A stretch of 61,078 nt of DNA from Deltaproteobacteria bacterium (GCA_025363655.1 JANYDK010000003.1:1-61078); one strand, 5' to 3'. Shown: positions 1-61,078, numbered from the stretch's first letter. Made by a program: numbers and translations. Notes: generated by a model not told the origin, from the sequence alone.

Positions 1-129
1 GAGCTGGCGTCCGAGGTCGCCGCGTGGGCCGCGCGACACAACGCTGACCCCGCGCCGATTCGCTGGCGCTTCACGACTGGCGACGCTCGGATCAAGCTCG
101 CTCGCCTGTACCCATCGAGGCTCGGTTGA
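1..129 (+). CDS. IS630-like transposase, C-terminal end only (partial at window edge)
   Basis: The window opens inside a reading frame that stops with TGA at 127-129. The last 42 residues contain WRFTTGDARIKLARLYP, which by family knowledge is the typical C-terminal end of IS630/Tc1-mariner DDE transposases. The catalytic DDE residues and both terminal inverted repeats would lie upstream, so the sequence cannot tell whether this is an intact element or a remnant. The following gene begins only 21 bases later, so the right end of any element must be very close. Confidence 0.65.
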   Translation, partial: ELASEVAAWAARHNADPAPIRWRFTTGDARIKLARLYPSRLG

Positions 130-137
130 CGAACTAC

Positions 138-143
138 TAGAGT
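138..143 (+). promoter_or_regulatory. candidate -10 element of a leaderless promoter
   Basis: TAGAGT lies 7 bases before the ATG at 151, and no Shine-Dalgarno sequence is present. The same spacing recurs before several other genes in this window. No convincing -35 hexamer is visible 17 bases upstream. Confidence 0.3.
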
Positions 144-150
144 CCCGCGC

Positions 151-1311
151 ATGGCTCACGACCGCGCGCTCGACCTCGTCGTCTTCGGTGCCACTGGCTT
201 CACCGGCAAGCTCGCCGCCGAGTACCTCGCGGCTCGCAAGGACGCTTCCTTGCGTTGGGCGATCGCCGGTCGCAGCAAAGCCAAGCTCGAAGAGGTGAAG
301 CGCGCGCTCGTCGCCATCGATCCGGCGTGCAGCGCAGTCGAGGTCATCGAGGCGCGCTCCGACGACCCGAGCTCTCTCGCTGCGATGACCGCGAAGGCGC
401 GCGTCGTCCTCACCACCGTCGGTCCCTACGCCGAGCACGGCGAGCCGCTCGTCGAAGCGTGCGTGAAGACGGAGACCGACTACGTCGACATCACCGGCGA
501 GCCGGCCTTCGTCGATCGCATGCTCGCGCGATGGCACGTCCGCGCCGAGGCCGCGCGCATCCGCGTCGTCAGCTGCTGCGGCTTTGACTCCATCCCCCAC
601 GATTTGGGCGCCTATTACACGGTGAGAAAGCTCCCGAGCGATCGCCCGATCACCGTCGAGGGCTTCGTCCGCGCGCGCGGCGGCATGTCGGGTGGCACCT
701 GGCACTCGGCGATCGGCGCGTTCTCCAACCTCGCCGAGCTGCGCAAGAAGAAGCCGAAGGTCGAGCTGCAGAGCCGCAAGGTGGGCGGTCTGCGCTCCGG
801 CGTGCACTACGAGCGACGGCTCGGTGCCTGGGCCGCGCCCTTGCCGACGATCGATCCGCAGGTGGTCCTTCGCAGCGCGCGGGCGCTCGCCGAGTACGGA
901 CCCGACTTCAAGTACGGCCACTTCGCGCAGATCAAATCGGCGCTGACGGTCGTGGGTGGCGCCGTCGGCATCGGCGCGCTCCTCGTGCTCGCGCAAATTC
1001 CTCCGGCGAAAGCGCTGCTCCTCAAGGTGAAGAAGCAAGGCGAAGGGCCGAGCGAAGAAGAGCGAAAAAAGGGCTGGTTCCAGGTCACCTTCCTCGGCCG
1101 CGCGGGCGACGTCGAAGTGAAGACGCGCGTCAGCGGCGGCGAGCCCGGTTACAGCGAGACTGCGAAGATGGTGAGCGAGTCGGCCCTCTGCCTGGCGTTC
1201 GATCGCGACGGCCTGCCCAAGCGTTACGGAGTCATCACCACCGCGATGGCGATGGGCGAGAAGTTGCAGGAGCGCCTGGAGAAGGCGGGAATGAAGTTCG
1301 AGACCTTGTGA
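151..1311 (+). CDS. saccharopine dehydrogenase-like NAD(P)-binding oxidoreductase (trans-acting enoyl reductase type)
   Basis: The 386-residue protein has an N-terminal Rossmann fold with the nucleotide-binding loop GATGFTG at residues 13-19, followed by the catalytic-type core seen in the saccharopine dehydrogenase superfamily. The length and sequence pattern (for example SCCGFDSIPHDLG) resemble the 'trans-acting enoyl reductase' branch known from mycobacterial lipid synthesis, but the substrate cannot be read from sequence. A hydrophobic stretch around residues 265-285 (VVGGAVGIGALLVLA) may touch the membrane. It stands alone between the transposase end and an extensin-like gene. Family assignment is good; reaction unknown. 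Confidence 0.8.
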   Translation: MAHDRALDLVVFGATGFTGKLAAEYLAARKDASLRWAIAGRSKAKLEEVKRALVAIDPACSAVEVIEARSDDPSSLAAMTAKARVVLTTVGPYAEHGEPLVEACVKTETDYVDITGEPAFVDRMLARWHVRAEAARIRVVSCCGFDSIPHDLGAYYTVRKLPSDRPITVEGFVRARGGMSGGTWHSAIGAFSNLAELRKKKPKVELQSRKVGGLRSGVHYERRLGAWAAPLPTIDPQVVLRSARALAEYGPDFKYGHFAQIKSALTVVGGAVGIGALLVLAQIPPAKALLLKVKKQGEGPSEEERKKGWFQVTFLGRAGDVEVKTRVSGGEPGYSETAKMVSESALCLAFDRDGLPKRYGVITTAMAMGEKLQERLEKAGMKFETL

Positions 1312-1347
1312 GCCTTCGAGGAGGAACCGATCCAAGGTTTCTCCTCG

Positions 1348-2253
1348 ATGCGGTTCGGTAGGATGTTGCCCACTCCGACGCTGCACCTCCGAAGACTCCT
1401 CATTTCTCGTTCATTCGCGATCGGAGCGCTCGGCGTGGGGGTGCTGTGCGCCTGCGCAGCCCCGGCTCCGACGGCGCGGACGAGGGCACCTGCCTCGCTG
1501 CAGGCCCTCCACGACAGCGTCGCGCACGTGCCGATGCTGGCCGACGTCGCGCTCACGGTGCCTACCGCCGGAGTGGCCGACGTGACCGAGGCGAAGCCCC
1601 CTCCCCCGCCGCGTAGCCCCTTCGCGTTCTCCAACATCGACCCTGCGGACGATTACGTCGTCGGTCCTCCGGACGATCGACCAACCTGCGAAGACGATTT
1701 GAACGCCGCCAAGATCAAGCACGACCCGGCGACGCTCCCGGTGCACACGCCGAAGAAGAGCGTCATCGTCTGCGGCGCCCCGCAGGTCGTCATGTATCGC
1801 GGAGGGCCGGAAAAAATAGCCTATTCGCCGGCGGTGATGATCACCTGCACGATGGCGCTCGCCCTCGCGCGCTTCGAAATTCTGGTGCAGGAAGAGGCGG
1901 TGAAGTCGTTCGGCAAACGCGTCGTCAAGATGCACCACCTCGGCACCTACAACTGCCGCGAGATGGCCGCGTATCCGGGATGGGTCAGCCAGCACAGCTA
2001 CGCCAACGCCATCGACATCGCGGACTTCGTGCTCGCCGACGGGAAGACGATCAGCGTCGAGAAGTTCTTCGCGCCGAAGCTCGCCGTCGCCAAGACGGTC
2101 GAGGGAGGCTTCCTCCGCACCCTCGCCCGGCGTGCGTACGTCGAGGAGGTGTTCTCGAGCGTGCTCACGCCGTTCTTCGACGCGCACCACTACAACCACT
2201 TTCACCTCGATTTGGCGCGTTTTCTCAGCGATGGAACGGAGTACTCGCCGTAA
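1348..2253 (+). CDS. exported extensin-family protein (extensin-like C-terminal, LAS-peptidase-like fold)
   Basis: The 301-residue protein starts with a basic region and a hydrophobic stretch ending in LCAC (residues 33-36), so it is probably a lipoprotein. A proline-rich linker runs to about residue 95. The rest matches the extensin-like C-terminal family: SQHSYANAIDIAD at 214-226 and HYNHFHLD at 281-288 give the histidine and aspartate pattern shared with LAS (D-Ala-D-Ala carboxypeptidase-like) metal enzymes. The family is thought to act on the cell wall. The ATG at 1363 is an alternative start. No operon partner is evident. Confidence 0.8.
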   Translation: MRFGRMLPTPTLHLRRLLISRSFAIGALGVGVLCACAAPAPTARTRAPASLQALHDSVAHVPMLADVALTVPTAGVADVTEAKPPPPPRSPFAFSNIDPADDYVVGPPDDRPTCEDDLNAAKIKHDPATLPVHTPKKSVIVCGAPQVVMYRGGPEKIAYSPAVMITCTMALALARFEILVQEEAVKSFGKRVVKMHHLGTYNCREMAAYPGWVSQHSYANAIDIADFVLADGKTISVEKFFAPKLAVAKTVEGGFLRTLARRAYVEEVFSSVLTPFFDAHHYNHFHLDLARFLSDGTEYSP

Positions 2254-2492
2254 CACCGTCCGTGCACGCAGAGGGTGAAGACGTCGAGGCAAGACCAGAT
2301 CGTGCTGGCCAAGCCGCCGTGACGATTCCGTGGTCACGAATGTCGCGTCACGCACACTTGTACTTGGGGGATGTCTCGCGAACCCAGCTGGGGTCGTGAG
2401 ACTGTGTTCGTCTCGAGTGTTCGCCGCCCGCGTGGGCCCGGCGATCACTTCGGTACGTCGATGTGCGCGCACCAAGCGCGGAGGGGAAGCTC

Positions 2493-2933
2493 ATGCGAGG
2501 TGCCTTGACGTCGTGCGTGGCGTCGTGCTTCGTGGTGTCGGCTGCGCTCGTCTTCGCGTCGGCCAGCTGCGGCGAGCCGCGGAAAGAGGCGAACGCGGCG
2601 GTTCGGCCGCCGGGCAGCGGTTGGTATTGTTGGCGCAACCAGCGCATTCCCAACGCGTCGCGCTGCCTGCGGGCGATGGAGGAGTGCGCCAGCTCACGCG
2701 AGGGCGCGAAGTCGGCGAACGGCAAGTCCGACACCTCGCTCGAGACGTTCACCGAGTGCCAAGAGGAGCCACGAGCTGGCTGCTTCACCTCGGTGCGGGC
2801 GAAGAATGGCGTCGAGAGCTTCACCTGCGCAGCGAGCGTGAACGACTGCGAGTCGCAGCGCCGGAACATCGAGCGCGACCCCGAGACCTCGGGGAACTAT
2901 GCGTCGATCTCTCGCTGCACGCCGTGGGATTGA
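2493..2933 (+). CDS. small cysteine-containing lipoprotein of unknown function
   Basis: ATG at 2493 is chosen over the in-frame GTG at 2463 because it follows GGAGGGG with good spacing and opens directly onto a signal sequence. The 146-residue product has a hydrophobic segment ending SASC (lipobox). The mature part holds about seven cysteines (for example near WYCW, ASRC, EEC, TEC, GC, TC and DC), suggesting a disulfide-stabilised exported domain. I recognise no family. It precedes a convergent lipoprotein gene. Confidence 0.65.
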   Translation: MRGALTSCVASCFVVSAALVFASASCGEPRKEANAAVRPPGSGWYCWRNQRIPNASRCLRAMEECASSREGAKSANGKSDTSLETFTECQEEPRAGCFTSVRAKNGVESFTCAASVNDCESQRRNIERDPETSGNYASISRCTPWD

Positions 2934-2988
2934 GCGTACTGCTGCAAGGGCCGGCATCGCTCCTCCGAGCCGCTGCGACGGGTCACGA

Positions 2989-3873
2989 TCAACGCGCGTC
3001 GTTGTGCGCCCCGGCTGCGAGCCACGCCTGAACCTGATCGCAGGCGGCCTTGTTGGCGACTTGCTGATCGAGCGGCATCTGCGCGGAGGGATTGCACCAG
3101 ATGATGCGCGAGTCGGCCGTGCTGCCGAAGCTTCGGTTGGGCGCGTCGAATACGTGCTGCGCGTTGAAGTAGTCGTACATGACGTTGGCGTCCCGCGTCG
3201 CTCCCCACTTCGGCGCTTTCTTGTCGGTACCGTCGTGGCAATTGAGGCAATGGCCGGCCGTGCCCGGCGCGAAGACCGACGCGTAGAGCTCCGACCACTG
3301 GGGCGGCGTCGGGGTCGGCTTAGGCTTGGGCGGCCCGGCGTCGTCTTGCACGCACTCGATGCGCTCGCCCGACAGTGTGATGGTGATGTTCGCGGTGACG
3401 GTGTTGGGCGGCGCGGGCGTCGGGCTCGGCGGCGCCGCCGTTCCCGGCGGGAGGTTCAACTGAAAGGCGAGGTGCCCTGCGGGATACTGGCCACTGAGCC
3501 CCCCCTTGCCGATGTAGTACGGCGTGCTGCCGATGAACGCGACGAGCGCGCCATAGGGAAAATCAGGTAGCGGCGCGCCCGGCCCCGCCTTCGAGCCATC
3601 GCGCCCTTCCGGGCCGTAGGTCTTCTTCTCGCCCGTCGTCGTGAACGTCGTGAGCGAGCCCGAGGCGACGATGGTGTACGTGACGTCGCTCGCGAGATCG
3701 TAGCCGCTTTCGACGCGGGTATCCGCCGCTTGATCGTTGAGGCTGAAGGTGAACCCCTTCCCGCTCACGACCGAGGTCCGAACCTCGTGCGAGCCTTGCG
3801 GGCATTTCGGGCACGCGGTGAGGGCGAGGAGCGACGCCGCGACGAGCGCGAGGAGTGCTGCGTGCTTTGGCAT
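2989..3873 (-). CDS. lipoprotein with LecA-like domain and a c-type cytochrome heme motif
   Basis: The frame is open further upstream, but the ATG at 3873 begins a clear lipoprotein signal (LLALTAC, Cys21), so 294 residues are called. Residues about 30-170 resemble the PA-IL (LecA) galactose-lectin jelly roll: VTYTIVASG, YGPEGRDG and YGALVAFIG occur in the same order as in that lectin. After a proline-rich linker comes CLNCH at 209-213, a CxxCH covalent heme-binding motif, followed by a helical segment with two more cysteines. It probably is a periplasm- or surface-anchored monoheme-type protein. The lectin resemblance is from memory and should be treated as inference. Confidence 0.75.
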   Translation of the reverse strand: MPKHAALLALVAASLLALTACPKCPQGSHEVRTSVVSGKGFTFSLNDQAADTRVESGYDLASDVTYTIVASGSLTTFTTTGEKKTYGPEGRDGSKAGPGAPLPDFPYGALVAFIGSTPYYIGKGGLSGQYPAGHLAFQLNLPPGTAAPPSPTPAPPNTVTANITITLSGERIECVQDDAGPPKPKPTPTPPQWSELYASVFAPGTAGHCLNCHDGTDKKAPKWGATRDANVMYDYFNAQHVFDAPNRSFGSTADSRIIWCNPSAQMPLDQQVANKAACDQVQAWLAAGAHNDAR

Positions 3874-4000
3874 GCGGGCGAGGCTCGCATCCCTCGAGCC
3901 ACTGGGCCAAAGGCGTGGGTGCCCACTGGGTGACAATTTCCGGCTCCCCGAGATCTCGTTCCATGAGGTTCGATGGGCAGGTGCAGTCAGCTCCGACGCG

Positions 4001-6286
4001 TCAGTGTACGCAAATGGTGAAGACGTCGGAGCCGCTCTTCGGATCGACGCCGCCGAGGAAGCGCATCTTGCCGGGCGCGCCGTTCTTGCGACAGGTGTCG
4101 CCGACGACGTCGTCGTTCTTCGAGTAGCAGAAGCCGCCGCCGGTGGCCGGGTCGAGCGAATAGTTGGGATCGTTGCGGCAACCGTCCTGGACCGCCTTGG
4201 GGACTTCGCTGTCACCGGTCAGTTGGCGCATCTCGCAGATGAGGTGGCGCTTCGCGTCTTTCGCGGGGCCCTCTTTGACGTAGACGTTCCCGTTCTCGGC
4301 GAACGCCAACTCTTTGTGCTCGCTCACCAGGCCATCGGTTCCGACGGCGGTGATCGGGAGGTAGAGCATCGACGCTGCGACCTCGAGAGATACCGGCGGA
4401 TAGTCGGAACCTTCGACGCGGCACGGCGCCTCGCCCGGCGTGCAGTAACCCTTGCCAATGTCGGCGCAGGTCGTCTTGCCGTCGACGACGTCGGTCGCGA
4501 AGGCCTCGAGGACGAGACAGGTGACCTTGCCGGTGGTCTCGTCGGTCTCGAGGTTCGTCTTCAGGCACTGCTCGGTGAGCGCGCCTTGGACCTTGGCGAT
4601 GACGCCGTCGATCGCGCCCTTGTACGAGCTGTCGCAGATCGAAGCGGCAAAACCGCTGTCGCCGAGGCCGTGCAGAAGACGCAGGTGACGGAGACCAGGG
4701 TAGGCGCGAAAGCGCGCGGCGCTGTTCTTGGCAGCGCAGATCGGATCGTGGAGCTGGGCGTCGGCGTCCTCGCACTCGCCGCCGATGGCGCCCGCCGTGA
4801 CGCGTGGCGCGATGCACGCGTACTGCAGGTCCTCGCCTTTGACGACGTCGCGATCGCCGCCGTTGATCGGATCGATCGTGATGTCGCCGGCGAAGTGCGG
4901 GATCTTCGCCCGCGGTGCGATCGACTCGATCATGTGTGGATCGCGGATCGCGAGATCGGGCGAGATGATCTTCGCCCACGCGGCCTCGTCGAGCTTCTTC
5001 GGCGCGCCGCTGGCGTCGGCGACGAGGACCTTGGGCACGCCGACGATGCCGGCGACGATCACGTGCTCTTTCGTTCGCCCGCCCGCGAAAATCGGGTTCG
5101 CGACGATGGTGCCGTTGGGGCCTGGGACCTTCGGCGACGTCAGGCCGTCGATGTAGCGCTGGACGGGCCAGAGGTAGTCCTTGCCGAAGCGCTGCACCTG
5201 ATTGAACGCGCGCATGTTGAGGGCGTCGACGTCGTGGTTCACCGCGTCGGTCGTGGGGAGGAATTTCGCGGTCGCGCAGCTCGGATCGCCGGCCGCGCTC
5301 CCTTCGCAGGGCCGACAGCCGTAATGGTGGACCAAGCTGTCGAGCTCGGTGGTGCCGGTCGGCTCGAAGTCGTCGGGGACGCTGGCGCAGCCGGTCGAGC
5401 CGTGCGGCATCGCGTAGGAGCTGGAGAACGGCTTCCAGTTGTCGCCAATCGGTGAGAGCGACGCGTCGTTCTCGTCGGAGAGGATGACGACCGCGAGGAT
5501 CGATTCTGGGCGGAGAAATTGCGCACGTTGCGCGAGGAGGGCGCCATCGACGCCGTTCATGACGATGGTCTTGCCGTGGCAGTCGTCGCTCGAGCTGCTG
5601 ATCGCGCAGTCGGCGCGCGCATCGCCGTAGGGCGCGGGATCGATGAGGAAGTGATACATCGACTCCAGCGTCGCCTCGAAGCCGCAGCCTTCGTCCTTGG
5701 CCGACTCGATGACGCACGAGGCGGCCGTCTGCAACGTCTGCGCGCCCGTGTCGCCGCTGAGTACGGTGACGTTCGAGCTCGCGCCTTGTGTCCACGCGAG
5801 CGCGCTGGCGGCAGCGACCTTCGGGCAGGTGGCCTTGGTCGGCTCGGCACCGACGCTGGCGAGGTTCCATCCTTCACCGAGCGCCGCAGCGTCACGGGGC
5901 AAGAGCCGTCCGCGATCGTTCTTCGCGCCGCCGCCGTTGCACGCCCAGGTGCCGTAGGAGCCGAGCGAGGAGGTGACGACGCCGACGTGGACGTCGACCA
6001 CGCTGTTCTTGTGCGTGGTCGACGATTGCTGCGTCAGCGCTTGGATGAGCTCGGGGATGCGCTTGCCGAGCTCGGCCTGCTTGTCGGCCATCGAGCTCGA
6101 GTTGTCGACGACGAAGAGGAGGTCGACCTGATCGGCGCGGGTGATGCGCAGCTTCTGGGCGGTGATGCCGTGCGGCACGGCGTCGACCCGCACGACCGGT
6201 CGATTGGTGCAGCTGGCGAGGCCGAACGACCCGGCGAAGAGCGCGAGGAGCGGAAGGGTGAACAAACGACGGCGCGACGAACGCAT
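4001..6286 (-). CDS. von Willebrand factor A domain lipoprotein
   Basis: ATG at 6286 follows GAGGAGGATCGCC, so the longer upstream frame is rejected; the product is 761 residues. The signal ends at GLASC (Cys26). The vWA domain begins around residue 54 with DLLFVVDNSSSMADKQ, and D61-x-S63-x-S65 is an intact MIDAS metal-ion site. The mature protein has many cysteines, consistent with an exported disulfide-rich surface protein. This type is common in myxobacteria; its ligand is unknown. It lies upstream of, and on the same strand as, the LecA-like/cytochrome lipoprotein with 127 bases between. Confidence 0.85.
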   Translation of the reverse strand: MRSSRRRLFTLPLLALFAGSFGLASCTNRPVVRVDAVPHGITAQKLRITRADQVDLLFVVDNSSSMADKQAELGKRIPELIQALTQQSSTTHKNSVVDVHVGVVTSSLGSYGTWACNGGGAKNDRGRLLPRDAAALGEGWNLASVGAEPTKATCPKVAAASALAWTQGASSNVTVLSGDTGAQTLQTAASCVIESAKDEGCGFEATLESMYHFLIDPAPYGDARADCAISSSSDDCHGKTIVMNGVDGALLAQRAQFLRPESILAVVILSDENDASLSPIGDNWKPFSSSYAMPHGSTGCASVPDDFEPTGTTELDSLVHHYGCRPCEGSAAGDPSCATAKFLPTTDAVNHDVDALNMRAFNQVQRFGKDYLWPVQRYIDGLTSPKVPGPNGTIVANPIFAGGRTKEHVIVAGIVGVPKVLVADASGAPKKLDEAAWAKIISPDLAIRDPHMIESIAPRAKIPHFAGDITIDPINGGDRDVVKGEDLQYACIAPRVTAGAIGGECEDADAQLHDPICAAKNSAARFRAYPGLRHLRLLHGLGDSGFAASICDSSYKGAIDGVIAKVQGALTEQCLKTNLETDETTGKVTCLVLEAFATDVVDGKTTCADIGKGYCTPGEAPCRVEGSDYPPVSLEVAASMLYLPITAVGTDGLVSEHKELAFAENGNVYVKEGPAKDAKRHLICEMRQLTGDSEVPKAVQDGCRNDPNYSLDPATGGGFCYSKNDDVVGDTCRKNGAPGKMRFLGGVDPKSGSDVFTICVH

Positions 6287-6457
6287 GGCGATCCTCCTCG
6301 AAAACAAGTCGAACGGCGTCATCACGCCAGAGCAACTCCGGCAGAACGCGCTCGCACCGACGTTCGGGTGCCCGCAGCGTGATCCGTCAGCGAGAGCGGT
6401 GGGCGCGTGATCTGGATCGACGAAGGGCGACTTCGGCGACGAAGCGATGACGGAAGG

Positions 6458-8590
6458 TCAGGGAAGGACCCAAACGGGATTGGTGATCGCGAGCGCGCGC
6501 GTCATGCCGGTGAGAATCGACGCGTCGGCCGCCGCGTCCGCGAAGACCATCGCCACCAGCGGCCGCTTGCGGTTCGGCGCCTCGAGCAGACGCGTGCCGA
6601 TCCATTCACCAGGCGACGTTCCCTGCGTGAGCGCGAGCTCTCCGAGATCGTCTCCGCCGAGGAGGAGACGCGCCTTCGGGTTCGTCAGCCACGAGGTCAG
6701 CCGCACGACGACGCGAATCGTTCCCCCGCCCGACGCCGTGTCACCGATGCCTGCCTCGCCGACGTGAAGCGCGACGATCGGCCCGCTGGTGACGATGGCG
6801 CGCCCCTTCTTCAGCGCGGTGACGATGGCCTCGACCGGGCGACCCGAAGCGACGAACCCGGGGCCGACGTCGACGAGCGTGCGCGGGAAGCCGGCGGACG
6901 GAAACAAGATGCCATGGGAGTCGGAGTTGCCGGTGGCGACGTGGAGCTCGCCGCGATCGAGCATCCGCGCCCACTCTTCGGTGACCGATACGACCTCGTC
7001 GAGCAGGCCGAGCTGGTAGCCGTTGAAGATCTCGAGCGCGTCGTAGTCGCTGAAATAGCCAATTTTTCCGATTGATTTGCCGGTCATCGGATCGACGCCG
7101 GCAAGCGCGAGGTAGCCGATCGAAGCGTCGTGATCACCGGTGAACATCCGCGGGTGGTTGAGCTGGAAGATGAACGAGCCCGGGAGCGCGTGGATGGCAT
7201 CGAAGAGCGCGCGTGGCTTCACGTCGTCGGTCTCGGGGATCGCGGCGCCGAGCGGCCATGGATAGACGTTGAAGTGGCCCATCGTCGTCGTCGTCACCTC
7301 GACGCCGGAGATCGGAAGATAGCGCGCATCGAGGCCGAGCTTCTTCGTCGCGGGCGCGTGATCGCCGACGTGGTTGTGCTCGGTGGCGGCCGCGCAATCG
7401 ACGCCGACGGCGACCAGCGATCGCACGCGATCGGCATAGGTGACCGCGCGCGCGTCGCCGCTCCCTTCCGCATGCACGTGAAAATCACAGCCGAGGGTGC
7501 CTGGCGCCGGCGCCTCCTCGACGAGTGCGAAGGGCGCGCGCACCAAGTCGCCGGCCTCGAGGGAGAGCTCCACGCGCGCGATCGACCAACCGATTCCATG
7601 GGTCGCGCGGAGCACGTAACGACCCGGCGGCAGCGTGATGGTCGAGTCGGGCGAGGTGACGTCGACGAGCCAAGTGCCCGGCTCGGCCCCGCGGCTCGGA
7701 TCGAGGACCAGCGGATGGGTCTGCGGCAGGTCCAGCGCCTCGAGACGAACTCGCGCAGGGAGGAACGCGCGGCTGTTCGCGATGAAGGGCGCGAGCGCGA
7801 CGATCGCGTTGTTTTTACGACCAATTCCGAGTCGCGCGGCCACCGTGCCGGCCGCCCGTCGACTGCCTCTGAGCGCGACGTCGATGCGCGCAACGCCTCC
7901 GTCGACACCGTCGGAAGACGAGCTCACCCGCGCGCTCACGAACATTCGATCGGCGTCGGCCGAGACGACGAGCGAGCCCGAGGGAGCTCCGACGAAGAGC
8001 GCGGGGGTCTCACCGACGATGGCGAAGCTCGTGGTGACTTCCGGCAAACGTTCGTGGGGGGAGACGCCGCTGCCGTTGGCGACCACGATCTCGTCGTCGG
8101 GACCACGCGCGACCTCGACGCGCAGCTCCGGAGCGCTGGCCATTTTGGCGTGCAAGCGCAACGTGAAGCTCACCGCGTCGAGCGCTGGATCGATGGTGGT
8201 GACGACGTCGGCGTCGACCTGGTGCACGTTCTGGACGAGCGACGCGCGCCCGTCGACGACTTGCACCCAGCCGCCGCTGAGAGGACGCGGCTCACCGTCG
8301 ACGAGCACCGTCACCAGCACCGGACCACGACTGCGCGACCCTGCCGTCTCGAGCATGGAGAGGCCATCGTCAGCGTCACCTCGATGGTAGCGCTCGACGC
8401 CGGCGACGACGGCGCCACCGGCGAGGCGCACGTTCTCCTGACGTAGATCCCAGTCGATGCGTACCCCGCCGCCCTCGGTGACGCGCGGCACCGATCGCGC
8501 GCGACATCCACCGCTCGACGCGAGAGTGAGCCCCATCACCAAGAAGAGAATGACACGATAAAACAAGCATGAAACGCGCTTCACGCTCAT
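6458..8590 (-). CDS. CehA/McbA-type PHP-domain metallohydrolase lipoprotein
   Basis: The 710-residue product has a lipoprotein-type signal (LASSGGC, Cys29). Residues to about 360 are beta-rich and of unknown role. From about residue 365 a PHP-type metal-dependent phosphoesterase fold is visible: CDFHVHAEG, then TEHNHVGDHAP, FNVYPWP, FQLNHPR and GNSDSHG, which supply the clustered His/Asp metal ligands. CehA and McbA of this family hydrolyse carbaryl, but most members have no known substrate. Ten bases separate it from the upstream site-2 protease gene, so they are probably co-transcribed. Confidence 0.85.
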   Translation of the reverse strand: MSVKRVSCLFYRVILFLVMGLTLASSGGCRARSVPRVTEGGGVRIDWDLRQENVRLAGGAVVAGVERYHRGDADDGLSMLETAGSRSRGPVLVTVLVDGEPRPLSGGWVQVVDGRASLVQNVHQVDADVVTTIDPALDAVSFTLRLHAKMASAPELRVEVARGPDDEIVVANGSGVSPHERLPEVTTSFAIVGETPALFVGAPSGSLVVSADADRMFVSARVSSSSDGVDGGVARIDVALRGSRRAAGTVAARLGIGRKNNAIVALAPFIANSRAFLPARVRLEALDLPQTHPLVLDPSRGAEPGTWLVDVTSPDSTITLPPGRYVLRATHGIGWSIARVELSLEAGDLVRAPFALVEEAPAPGTLGCDFHVHAEGSGDARAVTYADRVRSLVAVGVDCAAATEHNHVGDHAPATKKLGLDARYLPISGVEVTTTTMGHFNVYPWPLGAAIPETDDVKPRALFDAIHALPGSFIFQLNHPRMFTGDHDASIGYLALAGVDPMTGKSIGKIGYFSDYDALEIFNGYQLGLLDEVVSVTEEWARMLDRGELHVATGNSDSHGILFPSAGFPRTLVDVGPGFVASGRPVEAIVTALKKGRAIVTSGPIVALHVGEAGIGDTASGGGTIRVVVRLTSWLTNPKARLLLGGDDLGELALTQGTSPGEWIGTRLLEAPNRKRPLVAMVFADAAADASILTGMTRALAITNPVWVLP

Positions 8591-8600
8591 CGCCGGTCCC

Positions 8601-9554
8601 TCAGTGGCTGCTCATGACGACGGGCATGAAGAGCGCGACGAACATCACGAGGAGACCCCACGCCATGACCCGACGGCCCGGCGAGAGCTCGCTCTCTTCG
8701 GTCGGTGGATGCTCGTGGCCGGCGCGTCGCGACATCCACCAGAGGATCAGGCTCCACACCGCCCAGGTCATCCCTTGGCCCATCGCCGACAAGACGTCAC
8801 CGAGCGGCGCATGGGCGCTGATCTGCCGAAACCCGAGCCAGCCCACGACCACGAGCGCGACCGCCAAGAGCGACCAGCGCACGATGCGTGAATGTCGCTG
8901 CTGTCTTTCACCGAAGAGCGCATAAGCGACGTGGCCGCCATCGAGCTGCCCTGACGGCACCAAGTTGAGCATCGTCATCAGAAGCCCCGCCCAGCCGGCG
9001 AACGCGGTCGGATGGAGGAACACGTCGTGTCCCGGAGGGATGGGGCCGAGCACGAGGCGCTTCATGAGCCAATAGAAGAGCGACTGGCCCTCGTCGGTGC
9101 CGTGCTCACCGATCGGTTCGACGGGCGAGAGATGGAGGCCATAGGCGAGCACCGGAATGGCGACGATCAAGCCGGCGATGGGCCCGGAAGCGCCGATGTC
9201 GAAGAGCGCGTTGCGCGTGCGAATACGCCCACGCATGGCGATGACAGCGCCGAACGTTCCGATCATGCTCAGCGGAAAGGGAATGAAATAGGGCAGCGAG
9301 GCCTCGACGCGATGGCGGCGCGCATAGAGGTAGTGACCCGCCTCGTGGGTGACGAGAATGGCGAGGAACGGCAGCGCGAACTTCCAACCGCTGAGCCAGT
9401 GCGCCGACGAACGACCGACGTAGAGCGTCGAGGCGATGGTCGCGAGGAAGAGCACGACGTTGAGGCGAGCGCCGGCGAGGACGCCGCGAGGAGCGGACTC
9501 CGGCGAGTCTTCGACCTCTTCTTCCGCCTCTTTTGCCGCCTCTCTCTCAGACAC
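8601..9554 (-). CDS. site-2 protease family (M50) membrane metalloprotease
   Basis: GTG start, 317 residues. The zinc site HEAGH is at 70-74 inside a hydrophobic helix, and the second signature NLVPSGQLDGGH (LDG at 204-206) supplies the aspartate ligand. About six to seven membrane segments are visible. No PDZ domain is present, which groups it with the short EGY/plastid-type branch rather than RseP. The gene overlaps the SctL-like gene upstream by 8 bases and precedes the PHP hydrolase gene by 10. Site-2 proteases cleave membrane-embedded regulators; its target is not evident here. Confidence 0.9.
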   Translation of the reverse strand: MSEREAAKEAEEEVEDSPESAPRGVLAGARLNVVLFLATIASTLYVGRSSAHWLSGWKFALPFLAILVTHEAGHYLYARRHRVEASLPYFIPFPLSMIGTFGAVIAMRGRIRTRNALFDIGASGPIAGLIVAIPVLAYGLHLSPVEPIGEHGTDEGQSLFYWLMKRLVLGPIPPGHDVFLHPTAFAGWAGLLMTMLNLVPSGQLDGGHVAYALFGERQQRHSRIVRWSLLAVALVVVGWLGFRQISAHAPLGDVLSAMGQGMTWAVWSLILWWMSRRAGHEHPPTEESELSPGRRVMAWGLLVMFVALFMPVVMSSH

Positions 9555-10230
9555 GACGCTTCCGCACTTCCGGGTCGAGCGCCCCTCGCAACACCTCGGC
9601 GAGCGCGGCCACCTGCGTGCTCAACTCGATGCGAATCTCACCGAGCTCGCTGCGCGCGACGACTCGACCTTCGGCGAGCGTTTCGTCGACGACGAGCTCG
9701 ACCTGCATACGATTCGAGGAGCTCTCGATGAGCTCGGCGAGGCGATTGCGCAATCGTTCGATCGCCGCGGCGGCGCCACGCACGACCACGCGACGAGAGC
9801 CGCGAAGAGGCACGAGCGCGGCGCGCGTCCAAGCGAGGAGCGCCCCATCGTCGGTGGCGAGGGCTTCGGAGACGGCGCGCTCGGCAACGACCCGAGCGGC
9901 GGAGACGATGAGATCGAGCGAGCGGTCGACGAGCGCTCCCTCCTCGGCGTGAGCAGCAGCGACGATGCCGAGCGCTTCCAGCTTGCCCACTTCGGCTCCG
10001 GCGAGGCGCGCATCTTCTTGCACTCGTCGCGCATCTTGTTCGGCTCGAGCAAGGATGTGAGCCGCCTCCGCGCGCGCGGCCGCGACGAGCCCGGCCCCTT
10101 CTTTTCGTGCAGCCTCACGCTCGACGACGAGACGACGCGCCGTCGCGACGAAGATCGGCGCGGCGTTCTCGTCCCGCGTGGTGCGCGGCGCATCGCGCAA
10201 GCTCTCGCCTCGCAACACCCGCACGCTCAC
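9547..10230 (-). CDS. SctL/FliH-family stator-like protein (type III secretion/flagellar ATPase peripheral stalk type)
   Basis: GTG start at 10230 overlaps the preceding stop as GTGA. The 227-residue protein has an Ala/Glu/Arg-rich coiled coil at about residues 35-90 and a C-terminal domain with the order VVVRGAAAAIERLRNRL, then VELVVDETLAEGRVVARSELGEI, then a final helix. This is the pattern of SctL/YscL, FliH and V-ATPase subunit E. Such proteins hold the export ATPase. No ATPase, basal-body or needle gene lies in the window, so this is an orphan. Family call is good; function inferred. Confidence 0.75.
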   Translation of the reverse strand: MSVRVLRGESLRDAPRTTRDENAAPIFVATARRLVVEREAARKEGAGLVAAARAEAAHILARAEQDARRVQEDARLAGAEVGKLEALGIVAAAHAEEGALVDRSLDLIVSAARVVAERAVSEALATDDGALLAWTRAALVPLRGSRRVVVRGAAAAIERLRNRLAELIESSSNRMQVELVVDETLAEGRVVARSELGEIRIELSTQVAALAEVLRGALDPEVRKRRV

Positions 10231-10463
10231 GCGAGCACCCCGCGCTGCACGGCATCGCGCAGCGCGACCAGCGAGCCCGCGAGCCGTTCGGCGCGCTGAC
10301 GTCGATCGAGCACCTCTGGCGCCTCGTTTCGAGGCACACCGAGACGCATGAGCGCAGCTTCGAGCCCTCGTGCCCGCCGGGCGTTCACGTCGGCCGAGGT
10401 GTGCGGATCAAGAAGCGCTGACGGGGATACGGCGGGCGTCTTGCCAGAGGGAGTCGAGGTCAT
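10227..10463 (-). CDS. small hypothetical protein coupled to the SctL-like gene
   Basis: A 78-residue frame starting at the ATG at 10463 overlaps the end of rsfS by 56 bases and ends in a GTGA overlap with the SctL-like start. It has a Ser/Pro/Thr-rich N-terminus and a helical second half (for example RRARGLEAALMRLGVPRNEAPEVL is amphipathic). A GTG at 10388 or an ATG at 10349 would reduce the overlap. I recognise no family. The strict coupling suggests that it works with the SctL-like protein. Confidence 0.5.
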   Translation of the reverse strand: MTSTPSGKTPAVSPSALLDPHTSADVNARRARGLEAALMRLGVPRNEAPEVLDRRQRAERLAGSLVALRDAVQRGVLA

Positions 10464-11073
10464 AGAAGCTGCGCGCCTCCTCCTGGAAGACATGCGCGAC
10501 GAGGTCGCCGAAATCGAGGACGACCCAGTTTCCACCTTGGCGTCCTTCGACCGCGGTCGGCTTGCGACGCGTCGCCTTGAGCATCGCCTCCTCGATCGAA
10601 TCGGCGATGGCGAGCACGTGCGTACTGCTGCGACCGCTCATGAGCACGAGGAAGTCGGCGTAATCGACGCGACCGACGACGTCGAAGATTTGGACGTTGA
10701 CCGCTTTCTTGTCGAGCGCGGCCGTGGCGACGTCGATCGCTGCCGAGCGCGAGGCCTCGCTCGGTGCCGAACGAATCTCCGGGGCCGGCCGACGCGGCGG
10801 CGGCGGTGCCGGCTTGCGTACGCCCGGTTTCGCCGAGGACGCGCGCTTCTTCGGCGCCGGCTTGCCCGTCGGACGCGCGCTGCGCTTCGGCGCACCGGCG
10901 CTCGCGCTCGTGCGCGACTTCGGTCCCGTCGGCCTCGGCCCTCCGCTCGGACGTCCGGGGCTCGTCGGTCGACCCGGCCTGCTCGGCTTCGCTGCCGGCT
11001 TGCCGCTCTTCTTTCCCGCGTGCGAGGAGCCGATCGTCGGCCTCCCTGCATTTGCGCGCTTCGTCGTCGCCAT
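10408..11073 (-). CDS. rsfS: ribosomal silencing factor RsfS (Iojap family) with long basic N-terminal extension
   Basis: The 221-residue protein ends in the RsfS/Iojap domain (about residues 110-210: VQIFDVVGRVDYADFLVLMSG, HVLAIADSIEE, GNWVVLDFGDLVAHVF, YDLDSLW). RsfS binds ribosomal protein uL14 and blocks subunit joining during starvation. About 105 residues of Lys/Pro/Arg/Gly-rich, probably disordered sequence precede it, which is unusual since the family is normally about 110-130 residues. It lies 71 bases downstream of proA on the same strand, a common neighbour arrangement. Confidence 0.92.
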   Translation of the reverse strand: MATTKRANAGRPTIGSSHAGKKSGKPAAKPSRPGRPTSPGRPSGGPRPTGPKSRTSASAGAPKRSARPTGKPAPKKRASSAKPGVRKPAPPPPRRPAPEIRSAPSEASRSAAIDVATAALDKKAVNVQIFDVVGRVDYADFLVLMSGRSSTHVLAIADSIEEAMLKATRRKPTAVEGRQGGNWVVLDFGDLVAHVFQEEARSFYDLDSLWQDARRIPVSAS

Positions 11074-11144
11074 ATGGCCGCAGCGTCGGCACGGGCGCAG
11101 CTCGCGTCAAGGCATACGTGGAAAATCAGGCGACTTCGCCCCTG

Positions 11145-12401
11145 CTAGCCCCGCACTTCGCCGTTCCCGTAGACGATCCACTTCTTGGTCGTCAGCTCGT
11201 CGAGCCCCATCGGACCGTAGGCGTGGAGCTTGGAGGTGGCGGTGCCGAGCTCGGCGCCGAGCCCGAGCTCACCGCCGTCGTTGAAGCGCGTGCTGGCGTT
11301 GACGAGGACGCACGAGGCGTCGACCTCGCGGAGCCACCGCTGCGCGTGCGCATACGACGGCGTGAGGATCGCTTCCGAGTGGTTGCTACCGAAAGTCGCC
11401 ACGTGATCGAGCGCGGCATCGAGGCCGTCGACCACCTTCACCGCGAGGATCTTGGCGAGGAACTCTTGCCCGAAGTCGCTCGGCTCGGCGGCCTGCGCGC
11501 TCTTCATGAGGGCCTTCGCCTCAGGCTCGGCGCGCACTTCGATGCCGGCCCCCGCGAGCACCTCGTCGAGCTTCGGCAAGAGCGCCGCGGCCTCTGCGCG
11601 ATGGACGAGGAGACACTCGAGCGCGTTGCAGACGCCAGGCCGCGACTTGCCGTCGAGGGTGATCGCGATCGCTCGCTCGAGGTCTGCGCCTTCGTCGACG
11701 TAGACGTGACAGACGCCTTGAAAATGGGCGATGACGGGCACGCGCGCGTGCTCGGCGACGAAGCGAACGAGGCCGATTCCTCCGCGTGGAATGGCGACGT
11801 CGACGACGCCGACCAAGCCGAGGAGCGCCCGCGTCGCCTCGCGATCGTACGAGGGAGAGAGGACGACGGCGTCGGCTGGCAGACCCGCCTCGGCGAGTCC
11901 ACGCGCGACGATCGCAGCGAGGACGGCGTTGGATCGCATCGCCTCTTTGCCACCACGAAGGATCGCCGCGTTGCCCGCCTTGAGGCAGAGGACCGCCGCG
12001 TCGATGGTCACGTTCGGGCGCGATTCGTAGATCATCGCCACGAGGCCAATCGGCACCTGCATGCGACCGACGACGATTCCCTTCGGCCGACGCGAGAGCC
12101 CATCGACGCGACCGACCGGATCGGGAAGGGCGACGATCTCTCGCACCGAAGCGGCCAAACTGGCGAGCCGCGCCGGCGTCAGCGTCAAGCGATCGACCAT
12201 CGCCGCCGCCAGTCCGTTCGTCTCCGCTGCGCGCAAATCGACGACATTTTCGGCGAGAATTTGCGCCTCCTCCTCGAGGATCATGCGCGCCATCGCCATC
12301 AGCGCTGCGTTCTTCTGCGCGGTGCTCGCCGAACGTAGCTGCCGGCTCGCGAGCTTGGCACGCATCGCGACCGCGCGAACTTGGGCTTCCACCGATTCCA
12401 T
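11145..12401 (-). CDS. proA: glutamate-5-semialdehyde dehydrogenase (gamma-glutamyl phosphate reductase)
   Basis: The 418-residue protein has the standard ProA length and all key landmarks: YESRPNVTIDA near 125-135, KAGNAAILRGGKEA at 141-154, and the catalytic cysteine in RPGVCNALE (Cys258). It reduces gamma-glutamyl phosphate with NADPH in proline synthesis in the cytoplasm. The partner proB is not in the window. No Shine-Dalgarno sequence is visible; TAGCCT lies 8 bases upstream of the start. Confidence 0.97.
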   Translation of the reverse strand: MESVEAQVRAVAMRAKLASRQLRSASTAQKNAALMAMARMILEEEAQILAENVVDLRAAETNGLAAAMVDRLTLTPARLASLAASVREIVALPDPVGRVDGLSRRPKGIVVGRMQVPIGLVAMIYESRPNVTIDAAVLCLKAGNAAILRGGKEAMRSNAVLAAIVARGLAEAGLPADAVVLSPSYDREATRALLGLVGVVDVAIPRGGIGLVRFVAEHARVPVIAHFQGVCHVYVDEGADLERAIAITLDGKSRPGVCNALECLLVHRAEAAALLPKLDEVLAGAGIEVRAEPEAKALMKSAQAAEPSDFGQEFLAKILAVKVVDGLDAALDHVATFGSNHSEAILTPSYAHAQRWLREVDASCVLVNASTRFNDGGELGLGAELGTATSKLHAYGPMGLDELTTKKWIVYGNGEVRG

Positions 12402-12409
12402 CGTCGCGG

Positions 12410-12415
12410 AGGCTA
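12410..12415 (-). promoter_or_regulatory. candidate -10 element of a leaderless proA promoter
   Basis: On the minus strand TAGCCT is 8 bases before the proA ATG, with no Shine-Dalgarno sequence. The same hexamer and spacing precede the gene at 30787 and, with 7 bases, the radical SAM gene at 43096. Confidence 0.4.
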
Positions 12416-12515
12416 GGCGGGAGGAGTTTGGAAGGCGAGGCGCTGACTCGCTTTCCTGCCGCTCGCAGTTCCGCTCTCATGAAGGAACCCGCACCGTCTC
12501 CCGGTGTCCCTCGTC

Positions 12516-13010
12516 ATGTTGCGCTCCGAAGCCACCACTGCCGCCGCCCTCGCCCTCGCCGTCGGCATCGCTCTCGCGCTCGTCGTCGATCTCGGCGGGC
12601 CACGCGGTGGAGACGGCAAAGTGGCGACCACCGCACCGAGCGCCGCGCAAGGCGAGACGCTGGCGCAGCGGATGGAAGCGCAGATCGCCGCCGGCGCGCC
12701 TGGCGTCGCCCTCGCGCTCGAACAGGCAGCTGCCCCCGACCTGCGCGGTGGAGCCGCCGTCACTGCCGCCCATGCCCACGCGGTGTTCGAGCTCGGAGAT
12801 GCACCGGCTGCGCTCAAGTTGGTGCGCGACGCGCTCCGCATCTGCGAGGTCACCGGGGCCTGCAAGCCCGGTGAAAAAGGCTCGCTCCAGCGACTCGACA
12901 TCATCATCGGGGCCATCGTCGCCAACGGCGTCGTCGACCCGCGTGCCAACCCGAAGAAGGTCGATGAGGCGATGAACGGCCTCCTCCCTGGCGCCGGTTT
13001 CGTGCACTGA
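12516..13010 (+). CDS. hypothetical single-pass membrane or exported helical protein
   Basis: The ATG at 12516 is preferred over the in-frame GTG at 12504. The 164-residue product has one hydrophobic segment at about residues 8-26 (AAALALAVGIALALVVDL), then an Ala-rich helical region (TAAHAHAVFELGDAPAALKLVRDAL) that looks like one or two TPR-like helical hairpins, then a mixed C-terminus. No family recognised. It runs away from proA, which is divergent. Confidence 0.55.
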   Translation: MLRSEATTAAALALAVGIALALVVDLGGPRGGDGKVATTAPSAAQGETLAQRMEAQIAAGAPGVALALEQAAAPDLRGGAAVTAAHAHAVFELGDAPAALKLVRDALRICEVTGACKPGEKGSLQRLDIIIGAIVANGVVDPRANPKKVDEAMNGLLPGAGFVH

Positions 13011-13112
13011 CGCAAGAGAAATTGCCGAACACGAGCGTCATTCCATAGAGGCGCTATGCTCTGCGGGGGACGCGCTCGTTCGCGTCGTTCATTCGCTTCG
13101 TCAGAGTCTCGG

Positions 13113-13130
13113 TCACAGTCACAGTCACAG
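13113..13130 (+). repeat. three tandem copies of TCACAG before a lipoprotein gene
   Basis: TCACAG is repeated three times without interruption, immediately before the G-rich ribosome-binding region of the gene at 13141. It may be a short slipped-strand repeat affecting leader length. Nothing more can be said from one copy of the genome. Confidence 0.5.
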
Positions 13131-13140
13131 GGGGGGTCCC

Positions 13141-14238
13141 ATGAGCTTCTTTCCGAAGCGCGCCGACGTGCGCGCGTGGTTGATCGTCTGCGCGTCGGTG
13201 CCGTTGCCGCTCGCGTGCGGGAGCGAGACGCCCAAGCCTACGGGCAAGCCCGTCGCATCGACGACGGTGCCGACCACCGCGCCGACGCCCGCCGCCACCA
13301 GCGCCGCGCCAGCCACCTCGACGAGCGCCACGCCGGAATTGCCGCCGCCGGTGGTGATCGTCGAAGGCCTCAAGAACCCCAACCGCTTGGCGCTCGACGC
13401 GACGACCATCTACATCTCCGACGCGCGCAACGGCATCCTCAGCTCGGCACCGAAGAGCGGCGGCGCGCCCAAGCCGCTCGTCAGCGCGCAGAAAGGGCTC
13501 GCGGAGATCGCCGTCGACGCGACCGCGCTCTATTGGACGACGAGCGACGGCAAGGGCGGCGGCAGCGTGATGAAGCTGCTCCACAAGGGCGGCGCGCCGG
13601 TGCAGCTCGCGGCGGTGAAGCCCTCCGATCTGGGCGGGCCGACGGGCATCGAGGTCGACGACAAGAACGTCTACTGGGTGGTCGCCACCAAGTTCGGCGA
13701 CGTCATGCGCGTGGCGAAGACTGGCGGCGCAGCCTCGGTCGTCGCGGAAAAACAGCGCTCGCCGTACGACATCGCGGGTGACGGCCACGGCGTCTACTGG
13801 ACCAACTTCGGCAGCGGCACCTCCGACGGCACGGTGATGGGCATCACGTTCGGCAAGCCTGGAGAGAAGCCGAAGGAGCCGGTCGCGCTCGCGACGGGAA
13901 GACGCACACCCTGGGCGATCGTCGTCGACGCGACGAGCGCCTATTGGATCGACAAGGGCCCTCCTGGCGCGGTGATGAAGGTGCCCCTCGCCGGCGGCGC
14001 GCCGACCGTGCTCGCGAGCGACACCAAGGCGACGCTCCTCGCGGTCGATCCTGCGGAGAACGGAAAGCTCTATTGGACCAGCGAAGAAGAGGACACGCTG
14101 AGCTCGATCGCGAAGTCGGGCGGTGCGGCGACGGTCCTCGCGCGTGGGCTCAAAGGACCGACGGGCATCGCGCTCGACGAGACGTCGATCTTCGTGTGCA
14201 CCGAGGGAGACGGCACGGTGCTGAAGCTCGCGAAGTGA
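13141..14238 (+). CDS. beta-propeller lipoprotein
   Basis: The 365-residue product follows a G-rich Shine-Dalgarno stretch. Its signal ends PLACG (Cys26), then a Thr/Pro/Ala linker to about residue 70. The remainder is a series of similar blocks with ALYWTTSDGKGGGSVMKL, NVYWVVATKFGDVMRV, GVYWTNFGSGTSDGTV, AYWIDKGPPGAVMKV and KLYWTSEEEDTLSSI, the hallmark of a six-bladed YWTD/DUF5050-like propeller. Such proteins usually bind rather than catalyse. Its stop codon abuts the glgB stop on the opposite strand. Confidence 0.8.
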   Translation: MSFFPKRADVRAWLIVCASVPLPLACGSETPKPTGKPVASTTVPTTAPTPAATSAAPATSTSATPELPPPVVIVEGLKNPNRLALDATTIYISDARNGILSSAPKSGGAPKPLVSAQKGLAEIAVDATALYWTTSDGKGGGSVMKLLHKGGAPVQLAAVKPSDLGGPTGIEVDDKNVYWVVATKFGDVMRVAKTGGAASVVAEKQRSPYDIAGDGHGVYWTNFGSGTSDGTVMGITFGKPGEKPKEPVALATGRRTPWAIVVDATSAYWIDKGPPGAVMKVPLAGGAPTVLASDTKATLLAVDPAENGKLYWTSEEEDTLSSIAKSGGAATVLARGLKGPTGIALDETSIFVCTEGDGTVLKLAK

Positions 14239-16566
14239 TCAACGCCGCTTCTTCTTCGGCGGCCGTGACGACGCGCGCTTCTTCTGCGTCGGTTGCGGTG
14301 ATTGCGTCACTTGCGTTGACGCTGACTTCTTCAGCGGGCGCGGACCTTCGAGCCAGACCACCGAGAGCGGAGGCAACGTGAGGACGAGCGACGCGGGGAA
14401 GCCGTGGCTGGCAACCTCTTCCGCGCTCGCCTCGACGGCGACGTCGACGCCACTGCCGCCGTAGACGACGTCGTCGGTGGTGATTTTACGCTGATATTTC
14501 CCGGCGATCGGCACGCCGAGGCGATAGCCGTGACGAACCACCGGGGTGGCGTTGAGCACGCACACGAGCGGACCGTGCGCCTCGCGATCGCGCGCGAAGC
14601 GGAGGAACGAGGCGACGCTCTGTTCGGAGTCGTTGGCGTCGATCCACTGGAAGCCCTCCGGATCGACGTCGGCGTCCCAGAGCTGCGGGCAGTCGCGATA
14701 GACCGCGTTGAGATCGGAGACGAGACGAAGGACGCCGGCGTGAAGCGCGTCGTTCTCGAGGTGCCAGTCGAGCGAGCGCTCCTCGGAGAACTCACGAATT
14801 TGCGCCAGCTCGCCGCCCATGAAGAGCAGCTTTTTCCCTGGGTGCGCCCACATATGCGCGTAGAGCGCGCGGAGGTTGGCGAAGCGTTGCCAACGGTCGC
14901 CCGGCATCTTGCCGAGGAGCGAGCCCTTCATGTGCACGACCTCGTCGTGCGAGAGCGGCAAGACGTAACGCTCGCTCCACGCATAGAGAAACCCGAAGGT
15001 GATCTTGGCGTGGTGATTCCGACGATGGATCGGATCGAGCGAGAAATACGCGAGGGTGTCGTGCATCCACCCCATGTTCCACTTGAAGGAGAAGCCGAGC
15101 CCGCCGAGGTACGTCTCGCGAGAGACGCCCGGCCAAGACGTCGACTCCTCGGCGATGATCATCGCGCCCGGCACCTCGGCGGCGACCGTGTCGGCGAGCT
15201 CGCGGAGGAACTCCATCGCCTCCAGGTTCTCGCGCCCACCGTAGCGATTGGCCACCCAACGGCCATCGTTCCTCGAGTAATCGAGGTAGAGCATGGAGGC
15301 CACGGCATCGACGCGGAGCCCGTCGAAGTGCAATTCGCGAAGCCAATAGAGCGCGCTCGCGAGCAGGAAATTACGGACCTCCGGGCGTCCGTAGTTGAAG
15401 ACCATCGTCCCCCAGTCGGCGTGCTCGCCCTGACGAGGATCGAGGTGCTCGTAGGCCGCGGTGCCGTCGAAGCGGCGGAGCCCATGCGCGTCGCGCGGAA
15501 AGTGCGCCGGCACCCAATCGAGGATCACGCCGATGCCCGCGCGGTGGAGCTCGTCGACGAGGAAGCGTAAATCGTCGGGGGATCCGTAGCGCGACGTGGG
15601 CGCGAAGTAGCCGGTGACTTGGTAGCCCCACGAACCGTCGAAGGGATACTCGGTGATCGGCATCAGCTCGACGTGCGTGAAGCCGCAACGCCGGACGTGC
15701 TCCACGAGCGACACCGCCAGCTCGCGATAGCTCAGCCACCGACCGGTGTGGCCGCCGCCGGGGAGGTCGATCGCCCCGTGACCGCGCTCTTCGGGCACGC
15801 GTCGAAAGCCACCGAGGTGCACCTCGTAGATCGAGAGTGGCCGGCGTTGCGCGTTCTCGTCGGCGCGCGCACGGAGCCACGCGTCGTCGCGGAAGACGTA
15901 GTTCGTCTCGGGCTCGACGAGACCGGCGGTGTCGGGGCGCAGCTCGGTGCGACGCGCGAGCGGATCGAGCTTGAGAAAAGCAGCGCCGTCGGGCCCGACG
16001 ATTTCGAACTTGTAGGCAGCACCGGCGACGACGCCGGGCACGAAGAGCTCGAAGACCCCGGAGACGCCGAGACGACGCATCGCGTGCCGACGCCCATCCC
16101 AGGCGTTGAAATCACCGACCACGCTGATGCGCCGCGCGAGCGGAGCCCACACCGCGAAGGCGACGCCCTCGACGCCGTCGATCGTGAGCGGGCGCGCGCC
16201 GAGCTTGTCGTACAGCCGAAGGTGACGACCTTCGCCGATGAGGTGCAAATCGATGTCGCCGAGCGTGGGAAGGAACGCATACGGATCATCCTCGAGACGC
16301 GGGCCTTCGCCGGTATCGACGGACAGTCGGTAGCGCGGCACCGTCATCACGCCGAGGTCGGCCTCGTAGAGCCCACGCGAATCGACGCGAATCGCCTCGA
16401 TTTCTCGACCTTCCAGCACGACTCGCACCGAACGCGCGTCGGGTCGGAAGACGCGAACGACGACGTGGTCGCCCGCCTGATGGGCGCCGAGCACGGTGTG
16501 CGGATCGAGGTGATCGAGGTGGACGATGCGCTCGAGCTGGTCGCCCGCCAGAGCCGGCGAGCTCAC
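14239..16566 (-). CDS. glgB: 1,4-alpha-glucan branching enzyme
   Basis: GTG start in a GTGA overlap with the upstream GST gene; 775 residues. The N-terminal CBM48 module (HTVLGAHQAGDHVVVRVFRPDA) is followed by the GH13 barrel: GYQVTGYFAPTSRYG, VILDWVPAHFP, DGLRVDAVASMLYLDYSR with the nucleophile Asp near 419, IAEESTSWPGVS with the acid Glu near 470, and LSHDEVVHMKGSL. It makes alpha-1,6 branches in glycogen. A Lys/Arg/Ser/Pro-rich tail of about 30 residues (ending PPKKKRR) is an unusual addition. No other glycogen genes are nearby. Confidence 0.96.
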   Translation of the reverse strand: MSSPALAGDQLERIVHLDHLDPHTVLGAHQAGDHVVVRVFRPDARSVRVVLEGREIEAIRVDSRGLYEADLGVMTVPRYRLSVDTGEGPRLEDDPYAFLPTLGDIDLHLIGEGRHLRLYDKLGARPLTIDGVEGVAFAVWAPLARRISVVGDFNAWDGRRHAMRRLGVSGVFELFVPGVVAGAAYKFEIVGPDGAAFLKLDPLARRTELRPDTAGLVEPETNYVFRDDAWLRARADENAQRRPLSIYEVHLGGFRRVPEERGHGAIDLPGGGHTGRWLSYRELAVSLVEHVRRCGFTHVELMPITEYPFDGSWGYQVTGYFAPTSRYGSPDDLRFLVDELHRAGIGVILDWVPAHFPRDAHGLRRFDGTAAYEHLDPRQGEHADWGTMVFNYGRPEVRNFLLASALYWLRELHFDGLRVDAVASMLYLDYSRNDGRWVANRYGGRENLEAMEFLRELADTVAAEVPGAMIIAEESTSWPGVSRETYLGGLGFSFKWNMGWMHDTLAYFSLDPIHRRNHHAKITFGFLYAWSERYVLPLSHDEVVHMKGSLLGKMPGDRWQRFANLRALYAHMWAHPGKKLLFMGGELAQIREFSEERSLDWHLENDALHAGVLRLVSDLNAVYRDCPQLWDADVDPEGFQWIDANDSEQSVASFLRFARDREAHGPLVCVLNATPVVRHGYRLGVPIAGKYQRKITTDDVVYGGSGVDVAVEASAEEVASHGFPASLVLTLPPLSVVWLEGPRPLKKSASTQVTQSPQPTQKKRASSRPPKKKRR

Positions 16567-17210
16567 GGAGCGACGCTCGGTTGGAAGCGATCGGGATGCG
16601 AGGCGAGGCCCGACTCGGTCGCGAGCGCGGCAGCATCGACGGCCGAAAGGCGCGGCAGCTGCGTCAAATCGACCGAAAAACGTCGCGCATTGTAGAGCTG
16701 CGGGGTGACGAAGAGCTCGACCCAGGTGAGCTCGTCACCGACCGCGAACTTCCCGCCACTGCCCTCGGCGGCGACGACCTCGAGCTCGTGCTCCAGCGCC
16801 GCGAGACCGCGCACAATCCAGTGCCGCGCCCAGACCTTCTGCTGCTCGAGATCGGTCGAGTGGTGTCGCATGACGCCGAGGTTCTGCAGCGGCTGAGTGC
16901 CGGCGTTGACGAACTCGACGAGCTGCCGGACGCGCGCACGTTTCCACGGATCTTTCGGGAGGAGTGGCTTCTCGGGGAAGGCCTCTTCGAGCCACTCGAG
17001 GATCGCCACCGACTCGGTGAGCGCGCGCCCGTCGACGACGAGACAAGGAACGACGCCGAGCGGGCTGCTCTGCTTGAACTCCGCCGCGCCCTGCTCACCC
17101 TTCAGCAAATCGACGACGTTTCCGCGGTAAGCGACGCCCTTGTGCTCGAGCGCCCAACGCACGCGCCACGACGACGACGAACGCCAGTAGTGGTGGAGCA
17201 CCAGATCCAC
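16563..17210 (-). CDS. glutathione S-transferase, zeta class (maleylacetoacetate isomerase-like)
   Basis: GTG at 17210 is chosen because upstream codons only encode Ser/Ala-rich sequence overlapping the phosphatase gene. The 215-residue protein begins LVLHHYWRSSSSWRVRWALEHKG; the SSxSWR active-site signature, LLKGEQ, LGVVPCLVVDG and TESVAILEWLEEAFPE are zeta-class landmarks. It may isomerise maleylacetoacetate in tyrosine breakdown or act as a general GST. It lies 10 bases after the PP2C gene and is coupled to glgB by GTGA. Confidence 0.8.
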   Translation of the reverse strand: MDLVLHHYWRSSSSWRVRWALEHKGVAYRGNVVDLLKGEQGAAEFKQSSPLGVVPCLVVDGRALTESVAILEWLEEAFPEKPLLPKDPWKRARVRQLVEFVNAGTQPLQNLGVMRHHSTDLEQQKVWARHWIVRGLAALEHELEVVAAEGSGGKFAVGDELTWVELFVTPQLYNARRFSVDLTQLPRLSAVDAAALATESGLASHPDRFQPSVAP

Positions 17211-17220
17211 GGCGCGAGCC

Positions 17221-18309
17221 TCAGACCTTGGGCACGTCGACGCGGACGAGGATGACGCTGATGTTGTCGCGCCCACCGCGATCGTTGGCGACCTCGATGA
17301 GCTTGGCGACGGCGGCGTCGAGATCGGGCGCGGCGACGATCAGATCTTTGATCATCTCGTCGGGCACCATCTTCGAGAGGCCATCGGAGCAGAGGATGTA
17401 GTGATCGCTCGGCTTCGGGGCGACGATTTCCAGGTCGACCTCGACCGTGTCCTGGATGCCGACCGCGCGGCTGAGCTTGGCTGCGGCGGGACCCGTGATG
17501 CCGGCGGCGCCGAGCGTGTGATCTTGCGTCAGCTGCTTGATGACGCCGTCGCGGATGCGATAGCAGCGGCTGTCACCGACGTGCGCGATGTAGACGCGCT
17601 GCTTGTTGGGCGAGAATCGGCAGCTGACCAGCGTCGTCCCCATGCCATGCTGCGCTTCGTTGGCGCGCGCCTGCGTGAGGATGGCCATGTTCGACATCTG
17701 GATGGCGCGGACGAGCTCGTCGCCCCGTCGCGGACGCGTGTCGTCGGGGTCGCCGGTGAACGTCTTGGTGCGAAAGGCCTCGCCGATGACGTCGACCGCG
17801 AGCTGACTCGCCACTTCGCCGGCCGCGTAACCACCCATGCCGTCGGCGATGACGAAGAGGTTGTGCTCCTCCATCACCAGGTAGCTGTCTTCGTTGTGCT
17901 TGCGGCGACGACCGGCGTCGGTGCGCCCGACCGCGGTGACGAGGATGAGCGCTTGGGGCCCCGTCGGATCGTCGTCGTCGAGGGAGGGCTCGATGTCGAC
18001 CTGCACGTCTGCAGCCGCGGATTCCTGCGAGGCGAGGTCGTGAACCATGCCCTTTTGTGCGGCGGGCGGGGGAACCGAGGCGACCTTGGTGCCCTCCGGC
18101 TCGACCTCGTCGTCTCTACGATCGCTCTTCGTCGCGCTCTTCCCCGCGCCGGCGCTTTTTGCCGCGGGAGGCGCAGAAGCTTTGGCCACCGGCGGTTTCG
18201 GTGACTTCGCCAAAGCGGGCTCGGCTCCTGCCTCCTCTTTCTTGGTGGAAAGAGCGACGACCAGCAGCAACACGAGCGCGACACCGACTCCGACACCGAC
18301 CCAGAGCAT
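17221..18309 (-). CDS. membrane-anchored PP2C-type Ser/Thr protein phosphatase
   Basis: The 362-residue protein has an N-terminal membrane helix (about residues 2-22), a Lys/Pro/Ala linker to about 120, then a complete PPM/PP2C domain: GRRRKHNEDSYL, FVIADGMGGYAAGE, MGTTLVSCRF, IAHVGDSRCYRI, LTQDHTLG, YILCSDGLSKMV and GRDNISVILV. The aspartates needed for the two-metal site are present. It would reverse Ser/Thr kinase signalling at the membrane; a kinase is encoded at 53018 but is not adjacent. GTG at 18312 is an equally possible start. Confidence 0.92.
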   Translation of the reverse strand: MLWVGVGVGVALVLLLVVALSTKKEEAGAEPALAKSPKPPVAKASAPPAAKSAGAGKSATKSDRRDDEVEPEGTKVASVPPPAAQKGMVHDLASQESAAADVQVDIEPSLDDDDPTGPQALILVTAVGRTDAGRRRKHNEDSYLVMEEHNLFVIADGMGGYAAGEVASQLAVDVIGEAFRTKTFTGDPDDTRPRRGDELVRAIQMSNMAILTQARANEAQHGMGTTLVSCRFSPNKQRVYIAHVGDSRCYRIRDGVIKQLTQDHTLGAAGITGPAAAKLSRAVGIQDTVEVDLEIVAPKPSDHYILCSDGLSKMVPDEMIKDLIVAAPDLDAAVAKLIEVANDRGGRDNISVILVRVDVPKV

Positions 18310-18621
18310 CACGTTGGTAGGGCCATACTCGCACGGGTCTTTGGCTTCGGGGCGAAGAAGCGACGAAGCGGAAGGCAGGCATGAGCGGCCGGAGAGGAAG
18401 GCCCTTGGCGAGCCGACGACAGAAAAACCGCCCCCAGCCGATCAACAGCCCGCTTTACTTGTAAATACGACCCGGCGAAGTCTGTTAATCGTTTTTTGTC
18501 ACGAAAATGGCCTTGCGCATCGCGACGCAGCGCGTAGATATTCTTCTTGTCGGGCAAGTTGTAAAAGCCGACCGGCCCCAAACGACCGTTTCTGTAAACG
18601 ACGCCCTCAGGAGGCACCACG
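18310..18621. other. divergent intergenic region between phosphatase and 3-hydroxybutyryl-CoA dehydrogenase genes
   Basis: These 312 bases hold no gene. They are distinctly AT-richer than their surroundings (for example TTAATCGTTTTTTG near 18485-18500). They contain a TTTACTTGTAAA palindrome at 18454-18465, a possible rightward promoter TTGCGC-N16-TAGATA at 18513-18540, and the Shine-Dalgarno AGGAGG at 18609-18614 for the rightward gene. This is probably the regulatory region of both genes. Confidence 0.5.
18454..18465. promoter_or_regulatory. candidate operator palindrome TTTACTTGTAAA
   Basis: A 5-2-5 inverted repeat (TTTAC / GTAAA) in an AT-rich patch upstream of an EMC-pathway gene. Two further GTAAA-like sequences (TTGTAAAA, CTGTAAAC) follow within 150 bases. 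The cognate regulator is unknown; this is inference from symmetry only. Confidence 0.3.
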
Positions 18622-19587
18622 ATGCGCACCGAGCCTACCCTTCCCGCCGATTCCACCATTGACCGTGGTCGTGTCAGCAAGATCGCGGTCGTCGGCTGCG
18701 GCCTGATGGGCTGTGGCATCGCCGAGGTCGCCGCGCTCGCTGGCTTCCAGGTCGTCGCCATCAAGGCCACCGCTGGAGACGCTGCGCCGGCCCGTGCCCG
18801 CATCGAGAAGTCCCTCGAGCGCGCCGTCGCCAACAACAAGCTCACCGCCGAAGCCCGCGACGCCGCGCTCGCCCGGCTCGAAGTGACGAACGAGCTCGAC
18901 GCCGCCGCCGACGCCGACCTGATCATCGAGTCGGCCGTCGAGAGCCTCGTCGCCAAGCAGCGCCTCTTCTCCGAGCTCGAGGGCATCGTTCGCAAAGACG
19001 CGATCCTCGCGTCCAACACCTCGTCGCTCCCGCTCGCCGATCTCGCGAGCACGCTGGAGCACCCCGAGCGCTTCCTCGCGATGCACTTCTTCTCGCCGGT
19101 CCCGGCGATGAAGCTCGTCGAGCTGGCGGCGACCGAGCGCACCCTTCCCGAGGTCCTCGAGACGGTCACCACCGTCACCAAGGCGCTCGGCAAGACTCCC
19201 GTCCGCATCGCGCCGACCCCTGGCTACGTCGTCAACCGTCTCCTCGTGCCGCTCCTCCTCCACGCCATCGAGTCGCTCGAGAGCGGCGTCGCCAGCGCGA
19301 CCGAGATCGACACCGCGATGAAGCTCGGCTGTGGCCACCCGATGGGCCCCCTCGCCCTCTGCGACCTCATCGGACTCGACGTCGTCTTCGCGATGGCCAA
19401 GACCCTCTCCGCCGAGCTCCGCGATCCGCGCTACCGCTCGCCGTCGCTGCTCCGTCGCCTGGTGATGGAAGGCCAGCTCGGTCGCAAGACGAAGGTCGGC
19501 TTCTACGACTACTCGGCGAAGGAGCCGGTGCCGAACCCTGCGCTCGACAAGAGCGTCGCCCGCTTCATCGCCAGCAGCGTGGCCTGA
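18622..19587 (+). CDS. 3-hydroxybutyryl-CoA / 3-hydroxyacyl-CoA dehydrogenase
   Basis: ATG follows AGGAGG with 7-base spacing; 321 residues, slightly longer than the usual 280-290 because of about 18 N-terminal residues. NAD-binding IAVVGCGLMGCGIAE is at 21-35; SNTSSLPL, MHFFSPVPAMKLVEL with the catalytic histidine, and NRLLVPLL follow, all typical of Hbd/PaaH. It interconverts (S)-3-hydroxybutyryl-CoA and acetoacetyl-CoA. With the EMC genes downstream, a role in feeding crotonyl-CoA synthesis is likely, but fatty-acid or butyrate metabolism cannot be excluded. Confidence 0.92.
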   Translation: MRTEPTLPADSTIDRGRVSKIAVVGCGLMGCGIAEVAALAGFQVVAIKATAGDAAPARARIEKSLERAVANNKLTAEARDAALARLEVTNELDAAADADLIIESAVESLVAKQRLFSELEGIVRKDAILASNTSSLPLADLASTLEHPERFLAMHFFSPVPAMKLVELAATERTLPEVLETVTTVTKALGKTPVRIAPTPGYVVNRLLVPLLLHAIESLESGVASATEIDTAMKLGCGHPMGPLALCDLIGLDVVFAMAKTLSAELRDPRYRSPSLLRRLVMEGQLGRKTKVGFYDYSAKEPVPNPALDKSVARFIASSVA

Positions 19588-19615
19588 GGACTCGATGGAC
19601 GATGGCGCGCCCCCG

Positions 19616-20608
19616 TCAGCGCGAAGGTCGCAGAAGAGCGATCGACGCGTCGGCGATCGTCAGCGCGGCGTCGAGCGGGGAGCCCCCGGCCTCGATCGCC
19701 GTCGCGATGCGCGCGCGCGCCGCGTCTTCTCCACCGAGCGCGTCGAGCCCGACCTCACCGACCCGGCGAACGAGCGCGAAGAATGCGCGGGCGACGTCTC
19801 CCTCTCGACGACGAAGACCCAACGCTCCGCTCTCGTCGAGAGCGACGAAACGTGCTTCGATCGCGTCGGCGAGCCCGTCGATGCCGGCGCCGGTGAGACC
19901 GCTGGCGCAGGCGACCGCGACCTCGCCATTGTCGACCCCCACTTGCGCCGCGACGCCGAGCGCGTGTCGCAATTCGGCCTCGGCACGTTGGGCGACGTCG
20001 CCGAGATCGCTCTTGCCGATGACCACCACGTCGGGAATCTCGAAGAGCCCGGCCTTGAGGAACTGCAGCGCATCGCCGCTCGAGGGCTGGACGACGACAA
20101 CCGTCAGATCGACCTCGCGGGCGACCTCGACCTCGCTCTGACCGACCCCGACCGTCTCGACCAAGACGACGTCGGCGGAGGCGGCGAGGACGGCGATGCA
20201 ACCAGGCGCCGCGCGAGAGAGGCCGCCGAGATCGCCTCCCGCTGCGAGCGAACGAACGAAGAGGCGTGGATCGGGCGCGCCCTCGCGGACGATGCGGACG
20301 CGATCCCCGAGGAGCGCGCCGCCGCTCTTGGGGCTCGAAGGATCGACCGCGACGACGCCGACCGATTGACCACGGCCGATGAACGCGCGCGCGAGCGCCG
20401 CACACAACGTCGACTTCCCGGCACCGGGCGGCCCGGTGATGCCGATGCGTCGCGCGCTCCGCGCTCGATCGACCAAGCGGAGGAGCTCGCGTTGCGCGGC
20501 CCGCTGCGACGGACGCCGGTCTTCGACCAAGTTGAGCGCAGCAGCGATCGACGGGCGATCGCGCGCGATCACGCGAGCTGCGAGCCCCGCGACGAAGGCC
20601 GAGTCCAC
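19616..20608 (-). CDS. meaB: MeaB/ArgK-family GTPase chaperone of acyl-CoA mutases
   Basis: GTG start, 330 residues. Walker A GPPGAGKST is at 59-67; VVAVDPSSPKSGGALLGDR and VETVGVGQSE are the MeaB switch signatures, and VVVIGKSD supplies the guanine-specificity motif. MeaB proteins gate cobalamin loading and protect B12-dependent mutases from inactivation. Only 3 bases separate it from the ethylmalonyl-CoA mutase stop, which fits a dedicated partner of that enzyme. Confidence 0.95.
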   Translation of the reverse strand: MDSAFVAGLAARVIARDRPSIAAALNLVEDRRPSQRAAQRELLRLVDRARSARRIGITGPPGAGKSTLCAALARAFIGRGQSVGVVAVDPSSPKSGGALLGDRVRIVREGAPDPRLFVRSLAAGGDLGGLSRAAPGCIAVLAASADVVLVETVGVGQSEVEVAREVDLTVVVVQPSSGDALQFLKAGLFEIPDVVVIGKSDLGDVAQRAEAELRHALGVAAQVGVDNGEVAVACASGLTGAGIDGLADAIEARFVALDESGALGLRRREGDVARAFFALVRRVGEVGLDALGGEDAARARIATAIEAGGSPLDAALTIADASIALLRPSR

Positions 20609-20611
20609 GCC

Positions 20612-22573
20612 TCAGGCTCCTCCGCGGAGGATGGCGACGAGATCGCGCATGATGCCGTCGAGCTCGAAGTCCTTCGGCGTGTAGACGCGGCGCACGCCGG
20701 CTGCGAGCAGCGCGGTCTCGTCGACCTCGGGGATGATGCCACCGACGACGACGGGAACGTCGAGCCCCGCCTCGCGCAATCGCTGCACGATTTCCGGTAC
20801 CAACTCACGATGCGAGCCGCTGAGGATCGAGAGGCCGACGAGGTGCACACCCTCTTCGAGCGCGCTCGCCACGATGCGCTCGGGCGTGCTGCGGATGCCT
20901 TCGTAGACCACGTCGAAGCCGACGTCGCGCGCCTTGAGGGCGATTTGCTCGGCGCCGTTGCTGTGGCCGTCGAGGCCCGGCTTGCCGACGAGGATCTTGG
21001 CGCGGCGACCGAGCACGCTCTCGAGCGCCTTCACCTCGGCACGCAGCATCGTCAGCGAAGGGCTCGCTTCGCCTGCGCGCATCACGGGCGCACCGCCGAT
21101 GCCGGTGGGCGCGCGGTAGTCGCCGAAGACGTCGCGGAGGACTGTTCCCCACTCGCCGGTGGTGACGCCCGCCTTGGCTGCGGCGATGGACGCCGGCATG
21201 ACGTTGTCGCCCTTGGTGAGAGCCGCGCGCAAGCCGTCGATCGCGCGCGAGACGTCGCTCGCCGAGCGCGACGCACGATGGGTGGCGAGCTTCGCGGTCT
21301 GCCTCGCCTGCACCGCCGGATCGACGACGAGGATGCCGCCGTCGCCGCTCGCCGTCAGCGGGCTCACCGCCGTCTCGACGTACTTGTTGACCCCGACCAC
21401 CGTCTGCTCGCCGCGCTCGATCGCCGAGAGACGACGGGCGTTGGACTCGACGAGCTTGCTCTTGATGTAGCCGCTCTCGATCGCCACCAGGGCGCCGCCG
21501 CGACGCTGCACCTCTTCGACCTCGGCCCACGCCTCGTCGCAGAGCGCGGAGACACGCTTCTCGACCACGTGCGAACCGGCGAACAAGTCTTCGTGCTCGA
21601 GGAGGTCGGTCTCGAAGGCGAGAATCTGCTGGATACGCAGGCTCCACTGCTGATCCCACGGGCGCGGCAGCCCGAGCGCCTCGTTCCACGCCGGCAGCTG
21701 CAGCGCGCGACAACGCGCATCTTTGCTCAAGGTGACGCCGAGCGCCTCGAGGACGATGCGGACGATGTTGTTCTCGGGCTGCCTCTCGGTGAGGCCGAGC
21801 GAGTTCACCTGCACGCCGTAGCGGAAGCGACGCGCCTTCTCGTCGGTGACGCCGTAGCGCTCTTTTCCGAGGCGATCCCAAAGGCGCGTGAACGCGCGCA
21901 TCTTGCACGTCTCTTCGACGAAGCGGATGCCGGCGTTGACGAAGAACGACATGCGCGAGAAGACGGGGCTCATGTCGGCGCCGGGGCCGAGCCGCTCACG
22001 CGTGCTGTCGAGAATTTGAATCGCGTTGGCGACGCTGTACGCGAGCTCTTGCACGGGCGTCGCGCCAGCCTCTTGCAGGTGGTAGCTGCAGACGTTCATC
22101 GGGTTCCAGTCGGGCACGTGGGCGACGGTGAACGTGATGACGTCGACGGTGAGACGCACGCTCGCGGCTGGCGGCGCGACGTAGGTGCCGCGCGCGAGGA
22201 ACTCCTTCAAGACGTCGTTCTGCGTCGTGCCCTGCAGCACTTTGGGCGCGATTTCTCGCTCTTCGGCGAGCGCGACGTAGAGCGCGAGGAGCCACGGCGC
22301 GGTGGAGTTGATGGTCATCGAGGTGTTCATCTTCTCGATCGGGATCGAGTCGAAGAGCGCGCGCATGTCGCCGAGGTGTCCGATGGGCACGCCGACTTTG
22401 CCGACCTCGCCACGCGCCTGCGGGTCGTCGGCGTCGATGCCGGTTTGCGTCGGCAAGTCGAAGGCGACCGAGAGCCCCGTCTGTCCCTTGGCCAGATTCG
22501 TTCGGTAGAGCTCGTTCGAGGCCTCGGGCGTCGAGTGTCCCGAGTACGTCCGAAAAATCCACGGCCTGTCCAT
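20612..22573 (-). CDS. ecm: ethylmalonyl-CoA mutase (MeaA type, B12-dependent)
   Basis: ATG at 22573 is chosen because AGGAGG lies 5 bases upstream of it, inside the longer frame. The 653-residue single chain has an N-terminal mutase barrel (IFRTYSGHSTPEASNELY, GLSVAFDLPTQTG, MNTSMTINSTAPWLLALY, WNPMNVCSYHLQEAGAT) and a C-terminal B12 domain with the DxHxxG motif in GLDGHSNGAEQ near residue 530 and VVGGIIP. Size and wording match MeaA/ethylmalonyl-CoA mutase rather than the two-subunit or about 720-residue methylmalonyl-CoA mutases. It converts ethylmalonyl-CoA to methylsuccinyl-CoA. Neighbouring ccr supports this. Confidence 0.9.
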   Translation of the reverse strand: MDRPWIFRTYSGHSTPEASNELYRTNLAKGQTGLSVAFDLPTQTGIDADDPQARGEVGKVGVPIGHLGDMRALFDSIPIEKMNTSMTINSTAPWLLALYVALAEEREIAPKVLQGTTQNDVLKEFLARGTYVAPPAASVRLTVDVITFTVAHVPDWNPMNVCSYHLQEAGATPVQELAYSVANAIQILDSTRERLGPGADMSPVFSRMSFFVNAGIRFVEETCKMRAFTRLWDRLGKERYGVTDEKARRFRYGVQVNSLGLTERQPENNIVRIVLEALGVTLSKDARCRALQLPAWNEALGLPRPWDQQWSLRIQQILAFETDLLEHEDLFAGSHVVEKRVSALCDEAWAEVEEVQRRGGALVAIESGYIKSKLVESNARRLSAIERGEQTVVGVNKYVETAVSPLTASGDGGILVVDPAVQARQTAKLATHRASRSASDVSRAIDGLRAALTKGDNVMPASIAAAKAGVTTGEWGTVLRDVFGDYRAPTGIGGAPVMRAGEASPSLTMLRAEVKALESVLGRRAKILVGKPGLDGHSNGAEQIALKARDVGFDVVYEGIRSTPERIVASALEEGVHLVGLSILSGSHRELVPEIVQRLREAGLDVPVVVGGIIPEVDETALLAAGVRRVYTPKDFELDGIMRDLVAILRGGA

Positions 22574-22578
22574 CGCTG

Positions 22579-22584
22579 CCTCCT
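22579..22584 (-). promoter_or_regulatory. ribosome-binding site deciding the ecm start
   Basis: AGGAGG on the minus strand, 5 bases before the ATG at 22573. It is encoded within the longer open frame that begins at 22612, so the shorter start is preferred. Confidence 0.7.
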
Positions 22585-22638
22585 CGATTTCAGCTTCGCT
22601 CTTAGCACTCACGACACGAAAGCAAACGGAGAATCATC

Positions 22639-23910
22639 ATGAACAGCGCGCGCCCTCGCACCAACCTACACTCTGTTGCCATGCCCGAATCATTTGCAGT
22701 CGGCGTGTTGCCCGAGCTCGGTGTCGTGCCTGCGCGAATGGACGCTTGGGTCATTCGCAAAGAGCGCTTCGGCGAGCCGATACAGTCGTTTCAACGCGAG
22801 TCGATGGAGGTGCCTGAGGTCGGTCCCAACGAGGTGCTCGTGCAGGTGATGGCCGCGGGCGTGAACTACAACGGCATCTGGGCCGGCCTCGGCAAACCGG
22901 TGAGCGTCCTCGACGTGCACAAGAAGGACTTCCACATCGCAGGCAGCGACGCCTCGGGCGTGGTGTGGAAGGTCGGCTCCGCGGTCACCAAGTGGAAGGT
23001 CGGCGACGAGGTCGTCCTCCATTGCAACCAGTCGTGCGGAGAGTGCGGCGCCTGCAACGGCGGCGATCCGATGGCCTGCGAGGAGCAGAAAATCTGGGGC
23101 TACGAGACGCCCTATGGATCGTTCGCGCAGTTCTGCGTGGTCCAAGGACAGCAGCTCCTGAAGAAGCCGCCGGCGATGACCTGGGAAGAGGCGGCGAGCT
23201 ACGGGCTCACCTACTTCACCGCCTATCGCATGATCGTCGATCAGGCCGCGGTGAAGCCGGGCGAGAACGTCCTCATCTGGGGCGCGAGCGGAGGCCTCGG
23301 CGTCTTCGCGACGCAGCTCGTGAAGATGATGGGGGCGCGCGCCATCTGCGTCGTCTCGAGCGCCGAGAAGGGCGAGCTCGTGAAGCAGCTCGGCGCCGAC
23401 GGCATCATCAACCGCAAAGACTTCCCCGGCCTCGCCTTCAAGCCGAACGAGACGCCCGAACAGCACAAGGCGCGCATGGACGCGACGAAGAAGCTCGGCA
23501 AGGCGATTTGGGAGGTGATCGGCGAGAAGAAAGGGCCCGACGTCGTCTTCGAGCACGTCGGTCAAGAGACCTTCCCGGCCAGCATCTTCCTCGCCAACCG
23601 CTTCGGACGCATCGTCATCTGCGGCGCGACGACGGGCTTCGATCTCACGTTCGACGTGCGTCACCTGTGGATGCGCCAGAAGACGATCATCGGCTCGCAC
23701 TTCGCCAACGCCGAGCAGTGCCAGCGCGCGAACCACCTCATCCACCGCGGTCAAATCAAGCCGGTGCTGACCGAGACCTTCACCTACGACGAGATCCCGC
23801 TCGCGCACGACAAGATGATGAAGAATCAACTGCGCGGCACGGTCTCTTGCCTCGTCGGCACGCCACGTCTCGGGCTCACCAACTGGAAAGAGACGGTGGC
23901 CGCCGTGTGA
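22639..23910 (+). CDS. ccr: crotonyl-CoA carboxylase/reductase
   Basis: The 423-residue protein is an MDR-type reductase: GVNYNGIWAGLG at 75-85, IAGSDASGVVWKVG, HCNQSCGECGACNGGDPM, IWGYETPYGSFAQF, NADPH loop GASGGLG at 215-221, VVFEHVGQETFP, and GSHFANAEQ near 352. These are specific landmarks of crotonyl-CoA carboxylase/reductases, which reductively carboxylate crotonyl-CoA to ethylmalonyl-CoA. ATG at 22639 has GGAG upstream; ATG at 22681 has TACACT 8 bases upstream and matches the usual family N-terminus, so either may be used. It is divergent from ecm with only 65 bases between chosen starts. Confidence 0.95.
   Translation: MNSARPRTNLHSVAMPESFAVGVLPELGVVPARMDAWVIRKERFGEPIQSFQRESMEVPEVGPNEVLVQVMAAGVNYNGIWAGLGKPVSVLDVHKKDFHIAGSDASGVVWKVGSAVTKWKVGDEVVLHCNQSCGECGACNGGDPMACEEQKIWGYETPYGSFAQFCVVQGQQLLKKPPAMTWEEAASYGLTYFTAYRMIVDQAAVKPGENVLIWGASGGLGVFATQLVKMMGARAICVVSSAEKGELVKQLGADGIINRKDFPGLAFKPNETPEQHKARMDATKKLGKAIWEVIGEKKGPDVVFEHVGQETFPASIFLANRFGRIVICGATTGFDLTFDVRHLWMRQKTIIGSHFANAEQCQRANHLIHRGQIKPVLTETFTYDEIPLAHDKMMKNQLRGTVSCLVGTPRLGLTNWKETVAAV
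22667..22672 (+). promoter_or_regulatory. candidate -10 element for a leaderless internal ccr start
   Basis: TACACT is 8 bases before the ATG at 22681, the same geometry as other candidate leaderless starts here. No good -35 is visible at 17 bases. Confidence 0.3.
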
Positions 23911-23955
23911 GACGACGACCGCGCGGAGCGAGATCGTTCGGCGGCTCTCGGACGC

Positions 23956-24765
23956 TCACTTCTTCGGTGACAGAACCACCGTGAACGTGACGGTCGACGA
24001 GCCGCCTTTGGTTTCGAAGAGGAAACCATTCGGGGCCGCCGCGACGCAGCTGGCGAGCGCCGACGACAACGTGGTCGACACCACTTGCGTCTTGGTCACC
24101 GCGCCGCTGTCGTCGACGGTGAGCCTGAGCGTGACCTTTCCTTCGGCGGTCGGGTCGGACATCAGCGCCTTGCCGTAACAAGCTTTGAAGCGCCACCGAT
24201 TGCGCGCGATGACCGAGTCGGCGTTGGTGACCATGCCGCTGACCGTCGCGGCGCCGACGCTGGCTTCAGCGGTCGGCCCCTTCATCGTCACGGTCGGCGG
24301 CGCGATTCCGTACGCGGCCGGCGCGGGAGGCGCGATGCCGGTGAAGCTCGTCGGAGGCGGTCCTCCATACGCTGCTGGAGGAGGACCTCCATACGCCGCG
24401 CCGATGCCGATACCGGTCGGCGAAGGCGGCACGGTGCCGATGCCGATCGCGAGATCGGAGTTGCTGGCCGAAGGGGTCGGGGAAGGCGTCGGCGCCGGTG
24501 GTTTTGGATCGCTCGTCTGCGCCGACTCGAACGCCGGATCTTTCGGCCTCCGCGGCTCGTCGATGGTGACCTTGTCACTCTTGTCGTCTCGGCAACCGAC
24601 TTCGGCGCTGGCTGCGACGAGGGCCGTGGCGAGGAGAAACGCGCTTCGACTGCCGCGACCCGGGACGACGACGTTCGAGGTCGCGACGGTGGCGCAGTAG
24701 GGGCAGGCGTCGCCCGCACGGACGTGACGTCGACACATTGCGCACGGGACGAAGACGGCGCTCAT
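23956..24765 (-). CDS. zinc-ribbon protein with AgmX/PglI-type C-terminal domain
   Basis: The 269-residue protein starts with a four-cysteine ribbon (C8-x2-C11-RRHVR, CPYC at 21-24), then a hydrophobic segment ending at Cys58 (EVGC), a Pro/Ser/Thr linker with repeated AYGGPPP and SFTG/AYGIAPP blocks, and from about residue 180 an AgmX/PglI-type domain (VIARNRWRFKACYGKAL, GKVTLRLTVDDSGAV, LASCVAAAPNGFLF). AgmX/PglI domains belong to myxobacterial envelope and motility proteins. The ribbon is the same module found in the three proteins at 44474-45845. It lies 60 bases downstream of radical SAM enzyme 1. Confidence 0.8.
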   Translation of the reverse strand: MSAVFVPCAMCRRHVRAGDACPYCATVATSNVVVPGRGSRSAFLLATALVAASAEVGCRDDKSDKVTIDEPRRPKDPAFESAQTSDPKPPAPTPSPTPSASNSDLAIGIGTVPPSPTGIGIGAAYGGPPPAAYGGPPPTSFTGIAPPAPAAYGIAPPTVTMKGPTAEASVGAATVSGMVTNADSVIARNRWRFKACYGKALMSDPTAEGKVTLRLTVDDSGAVTKTQVVSTTLSSALASCVAAAPNGFLFETKGGSSTVTFTVVLSPKK

Positions 24766-24825
24766 GAACAGAGCGTATCCGAAAATGCGACGCGTGGTTC
24801 GCAGGTGCGATGACGACGAGCTACC

Positions 24826-26121
24826 TCACGGCTCTAGCCAGCCCTCTCCCGTCTTCGCCACCTCGCGCGCACGATCGAGCTCGTTTTGCGGCCAATCCTC
24901 GCAAACGACGGTGAAGGCGCCGAAGTCGAAGGGCGCGCCCATCGGGGCCACGTCGCGCACCAGGCGCTCGCGTTTGCCTTGCTGCAAGAGCTCGAGCGCG
25001 CGGTGATGACAGAAGGGATTGTTGCCGGGCTTACCCATCACCACGTGCGTCGTCCAACTGCATCCGCCCATGCAACCTTCGGCGTAGTAGCAGTCGCGAC
25101 AGAAGCCAGAGAGATCGTCCTTCGTGCGATCGCGCGTGAAGCGGAGCGGCGTCGATTGTTCCCAGATGGTTTGCAACGATGCGTCGCGGACGTTGCCGCC
25201 GACGTAGTCGCTCGTCGGCAGTGACGGGCATCCTTTGATGTCGCCGTTGGCCTCGATGCCGAGCACCGAGCGTCCGGCGCCGCACGAGGTGTGACTGCCG
25301 CGAGGGAGCCCACCACGGAGCAGCGCCTCGTCGGGGCCGAAGTAACCGATGTTCGCCGCCGGCCAGAAGACGACGTCGAGCTCCTTCGCCTGACGCGCGA
25401 TGCGCGCGAGCATCGGCATCACCTCGATCATCTGGAAGGGCTCGAGCAGGAGGTGCGGCTCGTCGGCAGCGCGGCCCATGGCGACGGTGAGCTGCACCTG
25501 CCAAGCGCGGATTCCCGAGCCAGCGACGAGCGAAAAGACGCGCTCGATCTCGCGAAAATTGGCGCGACCGATTTGGCAATTGCTGGAGACGGGAATGCCG
25601 ACCTCGTGCAAATGCTCGATCGCGTTCATCGCCGCGGTGAACGAGCCTTTGACGCCACGAAGTGCGTCGTGCGTCGCCTCGAGCCCGTCGATCGAGACCG
25701 ACACGCTCTCGAGCCCCGCGTCCTTCGCCTGCCTCGCGCGCTCGCGGGTGAGCGCGCGACCACCGGTGGTCATCGAGCACTGCATGCCGCGACGACGAAT
25801 CGCCGCCACGATTTGCGTCCAGTCGTCGCGCAGGTACGCCTCGCCGCCGATGACGGTGACCTCGAGCACGCCGAGGTCAGCCATCTGTTCGACCAAGTCG
25901 AGCGCCTGCGCGGTGGTGAGCTCGTCGGGACGCGCACGACCGGCGCGCGAGCCGCAGTGTCGACAGGAGAGGTCGCACTGGAGCGTGATTTCCCACACGC
26001 AGTAGACCGGACGGTAATGACGATCGACGTCGCGCGACGGTCCCGCGATCGGCAAGTGGCGTCGCGACGGCCCTGCCGAGGGCGCGATCGGCAACGTGCG
26101 CGGGCGTGTACCGATGTCCAT
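24826..26121 (-). CDS. radical SAM/SPASM peptide-maturase-like enzyme 1
   Basis: The 431-residue protein carries the radical SAM motif CDLSCRHC-type CX3CX2C at Cys49, 53 and 56, GGEAYL for SAM binding, and a C-terminal SPASM cysteine cluster (CGAGRS, IKGCPSLP, FCRDCYYAEGCMGGC, PFCHHR) that would bind auxiliary iron-sulfur clusters. It is very like enzyme 2 at 43096 through the whole length. SPASM enzymes usually modify ribosomal peptides by C-C, C-S or C-O bond chemistry. Its substrate is not obvious; the adjacent ribbon/AgmX protein is the only nearby candidate. Confidence 0.88.
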   Translation of the reverse strand: MDIGTRPRTLPIAPSAGPSRRHLPIAGPSRDVDRHYRPVYCVWEITLQCDLSCRHCGSRAGRARPDELTTAQALDLVEQMADLGVLEVTVIGGEAYLRDDWTQIVAAIRRRGMQCSMTTGGRALTRERARQAKDAGLESVSVSIDGLEATHDALRGVKGSFTAAMNAIEHLHEVGIPVSSNCQIGRANFREIERVFSLVAGSGIRAWQVQLTVAMGRAADEPHLLLEPFQMIEVMPMLARIARQAKELDVVFWPAANIGYFGPDEALLRGGLPRGSHTSCGAGRSVLGIEANGDIKGCPSLPTSDYVGGNVRDASLQTIWEQSTPLRFTRDRTKDDLSGFCRDCYYAEGCMGGCSWTTHVVMGKPGNNPFCHHRALELLQQGKRERLVRDVAPMGAPFDFGAFTVVCEDWPQNELDRAREVAKTGEGWLEP

Positions 26122-26132
26122 AATCTGATTAT
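26120..26132. promoter_or_regulatory. perfect AT-rich palindrome over the radical SAM 1 start
   Basis: ATAATCTGATTAT is a perfect 6-1-6 inverted repeat overlapping the start codon. The minus-strand hexamer GATAAT within this region (26128-26133) is 6 bases before the ATG and could be a -10 element, so the palindrome may be an operator on a leaderless promoter. Confidence 0.4.
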
Positions 26133-26151
26133 CTCACTGTCTCGCTTCGCA

Positions 26152-26760
26152 TCATCGCGTGAGGCAATCGGCGACGACGCCGTGGTTGCGCGGATCGAGG
26201 AAGAGCATCCAATGCCCGATCGGAAAGACGCCGTACGGGCTCTCGACCGGCTCGAGTCCTTCGGCGTCCCACGAAGCGCGCGGCGTGAGGAGATCGCCAT
26301 GCGTGCCGACCGAGAACATGCGCACGTCTTTCGGCGCGGGCGCCGCGCGGAGCTCTCGCATCAAGTCGTTGTCGGGCGATGTCTGCGCGAGCGCGTGCGC
26401 ACCGATCGGCACCGCAGAGACGAACCGCGCGAGCGCATTGCCATTGAGCGGACCTCCGACCGAGACGAAGCGATCGACCGTGTGCGCGCCGCCTCCGCAC
26501 TTCACGTAGTAGAGCCCAATCAACCCGCCGAGGCTCATGCCGACGAGGTGCACGCGACGCGCGCCTGTCTTCGCGAGGATCTCCTCGATTTCGTGGGCGA
26601 CGAGGCGCGCAGCCGCACGAACATCGCCGTAGCCAAGGAGACGCTGCGGCGCGGCGTAGGTGCGAAAACCATGTCGCTCGAGCGCACGACCGTAGGCGAC
26701 GGCAGCGATGCGCGGTGCGCCGAGACCGTTGACGATGACCACCGGAGTTGGCGACGGCAT
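26152..26760 (-). CDS. alpha/beta hydrolase (lipase/esterase-like)
   Basis: ATG at 26760 gives 202 residues and starts directly before the first beta strand (PVVIVNGLGAP). The nucleophile elbow GMSLGG has Ser76, HVLVGMSLGG-like context being typical of lipases; GDLLTPR and the C-terminal GHWMLF supply probable Asp and His. No signal peptide with this start. It sits 16 bases after the zincin lipoprotein gene and 30 before radical SAM 1. Substrate unknown. Confidence 0.75.
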   Translation of the reverse strand: MPSPTPVVIVNGLGAPRIAAVAYGRALERHGFRTYAAPQRLLGYGDVRAAARLVAHEIEEILAKTGARRVHLVGMSLGGLIGLYYVKCGGGAHTVDRFVSVGGPLNGNALARFVSAVPIGAHALAQTSPDNDLMRELRAAPAPKDVRMFSVGTHGDLLTPRASWDAEGLEPVESPYGVFPIGHWMLFLDPRNHGVVADCLTR

Positions 26761-26776
26761 GTCTTCGAAGCATACC

Positions 26777-28477
26777 TCATAGAGGATTTTTCCCCGGGTC
26801 GGCCTCAGCCGCGTTCGGCGAGGAATCGCATTGGATCGTCGCGGTCCAGTCCTCGAGTCGCTTCGCGTCCTCGGCCGTATGCGCAATCGCCTCGACGAGG
26901 ACGGCGCCGCCGGGAATTTCGAGCACGAATGCGCGAGCGTAGAGCGCGCCGGCAGGAGATCGAAGGACGGCCTCCTGACCTTTCGACGAAAGGAGCGCGA
27001 CGTCGCGCCGAATCACTTGGAGGTCGTCATGGATTTCCGCCCATTGGGCCGTCCAACTCCCGAGCACCAAGCCAGGATCGTAGCGCGTCGAGATGTGGAC
27101 CGAGGCTGACAGGCGAGGGCCAGGCCCGGGCCGGTCGAGATAGAGCGAGCTGCCAGAAACAAGGACGGGGATCGCGTTCGGACGATCGATCGCGACGCTC
27201 ACCGCACGTGAGGTGAATCGATAGATGCCCACTTCGCGCTTCCATTGGTCGACGACCTCCGCCGTGGTGTAGACGACCTCACGCCGTGTCTCCCCGGGAT
27301 CCTCTCCCACCGAAGCGAAGAGCGCGTCGATCGGCAGGTCGTCGCCAGCACGCAAAACGACGGTCTCGCCTGCGCGCGAGATCTCCATCGCCTCCGGTAC
27401 CTTCCAACCGCCGGTACTGAGTTGCTTCTGCCAGCATGACCGCTGCGCTTCGAGTGCGGACTCGAATTGCTTGGCTTTGCTTTCCGTGTCCCAGGTCGTG
27501 ACCCAGCGCATCGCGAGGGTCTTGTCCGGACGCTCGGCGATCACGAGATCGTCGCCGCCCCACCCCTTCGCGGCTTTGCTCGCTTCCCAAGAAGGCAGGC
27601 ACGGGGCAAGTAGCCATCGCACGCCGAGCTCACCGACACGCATGTGCAGCAGTCCCTTGGCTCCGGCGACGGGCGGCACACGCACCGGCGTCGGTGCATC
27701 GCCAGACGCGTATTTCTCGAGATGGAGCAGCTGCTCGGTCGACGCTGGCCGGTCATGAAATACGGCGTCGACCGCCCGTGGGCCTCCGCTGGCGAAGATG
27801 CGTCCGAGAAAGAGCTGACCGGCCGCGTATCGACCTTTGAGCGGATCGACGATGGAGAAGGCTCGCTCCGATTCGCGCCTGAGCATCGCCGGGAGCACGA
27901 CGTAGGGCTGTTCCGGGTAGACGAGCCACTCGGCCAACCGGGCGTCGCCTTCCGTGATCGCGACCGACGCACTGGCCTCGTCCCACGACATCTTCGAGGT
28001 GTCGACATCGCCGAAAGCGTCGTGCTGGAGCGCGTGCTCGAGCTCGTGAGCCAGGCGAATGCGCAGCTGCTGGAAGTCGTCGCCGGGCCGAAGATCGCGA
28101 AGATAGAGCGTCCTCGTCTCCTCTTCGTAGAGGCCGGTGCCGAATGTCTGGATGTCGGCGCTCACGCTCGGACGCGGTGCCTCGTCGGTGACGTCGCGGA
28201 GCCGAAACATGGCGGTGAGCGCCTGCTCCGCCAACACCTTGGAGGCGGGCAGCGCCGAGGCGACGACGAGCGCACGAAACTCCTCGGCGCTGACCAGCTT
28301 GACGTCGACCTCGTGCTTCAGCACGAGACCCCGACGCATGCCGAGTCGCGCGAGGACGAGCTTGACCTCGAGCTTCAAAGCGCACCCACGATCGGGGGCA
28401 GAGGGCGGTGAGCTCGTCGAGTGGCACCCGAGGGCGAAGACCGCCGCGACGAGCCAGCCCGAGAAACACCTCCTCAT
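26777..28477 (-). CDS. zincin-type metallopeptidase-like lipoprotein
   Basis: The frame is open far upstream, but ATG at 28477 overlaps the preceding stop as ATGA and begins a lipoprotein signal (AAVFALGC, Cys18), giving 566 residues. AHELEHALQHD contains HExxH at 144-148, and ITEGDARL about 25 residues later offers a glutamate third ligand, the arrangement of a gluzincin. The C-terminal 350 residues are of unknown fold. It is coupled to the lipoprotein upstream, so both probably act in the envelope. The peptidase call rests on the motif alone. Confidence 0.75.
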   Translation of the reverse strand: MRRCFSGWLVAAVFALGCHSTSSPPSAPDRGCALKLEVKLVLARLGMRRGLVLKHEVDVKLVSAEEFRALVVASALPASKVLAEQALTAMFRLRDVTDEAPRPSVSADIQTFGTGLYEEETRTLYLRDLRPGDDFQQLRIRLAHELEHALQHDAFGDVDTSKMSWDEASASVAITEGDARLAEWLVYPEQPYVVLPAMLRRESERAFSIVDPLKGRYAAGQLFLGRIFASGGPRAVDAVFHDRPASTEQLLHLEKYASGDAPTPVRVPPVAGAKGLLHMRVGELGVRWLLAPCLPSWEASKAAKGWGGDDLVIAERPDKTLAMRWVTTWDTESKAKQFESALEAQRSCWQKQLSTGGWKVPEAMEISRAGETVVLRAGDDLPIDALFASVGEDPGETRREVVYTTAEVVDQWKREVGIYRFTSRAVSVAIDRPNAIPVLVSGSSLYLDRPGPGPRLSASVHISTRYDPGLVLGSWTAQWAEIHDDLQVIRRDVALLSSKGQEAVLRSPAGALYARAFVLEIPGGAVLVEAIAHTAEDAKRLEDWTATIQCDSSPNAAEADPGKNPL

Positions 28478-29019
28478 CGCGTCACCGCGAAGGAGTCGAT
28501 GACTGCGCGGCAGATCGGCTCGATCCAGGTCCACTCCCTTTCGTGGGCGCCGCAGACGAAGTTGAATACCTTCCCGCCAGCAGCGGTGACGAGCGACAAG
28601 CGGTGGATCTCGGTGCCACTGTCCACGATGTATCGCGTCTCGATGAGGAACGCCGCGCCGTCGGACACGGTGCGGTCGGCACTGTCGACGTAGGAGTGCC
28701 CACGTTTGGACTGTTCGACATATCGCGTTCGCAAGGTGGCGAGATCGTCTCGACTCGGCTCCACTTCCAACATCACGCCGACGTAAGGCGACTCGGTCGT
28801 CGACGACTTCTCGTCCTGCTTCACGTTCCAGGTCGCCGGAATCGCGTATGCGTAGTTCGGCCCAGCAACGACCCGATAGCCACAGGGCACGTTCTCGACG
28901 CGTGCTGGCACACTCTCGCAACCGCTCACCGCCAGCGCGAAAGCGCAGAATGCCGACTCCCGAAAGCGAGCCCGCGACAAAATGCTTCCGTCCTTCCCGT
29001 AACGCGCTTTCGTCGTCAT
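28474..29019 (-). CDS. lipoprotein of unknown function
   Basis: The 181-residue protein has a signal ending AVSGC (Cys34) and a single mature domain beginning CGYRVVAGPNYAYAIPATWNVKQDEK, with alternating strands and helices reminiscent of small PsbP-like exported domains (inference). It is first in a minus-strand run and overlaps the zincin lipoprotein by ATGA. Fifty-six bases separate its start from the divergent methylsuccinyl-CoA dehydrogenase gene. Confidence 0.7.
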   Translation of the reverse strand: MTTKARYGKDGSILSRARFRESAFCAFALAVSGCESVPARVENVPCGYRVVAGPNYAYAIPATWNVKQDEKSSTTESPYVGVMLEVEPSRDDLATLRTRYVEQSKRGHSYVDSADRTVSDGAAFLIETRYIVDSGTEIHRLSLVTAAGGKVFNFVCGAHEREWTWIEPICRAVIDSFAVTR

Positions 29020-29075
29020 TTTTCGGTCGTTCTCGCTTCGTGCACCGCCGATGCCGTCCTATGACGGGGTCAACC

Positions 29076-30734
29076 ATGAGCACCGCGAACATCGCAGGAA
29101 TTCCCGCCCAAGACGTCACCGTCGCGCGCATCCTCGCCGCCGTCGAACGACTCTACTCCGACGCGAAGAAGCACGTCCTCTCGCTCGTGAAGACCGGCGA
29201 GAAAATCGACGCCGAGGCGCTCGATCGTCATCAGCTCGCCGCGCACGCGCTCGCCTACGTCGCGACGGAGCTCGAGGCGGCGCGCCACCTCCTCGAGTGG
29301 AGCGAACGCGTCGGCGGCGCGTACGAGAAATCCATAGCGTCAGTATACGTATGTGAGCTCGCCCGCGGATTGCGCAGTGGCGTCGAGCTCGGCGCGCTGG
29401 AGAGCATCGGCATCGCCGAGCTCGGCGTCGATCCGAAGCACAGCGTCGGCGCGCCCGAGGTCGTCGCCTTCGTCGATCGTCACGCGAGCGGCGACGTCTA
29501 CCTGCAAATCGCCAAAGAAGCGCGGGGGCGTTCGGCCGACGCGCGCGGCGGTGCGCACGGGCTCGACGAGACGCTGACCGCCGTGCAGACCGAGTTCCGC
29601 AAGTTCGTCGTCGCCGAGGTCGAGCCGATCGCGCAGAAGGTACACCAGCAGGACGTGCTCATTCCCCTCGCCCTCCTCCGGAAGATGTCCGAGCTCGGCG
29701 TCTTCGGGCTCACCATCCCGGAAGAGCACGGCGGGCTCGGCCTCTCCAAGGTGGCGATGTGCGTCGTCACCGAAGAGCTCTCGCGCGGGTACATCGGCGT
29801 CGGATCGCTCGGGACGCGCGCGGAGATCGCGGCCGAGCTCATCGCCGGCGGCGGCACCGACGAACAGAAGGCGCGCTGGCTCCCGAAGATCGCCAGCGGC
29901 GAGGTGATGCCGACCGCGGTCTTCACCGAACCGAACAACGGCAGCGACCTCGCGCGCATCACCACCCGCGCCGAGAAAGGCGGAACCGGCTTCCGCTTCT
30001 TCGGTGCCAAGACGTGGATCACGCACGCCACGCGCGCCAACTTGATGACCGTCCTCGCCCGCAGCAACCCGAACGACCCCGGCTACGGCGGCTGTTCGAT
30101 GTTCCTCGTCGAGAAGACGTCGTGCGCCGACGACGTCCACGGCGAGGCGCTGTGGCCCGACAAGGGCCTCACCGGCACCGAGATCAAAGTGCTCGGTTAT
30201 CGCGGAATGAAAGAGTTCGAGCTCTCCTTCGACGGGCTCGAAGCTCCGCAAGATTCGCTCCTCGGCGGGGCCGAAGGAAGAGGCTTCAAGCAGCTGATGG
30301 CGACGTTCGAGAGCGCGCGCGTGCAGACCGCCGCACGTGGCGTCGGCGTCGCCCAGTCGGCCATCGATCTCTCGTTTCGCTACGCGGAAGATCGCATTCA
30401 GTTCGGCAAACCGATCGCCGAGTTTCCGCGCGTCGGTCGCAAGCTCGGTCGGATGATCGTCCGCACGCAGGCGGCGCGTCAGCTCACGCACTTCGCCGCG
30501 CGACGCAAAGACGAGGGCAAGCGCTGCGACCTCGAGGCCGGCATGGCCAAGCTCCTCGCGACCAAGGCTGCGTGGGAGGCTGCCGATGCCGGCGTGCAAA
30601 TCCACGGTGGAAATGGCTATGCCGAGGAGTACGTGATCAGCCGCGTGCTCGTCGACGCGCGCGTCCTCTCCATCTTCGAGGGCGCCAACGAGATCCAAGC
30701 GCACGTCGTGGCAAGGCGGTTGCTCGAGAGTTGA
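29076..30734 (+). CDS. mcd: (2S)-methylsuccinyl-CoA dehydrogenase (acyl-CoA dehydrogenase family)
   Basis: ATG at 29076 gives 552 residues; ATG at 29061 is an alternative and the open frame further upstream is not used. The first about 160 residues are an extra helical region, and the rest is a full acyl-CoA dehydrogenase (FGLTIPEEHGGLGLSK, FTEPNNGSDLARI, GLTGTEIKVLGYRGMKEF, FEGANEIQAHVVARRLL near the C-terminus). This extended N-terminus and the GTEIKVLGYRGM segment match methylsuccinyl-CoA dehydrogenase of the ethylmalonyl-CoA pathway, which oxidises methylsuccinyl-CoA to mesaconyl-CoA. Presence of ecm and mch in the window supports the call. Confidence 0.88.
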   Translation: MSTANIAGIPAQDVTVARILAAVERLYSDAKKHVLSLVKTGEKIDAEALDRHQLAAHALAYVATELEAARHLLEWSERVGGAYEKSIASVYVCELARGLRSGVELGALESIGIAELGVDPKHSVGAPEVVAFVDRHASGDVYLQIAKEARGRSADARGGAHGLDETLTAVQTEFRKFVVAEVEPIAQKVHQQDVLIPLALLRKMSELGVFGLTIPEEHGGLGLSKVAMCVVTEELSRGYIGVGSLGTRAEIAAELIAGGGTDEQKARWLPKIASGEVMPTAVFTEPNNGSDLARITTRAEKGGTGFRFFGAKTWITHATRANLMTVLARSNPNDPGYGGCSMFLVEKTSCADDVHGEALWPDKGLTGTEIKVLGYRGMKEFELSFDGLEAPQDSLLGGAEGRGFKQLMATFESARVQTAARGVGVAQSAIDLSFRYAEDRIQFGKPIAEFPRVGRKLGRMIVRTQAARQLTHFAARRKDEGKRCDLEAGMAKLLATKAAWEAADAGVQIHGGNGYAEEYVISRVLVDARVLSIFEGANEIQAHVVARRLLES

Positions 30735-30772
30735 TCGTCGTCACGTTGCGGCCTCCGCCACGAAAAGCACGC

Positions 30773-30778
30773 TAGCCT
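30773..30778 (+). promoter_or_regulatory. candidate -10 element of a leaderless promoter
   Basis: TAGCCT lies 8 bases before the ATG at 30787 with no Shine-Dalgarno sequence. It is identical in sequence to the elements before proA and the radical SAM gene at 43096. Confidence 0.35.
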
Positions 30779-30786
30779 CAGCGGCC

Positions 30787-32829
30787 ATGCGTCCCGATCT
30801 CGAGGCTGCCTACGCAGCCTTCCTCCAAGGTGACGTCCCCGCCGACGGACCGATTTGTCTGCGGTGGGCGACGCTCGACAACGACAAGTTCGTCGCCCTG
30901 CAGAAGAAGGCGAAGAAGGGGTCGAAAGCCCAACGACGTACGGCCGCCGAGTCGCTGCTGGCGATGGTCGAATCGTTCCCTTCGCCGATCGTTCACGATG
31001 GAATCATCGCCCACGTCTACGGAGAACTCGGCGAGCACGAACGCTCCCTCGAGCTCCGCCTGCACGCGCTCTCGGTGACGCCGACGTGGAGCCCGGTGCT
31101 CGCGGCGCAGGTGATCGGCAACATCGGCTATACGCTCGGCGAGCTCGGTGATCTCGAAGCCGCCGAGCGCTGGCTCGGTCGCGCGCTCACGTTCGATCCG
31201 GTGAACCCGTTCGTGCTCGGGACGCTCGGGGAGATCCTCTGCAAGCGCGGCACGTTCGCCCGCGCGCGCGGTCTTCGTGACTATCTTCGCTCCTACGGCT
31301 GTCCCGACGCGCATTGCCAAGATCTCGACGTCGCGCTTGCGGCACACGGGAAGGCACACGGGAAGGCACACGGGAACGTCGCACCGGAGCCCTACGCGCC
31401 GAAGCCGAGCGATCTGCGTCCTTCGAGCACGCGTGACTTCGCGCGGCTCGCGGCGATGACGATGTCCGACGCCGGCACGCAGATGCGCGAGCGACTGCGA
31501 GGACTCGCGCTCGGCGCGGCGATGCGCGGCGAGCTCGGTGCAGCCCGTCTCTATGCGATGGAAGGCGCCGAGGCGCCTTGGGAAGGTGACGAGGCACGCG
31601 GCGAGCTCGAAGCGGCATGGAACCGCGGGGTTTTGGCGCTCCTCGTCGACGCGGGCGCCCCGCTCCTCCCCGATGGACAGGCACGCGCCGCGGCCTTCGA
31701 CGCCGCGGTCGCCGCTCGAGACACGCGCACCCTTCGCTCGTTCCTCGTCGACCCGGTGCCGCCGTTTCGCGTCATCGCCGCCGAAGCGATCGGCGACGCC
31801 GACGCGCGGACGATCCTCGAAGAACAGATGAAATTGGATGCCTGCGAGGGAGTCGCCGCGCGCGAACCTGGCTCTTACCCCGCGGGGTATGCGCTGCATC
31901 GTTTGCACGTCAAAGACGCGGGAAAACAGCCCCTGTTGCTGATGCCTCGCGACCCGTCGAGCAAGACGCTACGAGCCTTGAAGAAGGGTGAAGGGCTCGT
32001 TTTCTTCGCCACCTTCCCCGGGCTCTTCACGCCGGCCGAAGGGCAATGGTTCGATGGAGCGCTGCAGCGCGCAGCGGCCGTCATCGCCACCAAAGATCCG
32101 AAGCAGCAAGTCGCAATCACGCAGAACGGGCAGACGGTGCAGGTGGTGGTCTCGGCGTCGAAGGCACCCGCCGAGGTCGTGCGCGCGCTCCTCGACGTGC
32201 TGGCCGGCGAAGACACCAAGCTCCGCGAGCTCGTCTTCGGACGCTTCGAGCTCCCAGACGGAAAGAAGAAGCACCTCTTCCACGCCGTCCGCGATCCCGA
32301 CGCGCCCGAGGTCTACGTCGAAGAAGACGACTGGTGGGAGCGCTCGTTCGACTTCGCGCAGCCACCGCCGCTGAGCGAGCCGGAGGACGGGCCGTCGTTC
32401 ATGATGATGCAATCTCCGAAGGGGATGATCCCGGAGATTCGACTGATGCCGATCCGCTTCGACGACGTGCGCGTGATCTACGGGCTCGACGACGTGGACG
32501 ACGCGCCGCCGCACGCGCGCCACGACGAGGTGCGTGCGGCAATCGGCGAGGCCTTTCATGCGAGCTTTCGGGGCGCGGCTCCGACCTGGTTCAACCGGAA
32601 GGAGGTCGAAAATGGCCTCGATTCGATCACGAAGAACGGTCGCAAGGGATACGCGTTCGCCCTCTCCGGCATGCGGCCGGCATTCGTGGTCCACTATCCT
32701 TCGGGCTTTCGCTTCCGCGAAGCAGAGCTCCTCGAAGGCTTGCGCGCGGCCGTGCTGAAGCTCGGTCTCGCCAAGGTCGTCCACTGGTCACGCAGCGCGG
32801 GGACATGGATTTTCAATGTCTGGGAATGA
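30787..32829 (+). CDS. TPR-containing protein of unknown function
   Basis: The 680-residue protein has no signal peptide. Residues about 60-180 contain two to three TPR-like helical pairs (HVYGELGEHERSLELRLHAL, NIGYTLGELGDLEAAERWLGRAL). A three-fold GKAH repeat follows near residue 190, then an Ala-rich helical region and a C-terminal mixed domain (EDDWWERSFDF, MPIRFDDVRVIYGLDD). The layout resembles the variable-length 'TIGR02996/WGR-like' myxobacterial cytoplasmic proteins in style, but I do not recognise the family. It starts 52 bases after mcd and overlaps the next gene by 14 bases. Confidence 0.65.
   Translation: MRPDLEAAYAAFLQGDVPADGPICLRWATLDNDKFVALQKKAKKGSKAQRRTAAESLLAMVESFPSPIVHDGIIAHVYGELGEHERSLELRLHALSVTPTWSPVLAAQVIGNIGYTLGELGDLEAAERWLGRALTFDPVNPFVLGTLGEILCKRGTFARARGLRDYLRSYGCPDAHCQDLDVALAAHGKAHGKAHGNVAPEPYAPKPSDLRPSSTRDFARLAAMTMSDAGTQMRERLRGLALGAAMRGELGAARLYAMEGAEAPWEGDEARGELEAAWNRGVLALLVDAGAPLLPDGQARAAAFDAAVAARDTRTLRSFLVDPVPPFRVIAAEAIGDADARTILEEQMKLDACEGVAAREPGSYPAGYALHRLHVKDAGKQPLLLMPRDPSSKTLRALKKGEGLVFFATFPGLFTPAEGQWFDGALQRAAAVIATKDPKQQVAITQNGQTVQVVVSASKAPAEVVRALLDVLAGEDTKLRELVFGRFELPDGKKKHLFHAVRDPDAPEVYVEEDDWWERSFDFAQPPPLSEPEDGPSFMMMQSPKGMIPEIRLMPIRFDDVRVIYGLDDVDDAPPHARHDEVRAAIGEAFHASFRGAAPTWFNRKEVENGLDSITKNGRKGYAFALSGMRPAFVVHYPSGFRFREAELLEGLRAAVLKLGLAKVVHWSRSAGTWIFNVWE
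31341..31376 (+). repeat. three tandem 12-base repeats inside the TPR gene
   Basis: GGCACACGGGAA occurs three times head to tail and encodes a GKAH-type repeat. As a multiple of three it keeps frame; copy number could vary between strains. Confidence 0.8.
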
Positions 32830-34081
32830 CAGAGCTCGGTTCGCGATCATCTTGACGCTCGTCGCCGCGACGACGGGTTGCGGATCGTCGGGTGACGACG
32901 CGACGCCGGGTGACGAGGTCGGGAGCGATGCGACGAGCGATGGCATCGTCGTCGATACCAACGCACCGCCCACCGACGTGGCCGAGGTCGGCGTCGACGG
33001 CAACCTCCCCGAGGTCGGCTCCGACTCGCGCGTCGAGGTCGATGCCGATGCCGATGTCGCGCCTCCTTCGACGACCCCGATCGTCTACGTCGGGCTCGCC
33101 AACGGCAACGTCGCGCGATTCGATCTCGACGCCACGAGCGGCACCCTCACGGCCCACGGCACTCCCTTCGCAGCCGGGAATTTCCCGTCGTTTCTCGCGT
33201 TCGACGCCGCACACTTGCGCGTCTTCGCGGTCCTCGAAGGCTCCGACAAAGTGGGCGCCTTCTCGCTTGCGCCTGGCACCGGAGCGCTCACCGCGATCAA
33301 CGTCGTCGGCACCGCCAGCGGCCCGACGCACCTCGCGTTCGATCCCACGGGCGCTTGGCTACTCACCGCCGACTACAACGCGGGTGCGGTCGACGTCTTT
33401 CCGATCGGTAAGGGCGGCATGCTCGGCGCCTCGAGCGATCGGCAATCGCCCGGCACCAACGCGCATCAAGTCGTCTTCGATGCGAGCGGCAAGTTCGTCT
33501 TCGTGCCCGCGAAGGGTTCCGACGTGGTGGCGCAATATCTCTTCGACGTCGGCAGCGGAAAGCTGACCGCCAACACCCCGAAGTCACTCGCCACCGCTGC
33601 CAAGGCAGGCCCGCGTCACCTCGATTTCCACCCGAGCGGCAAGTGGGCGTACCTCATCGACGAGCTCGACAGCACGATCAGCGCGCTCTCGTACGACGCC
33701 GTGAAAGGCACGTTCACGTCGATGCAAACGGTGAGCACGCTGCCCGCCGGCTTCGATCCGAAGAAGAACACCGGCGCCGAAGTGCACGTCGCTCCGTCGG
33801 GCACGTTCGTCTATGGGAGCAACCGCGGTCACGACAGCATCGTCGCCTTCTCGGTCGACGCCACCACCGGCAAGCTCACGCTCGCCTCGCACACGCCGAC
33901 GGGGGGAAAGACGCCCCGCCATTTCAGCCTCGCACGCGGCGGCTCGATCGCGCTGGTCGCCAACCAAGACTCGTCCAACGTCGTCACCTTCCGCGTCTCC
34001 GGCGGCACGCTGACGACCTTGACGACGACCGCCGTCGGCAGCGCTGCCTACTGGGCGGGCGAAGTCGACGTGCCTCGCTGA
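32816..34081 (+). CDS. lactonase-type (6-phosphogluconolactonase-like) seven-bladed propeller lipoprotein
   Basis: ATG at 32816 overlaps the TPR gene end by 14 bases. The 421-residue product has a hydrophobic start ending TTGC (Cys22), an Asp/Val-rich linker to about residue 85, and a propeller with repeated blade motifs: IVYVGLANGNVARFDLDATSGTL, THLAFDPTGAWLLTADYNAG, HQVVFDASGKFVFVPAKGSD, RHLDFHPSGKWAYLIDELD, EVHVAPSGTFVYGSNRGHDSI. This is the lactonase/YbhE pattern. An exported location makes a sugar-phosphate role doubtful; the substrate is unknown. Confidence 0.85.
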   Translation: MSGNDRARFAIILTLVAATTGCGSSGDDATPGDEVGSDATSDGIVVDTNAPPTDVAEVGVDGNLPEVGSDSRVEVDADADVAPPSTTPIVYVGLANGNVARFDLDATSGTLTAHGTPFAAGNFPSFLAFDAAHLRVFAVLEGSDKVGAFSLAPGTGALTAINVVGTASGPTHLAFDPTGAWLLTADYNAGAVDVFPIGKGGMLGASSDRQSPGTNAHQVVFDASGKFVFVPAKGSDVVAQYLFDVGSGKLTANTPKSLATAAKAGPRHLDFHPSGKWAYLIDELDSTISALSYDAVKGTFTSMQTVSTLPAGFDPKKNTGAEVHVAPSGTFVYGSNRGHDSIVAFSVDATTGKLTLASHTPTGGKTPRHFSLARGGSIALVANQDSSNVVTFRVSGGTLTTLTTTAVGSAAYWAGEVDVPR

Positions 34082-34105
34082 TTCGTCACCATTTGCAGGC
34101 GATTT

Positions 34106-34594
34106 CTACTCGAGCAGCTGCGCGCCCCAACTCGAGCAAGCGACGACGTCGGGGCCGCACTGACCTTCGAGGTCGGCGGGACAGCATTCGACGACCTGCA
34201 TCGCACCAAGATTGCATTTCGCGAACGCACCGTCGCCGTTCTCGACGCACGCTGCGACGTGCGTGATCGCGAGCGGACCTTCGTGGGAGACGGGCCCGCG
34301 CAGCGACGCGGCGATCTCCGGATCACCCGTGACGAGCGACATGCGCGCGGTGGAGACCAGCGCAGCTGCGACGAGGACGAGCGAGAGGGCGGTCGCGGCA
34401 GTCAGCGTCGCCAACCGTCGCCGCCAGGATGTGCGGGTCGCGGTACTCGCACATGCCCGACAGACGACCCGAGAGGCAATCGAGATGCGACAGGCATCGC
34501 AAAGGTTCACGCCGCAGGATCCACACGCGAGGCTGGCCTCCTCGAGCGGATGCTGGTGACACGGGAGAGCGGTACGGAGCTCGCGGTAGGCCAT
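34106..34594 (-). CDS. B-box-like zinc-finger membrane protein
   Basis: With ATG at 34594 the protein has 162 residues. Its N-terminus (CHQHPLEEASLACGSCGVNLCDACR and VVCRAC) has the Cys/His spacing of a B-box-type zinc finger found in bacterial membrane proteins. A hydrophobic helix follows at about 70-90 (TAATALSLVLVAAALVST). The short C-terminal part has five more cysteines and would be outside. Function unknown. It diverges from mesaconyl-CoA hydratase and converges on the propeller gene. Confidence 0.7.
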   Translation of the reverse strand: MAYRELRTALPCHQHPLEEASLACGSCGVNLCDACRISIASRVVCRACASTATRTSWRRRLATLTAATALSLVLVAAALVSTARMSLVTGDPEIAASLRGPVSHEGPLAITHVAACVENGDGAFAKCNLGAMQVVECCPADLEGQCGPDVVACSSWGAQLLE

Positions 34595-34701
34595 GTCGAG
34601 AGCGACAACGAACCCTGCCCCGAGTTCCACGCGACGCCGCCGAGTAATGCATTCTATAATTATGTAGATTCATCACGAAAATGCACTCCTGACGCGTCGC
34701 A

Positions 34702-34730
34702 TCGACACCTCCGCGGCGCGCAGCTATCGA
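34702..34730 (+). promoter_or_regulatory. promoter of mesaconyl-CoA hydratase gene (leaderless)
   Basis: TCGACA (34702-34707), 17-base spacer, TATCGA (34725-34730), then 7 bases to the ATG at 34738. No Shine-Dalgarno sequence is present. A perfect TATAAT at 34655-34660 in an AT-rich patch upstream is an alternative -10 element but has no good -35. Confidence 0.5.
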
Positions 34731-34737
34731 CGTCGTC

Positions 34738-35862
34738 ATGTCCTCGACGTCGCATTCTCCCTCGCCTCCCTCGCCTCGCTCGCCCCGCTACGGCCGATTG
34801 CTCTCGGACTTCTCCAAGGGCGAGACGTACGAGCACCCCTGGGACGTGACCATCGACGCGGGGACGATCGCCCTCTTCCAGGCCTCGTTCCTCGACGCGA
34901 CGCCGACGTATGCCAGCGCAGCGTTCGCGGGCGCGCTCGGCTTCCGCGATCGGCCGGTGCATCCGCTCCTGCTCCTCAACCTCGGGCTCTCGTTCAGCGT
35001 TCACGACGTGAGCGAGCAAGCGATCGCCCACCTCGCGTACATCGACGTTCGCTTCCCCAACGCGTGCTACGCGGGCGACACCGTTCGCGCCTCGTCGACG
35101 GTGATCGACAGCAAGCCTGCCTCGTCGGGCGATCGCGGCGTCGTCCACGTGCGCACGGTCCTCGAGACCGACGCTGGCGTGCCGGTGTGCACCTTCGAGC
35201 GCAAGGCCCTCGTCCGTGCCGGCAAGATCGAAGGACGACCGGAGGCGCCGTGGACGGGTCAGGAGCGCGTCCTCGGCGACGTGCCAAGGCTCCCCGCAGA
35301 GCTCCGTGAACGCATCACGCTCCCGACGCGCAAGGGCGGTTTTGCCGGCTTCTACGAGGACTTCGCGGTCGGCGACGTCATCGCCACCGACGTCGGAAAG
35401 ACGGTCGGCGAGAGCGAGCACATGCAGCTCACCGCGCTCGTGCGCAACTCGCACCCGCTCCACTTCGACGAGGTCTACTGCAAGGAGAATTCGTTCGCCA
35501 AGACGCGCGTGGTCTACGGCGGCCTCGTCCTCAGCTGGGTCACCACGCTCGCTTCACGCGACACCACCGGCAACGCGCTCTGGGACCTCGGCCTCGACGC
35601 CGGCGCGCACCCGGGCGGAGTCGTCGGCGGGGACACGCTCTACGCCACCAGCAAGGTCACAGACAAGAAAGACCACGACGCCCTCACCGGCATCGTCACC
35701 TTCCGCGTCGTCGGCACCAAGAACGTGCCGGGGCACAAGCTGCTCGCCGAAGGAAAAGACTTGTTCGGCGCCGAGCTGGACAAGAAAGACCCGGCTGCCA
35801 AGGTGAAGGAGAAGTGCGTGGAAATCACCCGCACCGTCCTCGTCCGCAAACGTCCCGTCTGA
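34738..35862 (+). CDS. mch: mesaconyl-CoA hydratase (double hot-dog MaoC-like)
   Basis: The 374-residue protein has a short Ser/Pro-rich start and then two hot-dog domains. Domain 1 includes FLDATPTYASAAFAGALGFRDRPVHPLLLLNLGLS; domain 2 has VGESEHMQLTALVRNSHPLHFDEVYCKENSFAKTRVVYGGL from about residue 225, the hydratase-like active-site region. Length and sequence fit mesaconyl-CoA hydratase, which adds water to mesaconyl-C1-CoA to give beta-methylmalyl-CoA in the ethylmalonyl-CoA pathway. The epimerase gene follows 48 bases later in the same direction. Confidence 0.88.
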   Translation: MSSTSHSPSPPSPRSPRYGRLLSDFSKGETYEHPWDVTIDAGTIALFQASFLDATPTYASAAFAGALGFRDRPVHPLLLLNLGLSFSVHDVSEQAIAHLAYIDVRFPNACYAGDTVRASSTVIDSKPASSGDRGVVHVRTVLETDAGVPVCTFERKALVRAGKIEGRPEAPWTGQERVLGDVPRLPAELRERITLPTRKGGFAGFYEDFAVGDVIATDVGKTVGESEHMQLTALVRNSHPLHFDEVYCKENSFAKTRVVYGGLVLSWVTTLASRDTTGNALWDLGLDAGAHPGGVVGGDTLYATSKVTDKKDHDALTGIVTFRVVGTKNVPGHKLLAEGKDLFGAELDKKDPAAKVKEKCVEITRTVLVRKRPV

Positions 35863-35871
35863 GCCCGCGAT

Positions 35872-35885
35872 CTCGAGTACTCGAG
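35872..35885. repeat. perfect 14-base palindrome CTCGAGTACTCGAG
   Basis: The palindrome lies between mch and the epimerase gene, 9 bases after the mch stop and 25 before the next start. It lacks a loop and a T-run, so it is not a typical terminator; a protein-binding site is possible. Confidence 0.45.
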
Positions 35886-35910
35886 TAGAGAAGCACAAAG
35901 AGGCAATGCG

Positions 35911-36324
35911 ATGATCAAGATCCGGAAAATCGACCATGTGGCCGTCGCCGTGAACGACATCGACGAAGCGGTCGCCAAGTACCGCGCGGTGTTCGGGCTC
36001 GAGGGCGTCGGACGCGAAGTGGTGACGTCGCAGAAGACCGAGGCCGTGCTCCTCCCGATCGGCGACTCGAACATCGAGCTCATCTCGCCCCGTGGCAACG
36101 ACGGCCTCGCGAAGTTTCTCGAGAAGCGCGGGCCCGGCCTCCATCACATCGCCATCGAGGTCGAAGGCATCGAGTCGGCGCTGGCGCTCTTGAAGAGCCT
36201 CGGCGTGCCGCTCATCGACGAGACGCCGCGCAACGGTGCCCGCGGGCACAAGGTCGCGTTCGTCCACCCGAAGGCGACGGGCGGCGTCCTCGTCGAGCTC
36301 GTGGAGCCTGCCGAAGGACACTGA
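35911..36324 (+). CDS. epi: ethylmalonyl-CoA/methylmalonyl-CoA epimerase
   Basis: ATG at 35911 follows AAAGAGG. The 137-residue protein is a single vicinal-oxygen-chelate fold with the expected metal ligands: His9 in KIDHVAVAV, the GLHHIAIEV histidine at 78-79, and Glu129 in GGVLVELVEP, plus NIELISP. It racemises the alpha-carbon of methylmalonyl-CoA and ethylmalonyl-CoA. Its place after mch completes the pathway steps between carboxylation and the mutases. Confidence 0.94.
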   Translation: MIKIRKIDHVAVAVNDIDEAVAKYRAVFGLEGVGREVVTSQKTEAVLLPIGDSNIELISPRGNDGLAKFLEKRGPGLHHIAIEVEGIESALALLKSLGVPLIDETPRNGARGHKVAFVHPKATGGVLVELVEPAEGH

Positions 36325-36361
36325 GTCCTCTTCGCGCACACGCCGCGCGACTGCGCGACCT

Positions 36362-36901
36362 TCAGCGACGACCGAGCATCACCTCTCGGCCATCGCCGAG
36401 GCGCACGTAGAGCTGACCGTTTCGCTCCTCGAGAATCTCGCCCAGCGAGACGAGCGCATGCTGATCGAAGCGCGCCGGGTAAGGTCCGCCCTTCGCGCCC
36501 GCCTTCACCTCGCAGCGGACCTCGCCGGCCGCGTCGACCGCGAGTGATTCTGGGGCTATTTTTTCGAGTGAATCGTCGGAGAGCGTGAGCTCGATCCCGT
36601 CGACCGAGACCCGCGCCGCGCGGACGACGAACGGCGTGTCGTCGACTGTAAGGTAGCACCAGTCCCACCCGTTCTCGAGCACGTACCGGCCGTCGTTCGG
36701 GTGGCGCGAGATCCACGTGTGCATCGCGTGGGCGAGCTTCGGATGGTCGACGCGAACACCCTCGTGGACAAAGCGACCGTCGGCGTCGAGCCGGATGGCG
36801 CTCTCCCGGGTGAAGGGGAACGGAGCGGTCGCGGACCAGTCGAGGGCCGGACGGTGAGCAGGCGGGAGCGGTTCGGAAGGTTTGGGCAACGTGGAGTCCA
36901 A
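36362..36901 (-). CDS. DUF1285-like protein (start uncertain)
   Basis: The called region (TTG at 36901) encodes 179 residues; the frame stays open to an ATG at 37120, but the extra 73 residues are low-complexity and poorly organised. The core FPFTRESAIRLDADGRFVHEGVRVDHPKLAHAMHTWISRH, then RYVLENGWDWCYLTVDDTPFVVRAARV, resembles the DUF1285 layout as I remember it. No signal peptide. The gene converges on the epimerase gene with 37 bases between. Confidence 0.6.
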   Translation of the reverse strand: MDSTLPKPSEPLPPAHRPALDWSATAPFPFTRESAIRLDADGRFVHEGVRVDHPKLAHAMHTWISRHPNDGRYVLENGWDWCYLTVDDTPFVVRAARVSVDGIELTLSDDSLEKIAPESLAVDAAGEVRCEVKAGAKGGPYPARFDQHALVSLGEILEERNGQLYVRLGDGREVMLGRR

Positions 36902-37202
36902 TGGCGAAGGAGGTGAAGGGTCGAGCGAAAGCGCCCAAGAAACAAGGTAAATTCGCGGGGTGCGCCCTGGCCTTCGCGCGAGAACTGCGCCTCCTTGGGG
37001 GTGCAGAGCGGCGGTCTCGACGTCATCGGCTCTTGACCAAGCGACCTTAATGGGCGTAAACACCCGACCCCGGCGCTTCCGAAGTTTCGGGGGGGATGGG
37101 TTCCACTCGGGCGCGAGCAAGAGTGGCTGGCGCTACGAGAAGATTCCATACGAAGTTTGACTTCCCGCGGCCCTAGGGCGCGCGGATCGACAGGAGACTC
37201 AG
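36902..37202. other. intergenic region upstream of the lipoprotein at 37203
   Basis: These 301 bases contain no gene I can support. A short plus-strand frame from 36901 (about 49 codons, basic) looks spurious. TTGACC at 37033-37038 with TAAACA 18 bases later is a weak promoter candidate for the gene at 37203; CAGGAG just before 37203 is its ribosome-binding site. Confidence 0.4.
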
Positions 37203-37955
37203 ATGACGAAGAACGCGTTCGCTTCGATCCTCGTGCTCGGCCTCGGCACTGCTGCTGTTGGCTGCGGTGGCCTCCCCGGCATGGAGTGCAAGTTTGCCAA
37301 GGGTGAAGTCGTCGCCGAAGCGTCGGGTGACGCGAAGGCGTTCCTCTCGGCGGCGATGGACCTCAAGAAGGCAGTCGACAGCCTCGAAGCCGACTGGTCG
37401 GCCGAGATCAAGGCCATCGGCGGCGAGCTCCAGGTCGACCCGGCCTCGGGCGAAGAGGGTGTCCTCGCCAAGATCAGCGCCAACGTCTCGGAGCTCAAGG
37501 CCGAAGGCCAGTGCACCGTCGCGTTCAAGGCTGACCTCGACGCCGGCGCCTCGGGCTCCGCCGCGGGCGACGCCAAGGCCTCGAGCGATTCGGGCTCGTC
37601 GAGCTCGGGCGGCGCGACCGGCGCGGCTCACGCCGACGTCAAGGTCGACTTCAAGCTCGACTGCAAGGCCGAGGCGAAGGTCAAGGCCAAGCTCGACGTC
37701 ACGACGGCCGCCATCACGGTCCACTTCCCGAAGCTCCTCGGGATCGTCGTCAGCTACAAGGGCCTGGTCGAGAAGATCAAGGCCGTTGGCGAGCAGGGCT
37801 CCAAGGTCATGGGCGCCGTCGGCAGCGACATCAAGATGCTCAGCGAAGTGAAGTGCGCCGTCGAGGCGACCACTGGCATCAAGGTCGACGCCCGCGTTTC
37901 GTTCTCGGTCAAGGCGGAAGCCTCGGCCAAGGGCGAGGCCAAGGCCGGCTCCTGA
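37203..37955 (+). CDS. Ala/Lys/Asp-rich lipoprotein of unknown function
   Basis: ATG is preceded by ACAGGAGACTCAG. The 250-residue protein has a lipoprotein signal (GTAAVGC, Cys21). The mature part has two helical domains (CKFAKGEVVAEASGDAKAFLSAAMDLKKAVDSL and LLGIVVSYKGLVEKIKAVGEQG) joined by a Gly/Ala/Ser-rich linker at about 120-145, with few cysteines (CTV, LDCKAE, VKCAVE). Codon use is strongly biased to C/G third positions, suggesting high expression. It is monocistronic, since a terminator follows. Family unknown. Confidence 0.75.
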   Translation: MTKNAFASILVLGLGTAAVGCGGLPGMECKFAKGEVVAEASGDAKAFLSAAMDLKKAVDSLEADWSAEIKAIGGELQVDPASGEEGVLAKISANVSELKAEGQCTVAFKADLDAGASGSAAGDAKASSDSGSSSSGGATGAAHADVKVDFKLDCKAEAKVKAKLDVTTAAITVHFPKLLGIVVSYKGLVEKIKAVGEQGSKVMGAVGSDIKMLSEVKCAVEATTGIKVDARVSFSVKAEASAKGEAKAGS

Positions 37956-37991
37956 TCACGACGCCCTCGCTGGCAACGGCGAAGGCGAACT

Positions 37992-38039
37992 CACACGACG
38001 GCGCGTCGGGAACCCCCCCGATGCGCCGTGTGTCTTTTT
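37992..38039 (+). terminator. rho-independent terminator
   Basis: CACACG(AC)GGCGCGTCGGG pairs with CCCGATGCGCCGTGTG across a short C-rich loop, and TCTTTTTG follows. It is 37 bases downstream of the lipoprotein stop and would end that transcript. Confidence 0.75.
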
Positions 38040-38120
38040 GTCAGTCGAAACAGCGCACGGGCGTGAAGCGTTGCTCGCTCGGGTGCCCTCGGCACGAGGC
38101 TGGTGTACGTGACCCATCGA

Positions 38121-40997
38121 ATGCGTATGAAGAACCTGATCGTCGCCGCCATCGTCGCCGCGCCGGCCCTCGTGGTCGCTTGCGGTCCGTCGGTGCCGAC
38201 GGTCACGGTGGGGTCGACGAAATCGCTTCCGAAGGCGAGCGCATCGACGTCCGGCAAGGCAGGGCCGCCGCGCCCTCCGCTCGTGCCATCGACCTCGCTC
38301 GGAGCCTTCGGCGCCGGCACGTTCGGGCCCCGCGTGGTTCGTGGTCCGAAGGGCACCATCGTCGTCAGCGCGCAACGTTCGTCGTCGGGACGTCGTTGGA
38401 TCGCCCAAGCGCTCGACGCCTCGGGCACGCCGCGCCCCGATGCGCAGCACGAGGTCGCCGAAGCGCCCGAAGATCGGACGAGCTGGGACATCCAGCCGAT
38501 CGAGGGGGGCTTCCTCCTCGCGTGGACCCGCGCCACCGACGCTGGTCATCAGGTGCTGACCGTCGCGCTCGCGGCCGATGGCGCCGTCCTCGGCACTCCC
38601 AACATCGTGGCGCGAGGTGGCGAAGACCTCTTGGCGGTCACGCTGGTGCCGATGGGTGGCAGTCCGGCCGCGCTCCTGACGTTCGGTGAGCAGTCGACGG
38701 CCAAGGGCACCACCATCCCCGTCGGGACCCTGTTCGCGCTCCCCATCGACGGCTCCGGGCGCGCCATCGGCACTGCACCGACGATCGTCGGTGAGCGTCT
38801 CGCCGCGTGGCAGGTGAGCCCACTCGGAGACGGCACCGCGTGCGTCGGCGTCGTCGAACGCAACCTCAAGACCGCCACCGGCGCACCGGCCGACGAAGTG
38901 CTCCGCTCGGTGAAAATCGCCATCCTCGGCGCCGGCGCAAAGGGCGTGACGGTCTCCGACTTCGTCAACCTGACGCCCAACGAGACCGCCCTTCCCGACG
39001 TCCGCGTCATCGCCCGCGGTCCTGGAAAGTTGCTGGCCGCTTGGGAAGACGGGCGCGACATCGATCGCCACGTCTATGCGCAAGCGATCGACGTCGCCTT
39101 TGGCAAGCCGAAGCCGAAGGGCTCACCGGTGCGCGCGGCGCCTCCACGCGGCGATCAATCGATGACCGCGTTGGTGTCGACGAGCACCGGGCCCGTGCTG
39201 GTCTGGGAAGTCTTCCACCCGCGCTCGCTCAACGAACCGCGACGTCGCTTCGAGATGGTCCGCCTCGGCGAGACCGGCGAGCCTGCCGGAAAGGCGCGCG
39301 CCTTCTTTTTCCCCTACGAAGAGCAAGCTCCCGAAGTAGCGACCGTGAACGGTAGCGATGAAATTGCGGTGCTCACCTACGGCGAGGCCTGCCTCGATTT
39401 GATGACCAACGCGGCTCCGAGCTGCAATGGCATCCGCCCGTGGCTCCTCCGCTTCGCCGGTCCGACGTTGGTGCCGGTGACCGCCGATCTCCTCGACGTC
39501 GGCGATCTGACCGGCGGTCCGGCGCTCCACGCCTTCGATCTCTCGTGCAACGCCAAGACGTGCGAAGCGCTCGTCGATGGACCGGGCGATCCTGCCACCG
39601 TCGCGATGGCGCACGTCGGTCACGATCCTCCGCCCGTCACCAACGCGCGCTGGGTCTACGTCGAGCTCGCCGAACCGCCGGCGACGCCGCCGCGCCTCGA
39701 GAACGCGACCGCCGTCGGACACGAGTCTTCGTTCGCCGGCCTCCGCGTCGTCCGCACGACGATGAAGGGAAGCGTCGCGACCCTCGCCGCCTGGATCACC
39801 GACGCATCCGACGACGACGTCGAAGCGGCGACGCCGGTGGTCGAAGAGAAGAACGACAAGAGCGACGGCAAAGACGACAAGGGCAAAAAGAAGAAAGCGA
39901 AGAAGAAGGCGAAGTCGAAGAAGGGGGATGGTGGTGCGAAGGTCGCCGTTCGTCTCCTCGACGGCGCCGGGGAGCCTCTCGGGCCCGTCACCGTGATGAG
40001 CGAGCGCGCGCTGAGCAAGGGAGACATCGCCGTCGCCGCCGGAGCGAACGAGAAGGACGGCGCCGTCGTCGCCTACGTGTCGCGCGCCGAGGGCGACGAA
40101 GAGGTCTACGTCGCCCGCCTCGACGGAAACGGCAAGAAAACAGGCAAATCATCGCGCATCACCCACGCCGAGGGCAGCGCCTCCGACGTCGCGCTCGTCG
40201 CGCTCCCCGACGGCGGTTACGTCGTCGGCTGGGTCGACGGACGCAAAGACACGATGGCCGTCTACGCCGTGAAGCTCGACAAGGGCGGCGCCAAGGTCGG
40301 CACCGAGGTGAAGATCGGCGGCGGCATCGGCGGCGACGTCTCCGACCTCGCGCTCGCCTACAACGGCACCGGCAGCGGCGGTCCCCGCATCCTCGCCGCG
40401 TGGAGCGACGCCCGCGACGATCTCAACACCGGATTCGGCGACGTCTACTTCACGGTGTTCAGCGGCAAGGACGTCGACAAGACGCTGGTGCCCGAGCGGC
40501 CGATCGCCAAGACCAAGTTGCACTCGCACACTCCGAGCGTGGCGACGCGCACCGACGGCACCGCGGTCATCGCTTGGATGGAGGACGATCCGCAATCGAC
40601 TTCTCTGATGGAGCTCATCGGAAAACCCGATTGGGGCGCGTACGTCGCGCGCATCGATTCGAGCGGCGCCACGCTTCAAGGAGCCACGCTCGTGCCCTTT
40701 GGTGAAGGTGTTCCGAGCGGCGTCGTCAGCGGCGTCGCCGTCGACTGCGCTCCGGTGGCGGGAGTCCCGTCCACGACCTGTCGCCTCGGGCTCGCCCTCT
40801 CCGAACGCAACGGCATCACGATGCTGGCGACGACCATGACTGCCGCCGCGCCGCTCCCCGCCCGGCTCGTCTGGGCCTACGCGGGCGCGCCGACGCAGGA
40901 GACTTCGCCCGCCTTCGCCGGCAACGCACTTTATCTTTGTGAGGATGGCCTGGAAAAGGACGACGGCCGCGTGCGCCGCCTTTCGCTCGCCTGGTGA
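38121..40997 (+). CDS. large repeat (propeller-like) lipoprotein with a Lys-rich linker
   Basis: ATG at 38121 is chosen over the GTG at 38103 because it opens onto the signal; 958 residues. The signal ends ALVVACG. The protein alternates beta-rich blocks with the theme 'GG-hydrophobic-W-DGRD' (LLAAWEDGRDIDRHVYAQAI, YVVGWVDGRKDTMAVYAVKL, ILAAWSDARDDLNTGFGDVY, VIAWMEDD), pointing to two propeller-like domains. Between them, near residues 585-615, lies an Asp/Lys run (about half lysine). No catalytic motif is evident. It begins after the terminator as its own unit. Confidence 0.75.
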   Translation: MRMKNLIVAAIVAAPALVVACGPSVPTVTVGSTKSLPKASASTSGKAGPPRPPLVPSTSLGAFGAGTFGPRVVRGPKGTIVVSAQRSSSGRRWIAQALDASGTPRPDAQHEVAEAPEDRTSWDIQPIEGGFLLAWTRATDAGHQVLTVALAADGAVLGTPNIVARGGEDLLAVTLVPMGGSPAALLTFGEQSTAKGTTIPVGTLFALPIDGSGRAIGTAPTIVGERLAAWQVSPLGDGTACVGVVERNLKTATGAPADEVLRSVKIAILGAGAKGVTVSDFVNLTPNETALPDVRVIARGPGKLLAAWEDGRDIDRHVYAQAIDVAFGKPKPKGSPVRAAPPRGDQSMTALVSTSTGPVLVWEVFHPRSLNEPRRRFEMVRLGETGEPAGKARAFFFPYEEQAPEVATVNGSDEIAVLTYGEACLDLMTNAAPSCNGIRPWLLRFAGPTLVPVTADLLDVGDLTGGPALHAFDLSCNAKTCEALVDGPGDPATVAMAHVGHDPPPVTNARWVYVELAEPPATPPRLENATAVGHESSFAGLRVVRTTMKGSVATLAAWITDASDDDVEAATPVVEEKNDKSDGKDDKGKKKKAKKKAKSKKGDGGAKVAVRLLDGAGEPLGPVTVMSERALSKGDIAVAAGANEKDGAVVAYVSRAEGDEEVYVARLDGNGKKTGKSSRITHAEGSASDVALVALPDGGYVVGWVDGRKDTMAVYAVKLDKGGAKVGTEVKIGGGIGGDVSDLALAYNGTGSGGPRILAAWSDARDDLNTGFGDVYFTVFSGKDVDKTLVPERPIAKTKLHSHTPSVATRTDGTAVIAWMEDDPQSTSLMELIGKPDWGAYVARIDSSGATLQGATLVPFGEGVPSGVVSGVAVDCAPVAGVPSTTCRLGLALSERNGITMLATTMTAAAPLPARLVWAYAGAPTQETSPAFAGNALYLCEDGLEKDDGRVRRLSLAW

Positions 40998-41038
40998 CGC
41001 AGACGAGACAGGGCGCCGACTCCGCACGGCAAGAGTGC

Positions 41039-41044
41039 TAGTGT
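41039..41044 (+). promoter_or_regulatory. candidate -10 element of a leaderless promoter
   Basis: TAGTGT lies 7 bases before the GTG at 41052 and overlaps the alternative GTG at 41043, which favours the later start. Confidence 0.3.
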
Positions 41045-41051
41045 GGCGCCC

Positions 41052-41573
41052 GTGCAGGCCTGCAAGCAGCTCGGCGCCTTTGCGCTCTTCGCGCTCTTCG
41101 CACTGACCGGCGGCGGTTGCGGCGGCAAAGAGGGTTTCGACGGGCAGGTCTACCACGCCGAACGCGGCGGCTTCCAACTCGGCCCCATCCCCTCGTCGTG
41201 GGAACGTCTGCACCTCGACGGCCCGCTCCTCGCGTTCGTCGATCACGCGAGCGGTGGCGCAGTCGAGGTCCACGTGCAGTGCGGCAAAGACGCCGACGAC
41301 GTGCCGCTCTCGGCGCTGACCAAGCATCTGCTCATCGGTTACACCGAGCGCGCTTTCCGCGAAGAAAAGGTCCTTCCGCTCGATGGTCGCGAGTCGTTGC
41401 ACACCGTCGTCGACGCCAAGCTCGACGGCGTGCAGGTGACCCTCGACGCCTACGTGATGAAGAAGGACGGCTGCGTCTACGATCTCGTCTACGTCGCCAA
41501 GCCGGCGAAGTACGAGGCCGGCGCACCGGGCTTCACCACCTTCGTCGCCGGCTTCCACACGGTCGGAGGCTGA
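41052..41573 (+). CDS. lipoprotein upstream of an MlaE-type permease
   Basis: The 173-residue product has a hydrophobic signal with FALFALFALTGGGC (lipobox) and a mature domain of about 145 residues (YHAERGGFQLGPIPSSWERLHLDGPLLAFVDHASGGAVEVHVQCG, DGCVYDLVYVAKP), an alpha/beta layout similar to small PsbP-like domains (inference). GTG at 41043 is an alternative start. The MlaE-type gene begins 1 base after its stop, so the two are co-translated and the lipoprotein may be a partner in lipid transport. Confidence 0.75.
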   Translation: MQACKQLGAFALFALFALTGGGCGGKEGFDGQVYHAERGGFQLGPIPSSWERLHLDGPLLAFVDHASGGAVEVHVQCGKDADDVPLSALTKHLLIGYTERAFREEKVLPLDGRESLHTVVDAKLDGVQVTLDAYVMKKDGCVYDLVYVAKPAKYEAGAPGFTTFVAGFHTVGG

Positions 41574-41574
41574 A

Positions 41575-42483
41575 GTGGCGGAAGAAGTGCCTCCGCCTCC
41601 GCCGTCGATGGGACGCGAGTCTTTGCCACCGCCTTCGTCGATGATGGCCGATCGGCCGAGCATCATGCCCTCGGCGCGCATGATGGCGGCCAATCGCCCC
41701 CCCGAGCTCGGCTTCTTCGAGCGTCAGGTGAGGCGTTGGTCGAACTTCATCGACGACCTCGGCGGCATCGCCATCCTCTCGGCGCGCACCGCACGTGCGC
41801 TCTTCAAGGCGCCGCTCGAATGGCGCGCCATCGTCTACCAGATGGAGACCGTCGGCGTCGCCTCGATGGGCATCGCCAGCATCACCGCCGTCTTCATCGG
41901 CATGGTCATGGCCATCCAATTCGCCTTCGGCCTGCAGAAATTCGGGGGCATGGAGTACGTCGGCCGCGTCATCGGCCTCTCCTTCGCCCGCGAGCTCGCG
42001 CCCACGCTCACCGCGATCATCGTCGGCGGTCGCGTCGGCGCCGGCATGGCCGCCGAGGTCGGCGCGATGAACGTGACCGAGCAAATCGACGCGATTCGCG
42101 CGCTCGGCGCCGATCCGGCGAAGAAGCTCGTCCTCCCGCGCGTCGTCGCCACCATCTTGGTGATGCCTGTGCTCTCGTTCTTCGCCCTCGCTCTCGGCTT
42201 CATCGGCGCCATGGTGGTGGTGAGCACGCAGTTCAGCATCTCGATGCTCTTCTTCTTCCGCTCCGCGCTCGAGACCGTGACCCTCAAAGACCTCTGGGCC
42301 GGCATCGGCAAGACGCCGGTCTTCGGGTTCATCATCTCGATCATCGGCTGCTACTTCGGGCTCAAGACGACGGGCGGCACCGAGGGCGTCGGACGCTCGA
42401 CGACGTCGACGGTGGTGGCAATTTCGATCACCATCCTCATCGCCGACTTCTTCCTGACGAAGCTCTTCATCGCCATGTTCTGA
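41575..42483 (+). CDS. mlaE: MlaE-family ABC transporter permease
   Basis: GTG start one base after the preceding stop; 302 residues. After about 60 residues of Pro/Ser/Met-rich cytoplasmic sequence comes a classic MlaE permease: VYQMETVGVASMGIASITAVFIGMVMAIQ, FARELAPTLTAIIVGGRVGAGMAAEVGAMNVTEQIDAIRALGADP (the coupling helix) and several membrane spans. MlaE moves phospholipids between outer and inner membranes. The usual ATPase (MlaF) and MCE protein (MlaD) genes are not adjacent. The Pro-rich N-terminal extension is unusual. Confidence 0.92.
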   Translation: MAEEVPPPPPSMGRESLPPPSSMMADRPSIMPSARMMAANRPPELGFFERQVRRWSNFIDDLGGIAILSARTARALFKAPLEWRAIVYQMETVGVASMGIASITAVFIGMVMAIQFAFGLQKFGGMEYVGRVIGLSFARELAPTLTAIIVGGRVGAGMAAEVGAMNVTEQIDAIRALGADPAKKLVLPRVVATILVMPVLSFFALALGFIGAMVVVSTQFSISMLFFFRSALETVTLKDLWAGIGKTPVFGFIISIIGCYFGLKTTGGTEGVGRSTTSTVVAISITILIADFFLTKLFIAMF

Positions 42484-42538
42484 GAGCTGGCCAGCCAGCG
42501 CACACGCAACCGCCGTCCCCCGCTCGTCGAGGCCGGGC

Positions 42539-42997
42539 ATGTTGCGAACCGACTCTCCCTTCCCTGACGTTCTCCGCAAGACCTCCGAAGTCGCTCTGCG
42601 TATCGCCGCGCTCGACGAGCGACTGGATGACCAGAATTGGCGGACGCTGACGGTGGGCAGGAAGGAGCTCCTCCTCCCCCTTCGGACCGATCGGCGCTTC
42701 CGCGAAGGCGCGCGGCATGTCGCCAGGTTCGACCTCACGCACGCGGCGATTCGACGCTACGTCGCGCACGTGCTCCGGGCCGTCGGACGCACGCAGGACG
42801 AGCGTCTGACCGTGCCGACGTTGGTCGCGCGGGTACGACGACTACGCGAGACGTTGGAGGGTAGCGTGGTGCTCGCGCGAATCGCCGAGGCGCGGCGCAC
42901 GGTCGGTGCCGCCGAACGGGCGACCACGGCAGCAGAGGTCGAAGCGCTTCGTGCGCTGCTCGCGCGAATCGCCGAGGCGCTGCGGAAGACGAGTTGA
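42539..42997 (+). CDS. small basic helical hypothetical protein
   Basis: The 152-residue protein is rich in Arg, Leu, Ala and Glu, has no signal or membrane segment, and looks wholly helical. RRLRETLEGSVVLARIAEARRTVGAAERAT and EALRALLARIAEALRKTS contain a repeated ARIAEA phrase, so two helices may be duplicated. It lies between mlaE and the radical SAM operon. No family recognised; the frame has normal codon bias, which supports it being real. Confidence 0.5.
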   Translation: MLRTDSPFPDVLRKTSEVALRIAALDERLDDQNWRTLTVGRKELLLPLRTDRRFREGARHVARFDLTHAAIRRYVAHVLRAVGRTQDERLTVPTLVARVRRLRETLEGSVVLARIAEARRTVGAAERATTAAEVEALRALLARIAEALRKTS

Positions 42998-43059
42998 AGC
43001 GGCGCACTCGAGTAGGCCGATGGAGGAGGTCGGCGAAATCACCGCAGTGACGAGAGCGT

Positions 43060-43088
43060 TTGTCGTCATGACGACGAACACCTAGCCT
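43060..43088 (+). promoter_or_regulatory. promoter of the radical SAM/peptide operon (leaderless)
   Basis: TTGTCG (43060-43065), 17-base spacer, TAGCCT (43083-43088), then 7 bases to the ATG at 43096. There is no Shine-Dalgarno sequence, so the mRNA would start at or next to the initiation codon. Confidence 0.5.
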
Positions 43089-43095
43089 CTCGCAG

Positions 43096-44400
43096 ATGTC
43101 CGATTCCTCGAACACTGGCCCGCTCTCGCCAGACGAGCGACGCGCGATCCTCGATGCGCCGCGGCCGCGCCGTTCGCTCCCCTTGGCCGCGCGCCCAGTC
43201 GCATCGCGGGTGCAGCTGCCGCTTGCCGACGAATCACGCGCGGTCGATCGCACGATGCGCCCGATTTATGCCGTCTGGGAGCTGACGTTGGCTTGCGATC
43301 TCGCGTGCCGTCACTGCGGGTCGCGGGCTGGCGTGGCGCGCGACGACGAGCTGACGACGAGCGAGGCCCGAGATCTCGTGCGACAGATGGCGGCGCTCGG
43401 CGTGCGCGAAGTCGCCCTGATTGGAGGCGAGGTCTATCTGCACCCGGGTTGGACCGAAGTGGTCGCCGAAATCCGCCGCTGCGGGATGCAGAGCACGATG
43501 GTCACGGGTGGGCGAGGCATGACGCCGGAGGTCGCGGCCGAGGCTCGACGCGCCGGCGTGCAGAGCATCGCGGTGTCCATCGACGGACTGGAGGAGACGC
43601 ACGATCGCCTGCGTGCGCTCGATGGCTCACACGCAGCAGCGCTGACCGCGCTGCGCAATTGTCGCGCGGCGGGGCTGCCGGTGGCGCTCAACACGCAGGT
43701 CAATCGCCTCAACCTCGGCGAGCTCGAGGCCGTCGCCGACGTCCTCTTCGAGGTCGGCGCGCACGGTTGGCAGGTGCAGCTGACGGTCCCCGCCGGTCGC
43801 GCTGCCGACGAGCCCGCCGTCATTCTTCAGCCCTACGATCTGCTCGAGCTCTTCCCGCGCCTCGCCGCGCTCAAGGAGCGATGCGACCGCGGTCGCATCA
43901 AGATGATGGCAGGCAACAACGTCGGCTATTACGGCCCCTACGAGCATCTGCTTCGTAGCTATTGTCACGATCGGCACGGCGATTCGTGCAGCGCGGGGCG
44001 TTCGGGGCTCGGCATCGAGGCCAACGGCGACATCAAGGGTTGTCCATCGCTGCCGACCGCGAAATGGGTCGGCGGCAACGTTCGCGCGAATACGCTGGAA
44101 CGAATCTGGGAACGCAGTCAGCCGCTGCGTCACATGCGTGATCGCACGCGCGACGAGCTCTGGGGATACTGCGCCGAGTGCTACTACGGCGACGACTGCA
44201 AGGGTGGTTGCACCTGGATGGCGACCTCACTCTTCGACCGGCCCGGCAACAACCCGTACTGTCACCATCGCGCGCTGGAGATGCAGGCGCGCGGCAAGCG
44301 CGAGCGCGTCGTGCGTGTGGAGGAAGCTCCTGGACTGTCCTTCGACTGCGCCAGATGGGACCTGGTGGTCGAAGATCTGCCCGCGAAGGCCGAAAAATGA
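43096..44400 (+). CDS. radical SAM/SPASM peptide-maturase-like enzyme 2
   Basis: The 434-residue protein carries CX3CX2C at Cys67, 71 and 74 (LACDLACRHCGSRAG), GGEVYL, and a SPASM cluster (SCSAGRS, IKGCPSLP, YCAECYYGDDCKGGC, PYCHHR). It is closely similar to enzyme 1 at 24826. It is first in an operon with three small ribbon/peptide proteins, which are its probable substrates. My recollection is that public annotation uses the name 'GDL motif peptide-associated radical SAM/SPASM maturase' for such myxobacterial enzymes; the first peptide here ends GGDLV, which fits, but I cannot verify this. Confidence 0.9.
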   Translation: MSDSSNTGPLSPDERRAILDAPRPRRSLPLAARPVASRVQLPLADESRAVDRTMRPIYAVWELTLACDLACRHCGSRAGVARDDELTTSEARDLVRQMAALGVREVALIGGEVYLHPGWTEVVAEIRRCGMQSTMVTGGRGMTPEVAAEARRAGVQSIAVSIDGLEETHDRLRALDGSHAAALTALRNCRAAGLPVALNTQVNRLNLGELEAVADVLFEVGAHGWQVQLTVPAGRAADEPAVILQPYDLLELFPRLAALKERCDRGRIKMMAGNNVGYYGPYEHLLRSYCHDRHGDSCSAGRSGLGIEANGDIKGCPSLPTAKWVGGNVRANTLERIWERSQPLRHMRDRTRDELWGYCAECYYGDDCKGGCTWMATSLFDRPGNNPYCHHRALEMQARGKRERVVRVEEAPGLSFDCARWDLVVEDLPAKAEK

Positions 44401-44473
44401 GCGCTCCGGCGATTTGTGGGGCCGACTGCAACGGCCTACTATCGAGCTCGGTCTTCGGCTGGGAGGTCTCGAC

Positions 44474-44905
44474 ATGAGCTCGCTCGTTCTCTGCTCGACA
44501 TGCCGCCGCCATGTGCGTCTCGGGGCCACGACGTGTCCGTTCTGTTCCGCGAGCATCACGTCCGGCGAGCCGGGAGGCGGAGACCGCTCACTCGCGACGC
44601 GTGGCCTCTCGCGGGCTCGCATGTACGCGCGCTATGCAGCCATCGCCACGGGCGTCGCCGCGTGCGGCGGTTCATCGTCCGAGACCTCTTCCACGGACGC
44701 AGCCGGTGATGCCGCCACGGACACTGCCGCCAGCGACACCGGTGCGGCGACCGACTCACGCGGCGATGCGAGCGGCGATGGCAGCGTCGCCGACGCCGGT
44801 GCAGACACGCCGGACACCGTCTCCGACGCGCCGCCCGACACGCCGTGCTGTCCACCTTACGGATGCGTGTTCCCTGATACGGCTTGCGGCGGAGACCTCG
44901 TCTGA
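44474..44905 (+). CDS. ribbon/peptide protein 1, probable radical SAM substrate (GGDLV end)
   Basis: ATG follows GGGAGG with 7-base spacing. The 143 residues run: zinc ribbon (C7-x2-C10-RRHVR, CPFC at 21-24), a hydrophobic segment to Cys64 (YAAIATGVAAC), an Asp/Ala/Thr/Ser linker, and a C-terminal peptide PPYGCVFPDTACGGDLV preceded by two more cysteines. The ribbon would stay in the cytoplasm and the peptide could be displayed outside. Its stop overlaps the next start as TGATG. The end is conserved in the two following proteins, which suggests that it is the modified core. Confidence 0.85.
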   Translation: MSSLVLCSTCRRHVRLGATTCPFCSASITSGEPGGGDRSLATRGLSRARMYARYAAIATGVAACGGSSSETSSTDAAGDAATDTAASDTGAATDSRGDASGDGSVADAGADTPDTVSDAPPDTPCCPPYGCVFPDTACGGDLV

Positions 44906-45327
44906 TGTCGGCGTTCACGCTCTGCGAAGCCTGTCGTCGTCATGTCCGCACGGGCGATGCGAGCTGTCCCTTCTGCGGTGCCAACGTGGCGACCGTGGCG
45001 AACGAGGCGACCGTGGCGACCGAAGCGACGCAATCGCCGATGCACGCAGCCAAGGGCTCGTCGCGCGCGCTCCTCTACGCCATCGCAACGAGCGTGGCGG
45101 CGCTGTCCTGCGAGTCACCGCGCGGACCATCCGTGCCCTCTGGTGGCAACGCCGCCGACGCGGGCACTGCGACCACCACGACAGCCACCGCGACGACTAC
45201 GACCACTGCAACCGGCACGGTCGATCCCAACTGTCCCAAAGGTCCGCCGCAGTGCTTCGATCGGCCGCCGAACATGCCCTACGGCTGCGTATTTCCCGAT
45301 GAAGCGTGCACGGGGGAGATCGTCTGA
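44905..45327 (+). CDS. ribbon/peptide protein 2, probable radical SAM substrate
   Basis: Start overlaps the previous stop as TGATG; 140 residues. The ribbon (C7, C10, C21, C24; EACRRHVRTGDASCPFC) matches protein 1. After a VAT/EAT repeat linker comes a hydrophobic segment ending at Cys69 (YAIATSVAALSC), a Thr/Ala-rich linker, and a C-terminal region with CPKGPPQCFDRPPNM then PYGCVFPDEACTGEIV. It shares RPPNMPYGCVFPD with protein 3. No known fold beyond the ribbon. Confidence 0.85.
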   Translation: MSAFTLCEACRRHVRTGDASCPFCGANVATVANEATVATEATQSPMHAAKGSSRALLYAIATSVAALSCESPRGPSVPSGGNAADAGTATTTTATATTTTTATGTVDPNCPKGPPQCFDRPPNMPYGCVFPDEACTGEIV

Positions 45328-45845
45328 TGTCCCGCTACGTCACCTGCTCGGCGTGCCGGAGACACGTGCGTCTCGGCGAAGCGCGTTGCCCGTTCTGCGA
45401 CTGTGAACGATTGCTCGAAGAATCGAGCTTCATCGCGCCTCCTGGTCTCTCGCGCGCGGCGCTCTTCGCGCTCTCTACCGGCGTGGCCGCACTCGGATGC
45501 GAGACTCCTCCAGGGAGTGGCGCGCCGGCGACGTCGACGAGCAGTGCGCCGACGACGACCACGATGGCCACTACCAGCGCTGCCCCGAGCGCGACCGCTT
45601 CGACCTCGGTGACTGCCAGCGCTGCCCCGTCTGCATCCTCCTCGGCGAGCGCCGCCCCGGGTGCTTCTGCGAGTGCGATCATCGCCGATGCAGGCGTCGA
45701 TTCGGGCGCCCTTGCTGGCAAGCCGAAGGCGTCTGCTTCGGTGACGGCGCTGCCGACCGCCACCGTGAAGAAATGGGATCGGCCGCCCAACATGCCTTAC
45801 GGCTGCGTTTTCCCCGATCCCGCGTGCGAAGGCACGTCGGTCTGA
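45327..45845 (+). CDS. ribbon/peptide protein 3, probable radical SAM substrate
   Basis: Start overlaps the previous stop as TGATG; 172 residues. Ribbon cysteines at 7, 10, 21 and 24, an extra cysteine at 26, hydrophobic segment ending at Cys58 (LFALSTGVAALGC), a long Ser/Ala/Thr linker, and the end PYGCVFPDPACEGTSV after WDRPPNM. The last 49 bases overlap the end of the convergent hydrolase gene, so the conserved peptide is encoded on DNA read in both directions. Confidence 0.85.
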   Translation: MSRYVTCSACRRHVRLGEARCPFCDCERLLEESSFIAPPGLSRAALFALSTGVAALGCETPPGSGAPATSTSSAPTTTTMATTSAAPSATASTSVTASAAPSASSSASAAPGASASAIIADAGVDSGALAGKPKASASVTALPTATVKKWDRPPNMPYGCVFPDPACEGTSV

Positions 45846-47119
45846 TTGGCTGCGATCCAGGCCGCCACCACCGACGCGAGATGCCCGTCAGTGACGCCGG
45901 CCTGTGGTGTCTTGAAGCTGGTGATCAAGCTCTCGTGCGCCCGCAGGTCGTGACCGACGCGCGGGAGCTCCGCGAACGAAGCGCGGCCGCCTCCATCTTC
46001 TACCGCCGCGACGATGACGCGCCCCTCTTCGGCCGAGCAAATCCAGTCGTATTCGCCATGGAGAACGAGCACCGGCACGCCGACCGAGCGCCAGAGGGCG
46101 GCGAGGTCGACGCGGTCGAGCTGCTGAAGAAAGGACACGTGACGACCGAACATGGAGTCGCCCCGGTTCTGCGCCGATTCGAGACGTCGAAGCTCGGGGG
46201 CGCGCGCGAAAGCTTCCGCGGGCGTGAGACCTTCTCCGTAGATGGCGTCGCCGAACGTCGACCACGCGCGCATCTGCTCGTCGAGCGCGTCGCCGTCGAG
46301 CCCACCGAGTCGTCGCTGTCGTCGAGTCGTCGCGAGGACGCAGTCACGCCATCGGAAGCCGCTGGTCCCGAAGGCGATGACGCCGGCGACTCCGTCGTCC
46401 GGCCCGGCAAGGAGCGGAGCTACCATGCCGCCGAGGCTGTGGCCGTAGAGATGGATGCGACGTGGATCGACGTCCGTTCGTGCGCGAAGGGCAGCGAGGG
46501 CAGCTCGCGCTTGGGCAACCTCGGCGAAGAAATCGAGCGACGCCGCTGGAGGCCCTTCGCTGTCGCCGACGCCGCTCCGTTCGTAGCGCTGGACGACGAA
46601 GCCGCAGCGCGCGAGCTCGGCCGTGAGCAAGCTCGGGCCATGGCGAGGGTCGAGCGGTGACTCGCACGACTCACACCCGATGCCTTGCAGATAGAGAATC
46701 GCTGGAGCGAGCGCGCGCGATTCACCCTGGATTTTCGTGACGATGGTGCGAAGTCGATGCGTAGTCCCGTCGGCTGAAGACCATGGGCACTCGCCATGGT
46801 CCACGTCGATACCGGCGTGGCTCTCGCGCGGAAGGGGCTCGAGCTGGACCTCGAGCGCGAGCGTTTCGTCGGCGCGACGCACCGAGAGGAGGAGCGGCCG
46901 ATCGCAGCCGCAGGCACGCACGGCGGCGCCGAGGAGGTGCGGCTCGGTGAGGGAGACTGCGTCGGCGGCAAGAATCAGATCGCCCGCGCGGAGGCCTGCC
47001 CGCCCTGCCGGCCCATCGTCGGTCACCTGTGCGACCGAAGCGAAGGCGCGTCCACGAACGAACGGACCGAGACGCAGGCCGAGGTGAGCGCGCCGAGGCA
47101 AGGGCGCCAGCTGATACAT
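45797..47119 (-). CDS. PDZ-alpha/beta hydrolase fusion
   Basis: ATG at 47119 gives 440 residues. Residues about 12-95 are a PDZ-like domain (LGLRLGPFVRGRAFASVAQV, GPAGRAGLRAGDLIL). From about 115 an alpha/beta hydrolase follows with nucleophile Ser228 in YGHSLGG, LHGEYDWICS giving the acid, and VGHDLRAHE giving the histidine; it resembles peptidase/acyl-hydrolase family S9/S15-like enzymes. No signal peptide. It converges on ribbon/peptide protein 3 with a 49-base overlap and diverges from the hydroxyacid dehydrogenase with 9 bases between starts. Confidence 0.85.
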   Translation of the reverse strand: MYQLAPLPRRAHLGLRLGPFVRGRAFASVAQVTDDGPAGRAGLRAGDLILAADAVSLTEPHLLGAAVRACGCDRPLLLSVRRADETLALEVQLEPLPRESHAGIDVDHGECPWSSADGTTHRLRTIVTKIQGESRALAPAILYLQGIGCESCESPLDPRHGPSLLTAELARCGFVVQRYERSGVGDSEGPPAASLDFFAEVAQARAALAALRARTDVDPRRIHLYGHSLGGMVAPLLAGPDDGVAGVIAFGTSGFRWRDCVLATTRRQRRLGGLDGDALDEQMRAWSTFGDAIYGEGLTPAEAFARAPELRRLESAQNRGDSMFGRHVSFLQQLDRVDLAALWRSVGVPVLVLHGEYDWICSAEEGRVIVAAVEDGGGRASFAELPRVGHDLRAHESLITSFKTPQAGVTDGHLASVVAAWIAANQTDVPSHAGSGKTQP

Positions 47120-47120
47120 T
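47115..47120 (+). promoter_or_regulatory. candidate -10 element for the hydroxyacid dehydrogenase gene
   Basis: TACATT is 8 bases before the ATG at 47129 and overlaps the start codon of the opposite hydrolase gene. In the other direction TATCAT (47129-47134) lies 9 bases before the hydrolase ATG, so the two promoters may be intertwined. Confidence 0.3.
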
Positions 47121-47128
47121 GTCGGACC

Positions 47129-48091
47129 ATGATACGCCGCGCGGGCCGTTGCGAGACGATCCACGTCTGTCTGCCCGACGACGTCGACGCGGTGGCGATG
47201 GCCTCGGTGCTGGAGGCGACAGGACGAGCCGTGATCGTCCTCGCGCAGGAGGAGCTCGGCCTTCGTCTCGGCGAGATCGACGTGCTCTTCTGCGGTGCCG
47301 TCCCGGCGATCGACTGGTCGAGCGCAGGCTCGCTCCGGCTCGTGCAGATGCTCGGCTCCGGCGTCGATTCGCTCTGGCCGGCCGATGGTCTCCCGCGCGA
47401 GGTGCAGGTCGCGAACGCACGCGGACTCCACGTCGCCGAGATTCGCGACCACGCGCTCGCGCTGATGCTCTCTTTCGAACGCGAGCTGCCGCGACTCGCG
47501 GCGCAGCAGATGAAGCGACAATTCGAGCCGTTTCCCACGGGTTCGGTGACGGGAAAGACGCTCTCCATCCTCGGCGTCGGCGAGATTGGGCGCGGGCTCG
47601 CCAAGGCCGCGCGTGCGCTCGGCATGCGCGTCGTAGGAACGAGGATGCATCCGGAGCCGTGTGCCGACATCGACGAGACGCTCGGTCCGGACGACGCGGC
47701 GCGCGCCCTCGAGGTCGCAGACTATGCGGTGGTGCTCCTCCCGTTGACGTCACGAACGCGCGGATCGATCGATCGAGCGATGCTCGCGCGGCTGCGGGCG
47801 CACGCGGTGCTCTTGGTGCTCTCTCGTGGCGGCATCGTCGACGAGATGGCGCTCGAGGAGGCCCTTCGCAGCGGCCGATTGCGAGGTGGCGCGCTCGACG
47901 TCTTCGCGGTCGAACCGCTCCCGAGCTCGAGCACGCTTTGGACCACGCCGAACCTGGTGATCACTCCACATCAAGCGGGATGGATGCCCGACCTCGTGCC
48001 ACGCATCCTCGCGCTCGCGATCGAGAACATCGAGCGCGTCGAACGCGGAGAGCCGCCGCGAACGGCGATCGACCGCCAGCATCGGTACTGA
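47129..48091 (+). CDS. D-isomer-specific 2-hydroxyacid dehydrogenase
   Basis: The 320-residue protein has the NAD loop GVGEIGRGLAKAARALGMRVVG and the family's catalytic stations: LSRGGIVDE (Arg), ALDVFAVEPLP (Glu) and ITPHQAGW (His). The N-terminal flanking domain is divergent (LLPLTS is typical further on). Members reduce 2-keto acids with NAD(P)H; phosphoglycerate, glyoxylate or other substrates cannot be separated from sequence. No Shine-Dalgarno sequence. Confidence 0.9.
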   Translation: MIRRAGRCETIHVCLPDDVDAVAMASVLEATGRAVIVLAQEELGLRLGEIDVLFCGAVPAIDWSSAGSLRLVQMLGSGVDSLWPADGLPREVQVANARGLHVAEIRDHALALMLSFERELPRLAAQQMKRQFEPFPTGSVTGKTLSILGVGEIGRGLAKAARALGMRVVGTRMHPEPCADIDETLGPDDAARALEVADYAVVLLPLTSRTRGSIDRAMLARLRAHAVLLVLSRGGIVDEMALEEALRSGRLRGGALDVFAVEPLPSSSTLWTTPNLVITPHQAGWMPDLVPRILALAIENIERVERGEPPRTAIDRQHRY

Positions 48092-48132
48092 GCCACTGAC
48101 CGACTTGGCGACTCGGTGACTCGGCGAAGGCA

Positions 48133-51100
48133 TCACCGAGACGTCGGCACTCGAACGATGGTCGCTCCCGCGCGCTCGGCGAGCTCGACGACGTGACGAT
48201 GGCAGGTGAAGACGAGGACCTGGGTTTTTTCCGCGTATTCGGTGAGCGCGGCGAGCGTCGCCAACGTGCGCGGCTCGTCGAAATTGACCAAGACGTCGTC
48301 GAGCACGACCGGGAGCGCCTCGGCTGTCCGCTGGTACTGACGAACGTAGGCGAGCCTCAACGCGAGAAAGAGCTGTTCGCGGGTGCCGGTGCTCAGTTGC
48401 TCGGGGTGCACGACCCTCCGCTCGTCCTCCGTCGCCACCGTGAGGACGGCGTCGAGCCCGTAGCGCACGTGCGCCCAACGACCGAGCGTCATCGTCCGGA
48501 GCAAGGCGCCAGCCTCGGCCAGCATGAGAGGCTGATTTTCCCGCTCGAAACGCTTGATCGCAGCATCGAGGAGCGACTCGGCGACGACGATCGCGGCGTA
48601 GCGTTCGACGTCGGCGCGGAGCTGAGCTCTTTCTGCTTCTGCCGCGGCGCGCGCGTCGGCTGCGTCGGCCCCATCATCGACGCGGGCGAGCGCGGTCACT
48701 GCGCTGCCCACCTCCTCGTCCCGACGGCGACGCTCGACCTCCACCATCGAGAGCTCTCGCTCGGCGGCCGCGAGGGCCTCGCGCAAGGACGACTCGTCGC
48801 AACCTTCGAGCTCGAGGACGAGCGCGTCGAGGTCGGTGCCTGCGACGAGGCGGAGCTCGCGCGAACGCTCTTCGACGATGCGCTGCAGCGCGTGCGCACG
48901 TGTGGAGAGCTCGGCAAGACGACGGAACTCGTCATCGCTCGCCGCCGAGACCTCGTTGCGGAGCCCGGCGCGCGTCGCCTCGAGCTCGGCGAGCGAGGTC
49001 GAGACCCGTTCGCGACGGCTGCGCGCCGAGGTGAGCGACCGCGCCAACTCGTCGATTCGCCGTTTGAGTTCGCGTGCCGCCCGGACCTCGCCGGCGCGTC
49101 GCTCGAGCTGCGTGACGACGGCATCGTCGGTCGTCGCCAGAGGCAGGACCCGGAGCACCTCCTCACGAAATCGGCTCAGTTCATGGTCGATCGTCGCGGC
49201 TTGCGCGGTCAGCCGTTGCTCTTCCGGCAAGAAGCGTTGTCGCAGCTCGACCAAACCGAGGACGACTGCTCGGAGCGCCGCTGGCGAACCCTTGGTCGTC
49301 GGTGCCAGCTCGTCGGCGAGGGCGTCGAGGCGGGCGGTGAGCTCGACGCTCTCGATTCGTGTTCGTTCGAGGGCCGCGCGCGTGGCCGAGCTCTGGACCT
49401 CGTCGCGCTCGCGGGCGGCGGCGATGGCGCTCACGTCACTCGCGCGCGCGTGCTCGGCCTCGACGCGACGTTGCGCGAGCTCGCGCAGCGCGGTGATCGA
49501 CCCAGTTGCGATTTGGAGCAGCGTTCGCCCTCGGGCGATGAATGATTCTTGCCGGGCGAAGTGCTCGTCCCGCGTCGCTCGCGACTCGTCGAGGCGCGCG
49601 CGTGCATCGAGAAATGCGTCGCGATCGCGCAGCCAAGCCTCCATCACCGAGGGGGCGAGCGGCCGGATGCCACAGCTGGACCAACTGCCGATCCATCGCT
49701 CGTCGAGTCGGGCTCGTTCGTCGAGGAGTTGGCCTCGCTCGCGTGCGAGGGTCGCGAGGTTCGCCTCGAGCTCGGCCGCGCGCCCCTCGATCGCGATGCG
49801 CCGTTCGACCGCGTTGGCGCGGCGGCGCATGTCGTCGACGACCGCATCGGCCACGTTCACTGCGTCGACGACGGCTCGACCGAAAGGCGCTCCCCGATCG
49901 AAGGCGGTCATCGCTGCTGCATCGGACTCGCCCGCCGCTTGGGCCGCGAGCAGTCGAATGCCCTCGTCGCGTCGTGCCCGCGCAGTACGCAGCTCTGGCT
50001 CGGTGGGTGCGACACCCTCTGCGGCGAGGGTCGCCCGATCGGCTGCCAGTCGGTCGCGATCGGCCTCGCGCGCAGTGACGCTCGCGGCGAGGACCTCTGC
50101 ACGTCGATCGAGGATCGCGTAGGCCGAAGCGATCGCCTGCACCTCCTCGCGCGGAGGCGGACGAATCGCCGCTGGATCGGCCGATCCCAGCGTCGCCTCG
50201 AGGCGACGAAGGTGTGCGTTCACTTGCCGCGTCGCCTCCGAGATCGCGACCTCGAAGGAAGCGATGCGCTTCTCGTCGGCGAGCGCGAGCGAACACCCCG
50301 CGAGCCACTCGTCGAGACCGCCGAGCTCGGCCGCGGTGAGCGGCGCCGGGAGTGATCTCATGCGAGCTTCGAGGCTCGAGAGATGCGCGTCGACGTCGCG
50401 CAACGATCCGAGGAGACGATGACGTTCGCCGGCGAGGTCCTCGCTCCGACGCGAGGCTTCTTCGACGGTGAATCGCTTCGTCGAATCGAGCGCAGCGTGA
50501 CGCAATCGCTCCGCACTCCAGGCTGGCGCGAGGACGTCGAGCCGCACCTCGGCGTCGCGCACCACGGTCTCGAGCTCGCCACGCACCCGATGACGCGCGC
50601 TCGTGGCGTCGCGGAAGCTGGGGAGGCGACGATGCAAATCTTCGATGATTTCCGCGTCTTCTCCGATCGTCGAGGTACCGAGGGCCACCGCCTCGGCCTC
50701 GAGGTCGCCGACATCCTTCTCTTGCACGCCGAGCTCATGCGTCGCGCGCTCGGCCGCGATCGTCATCGCCGCGAAGCTGGTGACGGTCTCGGCCGACAGC
50801 TGCTTCGCGGCGACGGGGAGCAACTCGAGCTCACGCTCGGCCGCGCGCATCGCGAGGAGGGGACCAAGACCGTCGACGCGCGCCCGGGCTCGCGATGCCG
50901 CGGTGCGAAGTTGCGCTACGCGCTCGCCCGTCGCATCCGCAACAGCCTTCTTCGCCGCCTGGTCCTCGCGCAGCCGACGCAGCTCGTCGGCGGTGATCGT
51001 CGCGCTCCTCCCGGCCTTCTCGAGCTCCTCGATGCGCCGGAGGGTCGCGTTGATCCTCGGCTTCTGCGCGCGCTCGGTGAAGAGAGCATCTCGCTCGCGA

Positions 51101-51633
51101 GCGAGGTCGGCGAGCAGCCGTTGCGGCCGCACCGACGCCGAAAGCCCAGCGCCGTAGATGGCGCCTCGCACCTCGTCCCGCGACAGCTCGGCGCTACCCC
51201 GCGCGAGAGCATCGAGCGAAAAGGCGAACACGCTCTCGAAGAGTTGCCGATGGGGATGGGAGAGACGCTGCTGGAGCCAGTCTTCGCCGACGTCGTCGCC
51301 ACTCTCCAACATCCGCGCCGTGAGCGACGCTTTCTGCGTTTTCTTGCGCAAGAGGCCGACGCGCACCGGTTGTTCGATCTTGAGCAGCTCGATTTCACCG
51401 CCGACGGCGAGCTCGCTCATCTCGAATGAACGATCGATCGGCAAGAGCTCCTTCGCTTGATGAGGAAAGCCGAAGAGGAGGCATCGGATGGCCTCGAGGA
51501 TCGAGCTCTTGCCGGCCTCGTTGTCGCCATGGACGACCACGAGTCGCGACTTCGCGCCAGGGGCCGGAGCGAGCGAGAGGCTCGCGTCGACGAAGTGCCG
51601 AAAACGAACCAGCGTGAGGCGGAGCAGGCGCAC
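48133..51633 (-). CDS. SMC-like ATPase of the YhaN/SbcC type (DNA repair)
   Basis: GTG start, 1166 residues. N-terminal ATPase half with LVRFRHFVDASLSL and Walker A GDNEAGKS at 36-43; long Arg/Glu/Ala-rich coiled coils from about 170 to 1000; C-terminal half with STGTREQLFLALRLAY (ABC signature) and LPVVLDDVLVNFD (Walker B). This is the AAA_27/YhaN layout. Such ATPases work with an Mre11-like nuclease, and one is encoded 6 bases upstream. Probable role: processing of DNA ends in the cytoplasm. Confidence 0.9.
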   Translation of the reverse strand: MRLLRLTLVRFRHFVDASLSLAPAPGAKSRLVVVHGDNEAGKSSILEAIRCLLFGFPHQAKELLPIDRSFEMSELAVGGEIELLKIEQPVRVGLLRKKTQKASLTARMLESGDDVGEDWLQQRLSHPHRQLFESVFAFSLDALARGSAELSRDEVRGAIYGAGLSASVRPQRLLADLARERDALFTERAQKPRINATLRRIEELEKAGRSATITADELRRLREDQAAKKAVADATGERVAQLRTAASRARARVDGLGPLLAMRAAERELELLPVAAKQLSAETVTSFAAMTIAAERATHELGVQEKDVGDLEAEAVALGTSTIGEDAEIIEDLHRRLPSFRDATSARHRVRGELETVVRDAEVRLDVLAPAWSAERLRHAALDSTKRFTVEEASRRSEDLAGERHRLLGSLRDVDAHLSSLEARMRSLPAPLTAAELGGLDEWLAGCSLALADEKRIASFEVAISEATRQVNAHLRRLEATLGSADPAAIRPPPREEVQAIASAYAILDRRAEVLAASVTAREADRDRLAADRATLAAEGVAPTEPELRTARARRDEGIRLLAAQAAGESDAAAMTAFDRGAPFGRAVVDAVNVADAVVDDMRRRANAVERRIAIEGRAAELEANLATLARERGQLLDERARLDERWIGSWSSCGIRPLAPSVMEAWLRDRDAFLDARARLDESRATRDEHFARQESFIARGRTLLQIATGSITALRELAQRRVEAEHARASDVSAIAAARERDEVQSSATRAALERTRIESVELTARLDALADELAPTTKGSPAALRAVVLGLVELRQRFLPEEQRLTAQAATIDHELSRFREEVLRVLPLATTDDAVVTQLERRAGEVRAARELKRRIDELARSLTSARSRRERVSTSLAELEATRAGLRNEVSAASDDEFRRLAELSTRAHALQRIVEERSRELRLVAGTDLDALVLELEGCDESSLREALAAAERELSMVEVERRRRDEEVGSAVTALARVDDGADAADARAAAEAERAQLRADVERYAAIVVAESLLDAAIKRFERENQPLMLAEAGALLRTMTLGRWAHVRYGLDAVLTVATEDERRVVHPEQLSTGTREQLFLALRLAYVRQYQRTAEALPVVLDDVLVNFDEPRTLATLAALTEYAEKTQVLVFTCHRHVVELAERAGATIVRVPTSR

Positions 51634-51639
51634 GAGACC

Positions 51640-53019
51640 TCAGCCCTCCGAAGGCTCTCCGGCCGTGAGCCGATGGGCGAGGATGGCTTCCGCATCGGCG
51701 AGCGCGCGAAGCAGCACGTCACGGTCACCGAGATCGATGCGCAGCTCTTCGAGCTCTCTTTTCGCCTTTTTCGCCAGCGGATCCAACGCTCTCCCGAGCG
51801 TCAGAAGATCGCTCTCGGCTTCTTCGGTTCGGAGCACCTCGACGTGACGCAAGAGATCGCCGATGAGACCTGGCGCTCGCCGAAGGGTCTCGAGCGGCAC
51901 GACGGGTGAAGTCGCGAGCTCGACCTTCTCGAGCCAGACGCGCTCGGACACTTGCCGCGCCTCGGCGCGCAGTTGGTCGACGATGCGCTCGGGCGCCTCG
52001 ATCACCGCCTCGTGCGCCGAGCAGGCCCCTTCGAGGGTCAAGCGCACGGCGCAGAGCCGATCGCCCGACGAGGCGTCGATCGATTCGAGCCGCTCACGCA
52101 CGCGGGCGAAGAGATCGTCCAGGCCGTCGTCGGCCGTGAGCACGAGCCGCTCGTCGTACCAACGCATGACGTCGGTCTCGACGTGCTCGACGCGCGCGAT
52201 CGACGTGCCTTCGACGTCGATGACGACGCACCCCTTCGGCCCCGTCTCGCGAACGCTGCGACCTTGCGTGTTGCCGGGGTAGACGACCCAGGGCTCGCGG
52301 CTCAGCACTTGGTGCGTGTGCACGTGACCGAGCGCCCAATACTCGTAGCCGTGGCCGACGAGGTCGGCGGGACTGCAGGGCGCGTAGGTGAGGTGCTCGG
52401 AGGCGCCACGCGCCCCCGTCGCGCTCGTGTGCAAGACGCCGACGTTGAGCATCCCCGCGACCTTCGGCGGGTAGTGCGGCAAGAGGCTCTCCTTCACCTC
52501 GCGGGTCGGGTAGCTGACGCCGTGAAAGACCACGTTCTCGTCGGGGAAGACGAAGCTCCGATGCATGCCACGACCCTTGCCGTCGGGAGCGGAGAACTCG
52601 TGGACGTGGCTCGGCCAAGCGAGCGCGCGCGTGAGCTCGAAGTCGTGGTTGCCGCGCAGGAGGAGCACGCGACATCCGATGGGCGTCAGCCTCGCCAGTT
52701 GCGCGAGGAAGAAGAGGCCGGTGTGCGCGTCCTTCCAATCACCGTCGAAGACGTCGCCCGCGAGCACGAGAAAACGCGCGTCGTGCTCGAGACAAGTGTC
52801 GATCACGCGCGTGAACGCCTCTCGGGTCGCCGATCGAGCCCGAGCGACCGGGGCGCCCTCGTATCGCGAGAGCCCCCGCAACGGCGAGTCGATGTGGAGA
52901 TCGGCGGCGTGGACGATGCGCAAGGCCGGCCGAGCATAGGCCGACCGGACGGAAGCGGCGACGGCGAGTTCGGCAAGCAACCGGACGAGCCCTCGTGCCG
53001 ACAGGAGGACGACGTTCAT
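51640..53019 (-). CDS. YhaO/SbcD-like metallophosphoesterase exonuclease
   Basis: The frame gives 459 residues from ATG 53019, which is preceded by GGAGGGGGTAC; TTG at 52923 would begin right at LRIVHAADLH and may be the real start. Calcineurin-type motifs are complete: HAADLHIDSP, LAGDVFDGDW, LLLRGNHDFE, and the GHVHTHQ histidines. This is the Mre11/SbcD/YhaO nuclease family. It pairs with the YhaN-like ATPase. The ATG overlaps the divergent kinase start by 2 bases. Confidence 0.88.
   Translation of the reverse strand: MNVVLLSARGLVRLLAELAVAASVRSAYARPALRIVHAADLHIDSPLRGLSRYEGAPVARARSATREAFTRVIDTCLEHDARFLVLAGDVFDGDWKDAHTGLFFLAQLARLTPIGCRVLLLRGNHDFELTRALAWPSHVHEFSAPDGKGRGMHRSFVFPDENVVFHGVSYPTREVKESLLPHYPPKVAGMLNVGVLHTSATGARGASEHLTYAPCSPADLVGHGYEYWALGHVHTHQVLSREPWVVYPGNTQGRSVRETGPKGCVVIDVEGTSIARVEHVETDVMRWYDERLVLTADDGLDDLFARVRERLESIDASSGDRLCAVRLTLEGACSAHEAVIEAPERIVDQLRAEARQVSERVWLEKVELATSPVVPLETLRRAPGLIGDLLRHVEVLRTEEAESDLLTLGRALDPLAKKAKRELEELRIDLGDRDVLLRALADAEAILAHRLTAGEPSEG
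53003..53008 (+). promoter_or_regulatory. ribosome-binding site of the kinase gene
   Basis: AGGAGG with 9-base spacing to the ATG at 53018. It supports this start although it overlaps the divergent nuclease start codon. Confidence 0.7.
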
Positions 53020-54877
53020 GTACCCCCTCCCTCACCAGCTCCCCGGCACTCAATGGCGCCTCGTCTCCCTCCTCGGGACTGGCGGTCACGCAGAGGTCTA
53101 TCTCGCCGAGCACGTCGAGCTCGAGCACCGCGTCGCCGTCAAGCTGATCCAGGCCAAGCACAGCGCTCGCTCCGAGCTCATCGTGCGGCTCCGGCAGGAA
53201 GCACGCATCCTCGCCAAGCTCCGTGATTGTCCGACGATCGTCGCGGTGCACGACTTCGGCAAGAGCGACGACGGGCGCGCCTATTTCGTCATGGATCACG
53301 TCGCCGGTCGCAGCCTCCGACAAACGATGAACCACCGGCGCCGCGCCTTCGGCATCGACGAAGCGTGCACGATCGCCGCCGAGGCCGCCGACGGGCTGCA
53401 CGTTGCGCACGAGGGCGGCATCGTCCATCGCGACATCAAGCCCGAAAACGTGATGCTCTCGGGCGAGGGCCGCGTGAAGCTGGTCGATTTCGGCGTCGCC
53501 AAGGCGATGCAAGAGAGCGGGCTCACCGGCACGCACACTGCCGGCGGCTTCGTCGTCGGTACGCCGCACTACATGGCACGCGAGCAGGCGATGGCGCGTC
53601 CCGTCTCCGCGCAGACCGATCTCTATGCGCTCGGGTGCGTGCTCTTCGAGCTCATCACCGCGAGCAAGGTGTTCGAGGGTGAGCCGATCGACGTCATCCG
53701 CGCCCACGCGCGCGAGACTCCGCCGACACTCGCCGAGCGATTGGGCCGCGCAGTCCCGCACGAGCTGGAGACGATCGTACGAGGTCTCCTCGCGAAGGAC
53801 CTCGATCGCCGATTTCGCAAGGGCGTCGACGTCGCCGAGCAGCTCCGTCGCTTTCTTCGGCTTCGCCCTCCCGGCTCCACGCCACGCCTCGTCTCACGCG
53901 CGCCCGTCAGCACGAACGAACGCACCGAGATCGACACGGCCTTCTCGCGGCCGACCGTGCGCACGCCGAATCGAGCGGCGAATCCGACGCCGCGCGAAGC
54001 AGAGCCGACGACGCGCTCGGTGCCGGCTGCTTCGTTGGTCGTCGGCGTGGCGACGACGGAGCGTTGCGCGCGCGTCGAGGCCACCACTCCCGTGGCCCCG
54101 CTTCCCACCGAGATGGTGCGGGCGCTGCACGACGTCGACGATTGGTGCAACTCGGATACGCCCGTCTCCCCCGCCACGAGCCTCATGGCCGAGGGCATCA
54201 CCAGGGTCTCCGGCGAAGGCGATGCGGCGAAGGCGAGTCACACGCCCCCGAGAACCCAAGCAAAGGACGTGACCGAACGAGTGGTCGACGCCCATCGGGC
54301 AGCCCTTCCACCAGACGACGCGACCATCGTCTACCGTCCGCCGCAGCGTCGCGGGGCGGTGCTCTTCCTCGGTGGCGCGCTCGCCGTCGGCCTCTGTGTC
54401 GCTGCGACGGTGCTGGTCAGCGTCCTCACCACGGGAATGGCTCACGACACGGTCGCCGGTGCCAATGCCCATCGTTCGCCCTCGATCGTCGTCCCACCCA
54501 CTGCACCGAGCACGTCGAGCGACAGCGCACCAATCGCTGCAGTGATGTCGTCGACCGTCACCGCAACGCCGCCGACCATGCCGACGAAGCCGCTCACGTC
54601 ACCCAAACCGACGGCCGTGGTGACTGCTGCAGCCCCCGCCAGCGAAGCATCGGGTACTTATGCAAATGCGCTGCAGGCGTACCAGAGCGGTGATTACCAG
54701 ACTGCAGAGAGCGACGCGCGCAAGGCCGGCGGCGGAAAGGCGGCACGCCTCCTCCTCGCCCAGATCCTCGAGCGGGAGGGAAAGACGACCACCGCGCACG
54801 GGATTTACGAAGAAATTCTCCTCAGCGATCCCTCGATGACCGCTGCTCTCGAGGGGCTCAAGCGAACAGGCGGTTGA
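53018..54877 (+). CDS. membrane Ser/Thr protein kinase (PknB type)
   Basis: The 619-residue protein has a complete Hanks-type kinase domain at about 10-290: GTGGHAEVYLAEH loop, Lys42 in VAVKLI, HRDIKPEN with Asp139, DFG at 157-159, and GTPHYMAREQ (the usual APE is ARE). A Pro/Thr/Arg linker leads to one membrane helix near 445-470 (LFLGGALAVGLCVAATVLVSV), and the outside part is Thr/Pro-rich ending in a TPR-like pair (NALQAYQSGDYQTAESDARKA). Myxobacteria carry many such kinases; the signal is unknown. Confidence 0.94.
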   Translation: MYPLPHQLPGTQWRLVSLLGTGGHAEVYLAEHVELEHRVAVKLIQAKHSARSELIVRLRQEARILAKLRDCPTIVAVHDFGKSDDGRAYFVMDHVAGRSLRQTMNHRRRAFGIDEACTIAAEAADGLHVAHEGGIVHRDIKPENVMLSGEGRVKLVDFGVAKAMQESGLTGTHTAGGFVVGTPHYMAREQAMARPVSAQTDLYALGCVLFELITASKVFEGEPIDVIRAHARETPPTLAERLGRAVPHELETIVRGLLAKDLDRRFRKGVDVAEQLRRFLRLRPPGSTPRLVSRAPVSTNERTEIDTAFSRPTVRTPNRAANPTPREAEPTTRSVPAASLVVGVATTERCARVEATTPVAPLPTEMVRALHDVDDWCNSDTPVSPATSLMAEGITRVSGEGDAAKASHTPPRTQAKDVTERVVDAHRAALPPDDATIVYRPPQRRGAVLFLGGALAVGLCVAATVLVSVLTTGMAHDTVAGANAHRSPSIVVPPTAPSTSSDSAPIAAVMSSTVTATPPTMPTKPLTSPKPTAVVTAAAPASEASGTYANALQAYQSGDYQTAESDARKAGGGKAARLLLAQILEREGKTTTAHGIYEEILLSDPSMTAALEGLKRTGG

Positions 54878-54898
54878 GGCGATCGACCCGAGTGCCGC

Positions 54899-55471
54899 TC
54901 ATTTGCTGCAGATCTTGAACTGCACACTGCGAGCGTCGAAGGTGAGCGGTGCGTGCACGCTGCCATCGTCGTCGTGGAGCTCGACGCGCACCGTCTTGGT
55001 GCCGACGACGCCCGATTTGCAGCGTACGAGCAGCATGAGCGCGTGGTTGGGAGGGCCGCTGGTGATGACGGTGTCGTAAGGGAGTCCGGCCTGGTTGCAA
55101 TCGTCGCCGCCGACGGTGACGTAGACCGGTCCGCAATGGGTGACGCCAGCGCACGTACCTTCGGCCGCAGCGCGCCAGTTGGTCAAATTGACTTCGATTT
55201 CGGCGGGGCGCGTCGCGTCGTCGCCGACACAGGCTTCGACGTCGTGAGGCTCACGGATGGTGATCGAGGGAATGGGAAGGCCCCCGACGTCGGCATCGGC
55301 GAGCACCGTGTCGGCGGAGGAGGAATCGCTGGCACCGACATCGCTCGATTCGTCGACGATGACGTCGGCGCGGTGCGTGCCGCAGCCGAGTTGCGAGAAC
55401 GTCACGAGCAGCACGAGCGCCAACAGCGCCAACGTGCGGCGGCTGGCGATCGAGGTGAAGCGGCAGATCAC
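54899..55471 (-). CDS. lipoprotein, last gene of the sigma-factor operon
   Basis: GTG at 55471 overlaps the preceding stop as GTGA, giving 190 residues. The signal ends FSQLGC; the mature protein has an Asp/Ser-rich linker and a beta-rich domain with six cysteines (VEACVGDD, GTCAGVTHCG, DDCNQ, VRCKSG, FKICSK), probably an Ig-like disulfide-bonded fold. Convergent with the kinase gene, with 21 bases between. No family recognised. Confidence 0.7.
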   Translation of the reverse strand: MICRFTSIASRRTLALLALVLLVTFSQLGCGTHRADVIVDESSDVGASDSSSADTVLADADVGGLPIPSITIREPHDVEACVGDDATRPAEIEVNLTNWRAAAEGTCAGVTHCGPVYVTVGGDDCNQAGLPYDTVITSGPPNHALMLLVRCKSGVVGTKTVRVELHDDDGSVHAPLTFDARSVQFKICSK

Positions 55472-56616
55472 GGCCACTCCAGCGTGAGCACGATTTCGGA
55501 GACGAGCAATGGCCGACCGAACGTCACCACCTCGCGCTCGACGACCTCGGCGGCCGCACGCGGTGCGACGATTCCCGCGGTGAATGCGGGCTCGAGCGCG
55601 AGCGCACGCTGCAGACGCAACGGAAGCGCGAATCGCAAATAAGGCACGACGCCGAAGACGTCGAGGCTGCGACCGGTGAGCGGCGCGCGCGACGCTCCCG
55701 CCATGTGCGTGATCGAAAGCCCGACTCCCCCGCCGATCGTGGCGGCGATGTGGCTGCGCTCGAAGAGCGTGGTCGCGATGCCGATGCCGATGAGCATGAA
55801 CGAAATGTCGATGCTTCCGCCCTCCGTCTCGACTCGTGAACGCGTGAGGGGCAAGAGCGCGAAGAGGCGCAGCGCATAGTCTCGCGTCGGCGCCCAACGC
55901 ACACCCGCGGTGACGTCGAAGACGGCGCCCACACCGCCTGGCGAGTAGACCATCGCAGGACCGACCTCGAGACCGACGGAGCTCGGCTTCGCTTCGGTCG
56001 CGCGCGTCCTCGACGCATGGGTCGAGGGTGAAGGACTCGTCGCGCTCGCGTTCGGAGTCGGCGCACTGCTCGGGGAAGCGCTCGATATGCTCGCAGCGAC
56101 ACTGGAGACTGGTGCCAAGTCGTTGCCGGTCGATGAGGCCGACGAGGAGGGCGCCGGCATGAGGCGCGCACGAAGCACCTCGGCAGCACGCACGGCCAGC
56201 TCGTCGCCTTTGCCTTCGACGACTTCTGCGAGTTGGAGCACCCCGCTCGGATCCGTCGTCCAGATCTCGACGCTCGCGTCGTCGTGCGCGACGCGGAGAC
56301 AGCCACGCAACTCGGTCACGGCAGCGACGCTGGCGATACCGCCGAGAGGCGCACGTGGTGCGACGCCGAACGCAATTTTTGCCATGTGCACGTCGAACGT
56401 CGCGCCGCCGAGCTCGGCACGAAGTCGGCGAGCGACGGGATTCGTCTCGTCCTCGAAGACGACGACGACGACGGGAATTCCCGCGCCGGCCGCGCGCGCG
56501 TGGGGAATCGAAAGGTGAGCGACGTCGGCGAGGACGAAGACACCGAGCGGAGTACCGAGCATCGCGCCGACCAACGAGACGGCGACGAACGTTCGTTTCG
56601 CGCGCGAGACGCTCAT
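55468..56616 (-). CDS. exported envelope protein with C-terminal beta-barrel-like region
   Basis: The 382-residue protein has an N-terminal signal (AVSLVGAMLGTPLGVFVLA), an alpha/beta domain at about 45-155 (VVVVVFEDETNPVARRL, LRGCLRVAHDDASVEIWTTD), a Ser/Ala/Pro-rich linker, and from about 215 alternating strands (VGLEVGPAMVYSPGG, YALRLFALLPLTRS, ISFMLIGIGIATTLF, LLVSEIVLTLEWP) ending in an aromatic residue, as in outer-membrane barrels. It follows the FecR-like gene by 7 bases and overlaps the next gene. Confidence 0.7.
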   Translation of the reverse strand: MSVSRAKRTFVAVSLVGAMLGTPLGVFVLADVAHLSIPHARAAGAGIPVVVVVFEDETNPVARRLRAELGGATFDVHMAKIAFGVAPRAPLGGIASVAAVTELRGCLRVAHDDASVEIWTTDPSGVLQLAEVVEGKGDELAVRAAEVLRARLMPAPSSSASSTGNDLAPVSSVAASISSASPSSAPTPNASATSPSPSTHASRTRATEAKPSSVGLEVGPAMVYSPGGVGAVFDVTAGVRWAPTRDYALRLFALLPLTRSRVETEGGSIDISFMLIGIGIATTLFERSHIAATIGGGVGLSITHMAGASRAPLTGRSLDVFGVVPYLRFALPLRLQRALALEPAFTAGIVAPRAAAEVVEREVVTFGRPLLVSEIVLTLEWP

Positions 56617-56623
56617 CCCACGC

Positions 56624-57931
56624 TCAACTCGTGAGGCTGCGTGCGAGCGCGGCGTGCGGGCCTTCGGGGTAGAGCCCGAGGTATCGCTGGGCAGCAGCCT
56701 TCGCGCCCTCGGCGTCGCCGGATCGCTGACGTGCCTCCATCAGTCGCCCGAGCGCCTCGCGTGCATAGCTGCCCGCCGGCGCCTCGCGCAGACAGGTGTC
56801 GAACCAGGTCGCTGCCTCCGCGTAGGCCTTGCTCTGATCGAACGAGAGCCGACCGAGCGCGAAGGCTGCCGACGACGCCGCGGAAACGCCTGGAAAGCGC
56901 CGTCGAACGGCGAGGTATGCTTCCCGCGCACGAACCCCCGATCCCGCGAAACGGGCGATGTCGCCGAGCATGAGCACGTCGCTCGCGCTGCCGAGATCGC
57001 AGAGCCCACTGAAGCCTTCTTTCTCGGCGGCAGCGAGGGCGGCGGGATACTTGGCGCTCGCAGCGAGGAGTCGCCAGTCTTCCTCCGAGGCGGTCGGTTT
57101 CGCGGTATTCGCGGTATCGAGCGGCGCGACGAGCTTCGGCTTCGCGACCGTGTCGTCGACGGAACCGACGGCGACGGCGAGAACAGGTGGCAGCACCGGC
57201 GATGGAGCGGGCGGTCCTGCGATGGTCGGCGCAGGTGGCGGAGCGCTCGTGCTCGTCGACAGATCGCTCGTGCGCGCGAGCTCGAGACGACCCGACTTGC
57301 TCCACACACGGAGCGTCTCTCCGGCGACGACGGCGCGTCCCGTCTGCGCGAGACCGCCGGAGACCAGCACCGAGCCCTCCTGCATGGTCACCACGAGCTC
57401 TTCGTCGGTCGGGCTCCACGACAATGCGAACTGTGTCCCGGTGACGTGGACATCGAAAGGACCGGCGATGACGTCCCAGCGCGCGTAATCGCGGTGCACG
57501 ACGGACACGTCGGCTTTGCCTCGCTCGAGGACGACCTTCGCGCCGTGGGCGTCGACCTCGAGGACGCGCCCTTGGCTCGAGGGCGTGAGGACCATCGACG
57601 AGCCGTCGGAGAAGCGAATTGCCAAGGGCGCATCGACCGACGCGGCGACGAACGCGCCGACGTTGCCGGGAGCGCCGCCGACGGCGAACGTCAACGCAGG
57701 CGCCTTGCGCAGTACGACGAAGCCAATGACGGCAGCCACCAACGTCGCAACGAGCGCGAGCGCCAACGGCACCCGGCGGCGACGCACCGGCAACTCATGC
57801 GCGAGGAGACGGGCACGAGCGCGCGCGAGATCGGCGCCTTCCGCGAGGCTCAGCGATCGATCTTGCGCCTCCGCGACACGCGCGCCGAGGCGATCGAGCG
57901 GCGTCGCCGGGAGTCGCGTCGGAGGCGTCAT
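56624..57931 (-). CDS. FecR-domain protein with TPR region (anti-sigma/receptor-like)
   Basis: ATG at 57931 overlaps the sigma-factor stop as ATGA (ATG at 57943 also has GGAGG upstream); 435 residues. A cytoplasmic N-terminus of about 50 residues precedes a membrane helix (LALALVATLVAAVIGFVVL). A FecR-like periplasmic domain follows (YARWDVIAGPFDVHVTGTQFALSW, LVVTMQEGSVLVSG), then a Pro/Ala linker and TPR-like repeats (LGDIARFAGSGVRAREAYLAVRRRFPG, ALGRLSFDQSKAYAEAATWFD). Such proteins usually hold and release the adjacent ECF sigma factor. Confidence 0.85.
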   Translation of the reverse strand: MTPPTRLPATPLDRLGARVAEAQDRSLSLAEGADLARARARLLAHELPVRRRRVPLALALVATLVAAVIGFVVLRKAPALTFAVGGAPGNVGAFVAASVDAPLAIRFSDGSSMVLTPSSQGRVLEVDAHGAKVVLERGKADVSVVHRDYARWDVIAGPFDVHVTGTQFALSWSPTDEELVVTMQEGSVLVSGGLAQTGRAVVAGETLRVWSKSGRLELARTSDLSTSTSAPPPAPTIAGPPAPSPVLPPVLAVAVGSVDDTVAKPKLVAPLDTANTAKPTASEEDWRLLAASAKYPAALAAAEKEGFSGLCDLGSASDVLMLGDIARFAGSGVRAREAYLAVRRRFPGVSAASSAAFALGRLSFDQSKAYAEAATWFDTCLREAPAGSYAREALGRLMEARQRSGDAEGAKAAAQRYLGLYPEGPHAALARSLTS

Positions 57932-58578
57932 TTTCCGCTCCATCGCCCCTCCGCGAGCCAATCCGCGAGGGAAGGCTCCTTCTTGGCGCGGACGAGGAAG
58001 AGAGCCTCGGCGCGGGAGATGCGACGTTTGACGGTGGCGAGTGAGATGCGACAGGCAGCAGCCACCTGCGTCAGCTCCATGCCGTCGACGTAACGAAGCG
58101 CGAAGGCGATGCGCTCGTCGACCGGGAGCTTCTCGAGGATGGCGTACGTCTTCAGCAGCGCCTCGCTCGCCTCGTGGCTCGCTGGCACCGCCTCGACCTC
58201 GGGCACCTCGGCGAAGAACCAGAGCCAACGCCGTCGCGCACGTCGACGGATGCATCCGCGCGCCGTGAACACCGCGATCGACGTCAGCCACGCTTTGAGC
58301 GTCGACGGATCGTCGAGTTGGGCGATGCCGTCGAGCGCGCGGACGAAGACGTCGTGGAGCAAATCGGAGAGCTCGTCGTCGGCACCGAGGACACGGGCGA
58401 GGACACGACGAACGTGGACCGCGTGGCGCTCGAAGAGGACGTTGGGCGCTTCTGGATCGCCACGAACGAGCGCTTCGACGAGCGAGGCATCGTCGGCGAA
58501 ACCACCCGGCCGCACCGAAGTGCCGGACGAGGGAGGCTCGCTCGGCGAAGGGGTGGGAACCACGGCTAGACGCACCAC
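57928..58578 (-). CDS. ECF-type RNA polymerase sigma factor
   Basis: GTG start; 216 residues with about 30 flexible residues first. Region 2 is LFERHAVHVRRVLARVLGADDELSDLLHDVFVRALDGIAQLDDPSTLKAWLTSIA; region 4 is LEKLPVDERIAFALRYVDGMELTQVAAACRISLATVKRRISRAEALF with a clear helix-turn-helix. It lies upstream of, and overlaps, the FecR-like gene, the usual sigma/anti-sigma arrangement. It would control the envelope genes of this operon and perhaps others. Confidence 0.93.
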   Translation of the reverse strand: MVRLAVVPTPSPSEPPSSGTSVRPGGFADDASLVEALVRGDPEAPNVLFERHAVHVRRVLARVLGADDELSDLLHDVFVRALDGIAQLDDPSTLKAWLTSIAVFTARGCIRRRARRRWLWFFAEVPEVEAVPASHEASEALLKTYAILEKLPVDERIAFALRYVDGMELTQVAAACRISLATVKRRISRAEALFLVRAKKEPSLADWLAEGRWSGK

Positions 58579-58658
58579 GATGGATGCATGAGTGTCGCAC
58601 GGCGATCACGGCGGCTCAGCCCGGAAAACCGAGGCTGAGAATGGGCGCATCTGAACAC

Positions 58659-58687
58659 TTGCACAGTATGGCGTCTTCCGCTATCGC
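58659..58687 (+). promoter_or_regulatory. promoter of the helical protein gene (leaderless)
   Basis: TTGCAC (58659-58664), 17-base spacer, TATCGC (58682-58687), then 7 bases to ATG 58695. No Shine-Dalgarno sequence. It favours 58695 over the in-frame ATG at 58668, which would lie inside the promoter. Confidence 0.5.
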
Positions 58688-58694
58688 TCGGGAC

Positions 58695-59078
58695 ATGCCC
58701 AAGCAGGAAGTCCCCGCGTTCGTTCGTGAAGCCATCCGTGAAAAAGCGACGCGCGAGCTCGCTGCGCTCGACCAGCGTCAGGCCGCGTTCGATGCCGTCG
58801 CACACATGCGCGAGGTCCTCACCGCGCTCGTGGCGCACTCGGCCACGGCCACCCCAGGCATCGTCGGTTGCGCCGACAGCGCGACCATCGGCCGACTGAA
58901 GAAGCTTCGCAAATCGATCGACGACGCCAAGCTCCTCGCCGACGACATCGCCGACGGGCTCGGCATCGACGAAAAGCGCGAAGGGCTGGTGACGGCGCGT
59001 GCGGAGATCGAACGCGCCCTCGTCTCGGTCGGTCTCGGCGAAACGGTCCCCGCCGTCGTCGACGCTGCAGCCGAGTAG
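58695..59078 (+). CDS. small helical cytoplasmic protein of unknown function
   Basis: With the start at 58695 the protein has 127 residues, no signal peptide, and a strongly helical composition (VREAIREKATRELAALDQRQAAFDAVAHMREVLTAL, then IGRLKKLRKSIDDAKLLADDIADGL). The sequence suggests a four-helix bundle. It diverges from the sigma-factor gene and converges on the esterase gene with 6 bases between. No family recognised. Confidence 0.65.
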   Translation: MPKQEVPAFVREAIREKATRELAALDQRQAAFDAVAHMREVLTALVAHSATATPGIVGCADSATIGRLKKLRKSIDDAKLLADDIADGLGIDEKREGLVTARAEIERALVSVGLGETVPAVVDAAAE

Positions 59079-59084
59079 ATCGTC

Positions 59085-59807
59085 TCAGGCGAGACGCGCG
59101 CGTGCAAAGGCTGCGAGGTGCTCGAGCGTCACCGAAGGAATCTCGTGCTGGCCGCGAAACTTGACGAAGTCGACGTCTGCGCCGGCGGCGACGAGCAGAT
59201 TGCGCAGCGCCATCGCCCCTTCGAAGGCGAGTATCGGATCGGCCTCGCCGTGCGACTGCATCACGTGCAGCGACGCACCACGCTCGGCGATCGCCGGGCT
59301 CCAACGCGACGACGAGAGAAGCGAGCCCGAGAGCACCGCGAGCCCGGCGAAAGAGGTCTTTTCGCGAAAGAGGACGAGCTCGGTCGAGAGCATCGCGCCT
59401 TGTGAGAAGCCGCCGAGGATGGTGCGCGCCGGATCGAGACGATGCTCTGCCACCAGCGCGTCGATGCATCCATCGAGTGCCGCGCGCGCCTCGACGAGCC
59501 CATCGGGCGTCTCGTCGACGATGTTGGCGCGACGTCCGGCCATCATCTCGCGCTGGAAACGCATCATGTCGATATGCCACCACGCCCGACCTTGCTGTCC
59601 CATGCCGACGTCCAACGCATGCGGCGCCTCCGGAAAGAACCAACGCACGCCACGGCCCGCATCGACGACGCGAGCGAGCGAGACCAGATCGTCACCGGGC
59701 GCGCCGAAGCCGTGCGAGAGGATGATCGCCGGCCCATCGCCGCCTGCGTTGCCGTCGGTGCCACCCACGGCGCGAACCCGGAGAGAGCCTGCCGTCAGAA
59801 CTTGCAT
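59085..59807 (-). CDS. carboxylesterase/phospholipase-type alpha/beta hydrolase
   Basis: ATG at 59807 follows a G-rich stretch; 240 residues. The LSHGFGAPGDD oxyanion loop, nucleophile Ser in GGFSQGA, Asp in SHGEADPI and His in FRGQHEI give a complete triad in the order of the carboxylesterase/lysophospholipase (Est/YpfH) family. The N-terminus is cytoplasmic. It probably cleaves short acyl or phospholipid esters; no pathway link is visible. Confidence 0.88.
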   Translation of the reverse strand: MQVLTAGSLRVRAVGGTDGNAGGDGPAIILSHGFGAPGDDLVSLARVVDAGRGVRWFFPEAPHALDVGMGQQGRAWWHIDMMRFQREMMAGRRANIVDETPDGLVEARAALDGCIDALVAEHRLDPARTILGGFSQGAMLSTELVLFREKTSFAGLAVLSGSLLSSSRWSPAIAERGASLHVMQSHGEADPILAFEGAMALRNLLVAAGADVDFVKFRGQHEIPSVTLEHLAAFARARLA

Positions 59808-59862
59808 CGCCCCCGTGTAGCACGAGGGCGACGAGGACGCGGAAGGCTGATAAAAGAGGAGG

Positions 59863-61078
59863 ATGCGCACGCATCTTCGCTCCTCCATCGCTTTTGTCGC
59901 CGTGGTCTCCCTCGCCGGATTTTCGGCGTGCTCGTCGAACAAGGAGCCGAGCGAGGAGCTGGGGAAACAGCAGCAAGCGCTGCCTTCGACGGGGCTGGTG
60001 ATTAGCCAGGTGTATGGCGGTGGAGGTTCTGGCACGGCCACGTTGGCCAACGACTACGTCGAGCTGTTCAATCGCGGAGGCAGCGACGTCAGCCTCAACG
60101 GGCTCTCCTTGCAGTACGGCAGCGCGACGGGCAATTTCGGCGCGGTCGCAACCAACGTCTTCCTCCTCCCAAACGTCGTCGTGCCGGCAGGGCGCTACTA
60201 CCTCATCCGGATGTCGACGACCGACGCTGGAGGCGGCGGAGCTCCGACGGAAGACACCGTCGGAAGCTTGAACCTCTCGGCAACGGCTGGGAAGGTCGCG
60301 CTCGTCAATGGAGGAACGGCGCTCGGCTGCGGCGGCACCGGAGCTCGATGCAATGCTTTCGCTGACGCTGCGGCCGCCGCGAGCATCATCGACATGGTCG
60401 GCTATGGAAGCACCGCAACCGATTTCGAGGGGTCGGGCGTAGCGATCGCCCCGAGCGCTTTGACGTCGATCTTGCGAAAAACGGCTGGCTGTATGGACAC
60501 CGACGACAACACAGCCGACTTCGAGGTCGGCCTCACGGGCATCATTCCGCTTCGCAACAGCGCGACGCCGGCCAACCTTTGTACGACTGCTGATGCTGGC
60601 GCGGACACCGCCGACGCGCTCGTACTCGATACCGCTGACGTGCTCGGAGCGGACACCGGCGACGCGGGCACGAGTGACACGGGCGACGGCGGCGCCACCG
60701 CCGACACGGGCGATTCCACTGCAGATGTCGTCGCCGACACGGGTACGGACGCGGGCAGCGACGCGAGCGGCTCGGACGCGGATGCCGCGAAGAGCGACAC
60801 CGGAACGGACACGGGAACTGCTACGGACACCGGGACGGCAGCCGACACCGGGGCTGCGGCCGACACGGGGACCAGCGGCGGCGACACGGCCACGGGTGCC
60901 GACACCGGCACGAAGACCGACTCCGGCAGCACGGCCGACACCGGCTCGACTGGCGCGGACACCGGAACGAGCGGCGCCGACAGCACGCCGGCCGAGGACG
61001 GTGGAAGCAACGGACCGACCGCGGAAGGAAGCGGGTGCGCGTCGTGCACCGTGCCGCAGTCGTCGACGCGGAGCGCGA
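59863..61078 (+). CDS. lamin-tail-domain surface lipoprotein with Asp-Thr-Gly repeat tail (partial at window edge)
   Basis: ATG directly follows AGAGGAGG. The frame is open to the window end (405 codons seen). Signal ends FSACS (Cys24). Residues about 45-170 form a lamin-tail domain (LVISQVYGGGGSG, DYVELFNRGGSDVSLNGLSLQYGS, VVPAGRYYLIRMS). From about residue 245 the sequence is a long low-complexity tail of Ala-Asp-Thr-Gly units. The last visible residues, GSGCASCTVPQ, resemble the start of a MYXO-CTERM sorting signal, which would continue beyond the window. Confidence 0.85.
   Translation, partial: MRTHLRSSIAFVAVVSLAGFSACSSNKEPSEELGKQQQALPSTGLVISQVYGGGGSGTATLANDYVELFNRGGSDVSLNGLSLQYGSATGNFGAVATNVFLLPNVVVPAGRYYLIRMSTTDAGGGGAPTEDTVGSLNLSATAGKVALVNGGTALGCGGTGARCNAFADAAAAASIIDMVGYGSTATDFEGSGVAIAPSALTSILRKTAGCMDTDDNTADFEVGLTGIIPLRNSATPANLCTTADAGADTADALVLDTADVLGADTGDAGTSDTGDGGATADTGDSTADVVADTGTDAGSDASGSDADAAKSDTGTDTGTATDTGTAADTGAAADTGTSGGDTATGADTGTKTDSGSTADTGSTGADTGTSGADSTPAEDGGSNGPTAEGSGCASCTVPQSSTRSA
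60591..60995 (+). repeat. imperfect repeats encoding ADTG-type units
   Basis: About 400 bases of GCCGACACGGG-like units encode (A/G/T)-D-T-G repeats of varying length, a probable flexible or glycosylated cell-surface stalk. Units are degenerate rather than identical. Confidence 0.75.

Follow-up and report, generated by a model that had tools for sequence, protein, structure and literature searches.

What does a radical SAM/SPASM enzyme do to three small proteins that are encoded downstream of it? The question is raised by a myxobacterial locus in which the gene of a splicease-related enzyme is followed by three small lipoprotein genes. The locus lies in a stretch of 61,078 nt, which was analysed as a whole and is called the window below. 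A preliminary description had taken the enzyme for a maturase of ribosomally made substrates that cross-links their C-terminal peptides. We find this outline, a maturase with ribosomal substrates, to be right, whereas the proposed chemistry is probably wrong. With good though not complete confidence, we read the locus as a splicease system that is linked to its substrates, which are exported lipoproteins.

Gene layout and enzyme family

The features of the locus, together with a second pair of the same kind, are listed in Table 1. As first described, the SPASM enzyme gene precedes three small genes linked by TGATG. Both junctions between the small genes have this form, with one base common to stop and start codon, while the junction between the enzyme gene and the first small gene is not coupled and spans 73 bp. 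All three small proteins also contain the reported C-x2-C-RRHVR...CPFC ribbon, a hydrophobic stretch with a final Cys and a low-complexity linker. A layout of ribbon, lipobox and Tyr-Gly recurs in 164 distinct proteins, and we therefore do not regard it as a product of chance. Open reading frames on the opposite strand that came up in the clustering of conserved neighbours were discounted as shadow ORFs.

Table 1. Positions of genes and predicted sites in the window; substrate roles, lipidation and splice sites are predictions.
Feature	Position	Strand	Remarks
Ribbon-lipoprotein beside second enzyme	23956..24765	-	
Second splicease-like enzyme	24826..26121	-	53% identical to first
Radical SAM/SPASM enzyme, splicease-like, 434 aa	43096..44400	+	ten invariant cysteines; fold model
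Candidate substrate lipoprotein 1, 143 aa	44474..44905	+	ribbon; lipobox VAAC; tail end CCPPYGCVFPDTACGGDLV
Substrate 1 ribbon, Cys7-Cys24, presumed recognition leader	44492..44545	+	equivalents in substrates 2 and 3
Substrate 1 Cys64, predicted lipidated	44663..44665	+	lipobox
Substrate 1 predicted splice site Pro-Tyr-Gly	44855..44863	+	motif of PMC10533398
Candidate substrate lipoprotein 2, 140 aa	44905..45327	+	ribbon; lipobox ALSC; tail end PNMPYGCVFPDEACTGEIV; TGATG-coupled to gene 1
Substrate 2 Cys69, predicted lipidated	45109..45111	+	lipobox
Substrate 2 predicted splice site Pro-Tyr-Gly	45277..45285	+	
Candidate substrate lipoprotein 3, 172 aa	45327..45845	+	ribbon; lipobox ALGC; tail end PNMPYGCVFPDPACEGTSV; TGATG-coupled to gene 2
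Substrate 3 Cys58, predicted lipidated	45498..45500	+	lipobox
Substrate 3 predicted splice site Pro-Tyr-Gly	45795..45803	+	
PDZ + alpha/beta-hydrolase (GHSLG), convergent partner gene	45797..47119	-	
D-isomer-specific 2-hydroxyacid dehydrogenase, partner gene	47126..48091	+	

The enzyme consists of a radical SAM and a SPASM domain. Its CxxxCxxC motif occupies residues 67-74 (Cys 67, 71 and 74) and the SPASM part contributes seven cysteines, at positions 298, 316, 359, 362, 368, 372 and 389; these ten cluster cysteines are kept throughout 32 homologues. The predicted structure (pLDDT 87) has SkfB and PqqE as its top PDB folds, and SuiB is also among the best solved ones. Sequence and fold searches of the PDB confirm the SPASM fold and nothing beyond it. 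In family searches the enzyme scored 435 bits against TIGR04103 (nif11-class maturase 3, cut-off 725) and 434.5 bits against TIGR03913 (GDL, cut-off 591.75), with the third-ranked family at 155 bits. As both cut-offs are missed, we file the enzyme in neither family, and its chemistry is for the same reason extrapolated.

We take IPR026482 to be the InterPro entry of TIGR04103, and the membership of the splicease PlpX in TIGR04103 rests on this. PlpX is placed in IPR026482 by a review (PMC11002830). An enzyme from a Nostoc plasmid, which is a member of TIGR04103 at 853 bits, shares 46% identity with the window enzyme over 388 residues. Its neighbours are a Nif11 precursor with the end GSIALYGLPPELF and, overlapping the 3' end of the enzyme gene, a 71-aa gene. 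The precursor end, ALYGLPPELF, contains LYGLP, which is also the core of a published PlpA splice tag (PMC10533398). In a tree of 40 enzymes, the window enzyme falls into a clade (support 100/97) in which the substrates have YG[CG]V[FW]PD plus a short tail at their end.

To follow the family beyond the window we used 107 (about 110) loci, collected by scanning GTDB contigs once and by searching 184 genomes of the order; 22 of the 107 have no ribbon protein recognised by our pattern, several of these being contig ends and at least two pattern misses. Within the order the ribbon protein occurs in 100 of the 184 genomes, 99 of which carry the enzyme, and 63 genomes have neither. In a phylum sample the enzyme was present in 84 of 87 ribbon-positive genomes. 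The Fisher p values for co-occurrence are below 1e-28, figures inflated by the relatedness of the genomes, as are all family counts given here. Ribbon homologues widespread in genomes without a radical SAM gene, which would have spoken against an enzyme-substrate relationship, were thus not seen; the ribbon proteins are found almost only where the enzyme is, in support of the relationship proposed earlier.

Conserved parts of the ribbon lipoproteins

Across the family, the small proteins have in common a CxxCxRHVR...CPFC ribbon at the N-terminus, a lipobox and a disordered tail, together with X-Tyr-Gly (XYG) sites. The hydrophobic segment had been described as a membrane segment. That the product is exported and anchored to the membrane still appears correct, but a lipoprotein signal is the better reading of the segment. 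The segment ends in [LVA]-x-[GAS]-C like the signals of bacterial lipoproteins processed by signal peptidase II, with Gly, Ala or Ser at lipobox position -1 in 162 of 164 proteins, and Asp at +2 is rare (9/164). Unlike in those lipoproteins, about 40 to 60 residues with the four-Cys ribbon stand upstream of the lipobox, so that a folded domain would remain in the cytoplasm and the ribbon would be absent from the mature protein.

The Tyr-Gly sites are a constant element of the tails. Among 113 distinct enzyme-adjacent ribbon proteins, 108 have Tyr-Gly downstream of the lipobox Cys and none has it upstream; three of the five proteins without it are truncated at contig ends. In total 251 sites were observed in these proteins, against a mean of 51 (maximum 70) after shuffling, and 251 of the 291 tail tyrosines are part of Tyr-Gly. 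A second set of ribbon proteins, mostly distant from enzyme genes, has Tyr-Gly in 50 of 51 members and at 105 of 112 tyrosines, compared with 10 of 76 tyrosines in ordinary genes of the window. The Tyr is mostly preceded by L, A, P, R, M or V, and the Gly is mostly followed by A, G, L, I or S and then, in 81%, by Pro. The three window cores read PYGCVFPD. Pro is the X of XYG in all three window substrates and at 13% of sites overall; in the splicease literature we searched, no documentation of Pro as a splice residue was found.

The C-terminal peptide YGCVFPDxACxGxxV, to which attention had first been drawn, is indeed present in all three window proteins, but it did not hold up as a family-wide feature. 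Its exact form is confined to a small enzyme clade (the window, Polyangium and loci L030-L032), with a looser form at L055, L075 and L088. Among family substrates outside this one clade we found no conserved Cys near Tyr-Gly, and a Cys-rich C-terminal peptide was rejected as the conserved core because of this restriction.

Scans of the small proteins against Pfam and NCBIfam returned weak zinc-ribbon matches only. No DUF1843 was detected by the Pfam scan, and in the window proteins the family scans found no Nif11 or NHLP-type leader; the ribbon stands there instead. It is probably a zinc ribbon. A profile built on it matches the C-terminus of enzymes from Azospirillum and Aureibacter and the N-terminus of an enzyme from Tropicibacter, and at locus L101 the ribbon has a 72-aa gene of its own, which at its start overlaps the stop codon of the enzyme gene. 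The profile does not match the window enzyme or the Nostoc enzyme, and a search for a ribbon fused to an enzyme of the window's own kind found none. The candidate substrates at L101 and at the loci of Azospirillum and Aureibacter are DUF1843 peptides or related to them; they lack the ribbon, and most of them carry LYG, PYG or MYG. Moving in this way between enzyme, separate protein and substrate, the ribbon resembles a recognition element, and the role first suggested for it, that of a leader recruiting the enzyme, is probable.

Predicted splicing and the alternatives to it

XYG is the published motif of tyramine excision by PlpX-type spliceases (PMC10533398, PMC11002830, PMC10373908). The prototype, PlpXY with its spliceotides from the Pleurocapsa plp cluster (Morinaka 2018 and Scott 2022, via the same three papers), acts on MYG and LYG with a mass loss of 135.0757 Da, and the published splice tags include the core LYGLPI and a GYGVVFP tag (PMC10533398). 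Judged from family and motif, the reaction at our locus is likely to be excision of tyramine and not cross-linking, and the likely products are alpha-keto-beta-amino acids in exported lipoproteins.

We envisage the following order of events. Each small protein would dock the radical SAM/SPASM enzyme by its N-terminal ribbon in the cytoplasm, where tyramine would be excised at XYG before export. Export of the spliced protein as a lipoprotein would follow, with signal peptidase II cutting before the lipobox Cys, so that ribbon and signal are lost together in what would amount to leader removal. A tail with an electrophilic ketoamide would thereby be placed on the membrane surface. Its role there could perhaps be protease inhibition or covalent capture; the former is an option because published beta-residue products of the splicease class inhibit proteases (PMC10373908).

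Cross-linking of the C-terminal peptide, as a thioether, cyclophane or ether formed for instance between Cys and a backbone carbon or between Tyr and a neighbour, is the reading that most characterised SPASM peptide maturases would suggest, since they make cross-links. The window peptide offers two Cys and one Tyr for it, and the best solved folds (the sactipeptide enzyme SkfB, PqqE and SuiB) fit it too. However, Cys near Tyr-Gly is limited to the small clade, its place being taken elsewhere by A, G, L or S and then Pro; Gly after Tyr is not needed for a cross-link, yet it belongs to the splicease motif; and among named families the enzyme comes closest to TIGR04103 and TIGR03913 and not to those of sactipeptides or cyclophanes. 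As Tyr-Gly, the published tyramine-excision motif, is the only invariant near the presumed site and neither Cys nor other acceptors are conserved across substrates, cross-linking is not supported and we regard it as improbable. Less probable still, to the point of being hardly credible, is that the small proteins are ordinary zinc-ribbon lipoproteins, with the enzyme acting elsewhere and Tyr-Gly-Pro being a feature of disordered linkers. The ribbon by itself is a common fold, and some Tyr-Gly is to be expected from linkers rich in Gly, Ala, Pro and Asp, but not five times the shuffled expectation, nor would one expect the enzyme in 99 of 100 ribbon-positive genomes and the ribbon inside enzymes of the same family.

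For the splicing reading itself, the two partner genes raise the question of what happens after excision. The ketoamide could be an intermediate that the dehydrogenase reduces to an alpha-hydroxy-beta-amino acid, while the PDZ-hydrolase docks on the Val end of the protein and processes it. This would extend the splicing explanation for the window locus and is not an alternative to splicing. The window dehydrogenase has the NAD motif and the Arg/Glu/His positions, and its subfamily is present in 10 of the 184 genomes, 8 of which have it as a neighbour of the enzyme, a ribbon protein or the hydrolase. At L030 the dehydrogenase and the radical SAM enzyme form an in-frame fusion, a 744-aa ORF with radical SAM, SPASM and 2-Hacid_dh_C domains. 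The PDZ-hydrolase occurs in 25 genomes, and in 17 of them its coordinates place it next to the enzyme or a further module gene. A C-terminus ending in Val is of the kind bound by PDZ domains, and substrates at PDZ-hydrolase loci have a Val end (15 of 19, versus 11 of 92 otherwise), an association that ignores relatedness. Against these points, the dehydrogenase is rare, the usual targets of its class are small 2-oxoacids and the fusion occurs in one assembly only. We know of no peptide-acting member of either the 2-hydroxyacid dehydrogenase or the PDZ-hydrolase class. That the predicted product has a 2-oxo group and the neighbouring gene belongs to a class of enzymes reducing such groups is suggestive, no more, and we treat this later step as a tentative and rather doubtful addition to splicing.

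Known systems and the genome-wide set

The reaction class proposed here is already known, and the closest precedent is PlpXY. The radical SAM/SPASM enzymes of the two systems belong to one broad clade; both systems have XYG, often as L/A/V/M-YG with a small residue and Pro after it, and several sites per precursor; and in some loci of both a short gene overlaps the enzyme gene (at L101, the ribbon gene). In contrast to PlpXY, the window substrates are ribbon lipoproteins and lack Nif11 or NHLP leaders, many unlinked substrates are found per genome, and the enzyme scores below the TIGR04103 cut-off. Among the ORFs of the loci no homologue of the 71-aa Nostoc protein, used as query in place of PlpY itself, was found.

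TIGR03913 is equally close by score, and its Azospirillum member is about 50% identical to the window enzyme. DUF1843 peptides are encoded at TIGR03913 loci, the majority with LYG or PYG, and the ribbon is part of the system there as well. It sits, however, at the C-terminus of the enzyme in Azospirillum and Aureibacter and not in the substrate as in the window, and the DUF1843 peptides are small, cytoplasmic-looking and without a lipobox. Sactipeptide and ranthipeptide maturases share the SPASM architecture, SkfB being the best solved structural match, but they differ in identity (about 21%), in NCBIfam family and in that our substrates show no conserved Cys pattern.

The main survey of splicease systems, that of Scott in 2022 (doi 10.1016/j.chempr.2022.09.017), reportedly contains 939 predicted ones. 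For the ribbon-lipoprotein substrates, their genome-wide scale, the ribbon shared with GDL enzymes and the two partner genes we found no published description; the survey may list part of them. Regarding scale, ribbon proteins outnumber enzymes (26 to 3 in genome G007, 27 to 3 in G005), and a few enzymes would thus serve many dispersed ribbon proteins per genome. The combination of ribbon and Tyr-Gly in so many exported proteins suggests, as far as sequences can tell, that the backbone of a whole surface-protein family is chemically rewritten. In its fullest form, with ketoamides in up to about 27 lipoproteins per genome, the ribbon discarded and, in the window branch, reduction by the dehydrogenase and a PDZ-hydrolase that reads the Val end, this proposal is rather doubtful.

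If true, a large bacterial group would use backbone splicing as a modification programme on many surface lipoproteins and not just on single natural-product peptides. The site (XYG), the portable tag (the ribbon), leader removal (signal peptidase II) and the exact mass change would all be predicted. TIGR03913/DUF1843 and TIGR04103, which are named but unexplained, would be joined by a ribbon module that can move, and protein labelling could gain ketoamide-tagging enzymes that recognise their substrates by a different logic.

In the genome to which the window belongs there are six complete enzymes and one fragment together with about fourteen ribbon proteins, the second window pair included. 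The enzyme of this second pair scores 480.6 bits against TIGR04103 (cut-off 725). The ribbon-lipoprotein beside it contains three XYG sites in its linker, AYGGPP twice and AYGIAP once, and has a weak TonB_C-like domain at its C-terminus.

Neighbours of the splicease-like system

The protein combining PDZ and alpha/beta-hydrolase domains is associated across genomes with Val-ended substrates. At the related locus L030, the radical SAM enzyme and the D-2-hydroxyacid dehydrogenase form a single fusion.

Coordinates in the window and, for loci elsewhere (L handles), within each locus
Feature	Location	Strand	Remark
MlaE-like ABC permease gene	window 41575-42483	+	flanks system; assigned by sequence alone
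PDZ + alpha/beta-hydrolase	window 45797-47119	-	convergent with third small gene
D-2-hydroxyacid dehydrogenase	window 47126-48091	+	adjoins the system
Large SbcC/SMC-like ATPase	window 48133-51633	-	flanks system; assigned by sequence alone
Second splicease-like enzyme with own ribbon-lipoprotein	window 23956-26121	-	
Ribbon-lipoprotein with C-terminal OmpA domain	L018 4220-4930	+	window's own genome (C67)
Radical SAM-dehydrogenase fusion	L030 5037-7268	+	
DUF1842/1843-like protein, enzyme, separate ribbon gene	L101 4417-6571	+	Myxococcaceae
Gene cluster around an enzyme with N-terminal ribbon	L233 3695-8289	+	Tropicibacter oceani plasmid

Further ribbon-lipoproteins in the same genome

The ribbon-lipoprotein of the second pair carries two AYGGPP motifs and one AYGIAP, candidate splice sites, ahead of a weak TonB_C-like domain. 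The L018 ribbon-lipoprotein adjoins another paralogue of the enzyme, and its IYG lies immediately N-terminal to the OmpA domain.

Ribbons outside the substrate

At L101 the discrete ribbon gene overlaps the enzyme stop codon, and the DUF1842/1843-like protein contains both LYG and MYG. Besides its enzyme, the L233 cluster contains another radical SAM gene and encodes a phosphotransferase, a trypsin-like protein and an M23 peptidase; LYG is found in a nearby protein.
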